A stretch of 64,000 nucleotides of DNA from Reinekea forsetii (GTDB lineage Bacteria > Pseudomonadota > Gammaproteobacteria > Pseudomonadales > Natronospirillaceae). Under the pieces are notes generated by a model, which was given only the letters and a program-made list of their open reading frames with translations, was not told the DNA's origin and searched no databases. Where the stretch lies: assembly GCF_002795845.1 (NCBI RefSeq), contig NZ_CP011797.1:829501-893500 (forward strand). Direction: 5' to 3'. Numbering within the stretch: position 1 is the stretch's first letter; every line of letters begins with the position of its first letter. Below, piece after piece: positions 1 through 64,000 of the stretch. A program made the position numbers and the translations under genes.

Positions 1-2
1 CC

Positions 3-833
3 GACCAGCTGGTACCACTGACTCGACACGATTTGGACCTGACCGATCTCGACCAACTGCGCGCCGCCTTTGACCAGCATCGTCCCGATATGGTCATCAA
101 CGCCGCCGCCTATAACGCGGTAGATCTGGCTGAAACCGAGGCCGAGCCTGCTCACCGGGTGAATGCCCAAGGCCCGGGTCGACTGGCGGAACTGTGCTTG
201 CACACCGACACCGACCTGATACATTTTTCCACCGACTATGTCTTCGACGGTCAACCCCTCACCGGACCGGCGCCCTATAAAGAACAAGCGGCTCCGCATC
301 CACTATCGGTCTATGGCGCCAGTAAGTTGGCCGGCGAGCAGGTGGTGTTAGCCTCTGCCTGCCGCGTCACCATGATTCGGACCTCATGGTTGTTCAGCGA
401 ATACGGCACTAACTTTGTCAAGACGATGCTGCGGCTAGCCAATGCAGCCGAACCCATTCAAGTGGTCACCGATCAACGGGGCTGCCCGACCTATGCCGGC
501 GATTTGGCTCAGGTGGTCAAGCGGCTTGTGGCCTGGGACCCCTCGGTTGCCGGCCCAAGGCCGACCGGTCTGTTTCACTATGCCGGGAATTCGGTGCTCA
601 GTTGGTACGACTTTGCCCAAGCCATAGTAGCCAGCGCAATTGCGCACGGACTGCTGCGGCAGCGGCCCACGCTTGTGCCCATCAAAGCCGCCGAGTTCCA
701 GAGTCCAGCCTTACGGCCGGCCTATTCCGCCTTGGACAGTTCATTATTGACCCAGCAGTTGGGTGTGCCTGCGTCGGACTGGCAGCGCGCACTGCTGTTG
801 GTCCTAGCCCGGTTAAAGGCGGATGGTCGCTAA
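3..833 (+). CDS. rfbD: dTDP-4-dehydrorhamnose reductase, 5' end cut by window
   Basis: Reduces dTDP-4-keto-L-rhamnose to dTDP-L-rhamnose with NAD(P)H, the last step of the nucleotide sugar used for O-antigen or other surface glycans; cytoplasmic. The frame is open from base 3, so the Rossmann GxxGxxG start lies outside the window. Visible family marks are VINAAAYNAVDLAE, the FSTDYVFDG segment, the catalytic YGASK (Tyr-x3-Lys) and a late RPAYSALDSS block typical of RmlD. About 277 residues remain of a family usually near 290-300, so little is missing. The other rml genes would be expected upstream, out of view. No strong terminator follows; a palindrome and a promoter for the next gene lie in the gap. 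Confidence 0.93.
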   Translation, partial: DQLVPLTRHDLDLTDLDQLRAAFDQHRPDMVINAAAYNAVDLAETEAEPAHRVNAQGPGRLAELCLHTDTDLIHFSTDYVFDGQPLTGPAPYKEQAAPHPLSVYGASKLAGEQVVLASACRVTMIRTSWLFSEYGTNFVKTMLRLANAAEPIQVVTDQRGCPTYAGDLAQVVKRLVAWDPSVAGPRPTGLFHYAGNSVLSWYDFAQAIVASAIAHGLLRQRPTLVPIKAAEFQSPALRPAYSALDSSLLTQQLGVPASDWQRALLLVLARLKADGR

Positions 834-909
834 GTTTCAAGTTGCGTTGCTTGTAAAACGGGTTAGATGCCCGTGGTAGAGCTTGAGCCGCTCGATGATA
901 GCGAATTTT

Positions 910-923
910 AGCTATTAATAGCT
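910..923. repeat. 14-bp perfect palindrome AGCTATTAATAGCT
   Basis: A perfect dyad, AGCTATT/AATAGCT, lies in the gap between rfbD and the pseudouridine synthase gene, about 20 bases before the predicted -35 box. A second short palindrome, agaggcc-t-ggcctct, sits at 930-944. Neither is followed by a T-run, so they may be operator-like rather than terminators. Function is unknown. Confidence 0.35.
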
Positions 924-943
924 CGATCCAGAGGCCTGGCCTC

Positions 944-972
944 TTAATAAATAACGACGGCAAGGCTATACT
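944..972 (+). promoter_or_regulatory. Sigma70-like promoter for the pseudouridine synthase-cupin gene
   Basis: TTAATA (944-949), 17 bases, then TATACT (967-972). The predicted transcript would start near 979. That is downstream of the ATG at 973, so this promoter supports use of the later ATG at 1054. Confidence 0.45.
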
Positions 973-1053
973 GTGGGCCCTTGGGTTGAGTACCCTTCGG
1001 ATTCCTTGCCCCATACACATCGGGCCCACCGCGCCAAAAGGTATAAAGCGAAA

Positions 1054-2652
1054 ATGGATGTCACCTTTAACGCCGTTGTTAGTCATCAGGGCGACGGCTT
1101 GAGCCTATACGCCTACCTTGATGGCTACTTTCCCTTTATCGACAACAACGATTGGGCCGCGCGGCTGGTAGCTGATACCACCCTGGTCGATGATTCGGTG
1201 ATGGTTGGTAATCCGCAGCTGCGCCTTGGCCAGCAGCTCAGTTTTTGCCTTAATCACTACAGTGAGGAGGCGGTGGATATTGGCTGGCAGCTGCTCTGGC
1301 AGAACGATGCGTTCTTTGCCGTGCACAAGCCGGCTAACCTGCCGGTGCACCGCACCACACGAAATGTCTACAACACCTTGACGGCGTTAGTCCGGCGCAC
1401 GAGCGATTGGCCCGAGGCGCAGCTATTGCACCGGCTCGACCAGGAAACGGCCGGCATTGTATTGTTCGCGAAAAACAACGATCAGGCGAAGCTCTGGCAA
1501 CCGAAATTTCACACCCTGGTGACGCAAAAAATCTACCAAGCCATCGTCTATGGCACACCCGATTGGACCGAGCTGGAGGTCAATAATAAATTGGCCGTTC
1601 GGGGCGACAGTCCGATCCGTTGTCAGATGCATGTCTGCCGCGCGGATGAAAAGGGTAAGGCTAGCACCACCCGATTTCGGGTTGTACAGCGCATGGCCGG
1701 TTACAGTCTGATCGAATGTGAACTAGTCACCGGGCGCAAGCATCAGATCCGCGCGCATTTGGCGCATTTGGGCCACGCCATCGTCGGCGACAAGATTTAC
1801 GCTCATCAGGGTGAGTATTACCTGCATCGTTTGGCCGACAGCCTGACGCCGGAGCATCACCAGCAATTGCTGAGCCCGCACCAACTGTTGCTGGCGCATC
1901 GTGTTACCCTGCAGCAGAGCGATGACCAGCAAACGGCGCCAGTGGTGATAGTGGACGATCACTATCCAATGGCCTGGCAGGCTTTTCTGGCCGGCTTGCT
2001 TGACCCCTTGCTGGTTTTAACCCAAACCCACTCTAATAATTCAAAGGACCTCGGCATGACCAACCCAAGCCCATCGGCAGCGGATTTTTTTGATGTAAAT
2101 TTCGCTGCCCTAGCGGCAAATCCGGATCTGTCCGGTCTGGCTGAGGGCTTGGCTGAATTTGGCCGAATTGATTCTCAAGCTAGTTTTAACGCCTTTTGCC
2201 GTGCCAGCTGTACGCTGTGGCGGAACCAGGTTGCTCACCAGGACGGGGCTCCGAAGGCCCAGTTCGATGAGCTGCAAGCGCGTATTGCCGAGGGTGCCGT
2301 GACCGATAGCGTTATTGCCACGCCGTGGGGCGGGGTGGTGATCACTCGGCTCGCGCCGCCGACAGTTGAAAAGTATTTAGTGGTGCAGCGCGGCGGCTAC
2401 CTGGCGCTGGAAACACACAGCGTAAAACAAGAGCAAATTGAGGTCATTGAAGGGCGAGGTTTACTGTTGGTGGGTGAGCTGGGCGAGACAGAGCTGCGGG
2501 TCCATGCATTGGCACCCGGGGACCGATATGCCTTTGTGCCCGGTATGGAGCACTGCCTGATCGGAACCGAAGATTTACTGATTTTTGAACGTTCGAACGA
2601 CCCCAAGGGCATGGATCAAGATTTGATTTTTCTCTATACCCCTGAGGCCTGA
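1054..2652 (+). CDS. RluA-family pseudouridine synthase fused to a C-terminal cupin domain
   Basis: The N-terminal part, through about base 2010, is an RluA-type RNA pseudouridine synthase. It has VHKPANLPVHRT, the catalytic HRLDQETAG (Asp129 from this start) and the GRKHQIRAHLAHLGHAIVGD segment. The C-terminal ~200 residues, from ATG 2056, resemble a small cupin protein with an LALETHSVKQEQIEVIEG core and late FVPGMEHCL. The two are joined in frame, yet an AAGGA Shine-Dalgarno motif stands just before the in-frame internal ATG at 2056, and TAATAA lies one frame over at 2034-2039. They may be a true fusion, a stop-loss fusion or two genes. The start at 1054 is preferred over 973 because of promoter position and an AAAAGG motif. 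The target uridine is unknown. Confidence 0.85.
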   Translation: MDVTFNAVVSHQGDGLSLYAYLDGYFPFIDNNDWAARLVADTTLVDDSVMVGNPQLRLGQQLSFCLNHYSEEAVDIGWQLLWQNDAFFAVHKPANLPVHRTTRNVYNTLTALVRRTSDWPEAQLLHRLDQETAGIVLFAKNNDQAKLWQPKFHTLVTQKIYQAIVYGTPDWTELEVNNKLAVRGDSPIRCQMHVCRADEKGKASTTRFRVVQRMAGYSLIECELVTGRKHQIRAHLAHLGHAIVGDKIYAHQGEYYLHRLADSLTPEHHQQLLSPHQLLLAHRVTLQQSDDQQTAPVVIVDDHYPMAWQAFLAGLLDPLLVLTQTHSNNSKDLGMTNPSPSAADFFDVNFAALAANPDLSGLAEGLAEFGRIDSQASFNAFCRASCTLWRNQVAHQDGAPKAQFDELQARIAEGAVTDSVIATPWGGVVITRLAPPTVEKYLVVQRGGYLALETHSVKQEQIEVIEGRGLLLVGELGETELRVHALAPGDRYAFVPGMEHCLIGTEDLLIFERSNDPKGMDQDLIFLYTPEA

Positions 2653-2661
2653 TGGCCCTCG

Positions 2662-5600
2662 CTATTCCGCGATCGTGAGCAGTTCGGCATTGCCACCGCT
2701 GGCGGTGGTGTCAATCGAGACGTGGCGTTCGATCACCAGACTCGATAAACGCACCGGCACTGTCAACAACGGCAGCAGCGCACCGGCCCGTTGTGCCAAG
2801 GCTTGGCGCAGGCTGCGTTGAATCGGTTCCGCCTGATTCGACAACAGACCCACAAAACCCGTTAAGCTCGCCAGATCGTTAGGCGCCAATTGGCCCACCA
2901 GAGCAAGTGCACTGCCGTCGGTTAGGCTGGCATTGAGCCAATCGGGCACACCCAGATCGGGACCGATCAGTAAGGCCCGGCCCTTAGCCGCGCGAACCGC
3001 CTCATACTGCTGTTGCAACGTTTGGGCATCGGGGCCGAGGCAGATAAAGACTCCTCGACTCCACAGAGTCAGGCGGTTGCTTTCGCCGGTCGGTCCGGGC
3101 AGATTGATCGGCTCTGCAACGATTTCGGCCGAAGCCGGTGTCAAGGCTGTTAAAGCCTGTTGCACCAAAACCGCCGGCAAGTGGTTCAGGTCGTTGGCTG
3201 TTTGCGCGCCGAACACTCGGCTGGGCTGGGCAAAGGTTGCTAAATAGTGTGGCCCGCCCGCCTTGGGGCCTGTGCCGCTGAGACCCTCGCCGCCAAAGGG
3301 TTGGCTGCCGACCACGGCGCCAATCTGATTGCGGTTAATATAGGTGTTGCCAACATGTATGCTTCGGCAGGTCTGGGCGATGCGTTGCTCGATGCGCGAA
3401 TGCAGGCAAAAGGTTAAACCATAGCCGCTGGCATTAATTGCATCGATGATCGAGCCATAGTCTTCCGCCTTAAAACGCGCGACATGCACTACTGGTCCGA
3501 AGATTTCCTCACCCAGATCGGCGATGCCGCTAACCCTAATCAGCGCCGGACCAACAAAATAACCGCCACTCGGCGCTCGCAATTGCTTAATAAGATTGCC
3601 AGCACTTTTTTGTTGGTCGATATAGTTTTGGACCTTGTTTTGCGCTGCGGCGTCGATCAGGGGGCCGATGTCGGTGGTGGTCTGCCAGCAGTCATCCAGG
3701 ATTAACAGGTCCATCGCACCGGCCAGCATCGGAATGACCTTATCGGCAATATCTTCTTGGATATAGAGTATGCGCAAGGCCGAGCAGCGTTGCCCCGCGG
3801 ATTGGAAGCCAGACGCGACTATATCGCGCACCGCCTGTTCCGGCAGGGCTGTGGAGTCGACAATCATGGCATTGAGTCCGCCGGTTTCGGCTACCAACGG
3901 TGTGCTCGTGTCCAAGTGGGCGGCGATGTTTTTGTGGATAATTTGCGCCGTGCCGGTTGAGCCAGTAAAGCAGACGCCCTTAATGCGCGCATCACTGAGC
4001 AGGCGGGTGCCGATCTCAACGCCAGAGCCTGGCAACAAGACCAGGTTGTCGCGCGCGATGCCGGCGTCGTACATCAGTTCGACGGCACGCGCTGCTATCA
4101 GCGGCGTCTGTTCGGCCGGCTTGGCAATAACCCTATTGCCCATGGCGAGCGCGGCGGCAACCTGGCCGACGAAGATTGCCAGGGGGAAGTTCCACGGCGA
4201 GATGCACACCACCAAACCCAGCCCTGCATCGTTCGTTTGCAGCTCGGCCTGATCAGCGTAGTAGCGCAAGAAATCGATGGCTTCGCGTACCTCACCGACC
4301 GCATCGGCCAGGGTTTTACCCGCTTCACGCGCGAGCAAAGCAAAGAGTTCCGGGTAGTGGCTTTCGAACAGATCCGCTGTGATGCGCAAAGCTTGTAGCC
4401 GATCTGCCTTGGCCATCGGACTGGCCTTTTCGAGCAAGTCTAAGGCCGCATCGACTTGATGTTTAGTGGCATCGCTGACCCGACCGACCGCTTGGGTTAG
4501 ATTAGCCGGGTTGAAGCGCAGCTGTGCGGTTGGATCGGACGGAGCGTTGGGCAAGGTAGCAGCAGCCTGCCACAAGTGGTCGGCCCAGAGCGCACGTTGG
4601 CTATTGAGTGTGTCTAGTGCCAGCACATCGTTGAGATCGACACCGAGGGAGTTGGCGCGCGAGGTGCCAAAGAGCCCAACGGGCGAACGGACGGCGCGAT
4701 GCTGGCCTTGATTGATCAGGCGGGGCAGGGCGTCAAAGGGGTCCTGCGCCAACTCGGCCGCGGGCACATTGGCATCACCGATCTGATTGACGAAGGAGCT
4801 GTTAGCCCCGTTCTCAAGCAGGCGACGCACCAGATAGGCCAGCAGTTCTTCATGACTGCCCACCGGGGCATAGATTCGGCAGCGAGTCCGGGCCTGTTTG
4901 CGGACGATGGCGTGCAGGTTTTCACCCATGCCGTGCAACCGTTGGAACTCATAGCGTGCCCCTGCTGGGGCCAATTCGAGGACCGCCGCCAGGGTGTGGG
5001 CATTATGGGTGGCAAATTGCGGGTAGAGTTGATCGCTCAGCTCAAATAACTGTTTGGCACAGCTGATATAGGCCAGGTCGGTTGCGGTCTTGCGGGTAAA
5101 GAGTGGGAAGCCGGCCAAGCCGAGCACTTGAGCGCGTTTGATCTCAGCATCCCAATAGGCGCCCTTAACCAAGCGCACCATAAGCCGACGATCGAGTCGC
5201 AAGGCAACGGCATGGAGCCAATCGATAACCGCGCTGGCGCGTTTGTTGTAGGCCTGAACCACGACACCGAAGCCATCCCAACCGGCCAGCTCTGGGTCTG
5301 CCAAGACGGCTTCAATTACATCCAAAGACAGATCGAGGCGATCTGATTCCTCGGCGTCGATATTAAAGCCCATATTGACGGCCCGTGCCAGACGGGCCAA
5401 GGTGCGCGTGCGCTCGACCAGAATCGTCATTACTTGGGGTTTTTGTAAGGGTTCATAACGGGCGTAGAGGGCCGATAACTTAACTGAGATGCCCGGGTTG
5501 TCTTCGATCAGCGACGAATGGCATTGACCGGCCAGGTTGTCGATGGCATTGCGATAGGCGGTAAAATACCGCAGCGCATCGGCCTCGCTTTTGGCGGCCT

Positions 5601-6210
5601 CACCGAGCATGTCGAATGAGTAGGTGTAACCCTGCTTCTGCCAGCTTTTCCCCTGTTTGATCGCTGCAGCCATGGTTTGGCCGAGCACGAACTGCCGGCC
5701 CAGTTCCTTCATCGCCAAGGCGACCGCGCGACGCACGACCGGCTCACCCAGCTTCTTCACGGTTTGACGGATAACCTTGGTAATCGGCTGATCGGTCGAT
5801 TTTAATATTTCAGAGGTGGCCCACAGACCCAGGGTGGAGGCGTTAACCAGTGCAGACGTGGCTGCACCGACGTGGCTGCGCCACGCATAGGGGGAAATTT
5901 TGTCATCAATTAAAGCCGATACGGTGGCCGCATCGGGCACCCGCAAGAGGGCCTCGGCCAGGCACATCAGGGCGACCCCTTCCTCGGTGGTCAGGCCGTA
6001 TTGCGCCATAAAGGCTTCCATCAAGTTGCTGTTCTTGGCCCGTCGCACCGCCTCGATCCAGGTTGTGGCCTGTTGCACCATCCGCGCCCGCTGCGCCGTA
6101 TCGATTGCGGCGCGCATACTTAAGTCTAGTAAACACTGGCTTTCCGGAGCCAACACCTGCTGACGTAAACGATTGCGGATCTCAACTTCTGGGCTGTGGG
6201 CGATGGTCAT
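2662..6210 (-). CDS. putA: Bifunctional proline dehydrogenase / glutamate-semialdehyde dehydrogenase PutA
   Basis: Oxidises proline to glutamate in two channelled steps, FAD-dependent proline dehydrogenase and then NAD-dependent L-glutamate-gamma-semialdehyde dehydrogenase, at the inner membrane face. The 1182-residue protein shows a helical arm, a PRODH barrel (NMGFNIDAEE, RLVKGAYWDAEIKRAQ, ATHNAHTLA) and an aldehyde dehydrogenase domain (VCISPWNFPLAIF, VAETGGLNAMIVD, catalytic Cys near residue 809 in GQRCSALR). A C-terminal ALDH-like tail follows. The N-terminal ribbon-helix-helix repressor domain of the E. coli type is absent, which makes this a type B PutA that cannot regulate itself. The divergent Lrp-type gene is the expected regulator. 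It converges on the pseudouridine synthase gene with a gap of only nine bases. Confidence 0.97.
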   Translation of the reverse strand: MTIAHSPEVEIRNRLRQQVLAPESQCLLDLSMRAAIDTAQRARMVQQATTWIEAVRRAKNSNLMEAFMAQYGLTTEEGVALMCLAEALLRVPDAATVSALIDDKISPYAWRSHVGAATSALVNASTLGLWATSEILKSTDQPITKVIRQTVKKLGEPVVRRAVALAMKELGRQFVLGQTMAAAIKQGKSWQKQGYTYSFDMLGEAAKSEADALRYFTAYRNAIDNLAGQCHSSLIEDNPGISVKLSALYARYEPLQKPQVMTILVERTRTLARLARAVNMGFNIDAEESDRLDLSLDVIEAVLADPELAGWDGFGVVVQAYNKRASAVIDWLHAVALRLDRRLMVRLVKGAYWDAEIKRAQVLGLAGFPLFTRKTATDLAYISCAKQLFELSDQLYPQFATHNAHTLAAVLELAPAGARYEFQRLHGMGENLHAIVRKQARTRCRIYAPVGSHEELLAYLVRRLLENGANSSFVNQIGDANVPAAELAQDPFDALPRLINQGQHRAVRSPVGLFGTSRANSLGVDLNDVLALDTLNSQRALWADHLWQAAATLPNAPSDPTAQLRFNPANLTQAVGRVSDATKHQVDAALDLLEKASPMAKADRLQALRITADLFESHYPELFALLAREAGKTLADAVGEVREAIDFLRYYADQAELQTNDAGLGLVVCISPWNFPLAIFVGQVAAALAMGNRVIAKPAEQTPLIAARAVELMYDAGIARDNLVLLPGSGVEIGTRLLSDARIKGVCFTGSTGTAQIIHKNIAAHLDTSTPLVAETGGLNAMIVDSTALPEQAVRDIVASGFQSAGQRCSALRILYIQEDIADKVIPMLAGAMDLLILDDCWQTTTDIGPLIDAAAQNKVQNYIDQQKSAGNLIKQLRAPSGGYFVGPALIRVSGIADLGEEIFGPVVHVARFKAEDYGSIIDAINASGYGLTFCLHSRIEQRIAQTCRSIHVGNTYINRNQIGAVVGSQPFGGEGLSGTGPKAGGPHYLATFAQPSRVFGAQTANDLNHLPAVLVQQALTALTPASAEIVAEPINLPGPTGESNRLTLWSRGVFICLGPDAQTLQQQYEAVRAAKGRALLIGPDLGVPDWLNASLTDGSALALVGQLAPNDLASLTGFVGLLSNQAEPIQRSLRQALAQRAGALLPLLTVPVRLSSLVIERHVSIDTTASGGNAELLTIAE

Positions 6211-6303
6211 GGGCGGCTACTCTGTCGAATCGGTTAAAGGATAAATATTAGCAGGCTCCTGTCGGTTATTTTCACTGCATTTGCTGTTATGGACCAACTT
6301 ATG

Positions 6304-6326
6304 GCTTAATATGATTTGAATTAAGC
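6304..6326. promoter_or_regulatory. Palindromic operator candidate in the putA-putR divergent gap
   Basis: GCTTAAT, nine bases, ATTAAGC: perfect 7-bp arms between the two divergent starts and only a few bases before putR. Lrp/AsnC proteins bind AT-rich dyads of this kind. It is a candidate PutR site for autoregulation and putA activation; the assignment is inferred from position and symmetry. Confidence 0.5.
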
Positions 6327-6334
6327 AGCATTTA

Positions 6335-6796
6335 ATGGGTTTTTTGATGAAAAACAGTGAATTAGATCGAACTGATCGTAAGATCCTCAAGGTTCTGGCC
6401 GTCGACGGCCGAGTCTCGGTGACGGACCTGGCGCTAATGGTCGGGCTATCCAAGAGCCCCTGTGCCCAGCGCATCAAGCGATTAGAGGGCGAAGGCTACA
6501 TCAAAGGCTACAGTGCTATTGTCGACTACAACCGACTAGGACAAGCCCATGTTGTCTTTGTCGAGGTGACCTTGAGCTCGACTACCGACGCCTCCCTCAA
6601 GGCGTTTAACAAGGCAGTCATGGCCATTGCCGAAGTGGAACAGTGCCACATGATCGCGGGCGGCTTTGACTACCTATTAAAAATACGCAGCAAGGACATA
6701 GAAGACTATCGCCGTATCCTAGGTGAGCATATCTCGACGCTACCCTTTATTGGCCAGACCAGCACCTATGTGACCATGGAAACGGTGAAGGATTGA
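6335..6796 (+). CDS. putR: Lrp/AsnC-family regulator, likely proline-responsive PutR
   Basis: A 153-residue Lrp/AsnC transcription factor. The N-terminal helix-turn-helix reads LDRTDRKILKVLAVDGRVS followed by LALMVGLSKSPCAQRIKRLE. The C-terminal RAM ligand-binding domain has VEVTLSS, VEQCHMIAGGFDYLLKI and a final TSTYVTMETVKD. It is divergent from putA, the arrangement in which PutR activates putA in response to proline in many alpha- and gammaproteobacteria. Because PutA here lacks its own repressor domain, a dedicated PutR makes functional sense. Two in-frame ATGs (6335 and 6347) are possible starts; neither has a clear Shine-Dalgarno motif, and the second gives a more family-like N-terminus. 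Confidence 0.85.
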   Translation: MGFLMKNSELDRTDRKILKVLAVDGRVSVTDLALMVGLSKSPCAQRIKRLEGEGYIKGYSAIVDYNRLGQAHVVFVEVTLSSTTDASLKAFNKAVMAIAEVEQCHMIAGGFDYLLKIRSKDIEDYRRILGEHISTLPFIGQTSTYVTMETVKD

Positions 6797-7144
6797 GGTA
6801 GAAAAGCAAGCATCCGCCCGCTTATTGGCCGCTGTTCGGCCCGAGCATAATTTGCGTATGAGCCAATTAAGCAGCTACGCGACAGGTTGTGAGTCCGATC
6901 CATCCTTTGGGTCGCCAACTGCCTAGCGCGACGTAACGCTGGGTGGAATGCACCCGAACTTTCGGAAATCATCCACCCATTTTCAGATCGTTACCCGCGC
7001 TTAAGTCCCTCTTTTAAAATCCTCTATCTCGAGTATCGTGTATCCCAAGGCAGTTTTCCCCTGATGAGTGCGGCACGCCATCATCGCTAAGCTGAGCGAA
7101 TTAATTTTTTATTGGTTAGTAAACGAGTAATAGGGAGATTGACT
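6797..7144. other. Intergenic region without a recognised gene
   Basis: About 350 bases between putR and the lipoprotein gene. I see no convincing ORF, tRNA or strong rho-independent terminator. A short GGCC/GGCC stem near 6830 lacks a T-run. The last 60 bases are AT-rich and end in the AGGGAGA ribosome binding site of the next gene, so its promoter probably lies here. Confidence 0.4.
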
Positions 7145-7795
7145 ATGATTCGGATTGGAATTTTTTTGTTAGGGGTTGGGTTGCTATTAGGTTGTGATGG
7201 TCAACACCTTGACGCCGCCCAAACGTTGCCCGCACAGAAATCAGTACATGAAGTATCCATCACAGATCTTCGCCCCGCCCGCCAGAAACTCGATCAAACT
7301 CTGTCAGTCAACCTGACCGACTGCCAATATGGTTCCTACCAGTTAGCGGACCATTATAGGACGCCCGGTCGAGTTGCGATTTTAACGCGTTATCTGTCCA
7401 ATGAACTACCCGAAGCTTATCAGGGGATGGCTTTTGATCTGCACAATTTCACCATTCATATTAATAACCTGGCCCAATTAGTTGACCTTCCATCGGATGA
7501 TTATCAACCTGATGATCAGGACGGCACCGGCCTGGATAATTTTGTTGTCGGTTGTTCGCAAGATGATTTAATGGGTGGTTACAATCTGGCCGAAGTGGCC
7601 AATGCGCTGCCCCCTCTGATTGCCGTGGCCGATCTGGCGGTGGGCGATAAGGTTTTTCACGTCCGCGTTATCCGGTCTCCTGACGCCCAGTTCTGGGCGT
7701 ACAAGAATGCTCGCTGGGACGCCCTAATGAATGAGCTTGTCTTGGCCATTGGTGCGCAACTGGTTGCGGAAATCACCACCGAACCTACTATTTGA
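7145..7795 (+). CDS. Putative lipoprotein of unknown function
   Basis: Starts at ATG 7145, preceded by AGGGAGA at good spacing; an upstream in-frame start at 7112 would put 11 residues before the signal and is less likely. The N-terminus MIRIGIFLLGVGLLLGC is a clear lipoprotein signal with lipobox LLLGC, so the mature protein of about 200 residues should be anchored to a membrane from its Cys. The rest is mixed alpha/beta, acidic around residues 115-130, with two more cysteines that could form a disulfide. I do not recognise a family. Its neighbour is the large secreted sugar dehydrogenase, about 170 bases downstream, but the hairpins between them argue against tight coupling. Confidence 0.7.
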   Translation: MIRIGIFLLGVGLLLGCDGQHLDAAQTLPAQKSVHEVSITDLRPARQKLDQTLSVNLTDCQYGSYQLADHYRTPGRVAILTRYLSNELPEAYQGMAFDLHNFTIHINNLAQLVDLPSDDYQPDDQDGTGLDNFVVGCSQDDLMGGYNLAEVANALPPLIAVADLAVGDKVFHVRVIRSPDAQFWAYKNARWDALMNELVLAIGAQLVAEITTEPTI

Positions 7796-7924
7796 GGGCC
7801 CAATGACGTGACTGGAATTAGGTCGCCATGCAAAAAGATAGCCTTCCTATCTTGCAGATACATGATTTTATCAGGTAGACGGTATAAGGAAATGTTCTTG
7901 TAAATATAAATAAATAAATAAGAT

Positions 7925-7962
7925 AATAAACCTGTAAATATTTTTATATTTGGAGGTTTATT
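7925..7962 (+). promoter_or_regulatory. Hairpin burying the ribosome binding site of the sugar dehydrogenase gene
   Basis: Bases 7925-7941 pair with 7946-7962 around a TTTT loop. Sixteen of 17 positions pair, with one G-G mismatch and one G-U wobble. The TGGAGG ribosome binding site (7951-7956) lies inside the 3' arm and the arm ends immediately before the ATG at 7963. There is no T-run after it, so it is not a standard terminator. The mostly A-U stem resembles an RNA thermometer or other translational switch. Confidence 0.7.
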
Positions 7963-10900
7963 ATGACAAGGACGTTGTTAATTTCTTTCTTTATTGGGTC
8001 GCTATTGGCTAACCTTAGTGCTGCAACCTTGCCGCCCGGTTTTCAAGAAAACCTATTAATCAGTGGTCATGTTCGTCCGACCGCGATCCGCTTTACACCC
8101 GAAACCGATGGGCCGGTGCAAGCATTCGTCGCTGAAAAAAGTGGCCGTATTTATTATTATAACGATCTTGGAAACCAACCGACCCAAGGTCAAGCCAAGT
8201 TGGTCGCTGACCTGAGCAACAATGTGCACGATTATTGGGATCGGGGTCTGTTGGGCCTGGCTATTCATCCGAATTTCCCCTACACCCCGCAACTGTTCGC
8301 TCTTTATGCCTTCGATGCCGGTAACTCTTTTAACGATGGCTGTGCCGATCCGACCGGCTACGGGTGTGTGATCAACGGCCGACTCGCGCGCTTAACCCTC
8401 GATCTGGATAACCTGGGTGTCGCTACGACCCTCGAATCGCCTCTGATTAGCGGTAAATGGTGCCAGCAATATCCCAGCCACACCGTTGGCGATCTGCACT
8501 TCGGTGCGGACGGTTTTCTCTATCTAAGTGCCGGTGAGGGGGCCAGTTTTACCTTTACCGATTTCGGTCAGGTTGGCAACCCCTGTGACGATCCAGTGAC
8601 CGGCGTGCAAGCCAGTTCCCAGGGGGGGCAGTTACGCTCGCAGGATTTGCTAACCGGCGGTGATCGGTTGGACTTTCACGGCGCGGTATTGCGGCTCGAT
8701 GTCTCCGGCGCTGTGGTCAGCGCACCGTCCGATAACCCCTTGATCGGCGGCGACGAGGCCGACGATTTTATGATTGCCATCGGCCTGCGCAATCCATTCC
8801 GTTTTACCATTCGCCCCAACACCAATGAACTTTGGCTCGCAGATGTGGGTGGCGGTGAATGGGAGGAGATCAATCGCTTGGCCGATCCGCTCGGTGCGAT
8901 AGAGAATTTCGGCTGGCCCTGTTACGAAGGCACGGGCCAACATTTCAACGGTAATCTATTGTGCAACCCGGTGCACAATCAGACCTTTAACGGTTTGAAT
9001 ATGGATTTGGCGCCACCGTTTTTTGCCTATCGGCATCGTGACGAGGTGGTCGCCGGCGACGGTTGCGGCACCGGCGGATCCTCGGTCACTGGCATCAGCT
9101 TTAACGAGCGATTGGCCTATCCGGCGGCCTACGACAAGGCCCTGTTTTTCGCCGATTCCACGCGCCAATGTATTTGGGTTATCTACGCCGATGCGAACGG
9201 TCTGCCGGACCCAACGCGACGCGAGGCCTTTGTGGTTGATACCAGCGGACGCGTGGTCGATATCCAGCAGGGACCTGGTGGCCAGCTGCATTATGTCGAC
9301 TTTGATGGCGGGCGGATTTATCGAATCGATTCCTATGGGAGCGCTAATCGGCCCCCGCAAGCCGCGTTGACGGCCGATGTGCGCAGCGGCCCGGCGCCAC
9401 TCAGGGTGCACTTTGATGCATCGGATTCCACCGATGACCAACCTGACAGCCTCAGGTACAGCTGGGATCTCGATGGCGATGGTCAGTTCGGTGACGCGGA
9501 TCAGGTCTATGCCCAAGCCCAGTATGACAGCGGCGGTAGCCGACTAGTGCAAGTGCTGGTGACCGATGCCGCGGGGCAAACCGACAGTGCAGCGATAGTG
9601 ATTACCGTCGGCAACAGTGCCCCCAGTGTGACCATCGATCAGCCGTCCATAGCGCATCAATGGAGCGTCGGTGAAAACCTGATTTTAGCGGGCCGAGGCA
9701 GTGATGTCGAAGACGGCGACCTGCCGAGCGAGGCCTTATCGTGGAGCGTTATCATCGAGCATTGCGCGGCGGTCGACGATTGTCACGATCATCCCGTGGT
9801 CGATATTGCCGGTGACGGCGGCAGCTTTATTACCCCAGATCACGAATATCCGTCGGCCTTGCGCTTTGAGTTGACAGGCGTCGACTCCGGCATCGACTGG
9901 TGGGACAGTGCTTGGCAGTATCGCCGGCAGTTGACCGTCAACAACAGGGGGCTGACTGCCCAAGTGGATGTGCCGATCCTAGTGAAATTGAATCCAGCCC
10001 GCATCGACTATGCATTCACCCAGCCGGGTGGCCGAGACCTGGTATTTGTCGACAGCCGCGGCGAGCGTCTGGCCCATGAAATCGAGCGTTGGGATGCCAC
10101 AGGCAACTCAACGCTCTGGGTACGCCTAGACCGACTGGTGAGCGGGGATGAGCCGGTCTTTCTCTATTACGGCAATAGCCTTGCGGCGCACAGTCAGCAA
10201 CCTGCCCAGGTCTGGCGGAATGGCTATGCGGCCGTCTGGCATCTGTCCGAACTCACCGATTCGGTCGCCGGGCAGGCGTTGCTCAATGTGGGTACTGCGC
10301 CGGTATTGGGCGAGCTCGGTGGCGCGCGCAGCTTCAATGGCAGCAGCAATTATCTTAATGCCGGCAGCGATTTTAATCCGCTGCTGGTGGGCGATTTCTC
10401 CGTAGAGGCCTATGTGGACACCACCAATGATAGTATTTTCCAATACCCCAGATTAATCTCGAATAAGAATCTGTGGACCGAGGCCCAGGGAGTCAATCTA
10501 GAGCTCAGCCAGGCACGCAACTTGGCCATGCTCGGGGCGAGTAAGGCCTTTGTCAGTGGGCCGATGGATCTAAGCGGCGGCTATCATGCCGTGGCCGCTA
10601 CCTATTCGGCGGCATCGGGCTTGGCCACGGTCTACGGTCAGGGTGTTGAACTGGCCCAGCAGGCTATTGGCGCAACGGTCTTGGCTTCGTTGCCGTTAAA
10701 TATAGGCCGCCGGGCGGGTGGCGGGGATTACTTTACCGGCCGGATGGATGAACTCCGGCTGTCATCGCTCGTGCGCTCCGCGGACTGGCTGGCGCTGCAA
10801 CAGAGGTCTCTGACCGACCAGCTGATCGACTTCGGCGCGCAGGAAGCCAGCACGACCCTATCGACCACGACAGCCTTGCGCTTAAATCCGCTCACCGCCG

Positions 10901-12126
10901 ATCTGACGTTGCAGTCAGAGCCCGCCGGACTGGCCATTAGTCTGGGCGGATCGATCAGCCCGTCACCGACGAACAAGACCCTAATCGCCGGTTCGACCAC
11001 GAGCATCGAGGCTTTGTCGCCGCAACTGTTAGATCAAGTTGCCTATCGCTTCGTCAGCTGGTCCAACGCTGGTGAGCGTGCCCAAGCCTATCTTGCACCG
11101 GCCGGCTCATCGCTGCTACGCGCCATCTTTGAGCCGATCGGCGCGGTCATGGACAGTGACGAAGACGGTCTGCCCGATGACTGGGAACGGCGCTTTGGCC
11201 TGGATCCTGATGACCCGAGCGATGCGCTAAGCGACGCCGACGACGATGGCCTGACCAACCTTGAGGAATTCAGCCATCAGTCCGACCCCAACGCCGCGGA
11301 CACCGATGCGGACAGTTGGGATGATTTTACCGAAGTGACCTTCGGCGGGGACCCCAACGATGCCACGCGGGTGCCGAACCCACCGATCGTTCATCTGGAT
11401 ACACTTCAGGACAACCCGGTTTTTTACCGCTCGGATTTCTCCCTGCAAGCGAGTTGGACTGGCGCACCCTTGGCAACGGATCACCTGCACTTTATCGTCG
11501 ATACGCCGCCGCATATCAGTGCCTTCCCCGATATCAACGGTGTCGCAACAGTTGACTATGTTGACATGGCCGACGGCGAACACAGCCTGACGGTGCAGGT
11601 AAACAGTGTGGCCCATGCCGGCTATCGCCATGCCGGTGCGCTCGCCCAACGCACCTTTACGGTCGACGCCAATCCCGCCACCGGCCTCTTGGTGCCGGGC
11701 CGAATTGAGGCCGAGGCTTACCACCGTTATCTTGAGTTCAGTGCCGCGGATCTGGGTACACAATGCTCAAACGGGGACGGCGTGGATAAACAGTTGACCA
11801 CGGACCCCGAGGGTGGCGGTTGCAATGTGGGTTGGACCGAGGCGGGGGAATGGCTGGAATACGACCTCAAGGTTCAGCACGCAACTCAGCTGAGCTTTAC
11901 CGCGCGGGTCGCCTCCAATGTGTTCAATCGCAGCTTTCATCTGGAGTTGGATGGCGTCGATATATCGGGTAGCCAAACCGTGCCCCGAAACGGCTGGCAA
12001 AGTTGGGGTAACAAAACCACCGCCGCGGTTCCTGTGTCGGCCGGCAAACACCGGTTGCGGGTGGTGTTTGATACCGGGCTGGTGAATTTGAATTTTATTC
12101 GCATCGATGAGCATTTGGGCCAGTAA
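7963..12126 (+). CDS. Large secreted multidomain PQQ-type sugar dehydrogenase with PKD, LamG and CBM6 modules
   Basis: A 1387-residue exported protein. Order: signal peptide (1-21); glucose/sorbosone dehydrogenase-like beta-propeller (about 22-455; GLLGLAIHPNFP, VGDLHFGADGFLYLSAGEG, IGLRNPFRFTI); PKD domain (462-552); linker; DUF2341 (645-740); concanavalin/LamG-like domain (754-940); calcium-binding thrombospondin type 3 repeats (1063-1125; DSDEDGLPDDW); a beta-sandwich; and a CBM6-like carbohydrate-binding module (1242-1386; GRIEAEAYH, NVGWTEAGEWLEYDL). The family oxidises sugars at C1 with PQQ. The modules suggest action on a polysaccharide surface outside the cell. No secretion tag or C-terminal anchor is obvious. 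Translation may be controlled by the hairpin at its start. The substrate is not predictable from sequence alone. Confidence 0.9.
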   Translation: MTRTLLISFFIGSLLANLSAATLPPGFQENLLISGHVRPTAIRFTPETDGPVQAFVAEKSGRIYYYNDLGNQPTQGQAKLVADLSNNVHDYWDRGLLGLAIHPNFPYTPQLFALYAFDAGNSFNDGCADPTGYGCVINGRLARLTLDLDNLGVATTLESPLISGKWCQQYPSHTVGDLHFGADGFLYLSAGEGASFTFTDFGQVGNPCDDPVTGVQASSQGGQLRSQDLLTGGDRLDFHGAVLRLDVSGAVVSAPSDNPLIGGDEADDFMIAIGLRNPFRFTIRPNTNELWLADVGGGEWEEINRLADPLGAIENFGWPCYEGTGQHFNGNLLCNPVHNQTFNGLNMDLAPPFFAYRHRDEVVAGDGCGTGGSSVTGISFNERLAYPAAYDKALFFADSTRQCIWVIYADANGLPDPTRREAFVVDTSGRVVDIQQGPGGQLHYVDFDGGRIYRIDSYGSANRPPQAALTADVRSGPAPLRVHFDASDSTDDQPDSLRYSWDLDGDGQFGDADQVYAQAQYDSGGSRLVQVLVTDAAGQTDSAAIVITVGNSAPSVTIDQPSIAHQWSVGENLILAGRGSDVEDGDLPSEALSWSVIIEHCAAVDDCHDHPVVDIAGDGGSFITPDHEYPSALRFELTGVDSGIDWWDSAWQYRRQLTVNNRGLTAQVDVPILVKLNPARIDYAFTQPGGRDLVFVDSRGERLAHEIERWDATGNSTLWVRLDRLVSGDEPVFLYYGNSLAAHSQQPAQVWRNGYAAVWHLSELTDSVAGQALLNVGTAPVLGELGGARSFNGSSNYLNAGSDFNPLLVGDFSVEAYVDTTNDSIFQYPRLISNKNLWTEAQGVNLELSQARNLAMLGASKAFVSGPMDLSGGYHAVAATYSAASGLATVYGQGVELAQQAIGATVLASLPLNIGRRAGGGDYFTGRMDELRLSSLVRSADWLALQQRSLTDQLIDFGAQEASTTLSTTTALRLNPLTADLTLQSEPAGLAISLGGSISPSPTNKTLIAGSTTSIEALSPQLLDQVAYRFVSWSNAGERAQAYLAPAGSSLLRAIFEPIGAVMDSDEDGLPDDWERRFGLDPDDPSDALSDADDDGLTNLEEFSHQSDPNAADTDADSWDDFTEVTFGGDPNDATRVPNPPIVHLDTLQDNPVFYRSDFSLQASWTGAPLATDHLHFIVDTPPHISAFPDINGVATVDYVDMADGEHSLTVQVNSVAHAGYRHAGALAQRTFTVDANPATGLLVPGRIEAEAYHRYLEFSAADLGTQCSNGDGVDKQLTTDPEGGGCNVGWTEAGEWLEYDLKVQHATQLSFTARVASNVFNRSFHLELDGVDISGSQTVPRNGWQSWGNKTTAAVPVSAGKHRLRVVFDTGLVNLNFIRIDEHLGQ

Positions 12127-12430
12127 GGTTATTTTTTATTAGGCCCTGCTGCTGTGGCCTATATTCACCGAGTCTTGCCGTCAATTAGGGCAGGACTTTC
12201 TCAAACCGACAATACGTGCAAATAAGACTGGAAAAAGTCGTCGATACAGTTCTTAATCGATTAAGTAACTCGTGGTGCGGGCCAATTTGAGCCGATCAGT
12301 TGCCAAAATACCGCGCTTTTCAGCGCAAGCCTGCTGCCCAAGCTATGCTGACAGGCATCGATTAAGCACCCGTCCGATAAAACAACAGTTCGGTCTGTCC
12401 CCGCGGGGTCTGACCGGTTAGGAGCCCGAT
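12127..12430. other. Intergenic region with stem-loops and a repeated ATCGATTAAG motif
   Basis: No gene seen. A TAGGCC/GGCCTA stem at 12140-12161 follows the dehydrogenase stop but has no T-run on its 3' side. A perfect palindrome at 12252-12265 shares ATCGATTAAG with 12357-12366. GCGC and GCCTG/CAGGC stems lie between them. AGGAG at about 12419 is the ribosome binding site of the GH13 gene. Confidence 0.4.
12252..12265. promoter_or_regulatory. Palindrome CTTAATCGATTAAG, operator candidate upstream of GH13 gene
   Basis: A perfect 14-bp dyad about 170 bases before the glucosidase gene, with the ten-base sequence ATCGATTAAG repeated at 12357-12366. Two copies in one promoter region suggest a dimeric regulator; which one is unknown, and no regulator gene is adjacent. 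Confidence 0.4.
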
Positions 12431-14122
12431 ATGAATCCAGCAATTATTCAACGTCAGTGGTGGCACAACGCCGTCGTCTATCAAATTTACCCACGCAGCT
12501 TCAATGACAGCAATGGCGACGGCATCGGAGATATACCGGGGATCATTGCCAAGTTGGACCATATTAAGCAGCTCGGCGCGAAGATCATCTGGCTGAGCCC
12601 GGTCTTCCAGTCGCCGATGGACGATAACGGTTACGATATTTCCGACTATTGCGCCATCGCGCCCGAATTCGGCACCATGGCCGATATGGACAGATTGATC
12701 GCGCAGGCGGCGCAGCGTGGCATCAAGATCGTTATGGATCTGGTGGTTAACCATACCTCCGATCAACACCCTTGGTTTATTGAATCCAAGAGCAGTATCG
12801 ATAACCCCAAGCGCGACTGGTATATCTGGAAAGATGCCAAGGCCGATGGCTCCGAGCCCAACAACTGGGAATCGTTCTTTACCCCCAAGGCCTGGGAGTT
12901 CGACGTCTCGAGTGAGCAGTATTATTTGCATCTGTTTAGCGAGAAGCAGCCCGATCTGAATTGGGCCAACCCGGAAGTACGGGATGCCATCTACCAGATG
13001 ATGCACTTCTGGCTTAAAAAGGGCCTGGGTGGCTTCCGTATGGATGTGATTAATATGATTGGCAAGCCGGCCGACTATCCGGATGCGAGCATCTTTGATC
13101 AGGGCGTGGCCGGTTGGGAGCATTGGGCCAATAACGGCCTGTGTCATCAATATCTGCGCGAAATGCACGATCAGGTCTTGCAGCATTATGACGTGCTGAC
13201 GGTGGGTGAAACGCCTTTTACCACCCCCTTGGACGGCCAGTTTTACTCCAATCCAGCGCGTAACGAACTGTCGATGATTTTCCATTTTGAACACGTCAGT
13301 ATCGACCGTGAAGAGCACAACGCCGTTAAAAAGGATTTTAACCTGGTCGAATACAAGGCCATTATGAATAAATGGCAAACGCAACTGCAGGGCAAAGGCT
13401 GGAACAGCCTGTACTGGAGCAACCACGATCAGCCGCGGCCAGTCTCCCGCTATGGTGATGACTCCGACGCGTTACGCAACCGCAGCGCCAAGATGCTCGG
13501 CACGGTTCTGCATATGATGAGTGGCACACCCTATGTTTATCAGGGTGAAGAGTTGGCCATGACCAATAAGACATTCCACGCCATCGACGAATTTAACGAT
13601 CTGATGGCCAAATTTCATTATCAGAAGATGATCGCTCGCGGCATCTCTGAAACCCAGGCGATGGACTATCTGAATACCTTTTCGCGCGATCATGCCCGGG
13701 TGCCGATGCAATGGAATGCCGAGCAATACGCGGGTTTCAGCACAACGGAGCCTTGGCTGGCGGTAAACCCCAATTACCCTAACATTAATGCTGAGGTGTC
13801 TTACGCCGACCCAGACTCGGTTTTCTATCACTACCAAAACCTGATCAAGCTGCGTGAGAGTGAGGCATATGGGGATGTGTTGGTCTACGGCCAATTTGAG
13901 TTGATCGATCCCGAAGATGCCGAGGTTTTTGCCTACAGCCGGACCTTCGGCAATAAAAAGATATTGGTGATTGCGAACTTCACCGGCGCGGCACTGACCC
14001 GACATTACCAGGCCGCCGTCCAGCAGCAGGTTGTGAATAACTATTCCGATCAGGTTGAACAGGTCCAGTCAGTGCTGCTGCAGCCCTATCAGGCTCTGGT
14101 TTTAGATATAAGTTCAGACTGA
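12431..14122 (+). CDS. GH13 alpha-glucosidase (oligo-1,6-glucosidase type)
   Basis: Cytoplasmic glycoside hydrolase of family 13, 563 residues, the usual length for oligo-1,6-glucosidase, isomaltase and related enzymes. It has VVYQIYPRSFNDSNGDGIGD, the MDLVVNHTSDQHPWF region, QPDLNWANPEVRDAIY, nucleophile Asp205 in GGFRMDVIN, acid/base Glu260 in TVGETPF and the third acidic residue Asp333 in NHDQPR. The Val after the nucleophile Asp is typical of alpha-1,6-active members. No signal peptide is seen, so it should act on imported isomalto- or malto-oligosaccharides, sucrose or trehalose derivatives; the exact substrate is open. AGGAG stands before the ATG. It is monocistronic here, with a palindromic operator candidate upstream. 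Confidence 0.93.
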   Translation: MNPAIIQRQWWHNAVVYQIYPRSFNDSNGDGIGDIPGIIAKLDHIKQLGAKIIWLSPVFQSPMDDNGYDISDYCAIAPEFGTMADMDRLIAQAAQRGIKIVMDLVVNHTSDQHPWFIESKSSIDNPKRDWYIWKDAKADGSEPNNWESFFTPKAWEFDVSSEQYYLHLFSEKQPDLNWANPEVRDAIYQMMHFWLKKGLGGFRMDVINMIGKPADYPDASIFDQGVAGWEHWANNGLCHQYLREMHDQVLQHYDVLTVGETPFTTPLDGQFYSNPARNELSMIFHFEHVSIDREEHNAVKKDFNLVEYKAIMNKWQTQLQGKGWNSLYWSNHDQPRPVSRYGDDSDALRNRSAKMLGTVLHMMSGTPYVYQGEELAMTNKTFHAIDEFNDLMAKFHYQKMIARGISETQAMDYLNTFSRDHARVPMQWNAEQYAGFSTTEPWLAVNPNYPNINAEVSYADPDSVFYHYQNLIKLRESEAYGDVLVYGQFELIDPEDAEVFAYSRTFGNKKILVIANFTGAALTRHYQAAVQQQVVNNYSDQVEQVQSVLLQPYQALVLDISSD

Positions 14123-14259
14123 GGCCGTTGCTCAGCAGCCGTCCCAGCCGCTATTGTTGGGGCTCGGGCGGCACTGCGGACAATCAGGTTTAATGGTACT
14201 TTACATTTATCTAATATAAGGTTATTTTCGTGTTTTAACTCACAGACGAGATTGACTCT

Positions 14260-14607
14260 ATGGCCTACACCGAAAAATTCCAACAACTTGCCGACACCGC
14301 CCGTGCCTCTGTCCAGGAAGTCACCCCGGCTCAGGTCGATGAATTGATCGCCAGTGGCGCGGTCGCACTGGATATTCGAGATAAGGAAGAGCACGATGCC
14401 GATCACATTGATGGCTCGGTGCACATCAGTCGCGGCAAATTGGAAATGAATGTCGAAGGGTTAATTCCGGATCTGACCACCCAGTTACTCTGTTATTGCA
14501 ATGCCAACAACCGTGGCGCCTTGTCAGCGGCTACCCTGCGCAACATGGGCTATGTCAATGCGCGCTTTATTGCCGGCGGCCTGATCGGCTATCGACAGTT
14601 AGGCTGA
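14260..14607 (+). CDS. Single-domain rhodanese sulfurtransferase
   Basis: A 115-residue cytoplasmic rhodanese. The active-site loop is CNANNRG with catalytic Cys80, and the family segments VALDIRDKEEHDADHIDGSVHI and MGYVNARFIAGGLIGYRQLG are present. It carries persulfide sulfur between donor and acceptor proteins. A YeeE/YedE sulfur transporter gene lies just beyond the arabinose block at 26681, and a copy of this gene's last 38 bases lies beside it, so the two sulfur genes were probably once neighbours. The last 38 bases may therefore be a junction. A strong terminator follows directly. Confidence 0.93.
   Translation: MAYTEKFQQLADTARASVQEVTPAQVDELIASGAVALDIRDKEEHDADHIDGSVHISRGKLEMNVEGLIPDLTTQLLCYCNANNRGALSAATLRNMGYVNARFIAGGLIGYRQLG
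14570..14594 (+). repeat. Left copy of a 25-bp direct repeat flanking the arabinose block
   Basis: Lies within the rhodanese coding sequence, covering its IAGGLIGYR codons. It is identical to 26517-26541, about 11.9 kb away. Beyond it the two copies diverge in DNA but still encode nearly the same C-terminus (RQLG-stop here, RKLG-stop there). Confidence 0.85.
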
Positions 14608-14643
14608 ATACCCGAACCTGAATTAGCTGGCTTTTCGCCAGAC

Positions 14644-14673
14644 AAAAAAACCACGCTCAGGCGTGGTTTTTTT
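14644..14673 (+). terminator. Rho-independent terminator after the rhodanese gene
   Basis: An A-run, CCACGC, TCAG loop, GCGTGG and a seven-T run. The A/T flanks make it potentially active in both directions. Confidence 0.9.
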
Positions 14674-14729
14674 GTGCTTTGTGCTTTGTGCTTTGTGCTT
14701 TGTGCTTTGTGCTTTGTGCTTTGTGCATT
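14674..14729 (+). repeat. Heptanucleotide tandem repeat (GTGCTTT)n
   Basis: Seven perfect GTGCTTT units (14674-14722) plus one degenerate unit, directly abutting the terminator T-run. It is non-coding. Copy number would be expected to vary between strains by slippage. Confidence 0.95.
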
Positions 14730-14805
14730 TGGCGCTGCGGCAGCGCGCTGGACCCAAACCAATCAAGCCTAAGGTCAATTATGTAAGCTTAGCTGGCTCT
14801 GGCCC

Positions 14806-15162
14806 CTAGATATTGCCTTTGGTGCCTTTACCATTAGCCGTCAAGTTGGTTAGTGAAAAGGTCACTGTGATGCTTGCTATCATCTCGAAGCTAAGATTAA
14901 ACCATATATCGTCTTCATCCGAGTTGGTGTTGGTTGCTAGGGGAATGACATCCAGACTATAGGTTTGTACCCCTCATAGCGAATTCAGCTGGAACCGCAA
15001 TTTGAAAAAATTCATGCGGGTGCATTGTGAGTAATACAACTTGCCCGGCGAAGAACATGCTAGCTATTTGAACTGGCGCTGGTCTAGGGTTTTAGGCCGT
15101 CCTGGAATTAAGGTGTAAGAGTTGTGGAAAGTTGGTAATGCCTGATAACATGCCGTTCTCAT
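14806..15162 (-). pseudogene. Possible decayed gene fragment, unidentified
   Basis: One minus-strand frame reads from an ATG at 15162 to a TAG at 14806 with only two internal stops (at 15061-15063 and 14974-14976). The last segment has protein-like beta-strand character, including YSLDVIPLATNTNSDEDD and TVTFSLTNLTANG. No family is recognised and the length is short enough for chance, so confidence is low. Confidence 0.2.
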
Positions 15163-15574
15163 AAAAAATCATAAGGATGGGGCAGGCCGTGACAGGTCTA
15201 GTGCAATGAGTAGGTGTTTATTTTTTTGACATTTTTGCTTTATTTTTTGGGGCTCTGCGCCAAATTTGGGAAAAAAATAGTATCAGTGGTGGATAAATAG
15301 AATATAGGGCGGCTGTTGCAGACTTTACTCAAAGTGCAGGGCATTCGAGCGCTCAGCCATTGTCAAACGGATCTAAGACCTCAGCTACCGACCATCCTTC
15401 ACTTGTCACCCAGATAGTCTGAAATCAAGCCATAACAAGAACTCTAAACAACTCAAATGGCAAAGTCTCCAGTGTTTTGCAACCAACCGTGAATATTCAC
15501 TTTCCATCCCTTCGGGTAATTAGTCTGCATTAGGTATGTTGAATTCAGTTCAACCGGTAAAAATAGAGCGAAGG

Positions 15575-15591
15575 TATGGATATTCCTGCTA
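15575..15591 (-). promoter_or_regulatory. AraC half site (TAGC-N7-TCCATA) upstream of the arabinose importer
   Basis: On the minus strand the 17 bases read TAGC, seven bases, TCCATA, identical in layout to the E. coli araI1 half site as I remember it. It lies about 310 bases before the binding-protein start and points away from it. No adjacent second half site at the usual four-base spacing was found. A weaker similar 17-mer lies at 15605-15621. Confidence 0.5.
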
Positions 15592-15812
15592 TAACAAACG
15601 ACTGTATGGCTGTAGCGCATTCTTCGAGCCGAACTAATGTGAGTTGATTTCGAGTGAAATAAGGCGCTAAAGGTCCTTGAGATCTGGATTAGTCGACCAT
15701 TAATTGCTGAATTAATGGATAAAATAGCTACGTTATAGGGGTGGATATATTTTTTAGAAGATAGCCTAGTACACTACAAATCATGAGCTGAAAACTTGCT
15801 GCTTAGGAGTTC

Positions 15813-15840
15813 TTGGCCATAAAACATTTTCCTTTATAAC
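15813..15840 (+). promoter_or_regulatory. Candidate promoter of the arabinose importer operon
   Basis: TTGGCC (15813-15818), 16 bases, TATAAC (15835-15840), about 60 bases before the start codon. The weak -35 box fits an activator-dependent promoter. Confidence 0.35.
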
Positions 15841-15902
15841 AACACTATAAGTGTCACGATAATCCTAGATAGGTGAAATCAATGCACTGCAGGAGATTTA
15901 CA

Positions 15903-16961
15903 ATGAATAAATTCAAAACTCTAACCGCCGTCGCCATTGTGGCGTGCATGGCTGTAATGCCGAGTATTGCTATGGCTAAGGACTTGGTCGGTATCTCTAT
16001 GCCAACTAAGTCTTCGGCGCGTTGGATCTCCGATGGCGACAGCATGGTCGGTCAATTTAAGTCAGCTGGTTACAACACTTTGCTGCAATATGCCGATGAT
16101 GATATCCCTACACAGCTGTCGCAAATTGAAAACATGATTGTGCGTGGTGTTGATGTGTTGGTTATTGCCGCCATCGATGGTACAACACTGTCTACCGCAC
16201 TCCAGCAAGCTGCAGACCGCGGTATCCAGGTTGTAGCCTATGACCGTTTGATCCGTGACTCAGCCAATGTCGACTATTATGCAACCTTTGATAATTTCCA
16301 AGTAGGTGTGTTGCAGGCTGAATATATCGAAAAAGCCTTGGGTTTAGCCGCTGGTAAGGGCCCTTTCAATGTTGAATTGTTTGGTGGTTCACCAGATGAT
16401 AACAACGCTTACTTCTTCTATAACGGTGCTATGTCTGTATTACAGCCTTACATCGATAAGGGCACTTTGGTCGTACAAAGTGGTCAGGTAGGCATGGATA
16501 AGGTTTCTACCTTACGTTGGGATGGCGCAGTGGCCCAAGCTCGCATGGATAACCTGCTAAGCGCTTACTATTCAGGTGGTCGTGTTGATGCGATCTTGTC
16601 ACCCTATGATGGCTTGAGCATCGGTGTAATTTCATCATTGAAAGGTGTTGGTTATGGCAGTGCGAGTATCCCGATGCCCGTCATTACTGGTCAAGATGCT
16701 GAATTGCAGTCTGTTAAGTCAATGATCGCCGGTGAACAAACCTCTACCGTATTCAAAGACACTCGTGAGTTAGCCCGTGTTACCGTCAGCATGGTTGATG
16801 CTATCTTCAAGGGTACTACTCCTGAAATCAATGACACCAAGACTTATGATAATGGCGTTAAGGTAATCCCTTCTTACCTGTTGAAGCCAGTCAGCGTTGA
16901 CGTCTCTAACTGGGAAGACGTGCTGTTAGGCGGTGGTTACTACAAAAAGAGCCAGTTCTAA
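15903..16961 (+). CDS. chvE: Sugar ABC transporter periplasmic binding protein, ChvE type (arabinose)
   Basis: The periplasmic binding protein that delivers a pentose or hexose to the importer encoded next. The start is at ATG 15903 after AGGAG; the extra ten codons from 15873 have no ribosome binding site. The signal peptide [25 protein letters not shown] ends in AMA before KD. The mature protein is a family-1 periplasmic binding fold ([71 protein letters not shown]) closely resembling ChvE/MmsE proteins, which bind arabinose, galactose and glucose. The surrounding araA, araB, araC and araD genes point to L-arabinose. A hairpin behind it probably keeps the binding protein in excess over the membrane components. 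The gene name is by resemblance. Confidence 0.88.
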
Positions 16962-16972
16962 GAACGGATCCT

Positions 16973-17001
16973 ACCCGGCCGCTCGGTCGGGTTTCTTTTT
17001 T
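16973..17001 (+). terminator. Intercistronic hairpin/attenuator between binding protein and ATPase genes
   Basis: ACCCGGCC, four-base loop, GGTCGGGT (one G-U pair), then TTCTTTTTT. It sits inside the operon, where partial termination would lower expression of the ATPase and permease relative to the binding protein. Confidence 0.85.
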
Positions 17002-17030
17002 GTTCATGGTGTGCATAAAGAGGTTTCCAC

Positions 17031-18557
17031 ATGAATGCCATTTTAGAAATGAAAGGCATCAGTAAGGTCTTCCCTGGCGTTAAAGCGCTGGACAATGTGA
17101 GTATTTCAGTTAAGCAAGGTGAAATCCACGCTCTGGTCGGGGAAAATGGCGCAGGTAAGTCAACCTTGATGAAAGTATTGAGCGGAGTTCATCCCGCTAG
17201 CTCCTATACCGGCGATATAGTGTTTGAAGGCGAAGTCCAATCTTTTGACTCCATCGCTGCCAGTGAAAAGAAAGGCATCATTATTATTCACCAGGAGCTC
17301 ACGCTGGTGCCACAACTGTCAATTGCCGAGAATATATTCCTGGGCAATGAACAAGATCATCGTGGTGTTATTAATTGGCAAAAAACCTTTAATAAAACCA
17401 AGAATTTACTGAAGAAGGTCGGATTATCGGATTCACCCGATACGCTGATTATCGATATAGGTGTGGGTAAGCAACAGTTGGTCGAGATCGCTAAGGCGTT
17501 GTCTAAAAACGTCAAGTTGTTAATCCTCGATGAGCCGACGGCCAGCCTCAATGAAAAAGATAGTGATGCCCTCTTGGCGTTGTTGTTAGAATTTAAGGCC
17601 CAGGGTATCGCGTCCATCTTGATTTCACACAAGCTCAATGAAATTCGTAAAGTAGCTGATACGGTCACGGTGATCCGTGACGGTGCGTCGGTTAAGACTC
17701 TCAATTGTCTGGAGCAACCCATCGAAGAAGCTGAAATTATTCGGCATATGGTGGGTCGGGCACTCGAAGATCGTTTCCCCCTTAAGACATCGACAATCGG
17801 CGAAAAAGTTTTTGAAATTAAAAACTGGAATGTCTTCCATCATCAAAATTCTGAGCGGCAGGTGGTTAAAAATGCCAGTCTGAATGTAAGGCGTGGTGAA
17901 ATTGTGGGTGTCGCAGGCTTGATGGGATCAGGCCGCACAGAGTTGGCCATGAGTGTCTTTGGGCGGTCCTATGGTCAGAAAATATCGGGTCAGGTTTTTT
18001 TGCACGACAAAGAGCTGCAATTAAAAAATGTCGGCGCCGCTGTTAAAAGTGGATTGGCCTACGTCACCGAAGACCGTAAGAACTATGGTCTGGTGCTCAT
18101 GGAGGACATCAAGAAAAACATAACCTTGGCCAATCTCGAACAGGTCTCGAAGCGTGGTGTGATTGATGAAAACCTCGAAGCCAATACAGCCAAGACTTTC
18201 CAACGTGACCTAAATATCAAGTGCCCAAGTATTTACCAAAAAACTATCAATCTGTCCGGCGGTAATCAACAGAAGGTTGTTTTATCGAAGTGGCTATTCG
18301 CTAATCCGGAAATTCTTATTTTGGATGAACCGACTCGCGGTATTGATGTCGGTGCCAAATACGAGATCTACGGCATTATTGACAGTCTGGCAGCGCAGGG
18401 TAAGGGCGTGCTGATGATTTCATCTGAAATGCCGGAGTTGCTGGGTATGTGTGATCGAATTTATGTCATGAACGAAGGCGAAATTATCGCTGAGATGACA
18501 CGCGAAGAGGCTTCACAAGAAGCTATTATGTCAAAAATCCTACAGGCGGGGAGATAA
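17031..18557 (+). CDS. gguA: Sugar ABC transporter ATP-binding protein, GguA/AraG type
   Basis: A 508-residue double-ABC ATPase that powers the arabinose importer at the inner membrane. The first half has Walker [10 protein letters not shown] and Walker [11 protein letters not shown]; its signature region is atypical ([16 protein letters not shown]), as is usual for this family. The second half has a degenerate Walker A ([10 protein letters not shown]), signature [15 protein letters not shown] and Walker [21 protein letters not shown]. This layout is characteristic of CUT2-class carbohydrate importers. AGAGG precedes the ATG and the permease gene follows after three bases, so the two are translationally close. 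Confidence 0.93.
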
Positions 18558-18560
18558 CCC

Positions 18561-19766
18561 ATGTCTAAGCAAACAGTTTCGAGTCCTGAAAAGTCCGACG
18601 AAAATCAGCAATCTATGAGTTTCTTGAAAGGCAATATCCGTGAGTTCGGCATGTTAATCGCGCTCGTAGTGATCATGGGCTTTTTTCAGTTTCTAACCCA
18701 TGGGGTGTTATTGATGCCCCTGAACCTGACTAATCTGATATTGCAAAATAGCTATATCATTATTATGGCTGTGGGCATGTTGTTAGTCATTGTAGGTGGT
18801 CATATCGACTTGTCGGTCGGCTCCGTGGTCGGTTTCATTGGCGCCCTGGCGGCCGTCCTGATGGTCAATTATAACTGGCATTACTTCCCGACCGTACTCG
18901 TCTGTTTGGTTGCCGGTGGTATTATCGGCGCGGCGCAAGGCTATTGGATCGCTTACTATCGGATTCCCGCCTTTATTGTGACGCTGGCCGGTATGTTAGT
19001 GTTCAAAGGCTTAACCCTAGCTTTATTGAATGGTCAGTCGGTGGGTCCATTCCCCGAGGTGTTCCAGAAGCTCAGCTCTGGTTTTATTCCTGACTTCTTT
19101 AACTTCGACGGATTCCACATGACATCCTTTATACTCGGTGTCGGTGCCGCGATATTCATGACTATCGCCAGCTACCGCTCGCGCCTTAAGCAACAGGCGC
19201 ATCAATTGGCAGTCGAACCAATGCAGGTATTTGTAATTAAAAACCTGCTATTGACTGTTGCAGTCAGCTACCTGATTTATCTGTTGTCGACCTATCAAGG
19301 CCTGCCTAACGTTCTGATTATTATGGCCCTGCTAATTTGCCTCTATACCTTAATTACCAACAATACCACTATCGGTCGACGCATCTACGCTATTGGCGGT
19401 AATGAGAAGGCGGCCATGCTGTCTGGTATCAACACCAAGCGCCTGACGTTTCTGACATTTGTTAATATGGGGGTGTTGGCCGCGTTGGCCGGGCTGGTCT
19501 TTGCCGCACGGTTGAATACCGCCACGCCGAAAGCTGGCCTAGCATTCGAATTGGATGTTATTGCGGCGGTCTTTATCGGTGGCGCGTCTATGCAGGGCGG
19601 TGTCGGTAAGATTATTGGTGCGGTCATCGGTGCCTTTATTATGGGCGTGATGAATAACGGCATGTCGATCATGGGTGTGGGTATCGATTGGCAGCAAGTA
19701 ATCAAAGGCTTGGTGTTATTAGCTGCAGTGATCTTTGACGTCCATAACAAGAACAAGTCTGCTTGA
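18561..19766 (+). CDS. gguB: Sugar ABC transporter permease, GguB/MmsB type
   Basis: A 401-residue polytopic inner-membrane permease of the CUT2 class that probably works as a homodimer with the double ATPase encoded upstream. Family marks include VGMLLVIVGGHIDLSVGSVVGFIGALAA, IPAFIVTLAGMLVFKGL and the EAA-like loop near GGNEKAAMLSGINTKRLTFLTF, followed by FIGGASMQGGVGKIIGAVIGAF. It is longer than many CUT2 permeases because of an extra central segment (about residues 195-230), as in GguB/XylH. GGGGAG precedes the start. A strong terminator follows, closing the transport operon. Confidence 0.93.
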   Translation: MSKQTVSSPEKSDENQQSMSFLKGNIREFGMLIALVVIMGFFQFLTHGVLLMPLNLTNLILQNSYIIIMAVGMLLVIVGGHIDLSVGSVVGFIGALAAVLMVNYNWHYFPTVLVCLVAGGIIGAAQGYWIAYYRIPAFIVTLAGMLVFKGLTLALLNGQSVGPFPEVFQKLSSGFIPDFFNFDGFHMTSFILGVGAAIFMTIASYRSRLKQQAHQLAVEPMQVFVIKNLLLTVAVSYLIYLLSTYQGLPNVLIIMALLICLYTLITNNTTIGRRIYAIGGNEKAAMLSGINTKRLTFLTFVNMGVLAALAGLVFAARLNTATPKAGLAFELDVIAAVFIGGASMQGGVGKIIGAVIGAFIMGVMNNGMSIMGVGIDWQQVIKGLVLLAAVIFDVHNKNKSA

Positions 19767-19789
19767 TGATTTAGTTCCAGATATATAAC

Positions 19790-19815
19790 AAAGCCAGCTC
19801 ATGCTGGCTTTTTTT
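19790..19815 (+). terminator. Rho-independent terminator of the arabinose importer operon
   Basis: AAAGCCAGC, TCAT loop, GCTGGCTT and a run of Ts, 24 bases after the permease stop codon. Confidence 0.92.
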
Positions 19816-19898
19816 GGATGTTTTTTTGAGCTTGGTTACCGATATTAGTGTGCAAGCTTAATTGAACACTACGCTCTAGACTCGGTTTAGCTTTTGTC

Positions 19899-19957
19899 GC
19901 CGGGCCGATCAATTAATGCCCGGCCCATCAACCTAGGTTGGGCCACTCGGCCCGGCA
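19899..19957. other. Cluster of strong stem-loops between gguB and araA
   Basis: GCCGGGC (19899-19905) pairs with GCCCGGC (19918-19924). An overlapping near-palindrome GGCCCA-T-CAACC/GGTTGGGCC spans 19922-19944, and a third GGCCCGGC follows at about 19950. The gap between the two convergent operons is about 390 bases and contains no ORF. It could be a structured 3' region or a small RNA; no promoter was identified. Confidence 0.4.
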
Positions 19958-20094
19958 AAGAGACTTTTGGTTGTGCAACCTTGAGTGCACTGGAATGACG
20001 ACTGCAACAGTAATGCGCCATGGATCAAGGTTTTGAAGGGTTTCTGGACGAATTAGGAATTGCACGAAGCCTCGACGTTCACCTTCCTACAGGC

Positions 20095-20117
20095 AAAAAA
20101 AGGCACCCTAGGGCGCC
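20095..20117 (-). terminator. Rho-independent terminator of araA
   Basis: On the minus strand GGCGCCC, TA, GGGTGCC (one G-U pair) is followed by seven Ts, about 40 bases after the araA stop. Confidence 0.85.
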
Positions 20118-20155
20118 AAGCTTCTCAACAATAAGTGGGTATGAGGACTCAAGAA

Positions 20156-21658
20156 CTATTGACGAATCCTGCCATTGAAATAGAGGTCGTTATTGCGCAG
20201 TTGTTCTTTAAAGGGCCGGATCGTGGTCAGTTCGTCGATGACACAAACTTCGATGCCGGCCATGCTGGCAAACAGTTCCATCATTTCCGGTGTTATCGCC
20301 TGACTGTAAGACGAGTGGTGGGCACCGCCGGCTAGAATCCAAGCTTCAGCCGATGTTTCCAGACTCGGTAATGGATTCCACAACGCGTGCGCAACAGGTA
20401 AGTTCACCAGTGGCTGCGGCGGTTGTACTGTTTCCAGTTTGTTAACGATCATTCGGAAGCGATTGCCCAGATCGATTGTCGTGACATTGATGGACGGACC
20501 GCTCGCTGCAGTAAACTTCAGGCGGGCAATATCTGCTTTGCACCCAATGGTATGGCGATGGACATCGAGGATCGGCTTTTGGTCGGTAATCGATGGGCAT
20601 ACTTCCAGCATATGGGCGCCAAGCACCTGACCATTTTCGCCGAAATGGTAGGTGTAGTCTTCCATAAACGAGGTACCGCCGGTTAAACCCTGGGACATAA
20701 CCTTCATGATGCGGACCATTGCCGCTGTTTTCCAGTCCCCTTCGCCGCCGTAACCGTAACCCTTTGCCATCAGTCTTTGTGTTGCCAAACCAGGAAGGTT
20801 GGACATTCCGGTCAGATCCTCAAAAGTGTTGGTAAATGCGCCGCACTGATGATTGATTAAGAAGCGTTCCAGGCCTAATTCCAGGCGCGCTTCATTTCGC
20901 AACATCTCAGCCTTATGGGCATCTTCAGTTAAGGAGAATCCTAAGTTGTAGAGGGTGACGTATTCGTCGACCAGGCTAGCCACATCGGCATCGCTGACCG
21001 CATTGATATAAGCCGTTAAGGCGCCCAAGCTGTAGGCATGAACTTCATAACCAAACTGAATTTGGGCGGAAACCTTATTACCCTCGGTCACAGCGACCTG
21101 ACGCATATTGTCACCAAAGCGGGCGACTTTCAGCGTTTGACACGCAGACCAGGCAGTAGCCACACGGACCCAAGTACCGACACGCTGTTGCACTTTAGCA
21201 GTTTGCCAATGCCCCGCGACAACATGGCGGTCGATGCCGAGACGCGTGCCGATAAAACCAAATTCACGACAACCGTGAGCACTCTGGTTAAGGTTCATAA
21301 AATTCATATCAATTTCATGCCATGGTAATTCAACATTAAATTGTGTGTGCAGGTGCATCCAGGGCTTTTGCAATTTCAATAACCCATCGATCCACATCTT
21401 CGACGGTGAAAAGGTGTGCATCCAGAAAATAATGCCGATGCAGGAATCGTCCATATTGGCTTCCTGGCACATCCGGGTAATTTCTGACGGTGTCGTCACA
21501 GTGGGCTTGAACACGACTTCGGTACTGATGTGCTCACTGTTCGACAGACCCAGCGCAATCTCCTGGCTGTTGACATTGACCTGATTTAGTACCTTTTCAC
21601 CGTAAAGGTGTTGTGAGCCGGTAACAAACCAGACCTTGGCATTTGGTTCAATTGACAT
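20156..21658 (-). CDS. araA: L-arabinose isomerase AraA
   Basis: Converts L-arabinose to L-ribulose, the first cytoplasmic step after uptake; Mn-dependent. At 500 residues it matches the E. coli enzyme in length. Marks are [45 protein letters not shown]-like [47 protein letters not shown] and [13 protein letters not shown] with the expected metal-binding Glu and His residues. It is transcribed alone, opposite to both the importer operon and araBD-tal, with its own AraC-type operator about 150 bases upstream and its own terminator. TAGGAG lies before the ATG. Confidence 0.97.
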
Positions 21659-21790
21659 GATAACTCCTACTAAAACAGATTTAGGGTGTTCAGCATTTCG
21701 CTTGAAAATTGGCCCGTGCCTAAAGTCTTGATAATAGACGGACCGAACCTTCGAATAATATTAATAGTGGCGCTTGAGCATCGATTAATA

Positions 21791-21828
21791 AATGGCGAAT
21801 CCGAACTACTTTATGGACAATCATGTCT
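21791..21828 (-). promoter_or_regulatory. AraC-type double operator upstream of araA
   Basis: Read on the minus strand, a 17-base element ending in TCCATA (21812-21828) is followed by four bases and then a second element with TTCGGATTCGCC (21791-21807). This spacing and the TCCATA and CGGAT-like cores match the araI1-araI2 arrangement of E. coli. It lies about 130-170 bases upstream of the araA start. Confidence 0.5.
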
Positions 21829-21859
21829 CTTTCAGTGCCTACATATCGGGTGTTGAGTT

Positions 21860-22717
21860 TTATAAATGCGTTTGGCGGAAATCACGCGGACTTACGCCCA
21901 GGTTCTTCTTAAAGACCCTGGAAAAGTAGAGCGCATCCTGATAACCCAGATAACCGGAAATCTGATTAACAGCCAGGTCTGTGGTGATTAACAATTGGCG
22001 CGCCAGGCTGATTCGCTGATCTTCAATCCACTGCCGTACGGATACTCCTAATTGCTTCTTAAACAGGTGCGAGAAGCGTGAATTGGACATGCAGGCGACG
22101 CGCGAGAGTTCCTCAACAGAAAGCTCCTTGGAGAGGTTCTCATTAATAAATTGGCAGACGCGTAAGATCCGATGATCAACCGGCAATTTTGGGCGGGCGT
22201 TGTCGTATTCCCGACAGCGAATGAGGACCTGCTCTAGTAAATTCAAACTCAGTTCTTCGGCGACAATCGAGTGCGTTTTGCAACTTTGATCGATGGACTG
22301 AAATAACGGCTCAATGATCGGTAAGGCCTCGCATGTTTTGCACTCTTCTAAGTCAAGAAAGCCGACGCCATTATGGGTTTTAGTCCACTTCAGCCAATCC
22401 ATCCAGGTCGCCCGAGGTCTAAAATAGACCCAGCGATGGTACCAGTTGTGAAAATCCGGATGCCGGCCGTAATCGTGTTTGGTCCCGGCCGGGATTAACA
22501 TCAGATTACCGGATCGGACAGTCTGCTCCTGCGGCGTACCCGGAAATACCAGGCCGGCACCAGATACCGTTAGATTGAGGATAATACCCTTCAGGCCTTT
22601 AGGCCGGTCAATCCAAAAATCGAGCTCATCACCCTTCACTATCGGTGTGATGCCCGAAACGAGATGCGCATTAAAGGGATACCCTGGTTTAAGAGGGTCT
22701 AAATTTTCGTCTGTCAT
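21860..22717 (-). CDS. araC: Arabinose-responsive transcription regulator AraC
   Basis: A 285-residue AraC orthologue. The N-terminal arm and cupin-like arabinose-binding and dimerisation domain contain PLKPGYPFNAHLVSGITPI, FWIDRPKGLKGIILNLT and DYGRHPDFHNWYHRWVYFRPRATWMDWL, which match E. coli AraC nearly segment for segment. Two helix-turn-helix motifs follow (LSVEELSRVACMSNSRFSHLFKKQ and the final LGYQDALYFSRVFKKNLGVSPRDFR). It should activate araBD-tal, araA and the importer with arabinose and repress its own gene without it. Divergent from araB, as in enteric bacteria; araA, however, has been separated from araB and follows araC here. Confidence 0.95.
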   Translation of the reverse strand: MTDENLDPLKPGYPFNAHLVSGITPIVKGDELDFWIDRPKGLKGIILNLTVSGAGLVFPGTPQEQTVRSGNLMLIPAGTKHDYGRHPDFHNWYHRWVYFRPRATWMDWLKWTKTHNGVGFLDLEECKTCEALPIIEPLFQSIDQSCKTHSIVAEELSLNLLEQVLIRCREYDNARPKLPVDHRILRVCQFINENLSKELSVEELSRVACMSNSRFSHLFKKQLGVSVRQWIEDQRISLARQLLITTDLAVNQISGYLGYQDALYFSRVFKKNLGVSPRDFRQTHL

Positions 22718-22744
22718 CGCTTGCGTCTTATTGTTGTCGATGTC

Positions 22745-22761
22745 CAGTTAATATATCCATG
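22745..22761 (+). promoter_or_regulatory. Weak AraC half site near the araC start
   Basis: A 17-mer ending in TCCATG lies about 30 bases upstream of the araC ATG and 162 bases from the double site at 22907. By position it could serve as an O2-like repression site, but the first four bases (CAGT) are poor. Confidence 0.25.
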
Positions 22762-22906
22762 TTTATAGGAAAAGTCTTGTTTCTGATCTAACTAACAGGA
22801 AAATGGCTTTATTTTAAATAACCATATTAAAATCAACCACTTATGCTTATTTTGTGCTTATGTTAGCAAAAGCTTTCGATAATGTGGCGACGATAATTAA
22901 TATAAA

Positions 22907-22944
22907 TAGCACAATTATCTATAACGATAAGATCCATACATAGG
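22907..22944 (+). promoter_or_regulatory. AraC-type double operator (araI1-araI2-like) upstream of araB
   Basis: TAGC, seven bases, TCTATA (22907-22923), four-base spacer, then an element containing GATCCATAC (22928-22944). Layout, spacing and sequence closely follow the E. coli araI site (TAGC-N7-TCCATA and GATCCTAC). It ends about 46 bases before the araB start. No good -35 box follows, in line with an activator-dependent promoter. Confidence 0.7.
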
Positions 22945-22990
22945 CAAAGTAACAGGGATTCGTAAAACAACTACAAAAGGAAGATATTAG

Positions 22991-24661
22991 ATGACCACAC
23001 AGTATGTCGCAGGCATAGACTTTGGCACCGATTCGGTTCGCTGGTTAGTGGTTAACGCAGTGACCGGCGAAGAGGTTGGTGAGGCCGTTAGTTATTTCCA
23101 GCAATGGGCCAAAGGTGAGTTCTGTAAACCAGAAATACAACAGTACCGCCAACACCCAGCCGATATTTTAGCGGCAATGACCGAGGCAGCCGTTTCCCTC
23201 AAAGCGGAAGTGGGTGACGCCGTGTTTGCCGGCATTCGCGCCATCGGCATAGACACCACCGGTTCGACCCCGATAGCGATCGACCGCTATGGCATGGCCC
23301 TAGCGTTGCGCGATGAATTTAAAACCGATCCAGATGCTATGTTTATCCTCTGGAAGGACCATACTTCGATCGATGAAGCAGAAGAAATCACCCTGGCGGC
23401 GAAAAATTGGTCGACCGACTTTACCCGCTTTGTCGGCGGCAGTTATTCCTCTGAGTGGTATTGGGCAAAGTTGTTGCGGGTCATCCGCCGTAACCCTCAG
23501 GTGACCAAGTCGTTACATAGTTTTGTCGAAATGTGTGATTGGATTCCAGCTGTTTTGACCGGCACCACCTCACCTAAATTTCTCAAGCGGTCACGTTGTG
23601 CCAGTGGCCACAAACTGTTGTGGAACGAAATTTGGGGCGGTTTACCGGAAAATAAATTTTTTGCCACACTTGATCTCAAATTGTCAGCGGTTAAGGATAA
23701 TATTGGTGATACCACCTATACCAGCGATCAGTCCGTCGGCCGGGTCAATAGCGAATGGGCCGCCAACCTGGGTCTAAGTGATGACGTCGTCGTTGCGGTC
23801 GGTGCGTTTGACAGTCATTTGGGAGCGGTCGGTGCAGGGGCGCAAGATAACGAACTGGTTAAGGTCATCGGCACCAGCACTTGCGACATTGTGACGGCAA
23901 CCTATAGCAGTTTGGGTGACCGTTGCATTGATGGTATTTGCGGTCAGGTCGACGGCTCGGTTGTCCCGGGCAAGATCGGTTTGGAAGCCGGACAGTCTGC
24001 CTTCGGTGACTACTATGCCTGGTTTAAAAACTTACTGATGTGGCCGGTGCTCAATGCCGATCTGCCGGCTACTACTGTCGAGAGTATCGAAAAGGCGCTG
24101 TTGAGCAAGCTTGGTGTGGCGCTGGAAAACTACCAGATTAACGAGAGTAAGCCGGTTGCGTTGGACTGGATTAATGGCCGTCGTACACCGCATGCCAACC
24201 AACGGCTTAAGGCTGCATTTTTTAATATGGACCTCAGCACTCAGACCCTGGACCTGTTCCACGCTGTTGTTGAATCTACCGCCTTCGGTGCAAAAAAAAT
24301 AAACGAGTGTTTTGAAGAGCAAGGCGTTGCCATCAATAAGGTGATTGCCATCGGCGGTATTTCGAAAAAGTCGCCAGCGGTGATGCAATTGTGTGCCGAT
24401 GTCTTAAACAAACCTATCGAAGTGAAGGCTTCCGAACAGTGTTGCGCCCTGGGGGCAGCCATCTGTAGCGCAGTCGCCGCCGGACTGTATCCGACTATTG
24501 AACAGGCCCAGCTGAATCTGGCCAGTAAAACCGAAAAGCTTTACGAACCTCGCAGGGCCACCAGTGATGTTTATCAGCAGCGCTATCAGCAATATCTGCA
24601 ACAGGCTGCGTTGGTTGAAGCACAAGTGGTGGCCAGCCATAACCAAGGGCAGGGCAAGTAG
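22991..24661 (+). CDS. araB: Ribulokinase AraB
   Basis: Phosphorylates L-ribulose to L-ribulose-5-phosphate; FGGY kinase family, cytoplasmic. The 556 residues match the usual length. Marks: AGIDFGTDSVRWLVVN, IGIDTTGSTPIAID, FILWKDHTS, VGGSYSSEWYWAKLLR, DWIPAVLTG, VGAFDSHLGAVGAGA, KVIGTSTCDI and the C-terminal FGGY-like block VIAIGGISKKSPAVMQLCADVL. AAGGAAG precedes the ATG. Its stop codon directly abuts the araD start, so the two are translationally coupled, and transaldolase follows in the same operon. Driven by the AraC operator immediately upstream. Confidence 0.97.
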   Translation: MTTQYVAGIDFGTDSVRWLVVNAVTGEEVGEAVSYFQQWAKGEFCKPEIQQYRQHPADILAAMTEAAVSLKAEVGDAVFAGIRAIGIDTTGSTPIAIDRYGMALALRDEFKTDPDAMFILWKDHTSIDEAEEITLAAKNWSTDFTRFVGGSYSSEWYWAKLLRVIRRNPQVTKSLHSFVEMCDWIPAVLTGTTSPKFLKRSRCASGHKLLWNEIWGGLPENKFFATLDLKLSAVKDNIGDTTYTSDQSVGRVNSEWAANLGLSDDVVVAVGAFDSHLGAVGAGAQDNELVKVIGTSTCDIVTATYSSLGDRCIDGICGQVDGSVVPGKIGLEAGQSAFGDYYAWFKNLLMWPVLNADLPATTVESIEKALLSKLGVALENYQINESKPVALDWINGRRTPHANQRLKAAFFNMDLSTQTLDLFHAVVESTAFGAKKINECFEEQGVAINKVIAIGGISKKSPAVMQLCADVLNKPIEVKASEQCCALGAAICSAVAAGLYPTIEQAQLNLASKTEKLYEPRRATSDVYQQRYQQYLQQAALVEAQVVASHNQGQGK

Positions 24662-25375
24662 ATGTTAGTGATGGCATTAAGAACCGCCGTATACGAGGCT
24701 AATATGGCTTTGCAGCAATACGGTTTGGTGACATTTACCTGGGGCAATGTCAGCGGTATCGACCGTGAGTTGGGCCTGGTCGTGATCAAACCCAGTGGTG
24801 TGGCCTACGCCGATTTGTCGCCGGAAAATATGGTTGTGTTGAATCTCTCCGGTGACGTGCTTGAAGGTGGCCTAAAGCCTTCTTCGGATACGGCAACGCA
24901 TCTGGTCTTGTACCAAAACTGTCCCGCTATTGGCGGTGTGGTGCATACTCACTCTGCTGCGGCTACCGCCTGGGCCCAAGCCGGTGCCGCGATACCGGCA
25001 CTGGGCACGACCCATGCCGACTATTTTTTCGGCGATATACCCTGCGCACGTGCCCTGACCGATGCCGAAATTGCTACCGACTATGAAAGAAATACCGGTC
25101 TGGTCATGCTTGAGCATCTAACTGTCGACGACGTCTTGGCCATTCCTGGTATGTTGGTGCGCGAGCATGCGCCCTTCGCCTGGGGCGAAACGCCCAAGAA
25201 TGCTGTACACAATGCCGTGGTGATCGAAGAGGTGGCAAAAATGGCGCTGAACACCCTGTTGATTAATCCCAATGTCCGGCGCATTAATCAAGCGCTACTG
25301 AATAAACATTATCTGCGTAAACATGGCAAGAATGCTTATTACGGGCAGACGAGCTCTAAACCTTCGGAGAAGTGA
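24662..25375 (+). CDS. araD: L-ribulose-5-phosphate 4-epimerase AraD
   Basis: Converts L-ribulose-5-phosphate to D-xylulose-5-phosphate, linking arabinose to the pentose phosphate pathway. A class II aldolase/epimerase fold of 237 residues with [22 protein letters not shown], the Zn-binding [12 protein letters not shown] and a third His in [25 protein letters not shown]. The ATG lies immediately after the araB stop codon; an alternative ATG nine bases further gives [12 protein letters not shown]. Second gene of the araB-araD-tal operon. Confidence 0.96.
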
Positions 25376-25384
25376 AAGATTAAT

Positions 25385-26326
25385 ATGGCCTACCTTTTAG
25401 AACAGTTAAAAGAATTATCGACAGTGGTTGCCGACACCGGTGACTTTTCCCTAATCCGCCAGTATCAGCCTCGAGATGTGACCACCAACCCTTCGTTGAT
25501 CCTAAAAGTCGCCCAGATGGCGGACTATCAGTCGCTCGTGCAATCAGCTGTCGCCGCCGCTCGTCTAGAAAACCCGGACGACTGGCAAGACGACGCCATC
25601 GATCGCATCTCGGTCGCCTTTGGCGTCGAGCTAAGCAAACTGGTTTCGGGCGTAGTATCAACCGAAGTCGCCGCAGTATTGTCCTTCGATACCCCGGCCA
25701 TGATCGCCAAAGCCCGACAGCTGATTGCCCTTTATGCGCAACATGGCGTGGCAAAAGAACGCGTGCTCATTAAGCTGGCCTCAACCTGGGAAGGTATTCA
25801 AGCGGCTAAAAAATTGGAGCAGGAAGGCATTCGTTGTAACCTTACCCTAGTGTTCAATCTGGTGCAGGCAGTTGCGGCAGCAGAAGCCGGCGTCTATTTG
25901 ATTTCACCCTTTGTCGGCCGTATCTATGACTGGTACCAGCAGCGTGGCGGTGCTGACTTTGCCACACAAGCCGACCCAGGTGTTGCGTCGGTACAGCAGA
26001 TTTACCACTATTTCAAAAGTCACAAATACCCAACAGTGGTAATGGCCGCCAGTTTTCGTTCGATTAAACAGATCACCGATCTGTCTGGCTGTGATCGACT
26101 GACAATCAGCCCTGCCCTGTTACAAGAACTGGGTCAGATTGAAGGTCATTTAACCTGCGCGCTGAGCGACCAAAGCATTCAATCTCCAGCGACCATCGAC
26201 AGCTCCGAAGCCGCTTTCCGATTGGCTATGAATAACGACGAAATGGCCCATGAAAAACTGGCCGAAGGCATCCGTCAGTTTGATAAGGACTACAAAACCC
26301 TAAGTATAATGATTCGGACTTTGTAA
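25385..26326 (+). CDS. tal: Transaldolase
   Basis: Transfers a dihydroxyacetone unit between sedoheptulose-7-phosphate and glyceraldehyde-3-phosphate in the non-oxidative pentose phosphate pathway. 313 residues, TalB type. Marks: DTGDFSLIRQYQPRDVTTNPSLIL, VLIKLASTWEGIQAAKKLEQEGIRCNLTLVF with the Schiff-base Lys, and ISPFVGRIYDWY. It is the third gene of the araB operon, nine bases after araD, so pentose-derived carbon is processed under the same control as arabinose breakdown. A dyad with one bulged base at 26354-26392 follows, but without a T-run. Confidence 0.96.
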   Translation: MAYLLEQLKELSTVVADTGDFSLIRQYQPRDVTTNPSLILKVAQMADYQSLVQSAVAAARLENPDDWQDDAIDRISVAFGVELSKLVSGVVSTEVAAVLSFDTPAMIAKARQLIALYAQHGVAKERVLIKLASTWEGIQAAKKLEQEGIRCNLTLVFNLVQAVAAAEAGVYLISPFVGRIYDWYQQRGGADFATQADPGVASVQQIYHYFKSHKYPTVVMAASFRSIKQITDLSGCDRLTISPALLQELGQIEGHLTCALSDQSIQSPATIDSSEAAFRLAMNNDEMAHEKLAEGIRQFDKDYKTLSIMIRTL

Positions 26327-26680
26327 AAAAGCCTGCAACAGCCGAGTCATTACCTGAGACCGCAAAGCGAGTGAGGGCTCGGCGGTCCTCAGACAAGCCC
26401 CGAATAAACTCGCCTCGCTCCCATACTCCAAACTAATCCTTTATGAATTGGACACACTTTTAATTTAGTTTTACCCCGAAGTTGTAAATGAAAGGGCTTG
26501 TCCCAACAGGGATACCTTGCCGGCGGCCTGATCGGCTATCGCAAGCTGGGTTAAAGTCATCGGCCTGAACGCAGTTTTTATCAGGCAGTCGCGTGAACTG
26601 CCTGACGATTCAATTTGCAGCCTTGCCCGTGCCCCCAAATCCCTTTACCTACCAGAAGATGCCCTCGGTAATTTGGGCCT
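26327..26680. other. Intergenic region at the right edge of the arabinose block
   Basis: Contains a bulged dyad (CTGAGACCGC at 26354 with GCGGTCCTCAG at 26382-26392), a GACAAGCCC motif near 26392 repeated inverted as GGGCTTGTC near 26494, the rhodanese 3'-end remnant (26517-26554), and a TCAGGCAGT/ACTGCCTGA hairpin (26581-26605). No intact gene is present. Confidence 0.55.
26517..26554 (+). pseudogene. Remnant or duplicate of the rhodanese gene 3' end
   Basis: The first 25 bases are identical to 14570-14594 inside the rhodanese gene. The next codons differ in DNA yet give AGGLIGYRKLG-stop against AGGLIGYRQLG-stop. The frame closes with a stop only about nine codons upstream of the repeat, so no gene is left. 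Such a 3'-end duplicate is what gene-end integration or a partial duplication would leave behind. Confidence 0.8.
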
Positions 26681-27718
26681 CTAAGTTTGTGTCCTCATTA
26701 TCAGACGATCGGTCATACCGGCACCGAGCCACATAAACAGCAGCGCAGTCCAGGATGTCAGTGACAGCACGGCACCACCGGTGACCCCAGCACCGACCGC
26801 ACAGCCCCCCGCCAACATGCCACCGAAGCCCATCAGGGGTGCGCCGATGAGATAGCGAATCATACCGGTGTCAGCGGTAAAGGCTTCCAGCTGGAATTCC
26901 TTGGTTACAAGCGACGCCAGCATGGACCCCAGAAAAACGCCCGGTACCAGTCCGGTCCCGAAGTTAAGCGGAAGAGTCGGCGAGGTAATCACGGCCATCA
27001 GGGTATCGGCGGAAGGGCCAGTGAAGGTGACCGATTGGATCTTGACGATTTCATACGACCAAGAGGCATGCCAGCTGGTCATCAACCAGCCCAGCGCAAT
27101 TGAACATCCGGTGAGCACCGAATAGCCGATCACCTTGGTAGAGAGGCGATTGCGTAGGGTAATCAAAATGCTAAATGCCATAAGCAGCAGCGAAACCATA
27201 AACGGCGCACCATTGGGCAGATAAAAGGCTAGATTTCGGACATTGCCGGAAATAAGCCACCAAGCAGTAATCCATTCGCGCAGCGGTGATAATATGCCGG
27301 TATAGGCCGCTTGCGCGATAATGGTGACTATTAGGCCGGTGGTTAGGGCGCGCATATTCCCGGTCGCCGACAGCACCAGCAGTCGGCTGGCACAGCCTCG
27401 GGCTAAAATCATGCCTGCGCCAAACATCAGGCCGCCCACGATCGCGCCGGAAAGCGACCCAGTACCGGTGAGTTGGCGGATCGAATCGGGCGATAGAGTG
27501 CCGAGACTGAACTGCAACTGGGTCAATACCAGGGCGGTTGAAAAGACCAGCAACCAAATGGCGACCTTAGGACCCAGGTGAGCATGCCAAAACTCGATGG
27601 TAGCAGCACGCAGACAAAATCGGCTCTGTTGCGCCGCGACACCAAATAGCAATCCAACGATGACACCAGTCAGAATTAGGAGGTTATCGTCCCCGAGCTG
27701 TTCCAGAAAGTCAGTCAT
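26681..27718 (-). CDS. YeeE/YedE-family sulfur (thiosulfate) transporter
   Basis: A 345-residue inner-membrane protein with about nine or ten hydrophobic segments and the conserved cysteine motifs of the YeeE/YedE (DUF395, TsuA) family: QQSRFCLRAA near the N-terminus, ARGCASRLLVL in the middle and AGGCAVGAGVTGG near the C-terminus. Characterised members import thiosulfate by relaying it between these cysteines. The rhodanese at 14260, and the rhodanese remnant immediately downstream of this gene, fit a sulfur-handling role, since the two families are often neighbours. The stop codon lies about 125 bases beyond the remnant. Whether the substrate is thiosulfate or another sulfur compound is not determined by sequence. 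Confidence 0.88.
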   Translation of the reverse strand: MTDFLEQLGDDNLLILTGVIVGLLFGVAAQQSRFCLRAATIEFWHAHLGPKVAIWLLVFSTALVLTQLQFSLGTLSPDSIRQLTGTGSLSGAIVGGLMFGAGMILARGCASRLLVLSATGNMRALTTGLIVTIIAQAAYTGILSPLREWITAWWLISGNVRNLAFYLPNGAPFMVSLLLMAFSILITLRNRLSTKVIGYSVLTGCSIALGWLMTSWHASWSYEIVKIQSVTFTGPSADTLMAVITSPTLPLNFGTGLVPGVFLGSMLASLVTKEFQLEAFTADTGMIRYLIGAPLMGFGGMLAGGCAVGAGVTGGAVLSLTSWTALLFMWLGAGMTDRLIMRTQT

Positions 27719-27853
27719 CTAAGGGCCCTGTGCGAGGATGCGAACGGTTAATGCGAAGGACCAATATAGCACGTATATTATTATTTACTTATTTAGCGGG
27801 GGCGAATATTCGGATGCACGGCTGGGGTCCGTGTTTTTAGGACTAGGTGACAT

Positions 27854-27880
27854 AAAAAAGGCGCCCATTCAGGCGCCTTT
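27854..27880 (-). terminator. Rho-independent terminator, probably of the DoxX-like gene
   Basis: AAAGGCGCC, six-base loop, GGCGCCTTT, with A-run and T-run flanks; read on the minus strand the stem is followed by TTTTTTATG, about 45 bases after the stop codon. Confidence 0.85.
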
Positions 27881-27924
27881 ATTTATAACTACAAACCGCA
27901 GTCGCACTGGGCGATCGGGGCGCT

Positions 27925-28290
27925 TTATTGGTTGCGGTATTGCCGTTCTAGTACCACGGTAACAGCCAAAATAACCAATAAAAACAAGCCTGGAACCGCA
28001 TTGGCTATCGGATCACCACTGAGTATATGCGACGCTACGGCACCCACTAACGCCACTGAGAAACCTGCATAACCCCATTGGCGCAGCGTATCGGAGACCG
28101 GCTGGAGTATTGCAGCGATGCCAATCAGATAGGCGACGCCGAGTATGGTCATTAAAAACAGTGGGTATCCCATGGCATCAAACGATTGCACCAGGGCTGG
28201 ATTGGTTGTCAGCTTGGCCATTGCGGTCGCCGCCATGGCCAGTGAAAACAGTCCACTGAGCGCATAGAAGCTTATTTTAATTTTGTTCAT
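27925..28290 (-). CDS. DoxX-like small membrane protein
   Basis: 121 residues with four predicted transmembrane helices (about 8-27, 43-64, 72-90, 97-114). The pattern LSGLFSLAMAATAMAKL, MGYPLFLMTILGVAYLIGIAAIL is that of DoxX-like family members, whose biochemical role is generally unknown. It is divergent from a LysR-type regulator gene, the common LysR-target arrangement, so it is probably controlled by that protein. Its own terminator makes it monocistronic. Confidence 0.75.
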   Translation of the reverse strand: MNKIKISFYALSGLFSLAMAATAMAKLTTNPALVQSFDAMGYPLFLMTILGVAYLIGIAAILQPVSDTLRQWGYAGFSVALVGAVASHILSGDPIANAVPGLFLLVILAVTVVLERQYRNQ

Positions 28291-28406
28291 AGTTTGAATC
28301 CTTATTAGGTTAGCTCCAGCTTATCTATTTTAAATTAGCAGTGATACGATAGTTAATGCAAAGTTAAATTGCATAATTGCAATATTTCTACCTAGAGGTA
28401 CTGGAT

Positions 28407-29282
28407 ATGGACTGGAATGATTTAAAATATCTCATCGCAGTAGCCGACTCCGGTTCGCTTAAGGCCGCGGCCAAACATCTGGGCGTAAATCATACGACGG
28501 TGTGGCGGAAAATGCAGAGCCTGGAGGAACACTTAGATTGCCAGTTGTTCACGTCGAGCCGCAGCGGTTATCTGTTAACCGAGCCGGGTGAGGCCATCTT
28601 AGCCGACGCTCGGAGAATGGCCTCGTTGGTGGGCAGCATACATTTTCAGTCTCAGGCACGGCTCACCGAAATACGTGGCCTGATTCGCATCACGGCACCG
28701 GGTGAAATCGCCTTTGAGTTACTGCCCTCGATTATCGCCGAATTTCAGTTGAGCTATCCGAAGGTTGAGTTTGAAATTTTGGAAGATGTTCGCTCATTGA
28801 ATATTTCCAATCGTGAAGCCGATATCGCAATTCGGGCCAGCTCGGCAGTACCCGACAACCTGATAGGCCGCAAAATTCGCGACGTGCATTGGGGTCTCTT
28901 TGCCAGTCAGGAATTTATTCAGACGCATAATATTAATTTCGAATCAGGAGATTATGTGTTTGATGGACTGCCGGTTATACCCTATCGGCTGTTCGCTTCA
29001 CCGGCGGCGCGCTGGTTTAATGAAAAGACATTGAATAACCCGCGGCCGGTTGCAACCAACCGGATCATCGGTGCTTACCAGTGTGCCCTGCAGCATTTGG
29101 GTATTGCTTTGCTGCCAGAGTTACGCTCTGAGCCGCTGCAGGAACTCTATCGATTACCGGCCCAGTTTAATTCCCAGGTCTGGTTGCTCGCCAATAAGGA
29201 CTTGCGCAATACCATCCGAATTAAAACTTTTTGGGATTTTTTGCAAACCCGACTGGTGGACTATTTTCCCGACACCCCCTAA
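28407..29282 (+). CDS. LysR-family transcriptional regulator
   Basis: A regulator of about 291 residues with an N-terminal winged helix (MDWNDLKYLIAVADSGSLKAAAKHLGVNHTTVWRKMQSLEEHL) and a C-terminal effector-binding domain. The helix-turn-helix is of the VxxTTVxRK type seen in a LysR subgroup that often governs small membrane proteins. The start at 28407 is preferred because it matches the family N-terminus and has AGAGG in front; an ATG 30 bases earlier is in frame. Divergent from the DoxX-like gene, with about 115 bases between the starts. The inducer is unknown. Confidence 0.88.
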   Translation: MDWNDLKYLIAVADSGSLKAAAKHLGVNHTTVWRKMQSLEEHLDCQLFTSSRSGYLLTEPGEAILADARRMASLVGSIHFQSQARLTEIRGLIRITAPGEIAFELLPSIIAEFQLSYPKVEFEILEDVRSLNISNREADIAIRASSAVPDNLIGRKIRDVHWGLFASQEFIQTHNINFESGDYVFDGLPVIPYRLFASPAARWFNEKTLNNPRPVATNRIIGAYQCALQHLGIALLPELRSEPLQELYRLPAQFNSQVWLLANKDLRNTIRIKTFWDFLQTRLVDYFPDTP

Positions 29283-29333
29283 TGGCCGAGACCCGATGCA
29301 GTAGCCGCCTAGCCGGTTATTATGTGTCGCTTG

Positions 29334-31262
29334 TTAGGCACTGGTTTTCTTGCGCGCACGTTTCTTTTTACCGAATACCTTAGCCGTCCCCAGTCCTTTC
29401 AATTGCGTCGGCACCACACTGCGACTGGCCAATGTCATAGCTTGCAATTGTTCAGTCAAGGGGTCCATTAGGGCCTGGTATTGGCCACGCCCCTCGGCGA
29501 TGGCGGTGAGTTGGGCCTCCCACTGTGCCGTCATATCGGGTGTCGTCGCGACATCGGGCAAGGCGGTGATAAAGATACGCCCGGTATCGGTGGCAACAAT
29601 GCTCTTGCCCTGGCGCAGCAGAAAACCGCGCTTAAACAACAGCTCGATGATGCCGGCGCGTGTGGCTTCGGTGCCTAAGCCATCGGTATCCTTAAGAATC
29701 TTGCGTACCGCCGGATCGCTGACGTGTGCTCCGATCCCAGTCATGGCCGCCAGCAGTGTGGCGTCGCTGTAGGGCTTGGGCGCACTGGTGGCCTTCTCCA
29801 GCAGATCGGCCTGCAGCGAGCTCAGCAGCTGCCCCTTGGTCAGGTTGGGCAACAGCTGGTCAGCGTCCTCAGCCGGATCGCCAGCCTTGGCCGAACGCTT
29901 CGGAAACAGCTGCTTCCAGCCCTCAACCTTGGGTTCTATCGCCTTGGCGATAAAGCTACCGGCCGCAATGCTGACCTCAACCTCGGTGCTGGCAAATTCA
30001 TAGGGCGCCATAAACTGGATCAAATAGTTACGACTGACCAGGCCATAGACCTGACCCTGTGCCTTACTGAGGCCGCTGTGTCGTTTCAGTGTTGGGATGA
30101 TGGCGTGGTGGGCGCTGACCTTGGTGTCGTTCCAGGCGCGAGATTTTTGCTGCAAATTAAGCGGCAGGGTGGCAATGGCCTGGCCGTTGAGCTGGCCCAG
30201 GTTGTGCTCGATGGCGGCCACCACGGTGGCCGCCTGGCTGTGATGCTCGGTGGGCAGAAAGCGACAGTCCGAGCGCGGATAGGTGATCAGCTGGTATTTT
30301 TCGTACAACTCTTGGCAAATATCCAAGGTTTGTTGTGCGCTCAGGCCGAAGGCCTTGCTGGCATCGATCTGCAGAGTCGACAGACTATAGGGCAGCGCCG
30401 CAGACTGCTTTTTATGCTCGCGTTGCAGTCGACTCACGGTGCCAGTTTGGCCACTGATCCGGCGCGCAACATTGTCGGCTAACGCGCGCGACAAATTGCG
30501 CCCTTGCTCATCGAGATAGGGCTGGCAGGCCGCGCTCGGTTGCCATTTGGCCTTGAAGCGTTCGCCGGTTGCTGTTGCCAATTGGGCCCAGACTTCATAA
30601 AAGGGATGGCTGACAAAGGCTGCTATCGCCAGATCGCGTCGGACCACCAAACCCAAGACTGGAGTCTGCACCCGCCCGACCGACAACACCCCCTTATAGC
30701 CGACTTGCTGACCTTGCAGCGTATAGGCGCGGGTTAGGTTGATGCCATAGAGCCAGTCGGCTCGGGAGCGCGCCAGGGCGGAGGTCGACAGGGGGATAAA
30801 GTCTTGATTGCGGCGTAAGTTGGCTACCGCCTGACTGACCGCGGCTGGATTGAGATCATTGATCAGGCAGCGCTGAACCGCAGCTTTTTTATCGCCCTTG
30901 ACGCCTAAAAAGTTGATCAGTTCATCGACCAATAACTGGCCTTCTCGGTCTGGGTCGCCGGCATGCACCAGTGAACTGGCCTGTTTAACCAGGCTGCGTA
31001 AGACGCCCAGTTGCTTGCTGGTGTTGCGTTTTGGCGTCAGCAACCACTTTTCAGGAATGATCGGCAGATGCTCATGCGACCACTTCTTAAAGGCTGGGTT
31101 ATAGGCCTCAGGCGCCTGCAACTCGAGCAGGTGACCGATGCACCAGCTGACCGTATCGCCATTGGCGGCGGTAACAAAGCCCTCACCTTTTTTCAGAGGC
31201 TTGGGCAGGACCTCGGCAATGGCTCGGCCCAGGCTGGGTTTTTCCGCAATAAAGAGACGCAT
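29334..31262 (-). CDS. topB: DNA topoisomerase III
   Basis: A type IA topoisomerase, 642 residues, that decatenates replication and recombination intermediates. Toprim domain with FIAEKPSLGRAIAEVLP and HAGDPDREGQLLVDE, then a GVLSVGRVQTPVLGLVV block and the active-site Tyr in QLITYPRSDCRFLP. The C-terminus is short and ends in basic residues (GKKKRARKKTSA), without the four-Cys zinc fingers of topoisomerase I. A near-ideal LexA box lies 26 bases upstream of the ATG, so the gene is probably part of the SOS response. Confidence 0.96.
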   Translation of the reverse strand: MRLFIAEKPSLGRAIAEVLPKPLKKGEGFVTAANGDTVSWCIGHLLELQAPEAYNPAFKKWSHEHLPIIPEKWLLTPKRNTSKQLGVLRSLVKQASSLVHAGDPDREGQLLVDELINFLGVKGDKKAAVQRCLINDLNPAAVSQAVANLRRNQDFIPLSTSALARSRADWLYGINLTRAYTLQGQQVGYKGVLSVGRVQTPVLGLVVRRDLAIAAFVSHPFYEVWAQLATATGERFKAKWQPSAACQPYLDEQGRNLSRALADNVARRISGQTGTVSRLQREHKKQSAALPYSLSTLQIDASKAFGLSAQQTLDICQELYEKYQLITYPRSDCRFLPTEHHSQAATVVAAIEHNLGQLNGQAIATLPLNLQQKSRAWNDTKVSAHHAIIPTLKRHSGLSKAQGQVYGLVSRNYLIQFMAPYEFASTEVEVSIAAGSFIAKAIEPKVEGWKQLFPKRSAKAGDPAEDADQLLPNLTKGQLLSSLQADLLEKATSAPKPYSDATLLAAMTGIGAHVSDPAVRKILKDTDGLGTEATRAGIIELLFKRGFLLRQGKSIVATDTGRIFITALPDVATTPDMTAQWEAQLTAIAEGRGQYQALMDPLTEQLQAMTLASRSVVPTQLKGLGTAKVFGKKKRARKKTSA

Positions 31263-31287
31263 CAGAGGCTAAACCGCAACTAATTAA

Positions 31288-31303
31288 CTGTATTTATATA
31301 CAG
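31288..31303. promoter_or_regulatory. LexA (SOS) box upstream of topB
   Basis: CTGT, eight A/T bases, ACAG, within AACTGTATTTATATACAGTAA, which is close to the E. coli consensus TACTG-(TA)5-CAGTA. On the minus strand its TATAAA core could also be the topB -10 box, so LexA would block the promoter directly. Confidence 0.85.
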
Positions 31304-31480
31304 TAATCTATTGTCGCGCCTTTTTGAAGGCCTGAATCTCTTATCAGGCACAATTTGCGCCGATACTCCGGTGGACAGGCTGAGTCAGCTTGGCCCGGCG
31401 CGCCGAATAAAGGGTTGCCTCCAAACCCGTAAGCCCTAAACTGCGCACTTGCCCCCCCATTTTCTAGGCCAATCCAGCAT

Positions 31481-31861
31481 ATGAGCACCCACCCTGATAA
31501 GCGCTATAGACCTCGGTCGAGACGCTGGATCTCCCAGCTTCTGTTCCTGTTCGCCGTCGGTGGACTGGCACTGGGGTATCAGTTCGGCTGGTTACCCAAG
31601 GGCTTGGTGTATTTCTATGGCGCGGCCAGCCTGGTGACCTTTGTAGTTTACGCTTGGGACAAGTATGCGGCCAAAAAAGGTTGGCGGCGCACATCGGAGC
31701 GGTTGCTGCACCTGTTGGCGCTGCTCGGGGGTTGGCCTGGGGCATTGTTGGCGCAACAGTGGCTGCGGCACAAGACGATTAAAAGACGTTTTCGGGTGGT
31801 CTTTTGGCTCACTCTGATGATTAATCTGGGGATACTGTTTTGGTGGTTGTTCAAGCCTTAG
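31481..31861 (+). CDS. DUF1294-family membrane protein
   Basis: 126 residues with a basic N-terminus (RYRPRSRRW) and predicted membrane helices at about 17-36, 42-60 and 104-122. The family pattern YAWDKYAAKKGWRRTSERLLHLLALLGGWPGALLAQQWLRHKTIKRRFRVVFW is that of DUF1294, which is sometimes fused to a cold-shock domain in other bacteria; no such domain is present here. Function unknown. The start lacks a clear ribosome binding site. Divergent from topB by about 220 bases that include the LexA box, which is far from this start. Confidence 0.8.
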   Translation: MSTHPDKRYRPRSRRWISQLLFLFAVGGLALGYQFGWLPKGLVYFYGAASLVTFVVYAWDKYAAKKGWRRTSERLLHLLALLGGWPGALLAQQWLRHKTIKRRFRVVFWLTLMINLGILFWWLFKP

Positions 31862-31990
31862 GTCATGCGCGCGTGCGCGTCAGCGTTCGCTAGCCGGCCC
31901 ATCGGGCCCAGAAAAGACCGGTTGTACTTTAATGTCAATGTTTCATACTTGCGCCAACCTAAACTTTTCGACCTTAAATAGGATCTTGTT

Positions 31991-33289
31991 ATGCGAATTA
32001 TTGTAGTGGGTGGGGGCGCCGGCGGCTTGGAGCTGGCAACCAAGTTGGGCCGACGCTATGGCAAAAAAAAGCAAGCCGAGGTAACGCTGATCGATCGCAA
32101 CAATAGCCATCTGTGGAAGCCGCTGCTGCATGAGGTCGCCAGTGGCAGCCTGGATATGGGGGTCGATTCTCTGAGCTATAGAGCCCATGCTTTTAACCAT
32201 CATTTTCGTTTTAAGCTCGGTTCCCTCAGCGGTATCGATCGCAGTGAAAAAACCATCACCCTGGCGCCACTGAGCGATGATGAAGGTCAGGCGGTACTGC
32301 CCGAACGCACCCTGAACTACGATATTCTGGTGCTGGCCCTGGGCAGCGTGACCAATGATTTTGGCACCCCTGGCGTGCGCGATAATGCCATTTTCCTCGA
32401 TGCCCCAAGCCAGGCGGAACGCTTCCACCGCAAGTTGTTGAACGGCCTATTGAAGTTGAATGGTCGGGCGCAAAGCGATGCCGATGCGGTTTACCGAATC
32501 GCCATTGTCGGAGCCGGTGCTACCGGCGTGGAGCTGTCGGCCGAATTGCACAATACCTTTAATATTATGCGCGCCTACGGCCTCAGTGAACTGAAGTCGG
32601 AACAACTGAAAATATCCTTGATCGAGGCTGGCCCGCGGATCTTGCCGGCATTGCCGGAACGTATTTCGGCCTCGGCGCACAAGGAGTTGGTGGCTCTGGG
32701 TATCGATGTCAAGATCAATACCCTGGTTGCCCGGTCCGATCCGGGTGCCTTTGTGACCAAAGATGAGCAGGTAATTGATGCCGATATTCTGGTCTGGGCG
32801 GCCGGCATCAAGGTGCCCGACCAGTTTGCCGCCATGTCCGATTTGGCAACCAATCGCATCAACCAATGGCAGGTTCGACCCACCCTGCAGACCACATTAG
32901 ACGATCATATTTATGCCCTCGGTGACTGCGCCTCCTGCCCGATGGCGGACGGTAAGACCGTGCCACCACGCGCCCAATCGGCGCACCAGATGGCCAGTCA
33001 TGTGTACCAAAATATCCGCCTGCAATTGGCCGGCGAAACGACCTTAAAAGCCTATGTCTATACCGATTATGGATCCTTAGTAAATCTCAGTCGCTATTCG
33101 ACGGTCGGCAGTCTGATGGGCAATCTAACGCGTGGTACCATGTTGATCGAGGGTCGTATCGCTCGGTTTATGTATGTCTCCCTCTATCGAATGCATCAAC
33201 TGGCCTTGCACGGTTGGTTTAAGACCGGTCTGCGTATCCTGTCTGATAGTCTGAATAAGGTGCTACGTCCGCGCCTAAAACTGCACTGA
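31991..33289 (+). CDS. ndh: Type II NADH dehydrogenase (NDH-2)
   Basis: A single-subunit, non-proton-pumping NADH:quinone oxidoreductase at the cytoplasmic face of the inner membrane. 432 residues. The FAD-binding N-terminus is [18 protein letters not shown], followed by [24 protein letters not shown]-binding [17 protein letters not shown] and the C-terminal FAD motif [10 protein letters not shown] with [14 protein letters not shown]. The C-terminal amphipathic helices ([20 protein letters not shown]) fit membrane attachment. AGGA lies before the ATG. Transcribed alone and converging on the LysR gene downstream. Confidence 0.95.
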
Positions 33290-33316
33290 GCGAGCTGCTG
33301 CGCCGGCGGCAAGCGG

Positions 33317-34231
33317 CTAAGCGGTGGCGGTCGTTTGGGCAATCCGGTCGACCAGGAAGTCGACCGCGCTTTTAATCTTAGGCACCAGGTAGCGGTGTTT
33401 TTGATAGAGCAGGAATACCGACGCATCCGGGTGCGAAGTGATGGTGACACTCGGTTGCAGGTCGAGCAAAATCAGTTCGCCGCGCGCCAGATAGGGCTCG
33501 GTCACCCATTTGGGCAACAACACTATGCCTGCGCCGGCGAGGGTCTGCGCCATCAACCAGGTGCCATTATTGGAAATGCCCACGGCCGGTGCCGAGACAT
33601 CCTGCCATTGCTGGTCGAAGTAGCTGAGCCAGGGGGTGGGTCCCGTCGGAGTACGAAAATAGAGTCCGGCATGCTGTCGCAGTTCGGCAGGATGGTCGGG
33701 CACGCCAACCCGGGCCAGATAGGTCGGTGCGGCAACCGCAAAGAAACGATTATCGAGCAACTTAATGGCTACCACACGCTCGTTTGGGGCATAGCCCCCG
33801 CGGATCGCAATATCGATATCATCCCGGTTCAGGGTCGACAATTCATCGGTCAAACTGATATCCAAGATGACCTTGGGGTAACGCTTGGCAAATTCGTCCA
33901 ACAGGGGCAGCAGCATGAGCTCACCGAAACCGACCATTGAACTAATTCGCAAGATTCCCATCGGCTCCGTCTGATAGGCGCGCACCGATTCATTGGTTTG
34001 CGCCAATTGGGCCACCAGGGGCCGAACCTGCTTTAAGTAGTTCCGACCCACCTCGGTGAGCTTGACCACCCGAGTCGAGCGCTGGAACAGGTTGGCACCG
34101 AGCTGTTGCTCTAAATCGGCAATACGGCGCGAGACAGACGAGGCCGGCACGGAGAAGCGCCGCGCCGCCTCGGTAAAGTTGCCCGTCTCGGCGACGGCGA
34201 TAAAGTAGTTCAACGCCCTTAATTGGTCCAT
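33317..34231 (-). CDS. LysR-family transcriptional regulator, CrgA-like
   Basis: 304 residues with the N-terminal helix-turn-helix LRALNYFIAVAETGNFTEAARRFSVPASSVSRRIADLEQQLGANLFQRSTR and a C-terminal periplasmic-binding-protein-like sensor domain. The pattern is that of the large CrgA/DmlR-type LysR subgroup. Divergent from the CurA-like NADPH reductase gene with about 150 bases between the starts, so that reductase is the likely target; such pairs often respond to electrophilic or aldehyde compounds. The inducer is unknown. Confidence 0.9.
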   Translation of the reverse strand: MDQLRALNYFIAVAETGNFTEAARRFSVPASSVSRRIADLEQQLGANLFQRSTRVVKLTEVGRNYLKQVRPLVAQLAQTNESVRAYQTEPMGILRISSMVGFGELMLLPLLDEFAKRYPKVILDISLTDELSTLNRDDIDIAIRGGYAPNERVVAIKLLDNRFFAVAAPTYLARVGVPDHPAELRQHAGLYFRTPTGPTPWLSYFDQQWQDVSAPAVGISNNGTWLMAQTLAGAGIVLLPKWVTEPYLARGELILLDLQPSVTITSHPDASVFLLYQKHRYLVPKIKSAVDFLVDRIAQTTATA

Positions 34232-34382
34232 TGGACCTCCATTGTTGTTTTTAAGACAATAAACATTCGCTTATATTGCTGTTTATCTGATTATTTATCT
34301 AGGTAATACTGGTTTCAACAGTTCGGCCGGCATCGAGCCGAGCGGGCTGAGCCCCTTAACCCAGTAATCTTGGAGAAACCCT

Positions 34383-35381
34383 ATGTCGACTTACACCGCA
34401 ATCAACTTGGCCAAACGCCCTTATGGCGCCGCCATCGGCCCTGAACTGTTTGAAGTTGTACACCTGCCAATACCTACCCCCGGAGCGGGCGAGTTACTGA
34501 TTAAGCACACCCATATGTCGCTCGATCCGGCTATGTTGGGCTGGATGAGTCCGGCCACCGATAGCTATATTCCGCCGGTCGATCTGGGTTCGGTGATGCG
34601 CTCGTCCGGTTTTGGTGTGGTCGTTGAATCGAATCACCCAGACTTTGCCGTCGGCGATCAGGTCCAAGGTATGTTCGGCTGGCAGGAGCGGGTGCTCAGC
34701 AACGGCACGGGCCTGACCAAAATTGACGCCACGTTGTCGGCCGAACTGGTGCTCTCGGTGCTGGCCTTGCCGGGGCTTACCGCGACGCAGGGCCTCTATC
34801 GTATTGGTCAACCTAAGGCGGGCGAAACTCTAGTGGTGTCGGGAGCGGCCGGTTCGGTCGGCTCGATCGTTGGCCAGTTGGCCAAGGCTGAAGGCTTACG
34901 GGTTATCGGTGTCGCCGGTGGTGCTGAGAAGTGTGCTTGGCTGATCGATGAGCTGGGCTTCGATGGCGCCATCGATTACAAAGCAGGCAACCTGAACGAT
35001 CAGCTCGAGGCGCTGACCCCCGATGGTATTGATATCTATTTTGAAAATACCGGCGGCGAGATTCAAAATTTGGTCTTTGCGCGCATGAATGCCCATGGCC
35101 GAATCGTTGTCTGCGGCCATATCGCCGACTACCTGACGGCTACGCCGGCACCGGGCCCGAACTGGATGAATATTATCAAGAAGCGCCTGACCATTAAGGG
35201 CTTCACCATGCCCGATCATTTTCAGGATGCACCAGCTCTATTGGGTTTGCTGATGCCTCATCTGATGGCCGGCAAAATCCAATACCGAAGCCATGTCTTG
35301 GACGGTTTGGAATCGGCCATGACCGGCTTGAATTTGTTCTTTAGCGGTGCCAATGAGGGTAAGTTGATCGTTCGACTGTAA
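34383..35381 (+). CDS. NADPH-dependent oxidoreductase, CurA/leukotriene-B4-dehydrogenase-like
   Basis: A zinc-independent medium-chain reductase of 332 residues. Marks: HTHMSLDPAMLGWMS, GVVVESNHPDFAVGDQVQG, LALPGLTATQGLYRIG, the NADPH loop VVSGAAGSVGSIVGQLAKAEGLRVIGVAGG and DIYFENTGGEIQNLVFARMN. No catalytic zinc-binding cysteines are present. Members reduce the double bond of alpha,beta-unsaturated carbonyls such as curcumin or 2-alkenals. GGAG precedes the ATG. Divergent from a LysR regulator that probably controls it. The physiological substrate is unknown. Confidence 0.9.
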   Translation: MSTYTAINLAKRPYGAAIGPELFEVVHLPIPTPGAGELLIKHTHMSLDPAMLGWMSPATDSYIPPVDLGSVMRSSGFGVVVESNHPDFAVGDQVQGMFGWQERVLSNGTGLTKIDATLSAELVLSVLALPGLTATQGLYRIGQPKAGETLVVSGAAGSVGSIVGQLAKAEGLRVIGVAGGAEKCAWLIDELGFDGAIDYKAGNLNDQLEALTPDGIDIYFENTGGEIQNLVFARMNAHGRIVVCGHIADYLTATPAPGPNWMNIIKKRLTIKGFTMPDHFQDAPALLGLLMPHLMAGKIQYRSHVLDGLESAMTGLNLFFSGANEGKLIVRL

Positions 35382-35499
35382 CCTTTCTCCAAGCTTGCGG
35401 CGCGGCCAACCAGTTAGGGTGGTCGCGTCGAGGGTTACTCAAGCTTCGGGTAGCGTTGTGACCAGCGCTTGCTCGGGTTCTAGAGGCAGGGAAACGGAT

Positions 35500-35865
35500 T
35501 CAGTTGAAATAACCGTAGATGGGCAAAACGCTGATGACCACGACGGCCCCAATGAGCAGCCAATAGGTGATGAAAATCACTGGGCTGGCACGCAGCAGCT
35601 GCCACAGCGTCGGCACGCGCCCGGCGTTGACGTCCTCGGTATACTGGTCGCGCATGGCTCGGCTGTGGCCAACCTGAAACTGCTCGATCAACTCACGCGC
35701 GCGAGTAAACTCCTCATCGGTCTTGACCCATATGGCCGCGACGGAGATACCCCAGCGGCCGGCTGTGGTTTCATAAAAATCTATTTCCTGATCGACCAAG
35801 AGCGACCGAACCAGGTCGGCTTCTTCAACCGGAACATTATTGAGGCGAAAGGCAAGTTTGGCCAT
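35500..35865 (-). CDS. Small membrane-anchored protein, DUF6164-like
   Basis: 121 residues. The N-terminal ~70 residues form a small alpha/beta domain (MAKLAFRLNNVPVEEADLVRSLLVD, FYETTAGRWGISVAAIWVK), like the signal-transducing DUF2007 fold. A basic linker and one C-terminal transmembrane helix (about 98-117) follow. This matches proteins I know as DUF6164 in other gammaproteobacteria; the name is from memory and function is unknown. It stands alone between the CurA-like gene and the terminator of the next operon. Confidence 0.7.
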   Translation of the reverse strand: MAKLAFRLNNVPVEEADLVRSLLVDQEIDFYETTAGRWGISVAAIWVKTDEEFTRARELIEQFQVGHSRAMRDQYTEDVNAGRVPTLWQLLRASPVIFITYWLLIGAVVVISVLPIYGYFN

Positions 35866-35910
35866 GAGGAATCCAGCATAACAAATTCAGGGCATCATAC
35901 CGTTAAACCG

Positions 35911-35937
35911 GAAACAGACCAATTGCTGGTCTGTTTC
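35911..35937 (-). terminator. Long hairpin closing the five-gene operon
   Basis: GAAACAGACCA, five-base loop, TGGTCTGTTTC: a perfect 11-bp stem about 60 bases after the MFS stop. It has no clean T-run beyond the TTTC in the stem, so it could be a terminator or an mRNA end stabiliser. Confidence 0.55.
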
Positions 35938-35998
35938 AGAAGAGCGAAAGTCGGTCGCACGGCGCCCTAAACAGTCGATAGCATAAAGATAAGGGCCA

Positions 35999-37252
35999 TT
36001 AGGCTCGCTGTACGCTTGTGGCCGCATCCGCGCGGCTGGGGTCCGCGACGCGGATGCGAATCCTGAGCACCAGCAATGCCGATACCATGGCAATCACGCC
36101 GGTCACCAATAGCACCAACTGATAGTTGCCATTGAGATCATAGAGGTTGGCGCCTAATTGGGTGGCGAGAACCGCCCCTATCTGATGGAACAGCCAGACA
36201 AAGCCAAAGGCAAAACCCTTGATCTCCTTGCTGAAGATAGTCAAGGACACCACCGACGTGCCGACCACCGTACCCATAAAAGACAGGCCAAAGACCGCCG
36301 CGAAGAGCAGAACGCCAAGCTGGCTCGGCAGTGCGAAGAGAATGAATACCGCCACCGCACGCAACAGATAAAACCCCGATAGCACCAGGCGAGCCGGATA
36401 GCGATCACACATAAGACCCGCTGCGATGCCGCCAATAAACTCTGCAACACCCAGTACGACCAGACTCAGGGCAATAAAATTGGCGCTTAAGGCCATGTCC
36501 TTTAGTTGTGCCACCAGGTGGATATCGACAAAGGCCATAGTGACGCCACAGCCTAGAAACCCTAAAGAGAGGTAGTAGAAGTTGGCATTGGTAAAAACCC
36601 TGGCCAAGCGTTGCCGGAACCTCTCAGGCACAGCTGGCTCCGGTTGATCAGCGACCGGTACCTGGCCAACAGCACTAAAACGCAACACGACAATCGCCAG
36701 TAGGGTCAGCGGCAGAACAAACACCAAGCCGGTGGCCAAATAGATATCCCGCCAACTCAAGAACGCCTCGAGATACAACCAGAGCGGTGCCAGAAACACA
36801 AAGCCCAGGGCCGCACCGTTGGTCACCAGAGCATAAATGAGCCCCCTGAGCTTGGGTGCGTTGATCTCCTCGACCAACACGCCCAATGAAACATAGGAAA
36901 TGGCCGTATAAGCGAAGGCCGCGCCGATGCCATAGAGCAATAAGAAGGACGTAAAACTCTGGGTCAGGGCCATTAACAGAAATAGCAGCCCGCTGAAAAA
37001 CAGGCCACCAATGATTGTGTGTTTGGCACCGATTCTATCGGCTATATAGCCGACAATGGGCGAGCTGATGCCAAAGACCGCCATAAAGAGCGTACCAGAC
37101 CAGGCAAATTCACCACGACTGAGGCCAAAATCGTCGGACATTGCCACAAAGAAAACTTGGTATGACGTTTTAATGCTGGTCGACAACAGGGACACCAGAA
37201 TCCCGAAGCCAACGATTAGCAGTAACAGAGCGTGCCTTTTTATCAGAGTCAT
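35999..37252 (-). CDS. MFS transporter, last gene of the five-gene operon
   Basis: A 417-residue major facilitator protein with about 12 transmembrane helices. The motif-A-like loop after helix 2 is GYIADRIGAKHTIIGG, and the matching loop in the second half is GLMCDRYPARLVLSG. The fold and length resemble the oxalate/formate-antiporter and monocarboxylate-type MFS group, so it may move a small organic acid or amino-acid-like product. Its ATG overlaps the TGA of the upstream DUF2817 gene by four bases (ATGA), a strong sign of translational coupling. In context it may export, or import, the molecule made or processed by the operon. Confidence 0.9.
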   Translation of the reverse strand: MTLIKRHALLLLIVGFGILVSLLSTSIKTSYQVFFVAMSDDFGLSRGEFAWSGTLFMAVFGISSPIVGYIADRIGAKHTIIGGLFFSGLLFLLMALTQSFTSFLLLYGIGAAFAYTAISYVSLGVLVEEINAPKLRGLIYALVTNGAALGFVFLAPLWLYLEAFLSWRDIYLATGLVFVLPLTLLAIVVLRFSAVGQVPVADQPEPAVPERFRQRLARVFTNANFYYLSLGFLGCGVTMAFVDIHLVAQLKDMALSANFIALSLVVLGVAEFIGGIAAGLMCDRYPARLVLSGFYLLRAVAVFILFALPSQLGVLLFAAVFGLSFMGTVVGTSVVSLTIFSKEIKGFAFGFVWLFHQIGAVLATQLGANLYDLNGNYQLVLLVTGVIAMVSALLVLRIRIRVADPSRADAATSVQRA

Positions 37253-38343
37253 AGACTGCCTTGTTTGGGTTTAGAGTGAATGAGCTGAATTTGCCGTTCT
37301 AATATTTGCCAAAACGACTCGATAACGCCTGCTCGCCAGCGCCGTGATTGAGGGATGAAAATTTCTTTTAGCCGGTCGGCAGACTGGCGATGTGGCTGCT
37401 CTCCTCGGTTATGCCAATAGTGGTAATTTTCAAGCGCCAACGCACAAAGAACACTCAGACCACCTCGAGTCCCATACTCCAATGTAATTGCCTTATCGGG
37501 CTCGGGTAATCGACTTGACAGAGTACCTCTGAGCTGTGAACTGATGCTGACATCATTGGCGGTATGGACGAGATTGCAATGCTTGAAAAAGCGATGATTG
37601 TCTTGATATTGCGCACTCGATTTCTGTGCTTCGGACAAGATATAGGCTTGGCCCCGCTTCCCCAAGCCGGTATGAATATCCATCAAATACAAAGAATTTG
37701 ATTGATACTTCACCAACAGATCTTGCCAGAATTGCGCAGACGCGGATGCAGTGGTTCCACCAAAAAAAAGATCACGTTCGTTTTCATATTGCCCTGCCGT
37801 AATTAAACTTTGCAAAGCTGCTTTTTTCCCCTGGATGATTTGCCAAACCAACATGAGAGAAAGTTTTAGGGATTGGTAGCCATTTGAGGTCTTGCGCAAC
37901 TGCCGAATAACAGCATGCTCCCGATTTTTGTCTATTATGGCTGTTGGCCTTGAAGTCAAAAAATTTCGGTTGATATCCACATTATATTCATTGCTACGTC
38001 GAAAATATGAAAAGCCAAAGGGATTGAGGGCATGCACCAGCACAATTCGACAATTTCCCAATTTCAAAGCATCGATCTGATCCAGCACTGCAAGTTGGCA
38101 AGCCGACCCAGCAAAACCTTCTACGCCATGGGTGCCGCTAACAATAAACAGAACGTTGGAACTGCGTGGATCGCCCAATTCAACCGTGTCCGCAGTCAAT
38201 GCCTCGCCGGCTACACCCTTGCCGGCAAAGGTGTAGGTGGTCACTACTAGACCCCGGACCTGAGCTTTGCTGTTGAAGCGGCTTCGGGCCTCGACATAGG
38301 AACTCGAGAAATAGTCACTGCGCTGAGCACAATTCATGATCAT
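37249..38343 (-). CDS. DUF2817 metallohydrolase (M14 carboxypeptidase-like)
   Basis: 364 residues of the DUF2817 family, related to M14 zinc carboxypeptidases. The zinc site is visible: His72 and Glu75 in SGTHGVEGFAGSA and His224 in MDIHTGLG. A family block HALNPFGFSYFRR and NVDINRNFLT holds substrate-binding Arg/Asn, and TLEYGTRGG probably gives the catalytic Glu. No signal peptide, so the enzyme is cytoplasmic. It begins one base after the diiron gene stop codon and overlaps the MFS gene. In this operon it could hydrolyse an amide or peptide bond of the product or a precursor, for example removing a protecting acyl or aminoacyl group. That role is inference. Confidence 0.88.
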   Translation of the reverse strand: MIMNCAQRSDYFSSSYVEARSRFNSKAQVRGLVVTTYTFAGKGVAGEALTADTVELGDPRSSNVLFIVSGTHGVEGFAGSACQLAVLDQIDALKLGNCRIVLVHALNPFGFSYFRRSNEYNVDINRNFLTSRPTAIIDKNREHAVIRQLRKTSNGYQSLKLSLMLVWQIIQGKKAALQSLITAGQYENERDLFFGGTTASASAQFWQDLLVKYQSNSLYLMDIHTGLGKRGQAYILSEAQKSSAQYQDNHRFFKHCNLVHTANDVSISSQLRGTLSSRLPEPDKAITLEYGTRGGLSVLCALALENYHYWHNRGEQPHRQSADRLKEIFIPQSRRWRAGVIESFWQILERQIQLIHSKPKQGSL

Positions 38344-38344
38344 T

Positions 38345-39067
38345 CTAGGCCGCCAAAATCGCGGGGCAATGGCGGTGGGCGACGCCGCTATACATATTCC
38401 AAAAGAGTTGACAGGTATGGTTTACGGCAAAAAGTGCCTGATCTTGGAGATCTTTAGTCGTGCAAATATCCGTGACAAGGTTTAGGCCCTCATTAACATG
38501 GCCAATATCTTCTTTTTGGTGAACGGAGAAAAACAATAGGTCCTGCTCGGTTAAACCATAGAGCTTACCCAGTATCTCATGCCTGGCAGCACCCGCTCGA
38601 GTTTCCAAGTTTTGACCTTCGCTTGCGATCATGACCGCCGCGGCACCGATATGATATTGGCTACGGTCCTTTACGGCGGTCATTCGATAGTCTATTAATG
38701 CCTGGGTTTCAGGGTACGCCTTGGCAGCATCGCGTTCTGCATCGGAAATCCCTAACGCCCTAATAAAATTTTCCATCAGAACGACGTGGTTTCGCGTTTT
38801 AGAAATCCGACCCGTCTCCTCTTCAAATAGGTTAAACAACAGTCTCCTTTTATGCTTAGCCAGCGGGCAGTAAAAAAACAGATGTTCGACGTATTCTAGG
38901 AAGTGTTTGGTGAGCTGATAACCTTGTAATGCCATGACTTTCATTAGTGCCAGGTTACGCTCGGGTTTTACCAACTCGCCAATGATCGGATGGTCTAAGG
39001 TAAGATGATTATGTAAGTCAGATTCTAATTTCAGTCGAAACTCGCTGGGGCTATGCGCTTTGTTCAT
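38345..39067 (-). CDS. Heme-oxygenase-like diiron oxidase family protein
   Basis: 240 residues, all-helical, of the TenA/PqqC/heme-oxygenase-like fold. It carries His183-x3-Asp187-x2-His190 (VHQKEDIGH) and Glu150 (IASEGQN), with Glu82-84 and His94 (EEETGRISKTRNHVVLMENF) as further candidate ligands. This matches the metal-site pattern of HDO enzymes such as CADD, UndA, SznF and BesC, which use O2 to cleave, decarboxylate or N-oxidise amino-acid or fatty-acid substrates. It overlaps the end of the upstream PLP-enzyme gene by 17 bases, with AAGGAG inside that gene. Its substrate is unknown; the PLP partner suggests an amino acid. Metal ligation by the first pair is less certain than the HxxxDxxH set. 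Confidence 0.8.
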   Translation of the reverse strand: MNKAHSPSEFRLKLESDLHNHLTLDHPIIGELVKPERNLALMKVMALQGYQLTKHFLEYVEHLFFYCPLAKHKRRLLFNLFEEETGRISKTRNHVVLMENFIRALGISDAERDAAKAYPETQALIDYRMTAVKDRSQYHIGAAAVMIASEGQNLETRAGAARHEILGKLYGLTEQDLLFFSVHQKEDIGHVNEGLNLVTDICTTKDLQDQALFAVNHTCQLFWNMYSGVAHRHCPAILAA

Positions 39068-40301
39068 GATTTAGCTCCTTAAATTGGCCTGTTATATCCG
39101 TTTGGGTTAGGTGTACTAGGGCATTCTCAATATCCGCAAGAAGATCGCGACTGTCTTCTAAGCCAACTGACACTCTGATTAGGGTATCGCTAATACCAAA
39201 AATGTTTTTTTGCTTCGAGGTCAAGCGACCGTGGGTAGTGCTCGCAGGATGAGTGACAAGGGTCTTGGTATCGCCAATATTGGTACTATTGGTGATTAAC
39301 TCCAGGCGATCAATAAAGCGCCATGCCCGGGCCTTGTCCCCCTTGAGTTCGAAAGAGACAATGCCACCGTGGAGGTTGTTGGCGTGTTGTTTGAGTGCCA
39401 AGTCGCGCTGTGGGTGATCGTTCAGGCCAGGGTAATAAACTGTGTCAACATAAGGGCTATTGGTCAGATATTGCGCTAATTTTTGGGCGTTTTCGGAGTG
39501 CATCCGCATACGAATATCAAGAGTTTCAAGGCTCTTCAATACAATCCAGGCGTTAAAGGGGCTAATGCAGTTACCCTTGGAACGCACGATGGCGCGCATC
39601 TGTTCGCATACGCTCGCATCGCCTAAGACGACGCCGCCGCCCACACGGCCTTGGCCATCGAGGAACTTGCCGGCAGAATGAACCACAATATCGGCACCAA
39701 GCCCAATGGGTTGCGTCATAATGGGCGTGCCCGAGGTGTTGTCGACTACGACCAGCGCGCCATGTTGGTGGGCTTTAGCACTCAGTCGCTCTATGTTGGT
39801 CAGCCTCAGGTTTGGATTGGACGGGGTCTCAAAGAACACCAAACGAGTTTTATCGCTAATTTTATTCTGCCAGTTTTTTTCTTGGCTCAAGTCGACAAAA
39901 TCGATAGAAATGCCCCAAGTATTGTAGAAATTAACAAACAAAAATGCAGTTGTGCCGAATACATTTCCACCCACGACGACCTGATCCCCAGGTCTAAGGT
40001 AGGCCATAAGGACCGAGTCAATTGCGGCCATGCCTGAACTAAAAGCCACGCCACCATAGGCATTTTCCAATGCGGCGATGCGCTGCTCAAACGCGCTCAC
40101 GGTTGGATTTGAAATTCGGCTATAAACATGACCTATCGACCTGCCCGCAAATTTCTCTTCGGCATCTTGTGCGCTTTCAAAAACGTAGCTACTGGTTAGC
40201 GCCAGCGGTTCGCAATTAACCGTCGAGGTATCAATGGCTGCACCTTCACGTATCGCCAGGGTGGCCAGAGACAGTGTCCTTCTGCTTTTACTGATCGTCA
40301 T
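39051..40301 (-). CDS. Cys/Met-metabolism PLP enzyme, MetZ-like
   Basis: 416 residues of the cystathionine gamma-synthase / O-succinylhomoserine sulfhydrylase family. Marks: YSRISNPTVSAFEQRIAALE, AFSSGMAAIDSVL, FFETPSNPNL, VVDNTSGTPI and the PLP Lys212 in HSAGKFLDGQGR. The usual SATK reads SAGK here, a Thr-to-Gly change next to the lysine. The housekeeping role would be homocysteine synthesis, but the gene is embedded in an operon of non-methionine genes, and members of this fold also act in natural-product pathways (gamma-replacement or elimination). AAGGGAG precedes the ATG. Housekeeping metZ remains a possible reading. Confidence 0.88.
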   Translation of the reverse strand: MTISKSRRTLSLATLAIREGAAIDTSTVNCEPLALTSSYVFESAQDAEEKFAGRSIGHVYSRISNPTVSAFEQRIAALENAYGGVAFSSGMAAIDSVLMAYLRPGDQVVVGGNVFGTTAFLFVNFYNTWGISIDFVDLSQEKNWQNKISDKTRLVFFETPSNPNLRLTNIERLSAKAHQHGALVVVDNTSGTPIMTQPIGLGADIVVHSAGKFLDGQGRVGGGVVLGDASVCEQMRAIVRSKGNCISPFNAWIVLKSLETLDIRMRMHSENAQKLAQYLTNSPYVDTVYYPGLNDHPQRDLALKQHANNLHGGIVSFELKGDKARAWRFIDRLELITNSTNIGDTKTLVTHPASTTHGRLTSKQKNIFGISDTLIRVSVGLEDSRDLLADIENALVHLTQTDITGQFKELNHEQSA

Positions 40302-40327
40302 TGGAGCTCCCTTAATGGTATCGGTAG

Positions 40328-40861
40328 TTACCGTGCATGCAGTTCCTCGATACGCGCTGTCATAAACAGTCCTGCATGCAGTTTTCCTTGGTAGTGTGAA
40401 TAGTCGGTTAAACGGCCGTAGGTTTCAAAGCCCAAAGCATGCCAAAGTTTGGCGCTCGGGGTGTCCTCTCTAACGTCAAAAATAAACCGCGTTACCCCCA
40501 TGCTGGTGGCCTTCTGACATACCTTTCTCAGGCCCATTTTAAGCAAGCCCGCGCCTCGAAATGTAGGCTCAATAATCACTTTACTCAGTTCGGCTATATG
40601 ACATGACGTCTTATGGGCGATTTGAGTAACCACAACAACGCCTGCGGCCCGCCCAGACATTACGTCGTCAATTAATAGGATATGAATAATATGATTGTTC
40701 AGTTTTGCCCCCAAGTGAGCCACATAATCGGCGATCAAGGCGCTGTCGGATTCACCAAAGCCGAGCATGCCATCATCAGCAATACTGGCCATGAGTAGAT
40801 GTTCCAGTTTAACGGCGTCTTGCGGCTGTATTTCCGTCAGCCATCGATATTGAAGGTCCAT
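40328..40861 (-). CDS. GNAT N-acetyltransferase, first gene of the five-gene operon
   Basis: 177 residues with the acetyl-CoA-binding loop PTFRGAGLLKMGLRKVC (R-G-x-G pattern) and the LWHALGFETYGRLTDY segment of GNAT motif B. It should transfer an acetyl group to an amine. AAGGA stands before the ATG, and the PLP-enzyme gene starts 26 bases after its stop. As the first gene of an operon with a diiron oxygenase, a PLP enzyme and a transporter, it may acetylate an intermediate or protect the host from the product; this is inference. The promoter should lie in the palindrome-rich region upstream. Confidence 0.88.
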   Translation of the reverse strand: MDLQYRWLTEIQPQDAVKLEHLLMASIADDGMLGFGESDSALIADYVAHLGAKLNNHIIHILLIDDVMSGRAAGVVVVTQIAHKTSCHIAELSKVIIEPTFRGAGLLKMGLRKVCQKATSMGVTRFIFDVREDTPSAKLWHALGFETYGRLTDYSHYQGKLHAGLFMTARIEELHAR

Positions 40862-41029
40862 GGTTATCCTTAAAATTGTGTCGATGGCGGATATGCATTT
40901 AGTCCGCCTTTATTCCCTTATCAGAAACATTACAAACCCAGTTCTCCTTGGGGCCATAGAAATGTAACTGAAGCCTTGATCAAACCGGGCTTGTACCTTC
41001 GTATGAGCGGAAAAATGACAGGTAAGTTT

Positions 41030-41056
41030 TGTGAAATATTTTTGTCAAAATTCACA
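41030..41056. promoter_or_regulatory. Dyad TGTGAA-N15-TTCACA
   Basis: Six-base perfect arms, with further partial symmetry inside (TTTT/AAAA). It lies about 170 bases upstream of the GNAT start and resembles a CRP/FNR-class or GntR-class half-site pair but with wider spacing. Confidence 0.4.
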
Positions 41057-41205
41057 TTATCTCAATAAACTTTAGACCTACTTCACAAAAAGCTCACAAT
41101 TTCGGTTATAAATACATCAATAAAAAGTCTAAGAGCATGCTGAGGCTGACTCGAAGCAGGATGCTGCGCGGGGGTTTAAATCACCGGCAAAGTCTATAAA
41201 CTCTC

Positions 41206-41226
41206 AGTGAAATGTGAGTTTTCACT
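41206..41226. promoter_or_regulatory. Dyad AGTGAAA-N7-TTTCACT upstream of the cytochrome gene
   Basis: Perfect seven-base arms separated by TGTGAGT, about 30 bases before the cytochrome c start codon, and related in sequence to the dyad at 41030. Confidence 0.45.
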
Positions 41227-41257
41227 CAGAATAGTGCCCAATTATTAAGGATCCAAT

Positions 41258-41788
41258 ATGAGTTTTAGATCGAAAACTGTTCGTCATCTGTCCATTGGTT
41301 TGTTAATTACCGGTGCCGGGTTGGCCTGGGCCCATAACGGTGCAATGGGGATCGTTAAGGACCGCATGGATGCTATGAGTAGCATGGCGGAGTCGGTTAA
41401 GACGTTGAAGCCGATGATGCGTGGCCGGACGACATATAACGCCGAGACGGTGCAGGCGGCGGCGCAATCCATAGCCCGCCTGGGCGGGGTCCATCTTACG
41501 GAGATGTTTCCTGAAGGCAGTTTGACCGAGGCCAGCGAAGCGAAGCCCGCCATTTGGCAGCAATGGTCTCAGTTTGAAACCTATGCCCAGGAATTGACGC
41601 TGTATGCCGATGGCTTGGCCGCGTCTGCCGCCAATGAGGTATCGCTTAATGATGGGGTCGCGGCAATCGAAGGCTCAAGTCAGCCCATGACCGTTGAGCA
41701 ACTGGCATTGATGCCCCCGGCGGATGTTTTCGGTCTTTTGACTAAAAACTGCGCCGGCTGCCATAAGACGTTCCGCAGTAAAAAGTAA
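41258..41788 (+). CDS. Periplasmic cytochrome c (c'/c556-like)
   Basis: 176 residues. The signal peptide ends in GLAWA before HNGAMG. The mature protein is helical with a C-terminal CAGCH heme c motif (KNCAGCHKTFRSKK), the position typical of class II cytochromes c' and c556. MKDRMDAM-like GIVKDRMDAMSSMAE supplies a Met that could be the sixth ligand, as in c556. It probably carries electrons in the periplasm; partner unknown. Preceded by AAGGA and the TGTGA-type dyad. A GGCGGC/GCCGCC stem at 41796-41815 follows but lacks a T-run. Confidence 0.88.
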   Translation: MSFRSKTVRHLSIGLLITGAGLAWAHNGAMGIVKDRMDAMSSMAESVKTLKPMMRGRTTYNAETVQAAAQSIARLGGVHLTEMFPEGSLTEASEAKPAIWQQWSQFETYAQELTLYADGLAASAANEVSLNDGVAAIEGSSQPMTVEQLALMPPADVFGLLTKNCAGCHKTFRSKK

Positions 41789-41898
41789 TGATGGCGGCGG
41801 CTGTTTTTGGCCGCCACGCCCAAGCTGCAAACTAAAAACGGCGGCAACAATCCGAACCCGTCTACTATTCATCCCAACGTAAAATCTAACAAAAAACA

Positions 41899-41910
41899 TA
41901 ACGCGCGTTA
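41899..41910. promoter_or_regulatory. LacI-type operator TAACGCGCGTTA (distal)
   Basis: A perfect 12-bp palindrome with central CG, the hallmark of LacI/GalR-family operators, 107 bases upstream of a related site at 42006. The LacI-family gene at 46724 is the likely regulator. Confidence 0.65.
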
Positions 41911-41924
41911 ATTGATAAAACAAA

Positions 41925-41933
41925 CCCCCCCCC
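41925..41933 (+). repeat. Poly-C tract (C9) between the two operators
   Basis: Nine consecutive Cs upstream of the transporter promoter. Such tracts slip during replication and would change operator spacing by single bases. Confidence 0.9.
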
Positions 41934-41971
41934 TTAAAATCGATCTTTTATGTATTTTATTACAAAAATTC

Positions 41972-42000
41972 TTGCCTTATTCGGCAATAAGTAATACTTT
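41972..42000 (+). promoter_or_regulatory. Candidate promoter of the alpha-galactoside operon
   Basis: TTGCCT (41972-41977), 17 bases, TACTTT (41995-42000). The -10 box is weak, but the proximal operator begins six bases downstream, right at the expected transcription start. Confidence 0.4.
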
Positions 42001-42005
42001 AATGA

Positions 42006-42019
42006 CTAACACGCGTTAG
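42006..42019. promoter_or_regulatory. LacI-type operator CTAACACGCGTTAG (proximal)
   Basis: Near-perfect dyad (CTAAC/GTTAG arms) sharing the CGCGTTA core with 41899-41910. It overlaps the predicted transcription start, the usual repression position. Confidence 0.65.
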
Positions 42020-42044
42020 CAATTAAAGCAAAAAAGGTCAGAAT

Positions 42045-42929
42045 ATGATGTCAGTCCCACATAGCACACGCACATCGCCTTATGCCTATCTGTTTATTTT
42101 ACCGGCGCTGATAGGTTTTTTGGTGTTTTATGCTTGGCCTGCAGCACGGGCTGTCGCGATCAGCTTTACCGACTGGAATCTGCTCAGCGATTCAACTTTT
42201 GTCGGTTTCGACAACTATCTAGAAATGTTTCAGGACGAGCAGTTCCTCAACGGGATGAAGCTATCGGGTTACTACGTGCTACTGAACATTCCGTTGCAAA
42301 CGGCATTAGGCCTGTTTCTGGCGGTGGCGATGGACCGCCTGACTAAGTCGATCTTTGTTAAGGCGACGCTGTTACTGCCCTATTTGATGTCCAACGTATT
42401 GGTCGCGATGGTCTGGCTGTGGATGCTCGATCCAATATTGGGAATCATCAATGCGCTGGTCGACACTCTCGGGCTGAGCACTCAGGCATATTTGGGTGAT
42501 CCCGACCAAGCGTTGGTTTCTGTAGCCGCCATCAATATCTGGCGCCATATGGGTCTGGTCGCGATGTTGTTTTTGGCCGGGTTGCAGACCATTCCGCGCT
42601 ACCTCTACGAGGCGGCCGGTCTAGAGGGGGCCTCAGAGTGGCAGATGTTCCAGAAGATTACCCTGCCGTTGCTGCGCCCAGTGATGGTCTTTGTTTTGGT
42701 GACAAGTGTGACCGGTTCTTTTCAAATTTTTGACACTATAGCGGTAACAACCTCGGGCGGACCGCTCGATTCAACCCGGGTCATCGTCTACTACATAGTT
42801 CAAAACGCTTTCAGCTTTTACAGGATGGGCTATGCCTCCGCTATGTCGGTAACGCTATGCGCCGCAATGCTGCTGTATACGCTGTTTCAAATGCACATTA
42901 TGAGGGCTTCCGAAAGTGACCTTGCTTAA
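42045..42929 (+). CDS. Sugar ABC transporter permease 1 (MalF/UgpA type)
   Basis: 294 residues, six predicted transmembrane helices, CUT1 class. The cytoplasmic EAA loop is YEAAGLEGASEWQMFQKITLPLL near the expected position, where the ATPase docks. Start at ATG 42045; ATG 42048 is equally possible. It overlaps the next permease gene by 14 bases. The operon continues with a binding protein and a GH4 enzyme, so it imports an alpha-galactoside such as melibiose or raffinose, or a related sugar. No ATPase gene is present in the operon. Confidence 0.92.
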   Translation: MMSVPHSTRTSPYAYLFILPALIGFLVFYAWPAARAVAISFTDWNLLSDSTFVGFDNYLEMFQDEQFLNGMKLSGYYVLLNIPLQTALGLFLAVAMDRLTKSIFVKATLLLPYLMSNVLVAMVWLWMLDPILGIINALVDTLGLSTQAYLGDPDQALVSVAAINIWRHMGLVAMLFLAGLQTIPRYLYEAAGLEGASEWQMFQKITLPLLRPVMVFVLVTSVTGSFQIFDTIAVTTSGGPLDSTRVIVYYIVQNAFSFYRMGYASAMSVTLCAAMLLYTLFQMHIMRASESDLA

Positions 42930-43803
42930 TAAATTGACGCCGGCACGCATTGTTGCCTGGGTGGTTCTGGTTTTGATGTTATTGGTAACGGTGTTTCCGC
43001 TGGTCTTCGTGGTGAAAACCTCGCTGGTGCCGGCGAGTGATCTCTATACCACCTCGACTGACTTGCTGCCCAGGCATGCCACGCTGATTCATTATAAAAA
43101 AGTACTCGGCATGTTGAGCACCGAGGAGTCGATTGCGGCCGGTGGTTCGGGTGCGAACTTTAATATTTCACAGTCGCTAATAAATTCAATTTTGTTTACC
43201 GGCATTATCGTCATTGCACAGACCTTTAACTGTGCCCTGGCAGCCTATGCCTTTGCCCGCATCCCTTTTCGCGGGTCGAAAGTTTTGTTTGGGTCGTTCG
43301 TTGCATCGATGATGGTGCCCGGGGTAGTTACTATGATTCCGAATTTTATTTTAATTCGCGATTTGGGTTTATTGAACTCAATGGCAGGCATGGTTGCCCC
43401 GTTTTTTTTAATGCACGGTTTCACAGTGTTTTTTCTCAGGCAGTTTTTTCTGTCCCTTCCTAAAGAAATCGAAGAGGCTGCTTGCATTGATGGCGCAGGC
43501 CCCTTCGTTATATTTTTTAAGATCGCTCTGCCGCTAAGCTGGGCGCCCTTAATGACGATTGCAACGCTGACAACTATTAATATGTGGAATGAGTTTCTAT
43601 GGCCGTTTTTGATCGGTAAAGAAGCCAGCATGCATACCTTGCCTGTTGCCTTGCAATCGTTTAAATCGCAGACCCCTCAAGGTCAACCGGACTGGAGTGG
43701 GCTGATGGCGGCAACCGTCATTGCCACCATTCCAACCGTTGCTATGCTGTTCTTTTTTGGACGCAGGATTGTCGAATCCGTGCAGTTCACTGGTGGTAAG
43801 TAA
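42916..43803 (+). CDS. Sugar ABC transporter permease 2 (MalG/UgpE type)
   Basis: 295 residues with six predicted transmembrane helices and the EAA loop EEAACIDGAGPFVIFFKIALPLS. It should pair with the preceding permease to form the CUT1 channel. The predicted start is GTG at 42916 inside the end of the previous gene, a coupled arrangement. The C-terminal FFFGRRIVESVQFTGGK is the conserved end of the MalG family. The binding-protein gene follows after 22 bases. Confidence 0.92.
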   Translation: MTLLNKLTPARIVAWVVLVLMLLVTVFPLVFVVKTSLVPASDLYTTSTDLLPRHATLIHYKKVLGMLSTEESIAAGGSGANFNISQSLINSILFTGIIVIAQTFNCALAAYAFARIPFRGSKVLFGSFVASMMVPGVVTMIPNFILIRDLGLLNSMAGMVAPFFLMHGFTVFFLRQFFLSLPKEIEEAACIDGAGPFVIFFKIALPLSWAPLMTIATLTTINMWNEFLWPFLIGKEASMHTLPVALQSFKSQTPQGQPDWSGLMAATVIATIPTVAMLFFFGRRIVESVQFTGGK

Positions 43804-43825
43804 ACTAAAATAATGGAGTAATAAC

Positions 43826-45127
43826 ATGAAAATAAAAACAATGGCTTTGACTTCTTTAGCGCTGGGTATCGCATTCCAGGCCAATGCTGGCGAGGTAAAG
43901 TACGTCTTATGGGATTCCAACCAACTGCCAGCTTATGAGCAATGTGCAGTGGATTTTACCGCTAAGAACCCAGGCATTAATGTCGCTATAACCCAGTCCG
44001 GTTGGGACGATTACTGGACTGCGTTGTCGACCGGATTTGTGTCCGGTACGGCGCCAGATGTGTTCACTAACCACCTGGCAAAATATCCTGAATTTGCTAA
44101 AAACAAACAGTTAGTCGATCTTAGTGAATTGGTTAAAAAAGATAGCGTGAATACCTCACAATATTCACCCGGCCTGTACCAGGTTTGGGGCAAAGATGGC
44201 GCACAGTATGGTCTCCCGAAAGATTGGGATACCATCGCTATGATCGTCAACATGGATATGGCGCGCAGTGCGGGTGTGAGTCTGAACGAACTCAATAACA
44301 TGACTTGGAACCCACAAGACGGCGGCAGTTTCGAGCAAGTTGTGCGCAAATTAACGGTCGATAAAAATGGCAATAACGCCGCGACCGGTGCTTTTGACAG
44401 CAAGAATGTCGAGGTGTTCGGCTATCAGAATCCCGGTTCGGGCGGCATGATGGGGCAAACTGAATGGAGTCACTTCGCGGTGTCCAACGGCTTTAAATAT
44501 CAGGATTCTGCTTGGAACGGCAAGTTTTACTACGATTCTCCAAAGCTGGCTGAAACCTTGGCCTATCTGACCTCTATGGCCACGAATGGCTTATCGGCTG
44601 ACTTTAAAAATTCCCAGTCACTCGGTGCCGATGCGATGTTTATGGCCGGAAAAACGGCGATCGTGCCACAGGGTTCTTGGATGATCACCCACTTCGCTAC
44701 CAATTCTACGTTTGATTATCAGTGGATACCCCTGCCGGTTGGACCCACAGGCAAGCGTGCTACCATGTTTAATGGTTTGGCCGATTCTATCTGGAGTGGC
44801 TCGAAGAACAAAACCGAAGCTTGGGAATGGGTTAAGTACCTAGGCTCAGCAGATTGCCAAAATGTTGTCGCTGAACGGGGTGTGGTTTTTCCTGCGATTA
44901 AAGGCATGGCCGAAAAAGCCATTGCTGCTCAAACGGCGCGCGGCATCGATTCTTCTGCGTTCTTAACCATGGCCAACAGCAACACTTTCCTAGCGCCAAT
45001 TGCCAACAACGGTGCGCGGATTAACGAACTGGTCAATGGCGCGATCGAATCGATATTACTGGGTAAGGACGACGCTCAGGATGCCTTGACTAAGGTAAAT
45101 AAAAAAGTATTGAAACTGAACAAGTAA
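43826..45127 (+). CDS. Sugar ABC transporter periplasmic binding protein
   Basis: 433 residues of extracellular solute-binding family 1. The signal peptide MKIKTMALTSLALGIAFQANA is cleaved before GEV. Family pattern: FTAKNPGINVAITQSGWDDYWTALSTGFVSGTAPDVF, GLPKDWDTIAMIVNMDM and the late FMAGKTAIVPQGSWMI. It captures the sugar in the periplasm for the two permeases encoded upstream. GGAG precedes the ATG. A perfect 10-bp intercistronic hairpin (45172-45199) follows and could raise its expression relative to the GH4 gene by protecting the upstream mRNA. Confidence 0.92.
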   Translation: MKIKTMALTSLALGIAFQANAGEVKYVLWDSNQLPAYEQCAVDFTAKNPGINVAITQSGWDDYWTALSTGFVSGTAPDVFTNHLAKYPEFAKNKQLVDLSELVKKDSVNTSQYSPGLYQVWGKDGAQYGLPKDWDTIAMIVNMDMARSAGVSLNELNNMTWNPQDGGSFEQVVRKLTVDKNGNNAATGAFDSKNVEVFGYQNPGSGGMMGQTEWSHFAVSNGFKYQDSAWNGKFYYDSPKLAETLAYLTSMATNGLSADFKNSQSLGADAMFMAGKTAIVPQGSWMITHFATNSTFDYQWIPLPVGPTGKRATMFNGLADSIWSGSKNKTEAWEWVKYLGSADCQNVVAERGVVFPAIKGMAEKAIAAQTARGIDSSAFLTMANSNTFLAPIANNGARINELVNGAIESILLGKDDAQDALTKVNKKVLKLNK

Positions 45128-45171
45128 CTAACCCTAGGCTTACCACAGACTAAGCCCATCATCTCGACCAT

Positions 45172-45199
45172 CCACTGCCGCTGACCACTGCGGCAGTGG
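45172..45199 (+). other. Intercistronic hairpin between binding-protein and GH4 genes
   Basis: CCACTGCCGC, eight-base loop, GCGGCAGTGG: perfect 10-bp stem without a T-run. It resembles the REP-like stabilisers found after malE-type genes. Confidence 0.75.
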
Positions 45200-45219
45200 A
45201 CTTCTGATAGGAAGCGCCA

Positions 45220-46629
45220 ATGTACTCTCCTCCAAAAATAGTTTTAATCGGTGCAGGCAGCACTGTTTTTACCCGGAATTTGCTCGGCGATATCTGGTCG
45301 ATCCCAGCGCTGAGAGATGCCCATATTGTGCTCCACGATATTGATGACCATCGCCTGGATTTATCCATGGCGGTGGCTTTACGACTCGCCGAATTGCTCG
45401 GTGTGCAACCCAAGATTGAAGCGCAGGCCGACCGTCGCGTAGCCCTCGAAGGTGCCGATTTTGCGCTCAACACCATTCAAGTGGGCCGGTATCGCCCAGC
45501 CACGGTACGGGATTTTGATATACCCAAAAAATATGGTCTGGAACAGACCATTGGCGATACGCTCGGTATTGGCGGTATTATGCGCGGTCTGCGGACTATC
45601 CCAGTAATGCTGGACATGTTGCGCGATATGGAACAGGTCGGTAGTGATCGCCTGATCCATTTGAATTATGCCAATCCTATGGCGATGATTACCTGGGCAC
45701 TCAATGCCTCCAGTGATAAGGTGAAAACGGTTGGCCTGTGCCACAGTGTTCAAGGTACCGCTCATGAATTAGCCAAAGACCTGAAGATCCCCGTACAGGA
45801 AATTGATTACAAATGTGCCGGTATTAATCACATGTCCTTCTATACCCGATTCGAACATAAGGGTCAGGATCTTTATCCTCAATTAAAGGCATTAGCCCAG
45901 AGCGGTCAAATACCGGAATGGAACCGGGTGCGGTATGAAGCCATGATGCAGTTTGGCTATTTTCCGACCGAGTCTAGTGAACACTTTGCCGAATATGTGC
46001 CATGGTTTATTAAACCCGGTCGTGAAGATCTGCTTAAAGAGTACTGTATCCCGTTGGATGAATACCCGGGCCGTTGCCAGGTGTATGAAACAGCCTGGCC
46101 CTTTATCGAGAAGGAATTACAGCACCCCGGATCACAATCCGTTGAGGCGCTAACCCAGGCTGTTCTAAACAAAAACATTAAGGTGATGCCACGCGAAATA
46201 CAAAGCGTGGCCCATATGTTAACCGGCCTGAGCAATGTTAAGCGCTCTGTAGAGTTTGGCAGCACCATTATCAACTCAATGGTGACCGGTGAGCCGAGCG
46301 TCATCTATGGCAACGTACTCAACAACCGCTTGATCGACAATTTGCCAGACGGTTGTTGTGTCGAACTGCCCTGTTTGGTGGATCACAATGGTGTGACCCC
46401 GACTCGGGTTGGCAAGTTGCCATCACAGTTGGCGGCGCTGATGCGCACCAATATTGGGGTTCAGGAAATGGTCGTCAATGCGGTGTTGGAACAGGATCGG
46501 AATCACATCTATCACGCAGCGATGCTCGATCCGCACACCAGTTCGGTGCTCGATATTCGTCAGATCCGTGCCATGGTCGATGAGCTGCTCGAGGCTCATC
46601 GGGACTATCTGCCCGAGTATTTTTATTAG
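45220..46629 (+). CDS. melA: GH4 alpha-galactosidase (MelA-like)
   Basis: 469 residues, glycoside hydrolase family 4, an NAD- and Mn-dependent enzyme that cleaves alpha-galactosides (or alpha-glucosides) by a redox elimination mechanism in the cytoplasm. Marks: N-terminal NAD-binding VLIGAGSTVFTRNLLGD, FALNTIQVGRYRPATVRDFDIPKKYGLEQTIGDTLGIGG, metal-binding VGLCHSVQGTA (Cys) and CAGINHMSFYTRF (His), and YANPMAMITWAL. The pattern is closest to MelA rather than to 6-phospho-specific family members, which fits an ABC rather than a PTS uptake route. Fourth gene of the operon. Confidence 0.9.
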   Translation: MYSPPKIVLIGAGSTVFTRNLLGDIWSIPALRDAHIVLHDIDDHRLDLSMAVALRLAELLGVQPKIEAQADRRVALEGADFALNTIQVGRYRPATVRDFDIPKKYGLEQTIGDTLGIGGIMRGLRTIPVMLDMLRDMEQVGSDRLIHLNYANPMAMITWALNASSDKVKTVGLCHSVQGTAHELAKDLKIPVQEIDYKCAGINHMSFYTRFEHKGQDLYPQLKALAQSGQIPEWNRVRYEAMMQFGYFPTESSEHFAEYVPWFIKPGREDLLKEYCIPLDEYPGRCQVYETAWPFIEKELQHPGSQSVEALTQAVLNKNIKVMPREIQSVAHMLTGLSNVKRSVEFGSTIINSMVTGEPSVIYGNVLNNRLIDNLPDGCCVELPCLVDHNGVTPTRVGKLPSQLAALMRTNIGVQEMVVNAVLEQDRNHIYHAAMLDPHTSSVLDIRQIRAMVDELLEAHRDYLPEYFY

Positions 46630-46723
46630 CGCTGGCGGGGTGAGCCAATGTGTGCGTACAATCTCTGATCTACCCGAATACGCTTGACGTTACGGGGATC
46701 TAATAAAAAGAGAGCTAAAAGTT

Positions 46724-47755
46724 ATGCGAGCAACCAGTGCTCAGGTCGCCAAACTTGCCGGTGTATCCCGCACCACCGTGTCGTTCGTACTGAATGATGT
46801 CGAAAAATCTGGTATCAGTCAGGCCACTCGTGAGAAGGTTTTGGCAGCAGCGGCCCAGTTGGGTTATGAGCCTAACGCCGCAGCACAATCTTTGGCGTCG
46901 GGCTCCTTTGCCTCGATTGGTTTGGTCCTGCCGGAGATTCATCATCTCTACATAGACTCTTTTCTGGCCCGTGTCGTTGCCTCAGTTTTGGAAGAAGCCC
47001 ACCTGAACAACATGAAACTGCTGATCGAATCCACAGCTGACGAACAGACCCGCGGCTACACTAAGTTGGCTAAAGGCGGCCGGGTCGACGGGCTGATCGT
47101 GGTGAACCCGCGTGAAAACGATTACGACGAGTTGGCACAGATCAATCAACAGATAATGCCCCTAGTGGTCTTCGGTAGCCAACGGCGTAGTGCTGAAACC
47201 GCCTCCGAGTTTAGCACCACCGGCAGTAATAACTTTATCAACGCTAAGCTGGCTGTGCGTCACCTTATCGGTTTGGGCCATGCACGCATTGCGCACATTG
47301 GTTTCGCATCATCGGCCTTTGTCAGCGTCAACTCGCGTGAACGCGGTTGGCTGAGCGCACTGGAGGAGGCTGGGCTCAGTGGTGAGGGCCTAAAAGAAAG
47401 TGCCGAACTGAGTGCCGAAAGTGGTTATGAAGCTTGCCAGCGATTATTGCGTGGTAAGAAATCCTTTAGCGCAATTTTTGCCGGGAATGATACCGTTGCG
47501 TTCGGTATAATCAAGGCGCTGACAGATCAAGGGTTGCGGATTCCGGACGATGTCGCCATCGTCAGTTACGATGATACCCCCTTAGCGGCATTCGCGCCGG
47601 TGCCGTTGACCACTATTAAAACCTTCCCTGAAGAGCATGGTCGAAAAGCGGTGCGGATACTGCTCGATCACCTCAGCGGCAATCTCGAACCCCACCACCA
47701 CCGGATGGATTCACATCTGATTATCCGTGATTCCTGCGGCGCCTCACGCGGCTAG
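46724..47755 (+). CDS. LacI-family regulator of the alpha-galactoside operon
   Basis: 343 residues. The N-terminal helix-turn-helix is TSAQVAKLAGVSRTTVSFVLNDVEKSGISQATREKVLAAAAQLGYEPNAAAQSL, including the hinge helix. A periplasmic-binding-like sugar domain follows (SIGLVLPEIHHLYIDSFLARVVASVLEEA, VDGLIVVNPRE, IFAGNDTVAFGIIKAL, VAIVSYDDTPLAAFAPVPLTTI). It is the last gene of the cluster, 94 bases after melA, and is the natural candidate to bind the two CGCGTTA palindromes before the first permease gene. The inducer is probably the transported sugar or its cleavage product. Confidence 0.92.
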   Translation: MRATSAQVAKLAGVSRTTVSFVLNDVEKSGISQATREKVLAAAAQLGYEPNAAAQSLASGSFASIGLVLPEIHHLYIDSFLARVVASVLEEAHLNNMKLLIESTADEQTRGYTKLAKGGRVDGLIVVNPRENDYDELAQINQQIMPLVVFGSQRRSAETASEFSTTGSNNFINAKLAVRHLIGLGHARIAHIGFASSAFVSVNSRERGWLSALEEAGLSGEGLKESAELSAESGYEACQRLLRGKKSFSAIFAGNDTVAFGIIKALTDQGLRIPDDVAIVSYDDTPLAAFAPVPLTTIKTFPEEHGRKAVRILLDHLSGNLEPHHHRMDSHLIIRDSCGASRG

Positions 47756-47767
47756 GAATCTCTGCGG

Positions 47768-48610
47768 TCAATAGACGCCCAGATCGACACCACATTGGAC
47801 CGCTCCGTCGAACGACTGTTTAACTTCGGCTACCAGTGCTTCCGGTGTTTCGCCCCAGAGCAGCAGGTGGGTCAGGACCAACAGTTTTGGCCGCACTCGC
47901 TGGGCAATTTCGCCCAGCTCAAGCCCCGAGGTGTGCATATGGCTGTGATACGCCTGCCAGTGCGGCGCACGGCGCGCAAACCCGGCGGCGGAGTAGACTT
48001 CATGAATCAGCAGATCGCAGTCTTGCCATAGATCATAGACTTCGGGGCAGGGCGCGGTGTCGCCCGAGACGACAATGGTGCGTTCGGCCGTGGTGAACTT
48101 ATAGCCCAAGGGCTCCCAGGTGGTACCGTGCTCAACACCAAAGGCCTCGACCAAGACCCGATCATCTTCAAAGACGATACCGGCATCGATCTCGAACGCC
48201 TGAGCGCTGCCGCCGGTGGCGTTAATCGGTTCCAGACCGCAGGTGCGGGCCTCAACGTCGGCACCATAGGCACTCACCACCTGGTCCACCAAATGGCCTG
48301 TGCCCTTGGGGCCATGGACTTGCAGGGGCAAGGCCCGACCCATCACCCAAGGCGAGAAGATTAGATCCGGCAAGCCGACCGTATGGTCTGAATGCAGGTG
48401 GGTGAGAAATAACCGATCGAGGTTTTTGACGTCCAAGGCGGCAATGCCTTGGGTGAACGCCTCGTGCGCGCGTCGAACCAGGCCGGCACCGCAGTCGACC
48501 AGATAGGCCCGATCGCCGACCGTAATAGCGGTGCAGGGACCCATGCGCAATGGATCCGGGTTGGGTGTGCCGGTACCGAGTAAAATGGCCTGGGTTCGGT
48601 TCATAATCAT
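47768..48610 (-). CDS. Metallo-beta-lactamase-fold hydrolase, RNase Z/arylsulfatase-like
   Basis: 280 residues with the binuclear zinc motif HLHSDHTVGLPD, LLGTGTPNPDPLRMGP at the start, VVSGDTAPCPEVYD and a late LTHLLLWGE. This is the RNase Z-like subgroup that also contains arylsulfatases and phosphodiesterases. No signal peptide, so cytoplasmic. The missing flexible exosite arm of tRNase Z argues for a small-molecule or cyclic-nucleotide substrate, which I cannot name. The gene converges on the LacI gene with a 12-base gap and stands alone. Confidence 0.85.
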   Translation of the reverse strand: MIMNRTQAILLGTGTPNPDPLRMGPCTAITVGDRAYLVDCGAGLVRRAHEAFTQGIAALDVKNLDRLFLTHLHSDHTVGLPDLIFSPWVMGRALPLQVHGPKGTGHLVDQVVSAYGADVEARTCGLEPINATGGSAQAFEIDAGIVFEDDRVLVEAFGVEHGTTWEPLGYKFTTAERTIVVSGDTAPCPEVYDLWQDCDLLIHEVYSAAGFARRAPHWQAYHSHMHTSGLELGEIAQRVRPKLLVLTHLLLWGETPEALVAEVKQSFDGAVQCGVDLGVY

Positions 48611-48638
48611 TCTCTACGCAGTGGCCGGACAGTATAGG

Positions 48639-49271
48639 TTAGACGTAGATCGGTGTGGTGAATTTATTGATCGCCCAATAGGCCAAGGCCACCAGCCAAA
48701 AACCAAACCACAGCAGCACGCTATTGATTAATACCTGCGCATAGCCATAGCTGGCCACATCGATAAAGAAATAGGGGTAAGAACCCACCAGTGGGCCGCG
48801 CACCAGCCAATAGATCAGATAGGCCACGGGGAACAACAAGATTGGCAGGGTGTGGGCCAAGTTCATCGTCTTGCCGCGCACGCTGATAAACCAGAACGTG
48901 ACGTAGAGCAGAGGTGTCACCCGGTGCAGTAGATTATCGCTTAGTATATCGATGCCCTGCGGCTCCCACGTGTCAGCCAACAGCAGATTATAGACCAGCC
49001 CAGTGATGGTGATGTAAACGGCGATGGCGGTCTGTACCTTCATCTGGCTGAGTGTTAAGGCCCAGCTGGTGCGGCTATAAAACAGCTGGCTAGCGGCTAG
49101 GACCGCGATGGATATATTACTCAAGATGGTAAAATAGCTCAGGGTGGCGATCAGCTCGGACAGCCAGAAACTCGCGGGCTGGCCCCATAGGCCGGGGAAG
49201 TAAGTGGTGGCAAAGCCAGCCAACGAACTGACCAATAAGAGCCAATAGAATCGTTGTTCGGTCGCTGTCAT
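48639..49271 (-). CDS. Pr6Pr-family membrane protein
   Basis: 210 residues with six predicted transmembrane helices (first WLLLVSSLAGFATTYF, last SVLLWFGFWLVALAYWAI). The pattern FTILSNISIAVLAASQLF, GLVYNLLLADTW, DNLLHRVTPLLYVTFWF and VAYLIYWLVRGPLVGSYPYFFIDV is that of Pr6Pr (FAR-17a/AIG1-like) membrane proteins. Conserved His and aromatic residues hint at hydrolase activity on lipids in the eukaryotic relatives; the bacterial role is unknown. It ends 28 bases from the MBL-hydrolase start, so the two may share a transcript. Confidence 0.8.
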   Translation of the reverse strand: MTATEQRFYWLLLVSSLAGFATTYFPGLWGQPASFWLSELIATLSYFTILSNISIAVLAASQLFYSRTSWALTLSQMKVQTAIAVYITITGLVYNLLLADTWEPQGIDILSDNLLHRVTPLLYVTFWFISVRGKTMNLAHTLPILLFPVAYLIYWLVRGPLVGSYPYFFIDVASYGYAQVLINSVLLWFGFWLVALAYWAINKFTTPIYV

Positions 49272-49545
49272 GGGTTGTGCTCCTTTAGGGGGTGGCCGCC
49301 GCGGCCATTTAGGCCCAATTTAACGGACTCTGAGCGCGAACAACAGTTTTAATGGCGAGCAGCAGCCAATCCCTGTGATGGGGAACTCCTCAGGCATATG
49401 CAAGCAAACTGGAGCCCGTAAATTGACGGACATGCAATAGCCCTACTGTAAGGGCGGCGAATCAGGGCCTGTGGGTGGAATTTTAGCTTGGCGGACTTTG
49501 CCACCAGGCTTAGTGTTGCCGCGCGCTTAGTCTGGACCGGACGAT

Positions 49546-49878
49546 TCAGGTCACGCCATAGCGCTCGGCCAAGGCTTGGCACTGCGCCCAAGACACGGCT
49601 TTGGCCCAAGCTACCGACTCCGCGATCGCACTCTGTTGCGCTGGCGTGGCCCGCTCGACCCAGTTCGGCTTGTCGGTATCCAGCTTGAGGCTATTGATTT
49701 CCGCCATCACCCCGACAAAGGCCATAAAGTCCGGATCGTTTTCATAGGCACCGATTAGGTGGCGCAGCCGTTCGAGCTCTATTGCGCCTTGAAGATAGTG
49801 CGCGCTGCCATCGAGCATGGCCTTGGCGGTGACACCAATCAGGTGCGCGGCCTGGGCGTTAGAACTGGTATCGGTCAT
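49546..49878 (-). CDS. Small hypothetical protein
   Basis: 110 residues, predicted mostly helical and acidic, with no signal peptide or membrane segment. Blocks such as MLDGSAHYLQGAIELERLRHLIGAYENDPDFMAFVGVMAEINSL look like a real conserved cytoplasmic protein, but I do not recognise the family. GGAG precedes the ATG at good spacing. Its neighbours (Pr6Pr-family protein and methyltransferase-like protein) give no firm clue. Confidence 0.6.
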   Translation of the reverse strand: MTDTSSNAQAAHLIGVTAKAMLDGSAHYLQGAIELERLRHLIGAYENDPDFMAFVGVMAEINSLKLDTDKPNWVERATPAQQSAIAESVAWAKAVSWAQCQALAERYGVT

Positions 49879-49960
49879 GGCGGGCTCCGGTTTAAAAGTT
49901 AGCTTAGGCAGGTGTGGGTTGCCGAACGACTCGATTGGCGAGCCTGATTAGCGCCCGATT

Positions 49961-50707
49961 TTAACGATGCAAACACAGGCTAATGGCGACTTGGGTCAGG
50001 GAAAAACCGAGCCGTTTGTTCCAGTCATTGAGGTTGTCTTTTAATTGTACGTCGGACGGCAGTTCGGGGCTATTGGTCGCCATCACGATCCAGTTACCGC
50101 CATCGATATTATTGACCCACACTTGAGCAAAGAGCGCATGTAACTGGGCTAGTAATTCAACCTGCTTATGTTCTTGCCAAAAGTTCACTACCAGCCAGCC
50201 CTGTGGCGCCAGGAGTCGGTAACAGCGCTCCAAGTAGGCTGCTTGAGACTGATGCGCGTCCATGCCAGTTGCGTGATAAATATCGCTCATGATCAGGTCA
50301 TAGGGTTGGTCAACAGGCTGCGCGAGTTTGGCGGCGGCATCGCCGATCCCAACCGATAGGCGAGGATGACGCGCCAATTGAAAATGACTGTAGGCCAGAT
50401 CCACCACAACCTTGCGCAGCTCCACGACATCGATATGGGCCTTGGGCAACTGATGGTAGAGCAGATTGGCCAAGGCGCCGCTACCCAGGCCCAATAATAG
50501 CGCGCGGTTTGGAGCGGCATTGAACAACAGGCTGAGCAACATAGCGCGAACGTAGGTGTATTGGATCTGTGTCGGCTGGTGCTTGAGAATGCAGCCCTGT
50601 TCGTCATCATCGCCAAAGGAGAGATGACGCTTATTGCCGTCGTCATACACCAGAACTGGGCCAATGGCATCATAAACCCGTTTAATTTCCTTACCAAAGT
50701 TGTTCAT
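49961..50707 (-). CDS. Spermidine-synthase-like SAM-binding protein
   Basis: 248 residues. The Rossmann motif is ALLLGLGSGALANLLYH, followed by IDVVELRKVVVDLAYSHF and LIMSDIYHATGMDA, the layout of polyamine aminopropyltransferases (SpeE). The N-terminal beta-domain of classic SpeE is shortened to about 50 residues, and the gatekeeper region reads SDIYHA rather than the usual D(S/A)xDP motif, so substrate specificity may differ. It could be an aminopropyltransferase or a methyltransferase of the same fold. The ATG lies 42 bases after the stop of the aspartoacylase-family gene. Confidence 0.8.
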   Translation of the reverse strand: MNNFGKEIKRVYDAIGPVLVYDDGNKRHLSFGDDDEQGCILKHQPTQIQYTYVRAMLLSLLFNAAPNRALLLGLGSGALANLLYHQLPKAHIDVVELRKVVVDLAYSHFQLARHPRLSVGIGDAAAKLAQPVDQPYDLIMSDIYHATGMDAHQSQAAYLERCYRLLAPQGWLVVNFWQEHKQVELLAQLHALFAQVWVNNIDGGNWIVMATNSPELPSDVQLKDNLNDWNKRLGFSLTQVAISLCLHR

Positions 50708-50749
50708 CTCTACCCTAGGCTGGTCGTTGGTCGCTTGGCACTGTTGGCC

Positions 50750-51871
50750 TCAAAAGGCCAGCTGGGTGCCGGGACTGTTTTGGGATTCGTGCGTCGCGAC
50801 CATGGCGATCACCTGGCCGGGCGCGGTCACAAAGTGATTGGTCTGGCTAAACAGCCGCCCAGCACTGGGGCTGCGCACCGCCACAGTCTGTGGTTCGGGT
50901 CCGTCCAGTATAACGATTTCGGCGATCAGATCGCCAGCGGCGAGCCACTCACCCAGTGCACGGCTATAGGTCACCAGGCCCGCATGGCTGGCCAGTATTA
51001 GGCTGACCTGGTCAACCCCATGCTGCTGAGGTGTGCAGGCCGGTGGCTGATACTCACTGGTCGTGATCAGGCCTTGTTCGGCGAGAAAATGCACGATGCC
51101 CTGGCTGTCCTGCTGGGCCAATGCCGCCGACACGTCATTGCGACCGCGCAGTTCGATGGTAGCCGCAAAGCAGGGGTTGGCAAAGGGATGATCGGGAAAC
51201 TCGGCCTGGAGCACGACCCAGGGTTGGGTATGGGTACCATCAAAGGCCACGGTGCCGCGTACATCTTCGCCGAGGCAAATATCATAGCCTAGGCAATGCG
51301 CCAGTTGTGCACCCATCTCAGGCTGATGCTGGCCATAAAACAGATGGGGTAGCGCGACCTCATCGCAATGCAGATCCAATACCAGATCGGCGTCTATCGA
51401 CAGGCTCAATAGCGTCTTGTGCAGCGTGGCAATTTCCATCTGGCCACTGCGTTGGGCGACCTGGTGCAGCATGGCTGCCCGCAGCAGTCGGCTGTTGTGC
51501 TCGCCATCTTCGCCCAGCTCGGGCCTTAGGCTCTCAATCAGTGCGGCCGAATCGAGGGCCATGCCACGGTTGAAGTTTTGCCCGGTATGCCAATCGCAGC
51601 GACCGGTGAGGTGCCCGAACGTGCGCTGCCGTAAGCCAATGGGATTGGCGAATGGGACGAGGACAATTTCGGCCAGCAGCAATTGCTGTTGTTCTAATTG
51701 GGCGAACTGGCCGATCAGGTACTGAGCAACCAACAGGCCCGGATGTTCATCGGCGTGTAGGCCGGCTTGGATGTACACTTTTTTGGCGCCGCTCGGGCCG
51801 AAACGATGCACCCCAAGATGGCTCTGGTTGCCGACCGCAGCGGACGGCAGTGCAATAGATTGGTAACTCAC
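50750..51871 (-). CDS. Succinylglutamate desuccinylase/aspartoacylase-family metallohydrolase
   Basis: 373 residues of the AstE/AspA zinc amidohydrolase family. The metal motif is QAGLHADEHPGLLVA (His-x-x-Glu), with a third His in DLHCDEVALPHLFYG. The family removes acyl groups from N-acyl amino acids. No ast operon genes are adjacent, so arginine catabolism is not implied; the substrate is open. The C-terminal ~80 residues form a small biotinyl-like beta domain (EWLAAGDLIAEI) common in this family. Upstream of the SpeE-like gene, perhaps cotranscribed. Confidence 0.85.
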   Translation of the reverse strand: MSYQSIALPSAAVGNQSHLGVHRFGPSGAKKVYIQAGLHADEHPGLLVAQYLIGQFAQLEQQQLLLAEIVLVPFANPIGLRQRTFGHLTGRCDWHTGQNFNRGMALDSAALIESLRPELGEDGEHNSRLLRAAMLHQVAQRSGQMEIATLHKTLLSLSIDADLVLDLHCDEVALPHLFYGQHQPEMGAQLAHCLGYDICLGEDVRGTVAFDGTHTQPWVVLQAEFPDHPFANPCFAATIELRGRNDVSAALAQQDSQGIVHFLAEQGLITTSEYQPPACTPQQHGVDQVSLILASHAGLVTYSRALGEWLAAGDLIAEIVILDGPEPQTVAVRSPSAGRLFSQTNHFVTAPGQVIAMVATHESQNSPGTQLAF

Positions 51872-51985
51872 AATGGGCTCTCAACAACAGTTTACGATGT
51901 TAGCCGATAGTGCCGATGGTCCTGGTGAAGTGCAAGGGTAGGGGGCGTCGAACTGTTAGGATCTGTCGCAATGACCGAGGGGCAT

Positions 51986-52894
51986 TTAACGAAAGGCTAC
52001 CGTCCACTCGACCCATTGGCCGGTGGCGACACCATCTTCCAGCGCCGGTTGAAACGACCATGCCAAGGCTTGCTCCAGGGCCGCCTGATCCAATTCTAGA
52101 TGCCCTGATGACCGCTGCACAAAGGGCTGTTCCAGTTGGCCCGACGCGCCGACAAAACCGCGCAGAACGAGTTCGCCGCGCAGCCGTTTGCGAATGGCAC
52201 TGGCCGGCTTGATCGGCACCGGCGGGCGACCGGCGAAGCGGGCGGCGGCAAAGTTTTGCACGTCTCGTCGATCGACGCGATCGGGTTCTACTTGAGCGGT
52301 GGATTGAAACTCATTGCTGGGCTCGGATACGATCTGGTCGAGGGGATTAGCCTTTGGCAGTTCGGCCATTGCCGACGCAATCGCAGCTGGCATTGCCGCT
52401 TGCTCCGGCCCAGTCGATGTCGGCTTTAGGTCTTCCATGGAGGCGAGTTCGGCGGTCGCTAAAATATTTTTTGCGCGCGCAAATTTTTCCAAATCGAGTA
52501 CGTCAATTGGTTTGGAGAGCTGGTCTTGGACGATTGGAGCTGAGGTTTTTTTTGCGACGAAGACGGACGTCTCTATTGGATCCGTTTGGGCAATAATCAA
52601 AGTCGCTTTAGGTTCGATTTTTTTGCCCAGCGCGTCGGGTTTTAGTATTTTTTTTGGTGTCGCCGTCTTGGTCGGCAATGTGCTGCTAAGAGCTTTTTTT
52701 GTCTGGGTTTGGGCGCTGCCCTGCGGCACGGGCGTAATAGTATTTATGCTGCTTTGGAGCTGCACTGTTAAACTATTTTTCGTCGCCATTGGCGCCGAAG
52801 TCTGCGGTATTTTGACCAATGCGAATATAGCCAGGTGCACCAAAATGGAACCGGTAAAAAATACCAGTCGCCAGATCGTATCGCGTGCAGACAT
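51986..52894 (-). CDS. tonB: TonB-family energy transducer paired with BtuB
   Basis: 302 residues from the chosen start MSARDTIWRLVFFTGSILVHLAIFALV, which gives a short cytoplasmic tail and one inner-membrane helix. A long proline- and lysine-containing periplasmic spacer follows, then a C-terminal TonB domain (LRGELVLRGFVGASGQLEQPFVQRSSGHLELDQAALEQALAWSFQPA). The open frame extends 74 codons further upstream across the riboswitch, which is not believable coding. TonB links the proton-motive force to outer-membrane receptors; divergence from btuB suggests a dedicated partner. ExbB and ExbD are not in the window. The start lacks a clear ribosome binding site. Confidence 0.85.
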   Translation of the reverse strand: MSARDTIWRLVFFTGSILVHLAIFALVKIPQTSAPMATKNSLTVQLQSSINTITPVPQGSAQTQTKKALSSTLPTKTATPKKILKPDALGKKIEPKATLIIAQTDPIETSVFVAKKTSAPIVQDQLSKPIDVLDLEKFARAKNILATAELASMEDLKPTSTGPEQAAMPAAIASAMAELPKANPLDQIVSEPSNEFQSTAQVEPDRVDRRDVQNFAAARFAGRPPVPIKPASAIRKRLRGELVLRGFVGASGQLEQPFVQRSSGHLELDQAALEQALAWSFQPALEDGVATGQWVEWTVAFR

Positions 52895-52907
52895 TGTAAA
52901 TAAGGGG

Positions 52908-52935
52908 TTGACGGCTTCGTCGGACACTCTATACT
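52908..52935 (+). promoter_or_regulatory. Promoter of the cobalamin riboswitch-btuB transcript
   Basis: TTGACG (52908-52913), 16 bases, TATACT (52930-52935), just before the riboswitch. Confidence 0.75.
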
Positions 52936-52942
52936 CGCTTCC

Positions 52943-53109
52943 AAATTCAGGTGACCTACAACGTTTAAACGGGAAACTGGTGTGAAACCAGTACTGCCCC
53001 CGCAACGGTGAGAGAGGGTAAACCATTGAATCAATATATGCCACTGCGCAAGCGGGAAGGGATTGATTCAACAGCCTAGCTGAGCCTCTCAAGTCCGGAT
53101 ACCGGCCTG
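52943..53109 (+). ncRNA. Cobalamin (B12) riboswitch
   Basis: Shows the class marks in order: GGGAAACTGGTGTGAAACCAG near 52971, TGCCCCCGCAACGGT near 53004, GCCACTGCGC at 53039, GCGGGAAGG near 53052 and the closing AGTCCGGATACCGGCCTG, ending a few bases before the btuB start. Binding of B12 cofactor should reduce expression of btuB and the lipoprotein downstream. The short distance to the start codon suggests translational control. Confidence 0.95.
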
Positions 53110-53136
53110 ATGTCATTTTTCCGTACGGGTGGGTGC

Positions 53137-55125
53137 ATGTCGTTTAGACAATCGTGCAGCGTTTCGCTGTGGTCTGTAATTTTTTGCCTTTTTGTAACAA
53201 CTCCGTCTGCAGAAGACTTAGTTGATGCATCGGTTGGCGCGCAAACTGATGCGGCCCAGCCGACGGCTAATATTTTGCCGACCCTATATTCTGCCATTAC
53301 CCCCGCTTTCAGCACCCAGCCGGAATTCAGTACCGCCCAAGTCACCGTAATCGATGCCAGCCAATTTGCGGCTAGCGCTCTAAGCGTCGCCGATGTTATC
53401 GAGCGAGCCCCCTCTGTGCAGTTGCAACAAACCGGGGCCACTGGTAGCTATGCCAGCGTCAGCGTGCGCGGCGCACCCAGCGCCCAGACCCAGATTTACC
53501 TCGACGGGGTGTTGCAGTCGAACGTTGGCGGTGAGGGCGGTTTCTTGCAACAGATGTCGCTCGCCGATGTCGAACGCATCGAAGTTTATTCCGGCAGTAC
53601 CCCCACTCAATTTGCCCAGGGCAGCCCGGGCGGTGCCATCAATATAGTGCGCCGCACGGCACGCCAAAATCGAACTAAGATATTGCTCGAGACCGGTAGC
53701 TTTGGCCATCGGCGCGGCCTGGTGACCAGTGATCTACTGGTGGCGAATCTGGCGGTTACCGGCTTTGTTGAAGGCTTGGCAGTCGATAACGATTTTACCT
53801 ACTCGAACGATGGCGGCACCGCGCAATACAGCGGCGATGATGAATGGCAGACGCGCAACAATGCGCAATTTGAATCCTGGTCCGGTGGCCTAACCGGCAC
53901 TATCAATCAAGCCAAGAGCAGTTACTTTGTCAATCTCAGTGCGCACGATCAACAGAAAAATCTGCCCCACTGGGCCAATCTAACCAGCGCCGACAGCTAC
54001 TACCAGCAAGGCAAACAGGCGCTGCAACTGGGTATTAACCTGTCCGACTGGTTATGGCACCAGGACAGTTCGCTGCGCTTCAATATCAGTGAAGATCTGG
54101 GCCATTTTAGCGATCCGGCCAATGGCCTGGGCAGCTTTGTCAGCGACAGTCGCGATCGACTGTTGAGTCGACAGCTGGCGCAGACCTTTGTGCTGCCGCT
54201 GTCTTGGGGACTGCTTACGTTGAACAATCAATTGGATCAGGCGCAATTTGTGATTGAACAGCAGAGCGTTACCCAGGTCGACGCCGAACGGCTGAGCGGG
54301 GCGCACAGTCTCGGCGCCGACTGGTTTGTGGCTGCCTTTACAACCTTAACCGGCAGCTTACGCTACGCCACCTTCAGTGATAGCTCGGATGACACAGAGG
54401 CGGCTGGTAGCCGCTTCAGTGGCCAGGCCGGAATTGGCTATCAACGCGGTGAGCACCGCGTGCAAGTGAATCTGCAAAGTTCCGAGCGCTTGCCGAACCT
54501 CATTGAACGCTTCGGGAATCTGGGCAGCTTTAAGGGCAATGCTGACCTGGCTGCCGAGAGCGCCCTGAGCGGGGATATCAATTATCAATGGCAGGGTGCG
54601 GCCTATCAGTTCAATGCCACCGCCTTTGCCCGGCAGTCGGACAATACCATCGCGCCGGTGTTCAACTCCCAGGGTGTCGGTCGTTATATTAATATCGATG
54701 AATCGATTTTTTATGGCCTGGAGTGGCAGGTCGAAGCCCCTCTCGGCGCGTTGCAACTGAGCTCCAGTGGCAGCTGGCAACGTGGCTGGGCAAGCTCGTT
54801 GTTAAAGGTCTATGACCAAAAGCAGGTGCCCGGCTTTTATCCACTCAGTGTGCGCCATCAGCTGAGCGGGACACCCTTGCCCGGCCTGACTTGGCAGAGC
54901 AGTTATATCTATCAGGCCGGCCTCTATTTTGATCGCGCCAACTCGACCATGGCGACCGCCAAACACCAATTTAACAGCGCGCTCAGTGGCCGAAAAAATA
55001 ATTGGCAGGGCACGCTCGCCGTCGAAAACCTACTCAATCGCTACCAGGTGGATTACAGCAATAGCCCGCTGCCTGGGCGCAAAATCTATCTTAGCCTTGT
55101 TTATTTCTTTGGAGAAAATATATGA
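53137..55125 (+). CDS. btuB: TonB-dependent outer-membrane vitamin B12 receptor
   Basis: About 662 residues from ATG 53137 (GGGTGGG upstream); ATG 53110, right at the riboswitch edge, is an alternative. Signal peptide MSFRQSCSVSLWSVIFCLFVTTPSAE. The N-terminal plug domain (VTVIDASQFAASALSVADVIERAPSV, GSYASVSVRGAPSAQTQIYLDGV, VERIEVYSGSTPTQFAQGSPGGAINIV) is followed by a 22-strand type beta-barrel ending in ENLLNRYQVDYSNSPLPGRKIYLSLVYFF, with an aromatic near the C-terminus. Riboswitch control and the adjacent tonB make it the cobalamin (or cobinamide) receptor BtuB. It overlaps the downstream lipoprotein gene by four bases. Confidence 0.93.
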   Translation: MSFRQSCSVSLWSVIFCLFVTTPSAEDLVDASVGAQTDAAQPTANILPTLYSAITPAFSTQPEFSTAQVTVIDASQFAASALSVADVIERAPSVQLQQTGATGSYASVSVRGAPSAQTQIYLDGVLQSNVGGEGGFLQQMSLADVERIEVYSGSTPTQFAQGSPGGAINIVRRTARQNRTKILLETGSFGHRRGLVTSDLLVANLAVTGFVEGLAVDNDFTYSNDGGTAQYSGDDEWQTRNNAQFESWSGGLTGTINQAKSSYFVNLSAHDQQKNLPHWANLTSADSYYQQGKQALQLGINLSDWLWHQDSSLRFNISEDLGHFSDPANGLGSFVSDSRDRLLSRQLAQTFVLPLSWGLLTLNNQLDQAQFVIEQQSVTQVDAERLSGAHSLGADWFVAAFTTLTGSLRYATFSDSSDDTEAAGSRFSGQAGIGYQRGEHRVQVNLQSSERLPNLIERFGNLGSFKGNADLAAESALSGDINYQWQGAAYQFNATAFARQSDNTIAPVFNSQGVGRYINIDESIFYGLEWQVEAPLGALQLSSSGSWQRGWASSLLKVYDQKQVPGFYPLSVRHQLSGTPLPGLTWQSSYIYQAGLYFDRANSTMATAKHQFNSALSGRKNNWQGTLAVENLLNRYQVDYSNSPLPGRKIYLSLVYFFGENI

Positions 55126-56288
55126 AAAAACTGTTAATAATTGCTAGCGCCATGCTCCTTGTGGCCTGTTTGCCGGAGCCGAATAACAGCCCCTTGGGTT
55201 CGGTTAACCTAGCGGTGGCGGCAGCCTCGCCGGACTATGCCACTAGCGATGTTATCCTGATCAACACAGTCCTAGAAATCGATGAAGTATTTGAACAACG
55301 AATTCACACCACCAATCCAGCCGATATCGCCATTGCCTTTGAAGCTGGAGAACTGTTCCGACTCGGACGTTATGGCTTTGATTCCGTATCGAAAATCAGT
55401 ATTGATACGGAATCGGACGTTGTGTCAGTCGATTGGCAGCGCAGTGTCTTGGGCGATGATTTTAGTGCCAATCCGGGTGATCTATTGGCCCTAAGTAGCC
55501 GTCAAGCTTACGTGTCTCGCAATGGTAGCAAGGATCTGTGGGTGGTTAATCCTGCCGCGACGACAGATGCTGATTTCCTCATCGAGAAAATTGATCTATC
55601 TGCCTTTGCTAACGCCAGCAGTGGTAACCCGCATATGGCCGATCTGGAGTGGCTGGATGGGAAATTATTTGTACTGTTAACTGGTTTGAACGACAGCTAT
55701 GCCGCTGCTGCCAATTCCAAGGTCGTGGTGATCGATACCAGCACGAATAGTTTAGTCGATACCGATACCACAATGGCCGGCGTTCAGGCTATCGAATTGC
55801 CGGTGCGCAATGCCGGGTCCTTTGCACTGCACGATGGCCTACTCTATGTCGCGGCCACAGGTGACGCCTACAACTATGCCGATACGTCAGGCAAATACAC
55901 CGGTGGTATCGCCACCCTTAACACAACCAGCTACGCGACGGCTCTGTTGATCGACGATGGCGACCTGAGCGCGGCACCCTATGGCAATATCAGCGGCGTG
56001 ACCGTGTCGGCCAACAACGATGTGTACTTTTCCGGTAGCGTGAGCTGGGGCAACGACAAGGTCTTTGTGCTGCGTGCTGGCACCAGTACACCGAGCGAAA
56101 TCGTCTTGGGAACCAACCAATATAATATCGGTGACCTGCTGGCCACCGATGATGCGCTCTATGTCGGCGTGCAGGCGCAAAGCGATGGCAGTGAAAACGC
56201 CGGCTTAAAGGTAATCGATCTGGACGACGGTACGGTGAATCGGTTAATCGAGCTGACTTACAACCCAACCCAGATTCTCGCACTGTAA
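55122..56288 (+). CDS. Riboswitch-controlled beta-propeller lipoprotein, BtuG-like candidate
   Basis: 388 residues. The N-terminus MKKLLIIASAMLLVAC is a lipoprotein signal, so the protein is membrane-anchored. The rest looks like repeated beta-propeller blades: several WVVNP/VVVIDTS/FVLRAG/KVIDLDDG strands, each followed by short loops (RQAYVSRNGSKDLWVVN, GLLYVAATGDAYNYADTSG, DALYVGVQAQSDG). Its ATG overlaps the btuB stop, so both are made under B12 control. In Bacteroides, the surface lipoprotein BtuG is a seven-bladed propeller that hands B12 to BtuB; by fold and context this is a proteobacterial counterpart candidate. Sequence family not confirmed. Confidence 0.75.
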   Translation: MKKLLIIASAMLLVACLPEPNNSPLGSVNLAVAAASPDYATSDVILINTVLEIDEVFEQRIHTTNPADIAIAFEAGELFRLGRYGFDSVSKISIDTESDVVSVDWQRSVLGDDFSANPGDLLALSSRQAYVSRNGSKDLWVVNPAATTDADFLIEKIDLSAFANASSGNPHMADLEWLDGKLFVLLTGLNDSYAAAANSKVVVIDTSTNSLVDTDTTMAGVQAIELPVRNAGSFALHDGLLYVAATGDAYNYADTSGKYTGGIATLNTTSYATALLIDDGDLSAAPYGNISGVTVSANNDVYFSGSVSWGNDKVFVLRAGTSTPSEIVLGTNQYNIGDLLATDDALYVGVQAQSDGSENAGLKVIDLDDGTVNRLIELTYNPTQILAL

Positions 56289-56298
56289 CCGGGCCCCG

Positions 56299-56583
56299 TT
56301 AGGTGAGTGCTTGAACCCCGTCGGTTAGGCTCACCGTGAGGGCCTCGGAGCGGTCCATTATTTTCACCAGGGTGGTCTGGATGGTTTCATCGCTGCGGAT
56401 GTCGGCCTGGGTGTTAAAGGTTTGCACCTGAGCGGCACTGTTTTCATCCGCGATAAAGCTGATATCGACCCGGGTCGCTAGATCGGCGCTGGGGCCGGAA
56501 TAGGTGATAATCAATTGCGGGAAGCCTTGAAAGCCCTTATTCGCCTTTTTGCTAATTCGTTTCTGTGCTTTATCGAGATTCAT
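56299..56583 (-). CDS. Small hypothetical protein
   Basis: 94 residues starting MNLDKAQKRISKKANKGFQGFPQLIITYSG, then a beta-rich segment (ADLATRVDISFIADENSAAQVQTF) and a helical end. No signal peptide or membrane segment is seen. I do not recognise the family with certainty; the layout suggests a single compact alpha/beta domain. It converges on the lipoprotein gene with a 10-base gap. Confidence 0.65.
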   Translation of the reverse strand: MNLDKAQKRISKKANKGFQGFPQLIITYSGPSADLATRVDISFIADENSAAQVQTFNTQADIRSDETIQTTLVKIMDRSEALTVSLTDGVQALT

Positions 56584-56716
56584 CGCTTAGCAGGCCCTAT
56601 ATTGTGTATGTTGACGCCAGTGTAAGAGCCTTTGGCGGCATTAGCCCCAGTTTATTGCCTCAGACGGCATTTTTTTGCCCGCTTTGTCCGAAAAAACTAT
56701 TTTTGCCGAAAAATGC

Positions 56717-57028
56717 TCATATTGGTTGGGCAGATTCATTCGTCATGGCCCTGCGCAGGCGCAGGAAAAGCGCGGTACTGACTAGATTGCTAGCCAACAA
56801 CAGCAGACCGGCCAGCCACAGGGCGGCGTTCTGTAGGCCCAGCTCGCGCTCAATTATAGCCTGAGTAGCACGCTCTATGAGACGCTGATCGACGAAGCGG
56901 GTCAGCGCTTCGCTGATGATCTCGCCGGACAGCTGTGACTGGTAGGCAATGATCAGCAGCGCAATGGCCACGGTCACGATCAGTAAAAGAAGTGCGCAAA
57001 GCAGCGCGTATTTAAGGGTATGCATCAT
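56717..57028 (-). CDS. Small membrane protein of unknown function
   Basis: 103 residues with two predicted transmembrane helices (about 5-28 and 69-90) separated by an amphipathic helix containing ALTRFVDQRLIERATQAIIERELGL. The C-terminus is short and basic, then acidic. Family not recognised. Divergent from the nucleoside-recognition-domain gene. Confidence 0.6.
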   Translation of the reverse strand: MMHTLKYALLCALLLLIVTVAIALLIIAYQSQLSGEIISEALTRFVDQRLIERATQAIIERELGLQNAALWLAGLLLLASNLVSTALFLRLRRAMTNESAQPI

Positions 57029-57159
57029 AAAGGCCTGATTCGTCGAGCATTACCCGCTAATATAGTCCAGCTTTTGCTTCTATGCCCAAATCCGTCCCGG
57101 TTTGGCCCGTTCGCCTGCTGGTTGCTCCACACAGCCCAGGCCCCCCAATGAGTTAAACT

Positions 57160-58137
57160 ATGACCGCACTAAGCCCAATCGATCATTTACGAGCCTTGGC
57201 TCGCGACACCCTCGAGGTGTCTTGGACCCTTTATAAGATTATGGTGCCCACTCTGATAGTGATTAAAGTGCTGGAGGAGCTCGGTGGGGTGGAGTTATTG
57301 AGCCAACTTTTGGCGCCGCTAATGGCCAGCCTCGGCTTACCAGAGACGATGGCCCTGGTCTGGGCGACCAGTCTGCTTACTAATATCTACGCCGGTATGT
57401 TGGTTTTTTTTACCCACTCTGATGGGGCCATGACGGTTGCTCAGGTATCGGTTATCGGTGGCATGATGTTGATTGGCCACGCACTGCCGATCGAAGTGCG
57501 CGTGGCCCAAAAGGCCGGGGTTCGTCTCGGTTTCTCGCTGTTGTTGCGGCTGGTTGGTGGTCTGGCCTATGGCTACTTCCTACATCTCATTTACAGCTTT
57601 TCGAATACCCTGCAAGAGCCGGCCATACTGCTCTGGCAGCCAACCTTGGGCCCAGAGCCGACGTTGTTGGCGTGGGCACTGGAACAACTTAAGGGTCTAG
57701 TCGCTATCTTCCTGATTATTGTGCTGCTTTTAGCGGTGTTGCGTATCTTTAGAATTATCGGCATTGAACGCCTGATTAACCTTGCCTTGGCACCGCTGTT
57801 ACGAGTATTTGGGATCTCTGCTCAGGCGACCTCGATTACCCTGGTGGGCTTCACCCTAGGGCTATCTTTTGGCGGCGGATTGCTAATTCGCGAAGCCGCA
57901 TCTGGGCGCATTAAACCGATGGACGTCTTTGCCGCTATGACGTTGTTGGGTCTCAGTCACAGCCTGATCGAGGATACTCTGCTGATTTTACTGATGGGCG
58001 CAGACCTATCGGCGGTATTGAGCCTGCGCCTGCTGTTCACCTTGCTCGTGGCTTGGCCCCTGATTCACTGGGCGCGTGGCCGCAGTGCAGCGTTTCAACA
58101 ACGCTATCTGGTGCACTCGTTGGCGACAGATCCATAG
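57160..58137 (+). CDS. Nucleoside-recognition (Gate) domain membrane protein
   Basis: 325 residues with about eight hydrophobic helices in two halves. The pattern SWTLYKIMVPTLIVIKVLEELGGVELLSQLLAPLMASLGLPE and LGLSFGGGLLIREAASGRI, followed by GLSHSLIEDTLLILLMGAD, matches the Gate/nucleoside recognition domain family (as in spore maturation SpmA/SpmB and YjiH-type proteins). The substrate is not established for most members. Monocistronic here. Confidence 0.78.
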   Translation: MTALSPIDHLRALARDTLEVSWTLYKIMVPTLIVIKVLEELGGVELLSQLLAPLMASLGLPETMALVWATSLLTNIYAGMLVFFTHSDGAMTVAQVSVIGGMMLIGHALPIEVRVAQKAGVRLGFSLLLRLVGGLAYGYFLHLIYSFSNTLQEPAILLWQPTLGPEPTLLAWALEQLKGLVAIFLIIVLLLAVLRIFRIIGIERLINLALAPLLRVFGISAQATSITLVGFTLGLSFGGGLLIREAASGRIKPMDVFAAMTLLGLSHSLIEDTLLILLMGADLSAVLSLRLLFTLLVAWPLIHWARGRSAAFQQRYLVHSLATDP

Positions 58138-58192
58138 GGCGCGAAGTCCTGCTTTGCTCGCCTCAAACCGCTTAGCGCCCAATGCTCAGATG

Positions 58193-58978
58193 TCACCCCC
58201 GGGTTGCCGGTAAGGTGGCCAACCAGGGCGCCAATTCTGTGGCCACCGGCTTACCGTGAGTCGCCAGGAAAGCCAAAAAGCGTTCCGGGGTCTTGGTGGT
58301 GATGCGACGTTCATCAAAACCCAGTTCGTCGAGAATGCCCAGGGTGTAATCGAAGCGACCGACATCGAAACTAATATGCGCATCACTGCCTAGGCTGACT
58401 TGCCCAGCGTGCTTATCAATCAACTCCAACAAGCTGCGGCAATGGGGTTCGGAACCGTTTCGGGACTGTAAAAAAGAACTGTTGTTGATTTCCAAGAGCA
58501 CATTGTGGTCCTTGGCGGCGCGCACGATCTCGTCTTGGATGACGGGGAATTTGGGATTGCCGGGATGGCCAATAATCTGAATTACCCCGCTGGTGATGGC
58601 TCGAATCATCGCCTGAGTGTTCTCTCGGACACTGCCGGGGGCAAAGACCGGTTCATGAAAGCTGGCGATGGCGAAATCCAAATAACCCAGCATGCCATCG
58701 GGCAGGTCGACATAGCGGTCGTGCGTGTTGGTAAAGGGTTCGGGCAATATATTGGCCTCAATCGCGCGGAGGATTGCGATATTTTCGACCACCCGGGGCA
58801 AGATTTTCATATTGCCGAAGTGCCATGGATGCGGCGCATCGGGCATGGTCGGGCCGTGGTCGGTCAGTGAGAACAGCTCTAGGCCATTGCCTCGGGCATC
58901 GCGAATATAGTCGTGTACCGTGCTATAAGCATGGGTGCTGGCGATGGTATGGGAATGGGTATCGCAAAGAATTTTCAT
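58193..58978 (-). CDS. PHP-domain phosphatase, YcdX-like
   Basis: 261 residues of the PHP phosphoesterase family. Metal-binding residues lie in CDTHSHTIASTHAYST, LTDHGPTMP, GYLDFAIASFHEP, IIGHPGNP, LEINNSS and the final GSDAHISFDVG, the full set of His and Asp motifs of a trinuclear PHP site. E. coli YcdX is an alkaline phosphatase-like member tied to swarming; the physiological substrate is unknown. The start lies about 115 bases after the pflA stop, on the same strand. Confidence 0.9.
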   Translation of the reverse strand: MKILCDTHSHTIASTHAYSTVHDYIRDARGNGLELFSLTDHGPTMPDAPHPWHFGNMKILPRVVENIAILRAIEANILPEPFTNTHDRYVDLPDGMLGYLDFAIASFHEPVFAPGSVRENTQAMIRAITSGVIQIIGHPGNPKFPVIQDEIVRAAKDHNVLLEINNSSFLQSRNGSEPHCRSLLELIDKHAGQVSLGSDAHISFDVGRFDYTLGILDELGFDERRITTKTPERFLAFLATHGKPVATELAPWLATLPATRG

Positions 58979-59094
58979 AGGGTGCCTGCCTGCAACCCAG
59001 TCGCCTTAGTTGGCCGCACGGGGTTAATGAATAATGTGTCAGTCTGGGCACAGCATATAGGAATGGGATCGAAAACACAGGCTCGCGTGTCGCT

Positions 59095-59880
59095 TCAGCG
59101 AATGATGCCGAGGCCATAACTTTCCAAGATCAACTGTATCTCTGCCATCCTGGCATCCGTTGGCGGCACCATGCCCTCTAGGGGATATTTCAAATTCATC
59201 GCCTTCCATTTGTGGGTGCCCAGGTTGTGATAGGGCAATAACTCAACCTGCTCAATATTATTCATGGGCGCCAAAAATTGGCCCAGTGAATGGATGTCAT
59301 CCAGATCATCGGAATAACCCGGCACGACCACATAGCGTATCCGAGTTTTTTTGCCAAGGCTGGCCAAATAACGGACAAAGCGCAATGTCCGCTGGTTTGA
59401 TACGCCCACCAATAGATGGTGTTTTTGATCGTTGATATGTTTGATGTCGACCATGATCAGGTCACTCTCGGCAATCATTAGCTTGTCTTCAGCGCTGTAA
59501 ATGCCGACATAGCCATTGGTGTCGAGGCAGGTGTGAATATTGTGCTGGTGCAGTTTCTCAAACAAGAGCCCGACAAAGGCGGCCTGCAACACCGGTTCGC
59601 CGCCGGTTACTGTAACCCCGCCACCGCTGGCGTCCATGAATTTAGCATAGGGCAATATTTGCTCGACCATTTCAGTGACGCTATAGAGTTCGCCGCCATC
59701 CAAGTCCCAGGTATCGCGATTGTGGCAATACTTGCAGCGGAACAAACAGCCTTGTAAAAACACCACAAATCGGGTGCCTGGGCCATCGACGGTGCCAAAA
59801 CTTTCAATTGAATGCACCCGACCGAGCATCTCATCGGCATGGTATTTTGGAATATTTAACACGGCTATGGTTGAGCTCAT
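59095..59880 (-). CDS. pflA: Pyruvate formate-lyase activating enzyme
   Basis: A 261-residue radical SAM enzyme that installs the glycyl radical on PflB under anaerobic conditions. The Fe-S motif CxxxCxxC is at Cys45, Cys49 and Cys52 (GCLFRCKYCHNRDTWD). GVTVTGGEPVLQ and LDTNGYVG are the usual SAM-binding segments, and YVVVPGYSDDLDDI and LLPYHNLGTHKW are PflA-specific. PflB is encoded upstream on the same strand, but an EAL phosphodiesterase gene separates the two. Confidence 0.96.
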   Translation of the reverse strand: MSSTIAVLNIPKYHADEMLGRVHSIESFGTVDGPGTRFVVFLQGCLFRCKYCHNRDTWDLDGGELYSVTEMVEQILPYAKFMDASGGGVTVTGGEPVLQAAFVGLLFEKLHQHNIHTCLDTNGYVGIYSAEDKLMIAESDLIMVDIKHINDQKHHLLVGVSNQRTLRFVRYLASLGKKTRIRYVVVPGYSDDLDDIHSLGQFLAPMNNIEQVELLPYHNLGTHKWKAMNLKYPLEGMVPPTDARMAEIQLILESYGLGIIR

Positions 59881-59968
59881 TATCCATCCTAGTGGGTCGG
59901 CGGCGTAATTGTAGCGCCATCGCAGACAAGCCTATTGCGACAGATCAGTTGAACGATTAGGGCCCGCC

Positions 59969-61609
59969 CTAACTTGCGCCGAGCTCGGGTAATAAGTCCG
60001 GTCGAGGTGACGAGATATGGGCGCGAAAATCGCTCGCCGAAACGGCTTTGGTAAAGAAGAAGCCTTGGGCGGCGGTCACGCCCTGGGCTTGCAACCAAGC
60101 TAATTGTCTCGGGGTTTCAACCCCTTCGGCCACTAGCTGCAAATCCAAAGCTTTCGCCATCTGGATGATGGCTGTGCAAATGCTGGCGTCATAGCGGTTG
60201 TCGGGAATGCCGGCGATAAAGGATCGGTCAATCTTGAGAACATTGATGGGTAAGTTTTTTACATTACTGAGGGGCGAGCAGCCGGTACCGAAATCATCTA
60301 AGGCTAGATGAAAACCGCGGGCGCGCAATTGCGACAGCTGAAGCACCTCGGCATCGTCTTGTTGGATCAACACCGACTCGGTGATTTCTAAAATGATCTC
60401 ACCCGCGCGAATGGGATAACGCGCCAAAAGTGCATCGATCTTGTTTAGGAACTCTGGGTCCGCCAGCTGGATTATCGACAGATTAACCGAAAGATAGCCT
60501 ATCTCAAGCCGCTCGTTGCGCCATCGCTGCAACTGGGCCAGAGCTGTTTCCAACACCCAAAAACCAATGCCGTGAATGAGGCCGGTCTGTTCAGCGACGC
60601 AGATGAATTGCTCCGGTTTGAGGTTGGACGCTGGCCAGCGAATAAGCGCTTCGGCGCCAACACAGCGATTCGAGTTGAGCTCGACAATGGCCTGGTAATG
60701 TAGGCTAAAAGCCTTGATCTTTAGGGCCTGCCTCAGGTCCTGTTGCAGTTGTCTCTGTGGCGTTTCGATCAGTTTGATTATCAGCATGAGTAGGGCCGAT
60801 ACCGCCAAGCCTATATAAAGATAGCGCCAGGGCTGCGCTCGATGCCAGTGTTGAAAGGACAAGGCCGGATCGCTCCAGCCGACAGTGGCGACTAAGGCCG
60901 TGACTTGGCTCGGGTAATCTGAGGTGTCGTAGAGGATGTCCTCCTGAACTCTAATGGCCAAATTCAACTTAGGACCTAGGGCCGCCAGCCACTGAGCCGG
61001 TTCGAAGCTGATCGCCAGCAGTTGTGGCCGACTGCTAATATCGGTTGCCACCGGTAGGGTTAGCACCAACAGGGAGCGGTTAAACGGGTCCGGCCAAATG
61101 CGCCAGTCGAGCCGGCGCTCGGCGTCAAAGTAGTAGCGCCATATTGATGTGCCGACTAGACTCAGCGGGCGCGCCGCAGCATCGGTGTCGTCCTGGGTCA
61201 CCAAATAGTGTTGCACCGGGTTGCCGCCATTAAAGCGATAGTAGGTGCCATCAGCTAAAAGTAGGTAAGCACTGTTCAGGGCCAGCTCAAAAGCACCGGG
61301 TTGCATAAGATGGCTGAGCAAGTCGGCACCATTTGTCTTCTTTTGAGTGTGGCCGACAAGCTGGCTGACGGCAAAGGCCAGGTTGTTGGTAACCTGTTCA
61401 AGCCGAACCAACTGTGCATCCAGCGCATGGGCACTCGCTGTGCGTTCAGTCAGAAAGTCCAACTTAACCAAGAGTATTGCAAGAAGCACAACAGCAAACA
61501 GAGGGGGGATTTTTGTTAGATAATAAGCGGCCACTGGCATTGGACTGTATAAACGGGTCAGTTTTAGCATAGCCCATTTTTTTGACCTTAGATTGCCATC
61601 CAAGCGCAT
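59969..61609 (-). CDS. Membrane-bound c-di-GMP phosphodiesterase (EAL) between pflB and pflA
   Basis: 546 residues. One transmembrane helix (about 37-50), a periplasmic sensor region of some 210 residues, a second helix (about 263-281) and a cytoplasmic EAL domain. The EAL catalytic set is intact: Glu320-Ala-Leu, Asn376, Glu408, Asp438-Asp439 in LDDFGTGCSPLS, Lys459 and Glu495. It should hydrolyse c-di-GMP, with activity tuned by a periplasmic signal. The periplasmic layout resembles the CSS-motif sensor class, but I do not see the paired cysteines, so that label is not used. A second Met at residue 14 could be the start. Confidence 0.9.
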   Translation of the reverse strand: MRLDGNLRSKKWAMLKLTRLYSPMPVAAYYLTKIPPLFAVVLLAILLVKLDFLTERTASAHALDAQLVRLEQVTNNLAFAVSQLVGHTQKKTNGADLLSHLMQPGAFELALNSAYLLLADGTYYRFNGGNPVQHYLVTQDDTDAAARPLSLVGTSIWRYYFDAERRLDWRIWPDPFNRSLLVLTLPVATDISSRPQLLAISFEPAQWLAALGPKLNLAIRVQEDILYDTSDYPSQVTALVATVGWSDPALSFQHWHRAQPWRYLYIGLAVSALLMLIIKLIETPQRQLQQDLRQALKIKAFSLHYQAIVELNSNRCVGAEALIRWPASNLKPEQFICVAEQTGLIHGIGFWVLETALAQLQRWRNERLEIGYLSVNLSIIQLADPEFLNKIDALLARYPIRAGEIILEITESVLIQQDDAEVLQLSQLRARGFHLALDDFGTGCSPLSNVKNLPINVLKIDRSFIAGIPDNRYDASICTAIIQMAKALDLQLVAEGVETPRQLAWLQAQGVTAAQGFFFTKAVSASDFRAHISSPRPDLLPELGAS

Positions 61610-61705
61610 GGGTGATCGAAACCTTGGGGCTCTATACCTTATTCGTTAGGCCGTCTTAGCCGACCGAAGATATGCATCCGGTGTCGGCCGTTAACCGCCA
61701 AGTCA

Positions 61706-61728
61706 TAAAAAGGGCGCTCGGCGCCCTT
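61706..61728 (-). terminator. Rho-independent terminator of pflB
   Basis: AAGGGCGC, three-base loop, GCGCCCTT; on the minus strand the stem is followed by TTTTTATG, 34 bases beyond the pflB stop. It separates pflB from the EAL and pflA genes. Confidence 0.88.
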
Positions 61729-61761
61729 ATGTTCGAATCGTTAACCCCGACAGCGGCCTGT

Positions 61762-64000
61762 CTATACCTGGCTGTGAAAGGTCCGAGTGATGACATCCAT
61801 CTGCTGTTCACGCGTCAGCTTGACAAAGTTCACTGCATAGCCGGACACGCGAATGGTCAGTTGGGGATAGTTTTCCGGGTGTTCCATGGCATCCTGGAGC
61901 ATTTCCCGATTCAAGACGTTGACATTAATATGGTGACCCTTGGCGCCAAAATAGCCATCGAGCATGCCGGTAAGGTTGCCGACCTTGCTGGTCTCGTCTT
62001 TGCCGAGGGACGCTGGGACTAGAGACATGGTGTAGGAAATACCATCCTCGGCATCGTCATAGGGCAGCTTAGCCACGCTCAGCAGCGAGGCCAGAGCACC
62101 CTTTTGATCCCGGCCATGCATCGGGTTCGCACCCGGTGCAAAGGGCTGCCCGGTTTTACGGCCGTCCGGGGTATTGCCGGTTTTCTTGCCGTAGACGACA
62201 TTCGACGTAATGGTCAGGATCGATTGAGTGGGCGTAGCATCCCGGTAGGTCGGCGTTTGCCGGACATGATCCATAAAGCGAGTCACCACCATTTGCGCCA
62301 ATTCATCGACCCGGTCATCGTTGTTGCCGAACTTGGGGTAATCGCCTTCGGTGGCAAAGTCGGTAATATAACCATCGGCGTTGCGGATGGCCTTCACCTT
62401 GGCAAATTTGATCGCACTCAAGGAATCGGCCACGACCGACAGGCCGGCGATGCCACAGGCCATGGTGCGCACGACATCCCGATCGTGCAGGGCCATCTGT
62501 GATGCTTCATAGCAATACTTGTCGTGCATAAAGTGGATCACATTGAGCGTATTGACATAGGTCCGGGCGATCCAGGCCATGTACTCATCGAAGCGTGCCC
62601 AGACGGTGTCGTAGTCCAGATAGTCCCCGGCCAGGACGTCTTTTTTTGGTCCGACTTGCAGGTTAATTTTTTCGTCCATGCCACCGTTAATACCATAAAG
62701 CATGGTCTTGGCCAGATTACAACGCGCACCAAAGAACTGCATCTGTTTGCCGATGCGCATCGCTGATACACAGCAGGCGATACCATAGTCGTCGCCAAAC
62801 TTGGCGCGCATCAGGTCATCGTTCTCATACTGAATTGAGCTGGTATCGATTGACACCTTGGAGCAGAAGTCCTTGAAGCCCTTGGGCATGGCGTCGCTCC
62901 ATAACACCGTCAGGTTTGGCTCCGGCGCAGCACCGAGGGTATAGAGGCTGTTTAACATGCGGAAGCTGGTCTTGGTCACCAAGGCTCGCCCGTCTTCGCC
63001 CATCCCGCCGATCGACTCGGTGACCCAGGTGGGATCGCCGGAAAACAGACCATCGTATTCAGGAGTCCGTAGGAAGCGCACCATGCGCAGCTTAATCACC
63101 AGATCGTCGATCAATTCCTGGGCCAGCTCTTCGGACAGGGCGCCGCAGGCCAGGTCACGTTCAATGTAGATATCGAGGAAGGTTGAAACGCGACCAAAGC
63201 TCATCGCGGCGCCGTTTTGGCTTTTTATCGCGGCAAGGTAGGCAAAGTAGGTCCACTGTATCGCTTCATGGGCGTTTTGGGCCGGCAGGCTGATATCGAA
63301 GCCGTAGCTTTCCGCCATGGCGGTCATTTCTTGCAGGGCCCGAATCTGCTCGGACAGCTCCTCGCGCAAACGTATTACCGCTTCGGTCATCTGCTCATTA
63401 TCGAGCGAAGTTTTCTGATTCTTTTTATCTTCAATTAAGCGCTCGGTTCCATACAACGCGACGCGGCGGTAATCGCCAATGATCCGACCACGGCCATAGG
63501 CATCGGGCAAACCGGTCACCACGCCGGCCTTTCGGCAACGTACCATTTCGGGGGTGTAGCCATCGAACACGCCAGCATTATGGGTTTTACGATACTGGGT
63601 GAAAATTTTATTGATCATTGGGTCCAGCTTTCGACCATAGGCATCACAGGACGCCTCCACCATGCGGATGCCGGCGTTGGCGACCATGCCCCGCTTAAGG
63701 GGTGCATCGGTCTGCAGGCCGACGACGCGCTCGAGATCTTTATTGATGTAGCCAGGTTGGTGGGAGGTGATGGTGCTCGGTAAATCGGTATCAAAGTCCA
63801 GTGGGCCCTGCAGCCGTTGTTCTTCTTTCATTAGATCCAGAACGAGCGCCCAGACATCTTTGGTGCGGGTAGTCGCACCGACCAAAAAACGGGCGTCGCC
63901 GGTGTACGGACGATAGTTTTGTTGGATAAAATCGCGCACATCCACGTCGCGTTGCCAAAGTCCGGAGTGGAATCCATCCCACGGTGTGGTTTGGGTATTG
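61762..64000 (-). CDS. pflB: Formate C-acetyltransferase (pyruvate formate-lyase), 5' end cut by window
   Basis: Cleaves pyruvate and CoA to acetyl-CoA and formate without oxygen. The frame continues past the ATG at 63945 to the window edge ([20 protein letters not shown], the usual PflB N-terminal region), so the true start lies outside. The active-site Cys-Cys is in [16 protein letters not shown] and the radical Gly in [17 protein letters not shown] near the C-terminus. Other marks: [30 protein letters not shown] and [14 protein letters not shown]. Its activating enzyme is encoded downstream on the same strand beyond an EAL-domain gene. The regulatory region and any FNR site are out of view. 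Confidence 0.97.

Follow-up and report, generated by a model that had tools for sequence, protein, structure and literature searches.

Heme-oxygenase-like diiron proteins (HDOs) form a superfamily, including BesC, UndA, SznF, HrmI, FlcE/FlcD, AetD, PolF, MboA and CADD, that shares a common fold and a three-His/three-carboxylate motif. In the beta-ethynylserine pathway, BesC is paired with BesB, a Cys/Met-type PLP enzyme. In the D-cycloserine pathway (DcsA-E), which employs a Met-type acyltransferase, a heme hydroxylase and an arginase, an acyl-activated hydroxy amino acid, serine (C3), is joined by PLP chemistry to an N-O nucleophile, hydroxyurea. Fluopsin C biosynthesis (FlcA-E) uses a joining enzyme first and HDO oxidation second: FlcB adds cysteine to fumarate and the oxidation follows, according to the available part of PMC11363339. 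The gvg (FVG) cluster of Pseudomonas places an HDO-like protein, GvgC, in a cluster for an amino-acid antimetabolite (PMC8067088, available part). At the time of a 2026 review, function had been validated for roughly a dozen HDOs, whereas predicted members exceeded 10,000, and the accessible sections of that review describe no reaction for the HDO family reported here (PMC13108848).

This family came to light through an operon that, like BesB/BesC, pairs a Cys/Met-type PLP enzyme with an HDO, and that is apparently one member of an undescribed cluster family. No paper on the gene set was among the matches listed for the open-licence PMC literature; publication elsewhere is possible. The window analysed is a 64,000-nucleotide stretch of Reinekea forsetii DNA. 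Its operon consists of five minus-strand genes, encoding, from the first gene on, a GNAT acyltransferase (40328–40861; 177 aa; Pfam Acetyltransf_1, 30 bits against a cut-off of 20.7), the PLP enzyme (39051–40301; 416 aa; Cys_Met_Meta_PP, 420 against 27), the HDO (38345–39067; 240 aa; Haem_oxygenas_2, 79.3 against 28.9), an M14-like zinc hydrolase of family DUF2817 (37249–38343; 364 aa; 243 against 23) and an MFS transporter (35999–37252; 417 aa; MFS_1, 115 against 33.4). The original prediction had assigned these five families, all of them above their cut-offs here, and its gene spacings of +26, -17, +1 and -4 bases agree with the ORF coordinates. The key residues that it had reported were found in the PLP enzyme, the HDO and the DUF2817 protein.

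The operon is bounded 3' by a perfect hairpin (35911–35937, no strand) upstream of a DUF6164 gene, and 5' by a presumed promoter region of 396 bp (40862–41257, no strand) that separates it from a divergent cytochrome c' gene. The hairpin, which had been called long, has an 11-bp stem and a 5-nt loop and was not listed as a terminator by our scan; likewise the supposedly palindrome-rich upstream region does contain inverted repeats, but these are six in number, short and imperfect (80–92% complementary). Promoter and terminator scanning around the operon gave results close to chance level, with no clear excess of promoter-like sites at 35700–41300 (10, against 6.8 in shuffles, sd 2.5). No Rfam family was found at 33000–45200, and no AraC gene lies beside the window operon. 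Five congeners have the DUF6164 gene, with flanks not shared with the window. The gene arrangement is not a matter of chance, since the gene set is conserved in other genomes.

By domain, ligand positions and modelled fold, the HDO is a member of its superfamily. Its predicted metal ligands, with roles assigned through alignment to CADD, are E83-X10-H94, E150 and H183-X3-D187-X2-H190, and these six positions are invariant in an alignment of 35 sequences. Foldseek comparison of the AF2 model (pLDDT 91.0, pTM 0.88) gave TM values of 0.80/0.90 with CADD (8va9) and 0.74/0.79 with BesC (7twa). Thus both proteins named beforehand as structural references match the fold, but CADD outranks BesC. Like the superfamily at large, this HDO is set in amino-acid small-molecule clusters; it differs in its own signature (E-X10-H, GYQLTK, SEGQNLE) and in its standing GNAT partner. 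Plasmid sequences held no HDO match, and 30 pattern matches in viral contigs yielded no confirmed case.

The partner is, by domain and by modelled fold (AF2 pLDDT 94.4), a member of the GNAT superfamily, and its nearest solved structure by both profile and fold is the tabtoxin resistance protein (1ghe; TM 0.88/0.91). The canonical CoA loop of GNATs reads R/Q-x-x-G-x-G/A. Here the loop is degenerate: by eye, none of the 34 aligned rows has its final G/A, and the donor may therefore be something other than acetyl-CoA.

Relatives of the HDO, 46–68% identical, were found at 34 other loci in five phyla. A GNAT gene accompanies 33 of them, whether adjoining, fused or a few kb away; GNAT and HDO form a single chain with no internal stop at L030, L037 and L046, and at L039 one HDO-NAS-GNAT chain is followed by an MFS gene, making a cassette of two genes. 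NAS (nicotianamine synthase) here is one of three types of third enzyme, which were MetZ-like PLP (22 loci), NAS-like (seven) and SbnA-like (two), with none seen at three (L030, L040 and L046). No locus has two. The NAS-like and SbnA-like proteins were assigned by sequence: four scanned SbnA-like proteins scored 319–324 bits, where the SbnA cut-off is 350, and the NAS-like domain of L043 had thermonicotianamine synthase 3o31 as its closest match (73 bits), CntL scoring far lower (20 bits). Homologues of SbnA and of nicotianamine synthase/CntL thus occupy the third-enzyme slot in relatives and are absent from the window.

The seven NAS loci all belong to the 12 that lack a PLP enzyme (p = 1.5e-4 on the assumption of independent loci, which these are not). 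The rule of one third enzyme per locus held in seven of eight loci found after it was drawn (two PLP, five SbnA-like, four of these from one genus), the exception being a decayed PLP-type copy. Across the HDO tree there are seven changes of partner label, where the minimum possible is three and none of 200 shuffles was equally low; the starred branches require at least three changes for NAS. The window HDO groups with that of an SbnA-type locus, L014 (66% identical; support 88/75, not starred), so C3 and C4 donors alike seem to be acceptable to the HDO family, and the HDO should for that reason act on the common half of the product. The cassette appears to be a sporadically inherited, horizontally spread gene set.

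The genes are not scattered in these relatives. GNAT, HDO, MFS and PLP genes stand together at 22 of the 34 loci, which bears out the predicted co-occurrence of HDO and PLP enzyme. The same prediction included DUF2817, which recurs at only one of the 34 (L028); an alpha/beta-hydrolase takes its place at seven of the 22 PLP-type loci. DUF2817 is an optional accessory, outside the cassette core. We propose that it is a deacylase. It has an HxxE motif (H72, E75), H224 and E289, which we take to be zinc/catalytic residues, and matches Peptidase_M14 at 18.9 bits (E 0.0013), under the cut-off of 21.6. A related MFS gene is present at all 22 other PLP-type loci and also at L039, and we propose that its product is an exporter.

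Several named systems can be set against this family. Fluopsin C biosynthesis uses other joining chemistry, two HDOs and, in the available part of its description (PMC11363339), enzymes unlike the cassette set. The gvg cluster has a carbamoyltransferase, a class III aminotransferase and a formyltransferase instead, and was rejected as the same system on the differences between enzymes in the available parts of PMC8067088 and PMC8064604. AZE synthase clusters (AzeJ, VioH) include no HDO in the parts of their descriptions that were available, and the L043 NAS domain had no PDB match named AZE synthase at E values up to 1.

We judge it slightly more probable than not that the operon is a horizontally spread cassette that makes an acylated non-canonical amino acid and exports it. 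An operon that makes or modifies an amino-acid-derived metabolite, perhaps with export, had been predicted at the outset; this reading retains the core of HDO, PLP enzyme, GNAT and MFS, and gives up the BesB/BesC analogy and the place of DUF2817 in the core. By precedent, each of the three third-enzyme types is able to couple a nucleophile to a C3 or C4 amino-acid side chain. PLP gamma-substitutions are known with diverse nucleophiles, and LolC is believed to use proline (PMC10367076, available part). Exchange of the third enzyme, or the homoserine O-acyltransferase-family gene (HTS) that adjoins the PLP gene in Streptomyces (L033 and L035), points to side-chain joining by substitution rather than to elimination of the BesB type.

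From this we infer the reaction of each enzyme, the order of the steps and the product as follows. The PLP enzyme would take O-acetyl- or O-succinyl-homoserine to a vinylglycine ketimine and, by gamma-substitution, attach an N or O nucleophile to the gamma-carbon; the side chain so formed would bear an N- or O-linked group. The HDO (using O2) and the GNAT would act on the half that is constant across the family, either before coupling, where N-oxygenation by the HDO could give a hydroxylamine and acylation by the GNAT a hydroxamate-type O- or N-nucleophile, or after coupling, where the two could oxidise and acylate the constant half in place. The MFS protein would export the product, and DUF2817 here, or the alpha/beta-hydrolase in some relatives, would take off an acyl group. 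The logic of this proposed route resembles that of D-cycloserine, with homoserine in place of serine and HDO plus GNAT in place of heme hydroxylase plus arginase.

A more specific version is tentative, and we would sooner doubt it than assert it: the fixed GNAT-HDO core may oxidise and acylate a constant nitrogenous half, with interchangeable C3 or C4 halves supplied by the MetZ-like PLP enzyme (from O-acyl-homoserine), the NAS-like enzyme (from SAM) or the SbnA-like enzyme (from activated serine), and the HDO reaction may be new to the superfamily. One candidate is N-oxygenation of a small amine to an O-nucleophile, leading to aminooxy, canaline-like amino acids; in another, an N-carboxyalkyl amino acid would be oxidatively decarboxylated, leaving a group of the oxime, nitrile or isonitrile type. 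There are counterpoints to record. The PLP enzyme could eliminate rather than substitute, the L033 enzyme scores above one MetZ cut-off, the CoA loop of the GNAT is degenerate, the window genome has no HTS-family gene, though it encodes a MetX-like protein that scores 459 bits where the cut-off is 500, and three loci, as said, lack a visible third enzyme.

An AraC/DJ-1 regulator, of a kind commonly tied to amine catabolism, lies beside 20 of the 22 PLP-type loci, a further counterpoint and one that would suit a catabolic or detoxifying operon. There the PLP enzyme would resemble canavanine-gamma-lyase, the HDO and hydrolase would degrade the rest, and the MFS protein would import or expel; the likeness of the GNAT to the tabtoxin resistance protein agrees with this. 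Canavanine-gamma-lyase offers a PLP-enzyme precedent, in Pseudomonadaceae and Rhizobiales, by the title of a reference in PMC10367076. We nonetheless regard catabolism as improbable, in view of the exchange of the PLP enzyme for synthetic NAS-like and SbnA-like enzymes, the HTS neighbour, and the NRPS or AMP-ligase neighbours of other cassette subtypes.

The BesB/BesC analogy found no support. In such a route an amino acid of the lysine type would be cleaved by the HDO to an alkene, which the PLP enzyme would turn, by elimination or rearrangement, into an unsaturated amino acid. BesB belongs to the right PLP family, and BesC matches the HDO family in fold and, weakly, by profile (E 1.9e-4), but CADD, UndA and HrmI are all better fold matches. 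Neither a halogenase nor any other Bes gene appeared in the domain map or among the selected neighbouring ORFs scanned by Pfam. The cassette also differs in having a PLP enzyme that is replaceable by NAS-like or SbnA-like enzymes, and in having GNAT and (in Streptomyces) HTS as companions, which misfits elimination of the BesB type and makes this route unlikely.

A nicotianamine- or opine-like metallophore is likewise doubtful. The PLP or NAS-like enzyme would link an aminocarboxypropyl group to the nitrogen of an amino acid, after which the HDO would complete the chelator, in keeping with the thermonicotianamine synthase likeness at L043, the MFS gene, and a siderophore synthetase (IucA/IucC) gene near L015. 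However, the GNAT is left unexplained, and no TonB receptor was found among eight neighbouring ORFs, chosen for their large size at five PLP-type loci (six other families, one without a match, one siderophore synthetase).

We considered whether the PLP enzyme is a housekeeping MetZ in a methionine operon with unrelated passengers. The best NCBIfam matches of the window enzyme are O-succinylhomoserine sulfhydrylases, its best PDB match is OSHS 9iqh, and the Streptomyces L033 enzyme passes one MetZ equivalog cut-off (538 vs 522 bits), failing the other (485 vs 510). Yet the window enzyme falls below both (484 vs 522, 455 vs 510), as does that of L017 (511 and 473), whereas seven MetZ paralogs from cassette-bearing genomes pass both (593–715 and 518–638). 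In the PLP tree the cassette enzymes form one group (96/93) separate from the seven MetZ rows. They differ from MetZ at seven near-fixed positions, including T211G: the window enzyme has HSAGK, containing the presumed catalytic Lys212, where MetZ has HSxTK, and the residue before the lysine is Gly or Ala in cassettes against Thr in 18 and Ser in one of 19 other paralogs. The window genome also has a separate MetY-like gene. Judged by sequence, the cassette PLP enzymes are their own clade beside housekeeping MetZ, and the window enzyme is not that MetZ; the clear metZ match that would have spoken against the original prediction was not seen. The methionine operon is very improbable, and was rejected on the tree, the cut-offs and the lost Thr.

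A CADD-type p-aminobenzoate synthase serving folate metabolism is scarcely credible and was rejected: the solved structures closest to the HDO in sequence are those of CADD and a second 4-aminobenzoate synthase (9pj4), and CADD is also closest in fold, but TIGR04305 gives 83 bits where its cut-off is 200, the alignment puts Ile29 in the column of what we take to be the sacrificial Tyr27 of CADD, and the HDO has a four-residue insertion between ligands 1 and 2.

Because the cassette is small, with two genes at L039, a few proteins could be enough to reconstruct a whole pathway, and the swapping of donor enzymes hints at which substrates to supply, namely homoserine esters, SAM and activated serine. 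Should the exchange be what it looks like, one position in an amino-acid pathway can be occupied by enzymes of unrelated kinds, and the family would contribute an oxidative reaction that is new and probably amino acids of a new class, with antimetabolite potential.

The original prediction of five minus-strand genes at 35999–40861, with their order and spacings, was borne out in full by the ORFs of the window: a GNAT, a Cys/Met-type PLP enzyme, a heme-oxygenase-like diiron protein (HDO), a DUF2817 hydrolase and an MFS transporter, the domain of each scoring above its Pfam cut-off. Of the bounding elements also proposed, the downstream hairpin is real (11-bp stem at 35911–35937); the promoter region gave no clear signal in a consensus scan. 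A DUF6164 gene (35500–35865, minus strand) lies immediately downstream and is found in five of six congeners searched, its flanks unshared in those five. A cytochrome c' gene (41258–41788, plus strand) diverges from the operon over 396 bp and has no known link to the cassette.

We gathered 34 relative loci (L014–L047), using 31 HDO relatives (46–67% identical) from one scan of genome contigs and three further close ones (59–66%) from 96 related genomes, the window's own aside; four additional matches at 25–31% in the latter search were left out. Surrounding domains were mapped with phmmer, using every ORF of 90 aa or more; contig ends truncate several loci, making absences less certain than presences. 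A GNAT was present in 33 of 34 loci (exception L040), adjoining or near the HDO in most, and more than 3 kb off on the other strand in L026. GNAT and HDO form one chain in L030, L037 and L046, across a linker with neither stop nor Met; GNAT is fused to a nicotianamine-synthase-like (NAS-like) domain in L043–L045, and L039 has HDO, NAS and GNAT in one chain. This last, a 744-aa protein from a Prochlorococcaceae MAG followed by an MFS gene (L039:5919–8153), may be the most compact version of the pathway.

The third enzyme of the locus, the putative donor, was a Cys/Met PLP enzyme in 22 of 34 loci, NAS-like in seven (L031, L037, L038, L039, L043, L044, L045) and SbnA-like in two (L014, L026). None was found in L030, L040 and L046, even by tblastn with seven donor queries, and no locus of the 34 had two donors. 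Collapsing HDOs at 85% identity or above left 29 clusters including the window's: 18 PLP, six NAS, two SbnA-like and three with none. PLP-type loci also carry an MFS gene (22/22; also L039), an AraC/DJ-1 regulator (20/22), an alpha/beta-hydrolase (7/22) and, the window aside, DUF2817 (1/22, L028), these family names being taken from single representatives. In Streptomyces loci L033 and L035 a homoserine O-acyltransferase (HTS) family gene sits between the PLP and GNAT genes.

Several neighborhoods had further features. L043–L045, L030, L037 and L046, from Bacteroidota and Xanthomonadales-type hosts, form a larger subtype in which the HDO/GNAT core is surrounded by a KASIII-like enzyme, an AMP-ligase and Amidohydro_2; the Bacteroidota ones also have an ABC transporter. 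The PLP-type cassette of L015 has a siderophore synthetase gene ∼4 kb away (L015:13290–15797; domains IucA/IucC, FhuF and acetyltransferase), and that of Pseudomonas pudica adjoins two large ORFs (L017:2500–8114) in which Pfam recognizes ToxA_N, the N-terminal domain of dermonecrotic toxin. One Pseudomonas indoloxydans assembly holds two different PLP-type cassettes, L024 and L025, on separate contigs (121 and 98).

With the rule of one donor per locus already fixed, we sought loci out of sample. HDO was found in two of 398 genomes sampled from the phylum, the window's own and G1051, and 299 genomes of the latter's family yielded nine loci, G1051 included, or eight new ones once L106, whose contig has the same length as that of L027, was left out as a repeat. 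Seven, two PLP-type (L097, L107) and five SbnA-type (L108–L112), had a GNAT and no second donor. In the eighth, L113, the cassette has decayed (L113:8454–10942): the HDO is missing its N-terminal part and the PLP gene its middle, MFS is present and there is no GNAT; an AraC gene is also present. These loci do not amount to eight independent tests, since a single family supplied all of them and a single genus four of the five SbnA-type ones. A class sample (HDO in 2/369 genomes, one the window's own) gave only G438, whose two contigs match those of L038 and L040 in length and were not counted.

The six ligand positions are invariant across 35 HDO sequences. The AF2 model (pLDDT 91.0) matched CADD most closely, then UndA, PqqC and HrmI, with BesC lower; E-X10-H spacing is that of CADD plus four residues. 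A CADD-type pABA synthase identity was ruled out by profile cut-off and CADD alignment. Third-enzyme labels need seven changes across the HDO tree (minimum three), a count that none of 200 shuffles brought as low, indicating repeated donor exchange. The window HDO groups with that of SbnA-type locus L014 (88/75, branch not starred).

Might the PLP enzyme be housekeeping MetZ? A tree of 22 cassette rows including the window (omitting L047, which nearly duplicates L024) and those paralogs that the search returned as loci united the cassette proteins (96/93) next to a second group (96/90), made up of seven paralogs whose genomes also bear a cassette. These seven exceed both MetZ equivalog cut-offs (593–715 vs 522 and 518–638 vs 510 bits) and are thus housekeeping MetZ. 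The labels change twice rather than once because L079, labelled a paralog, falls inside the cassette group; it is identical to the L021 cassette gene. L069, a true MetZ-like paralog of the L021 genome, is absent from the tree; it reads HSATK and shares 60.5% identity with MetZ L077, against 54.2% with the best cassette row. The window enzyme is on a long branch, its exact placement less certain (92/86). Seven positions differ in near-fixed fashion between the 22 cassette and seven MetZ rows, the most telling being the residue that immediately precedes the PLP lysine, which is Gly in 20 cassette rows and Ala in the other two, Gly in both out-of-sample PLP copies, and Thr in 18 of 19 non-cassette paralogs, the remaining one (L012, window genome) having Ser. 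The window genome lacks an HTS-family gene; it has a MetX-like protein and a MetY-like enzyme, so a supply of O-acyl-homoserine is to be expected and the operon need not be required for methionine.

The GNAT stood nearest to tabtoxin resistance protein by profile (74 bits vs 34 for the next) and by fold, suggesting that it acylates an amino acid, for synthesis or self-protection; its CoA loop is degenerate. SbnA was the best NCBIfam match of the four SbnA-like enzymes scanned (L014, L026, L108, L112), at 319–324 bits (next 243–270), short of the SbnA cut-off of 350. Among solved structures, the L043 NAS-like domain comes closest to thermonicotianamine synthase and unnamed relatives of it (73–74 bits; CntL 20).

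G+C is 0.47–0.50 in the four upstream genes of the operon and 0.54 in the MFS gene, against 0.55–0.58 in four near flanking genes and 0.53 in the window; two more neighbors are about as low (ABC permease 0.51, binding protein 0.49), making this weak evidence of transfer. A search of six other species of the genus found no HDO; it occurred in four of 390 genomes sampled from the order, its own included. These observations agree with a cassette inherited sporadically; no empty site could be demonstrated by comparison.

Clusters in which an HDO modifies amino acids are of a known kind; what appears new is the GNAT-HDO core served by interchangeable donor enzymes unrelated to one another. Our literature search, over open-licence PMC papers, found this gene set nowhere described, and it is unmentioned in the available text of a 2026 HDO review (PMC13108848) and a mangotoxin paper (PMC13185094).

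All three donor chemistries can attach an alpha-amino acid, through its beta- or gamma-carbon, to a nucleophile. SbnA joins glutamate and activated serine. NAS-type enzymes transfer the aminocarboxypropyl group of SAM (available text of PMC11794875), and Cys/Met PLP enzymes combine a vinylglycine ketimine with diverse nucleophiles, believed to be proline for LolC (available text of PMC10367076). As the HDO is little changed when a C4 donor is swapped for a C3 one, we infer that the half worked on by HDO and GNAT is the other one, which stays constant. Before coupling, they might give a hydroxylamine and then a hydroxamate for joining; after coupling, the HDO might oxidize the product, for instance by the oxidative decarboxylation described for FlcE and UndA (available text of PMC11363339). 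The hydrolases would then take off an acyl group. Any single product would claim no more than a small share of the credence we give to the general reading, which stands slightly better than even: that the cassette makes and exports an acylated non-canonical amino acid.
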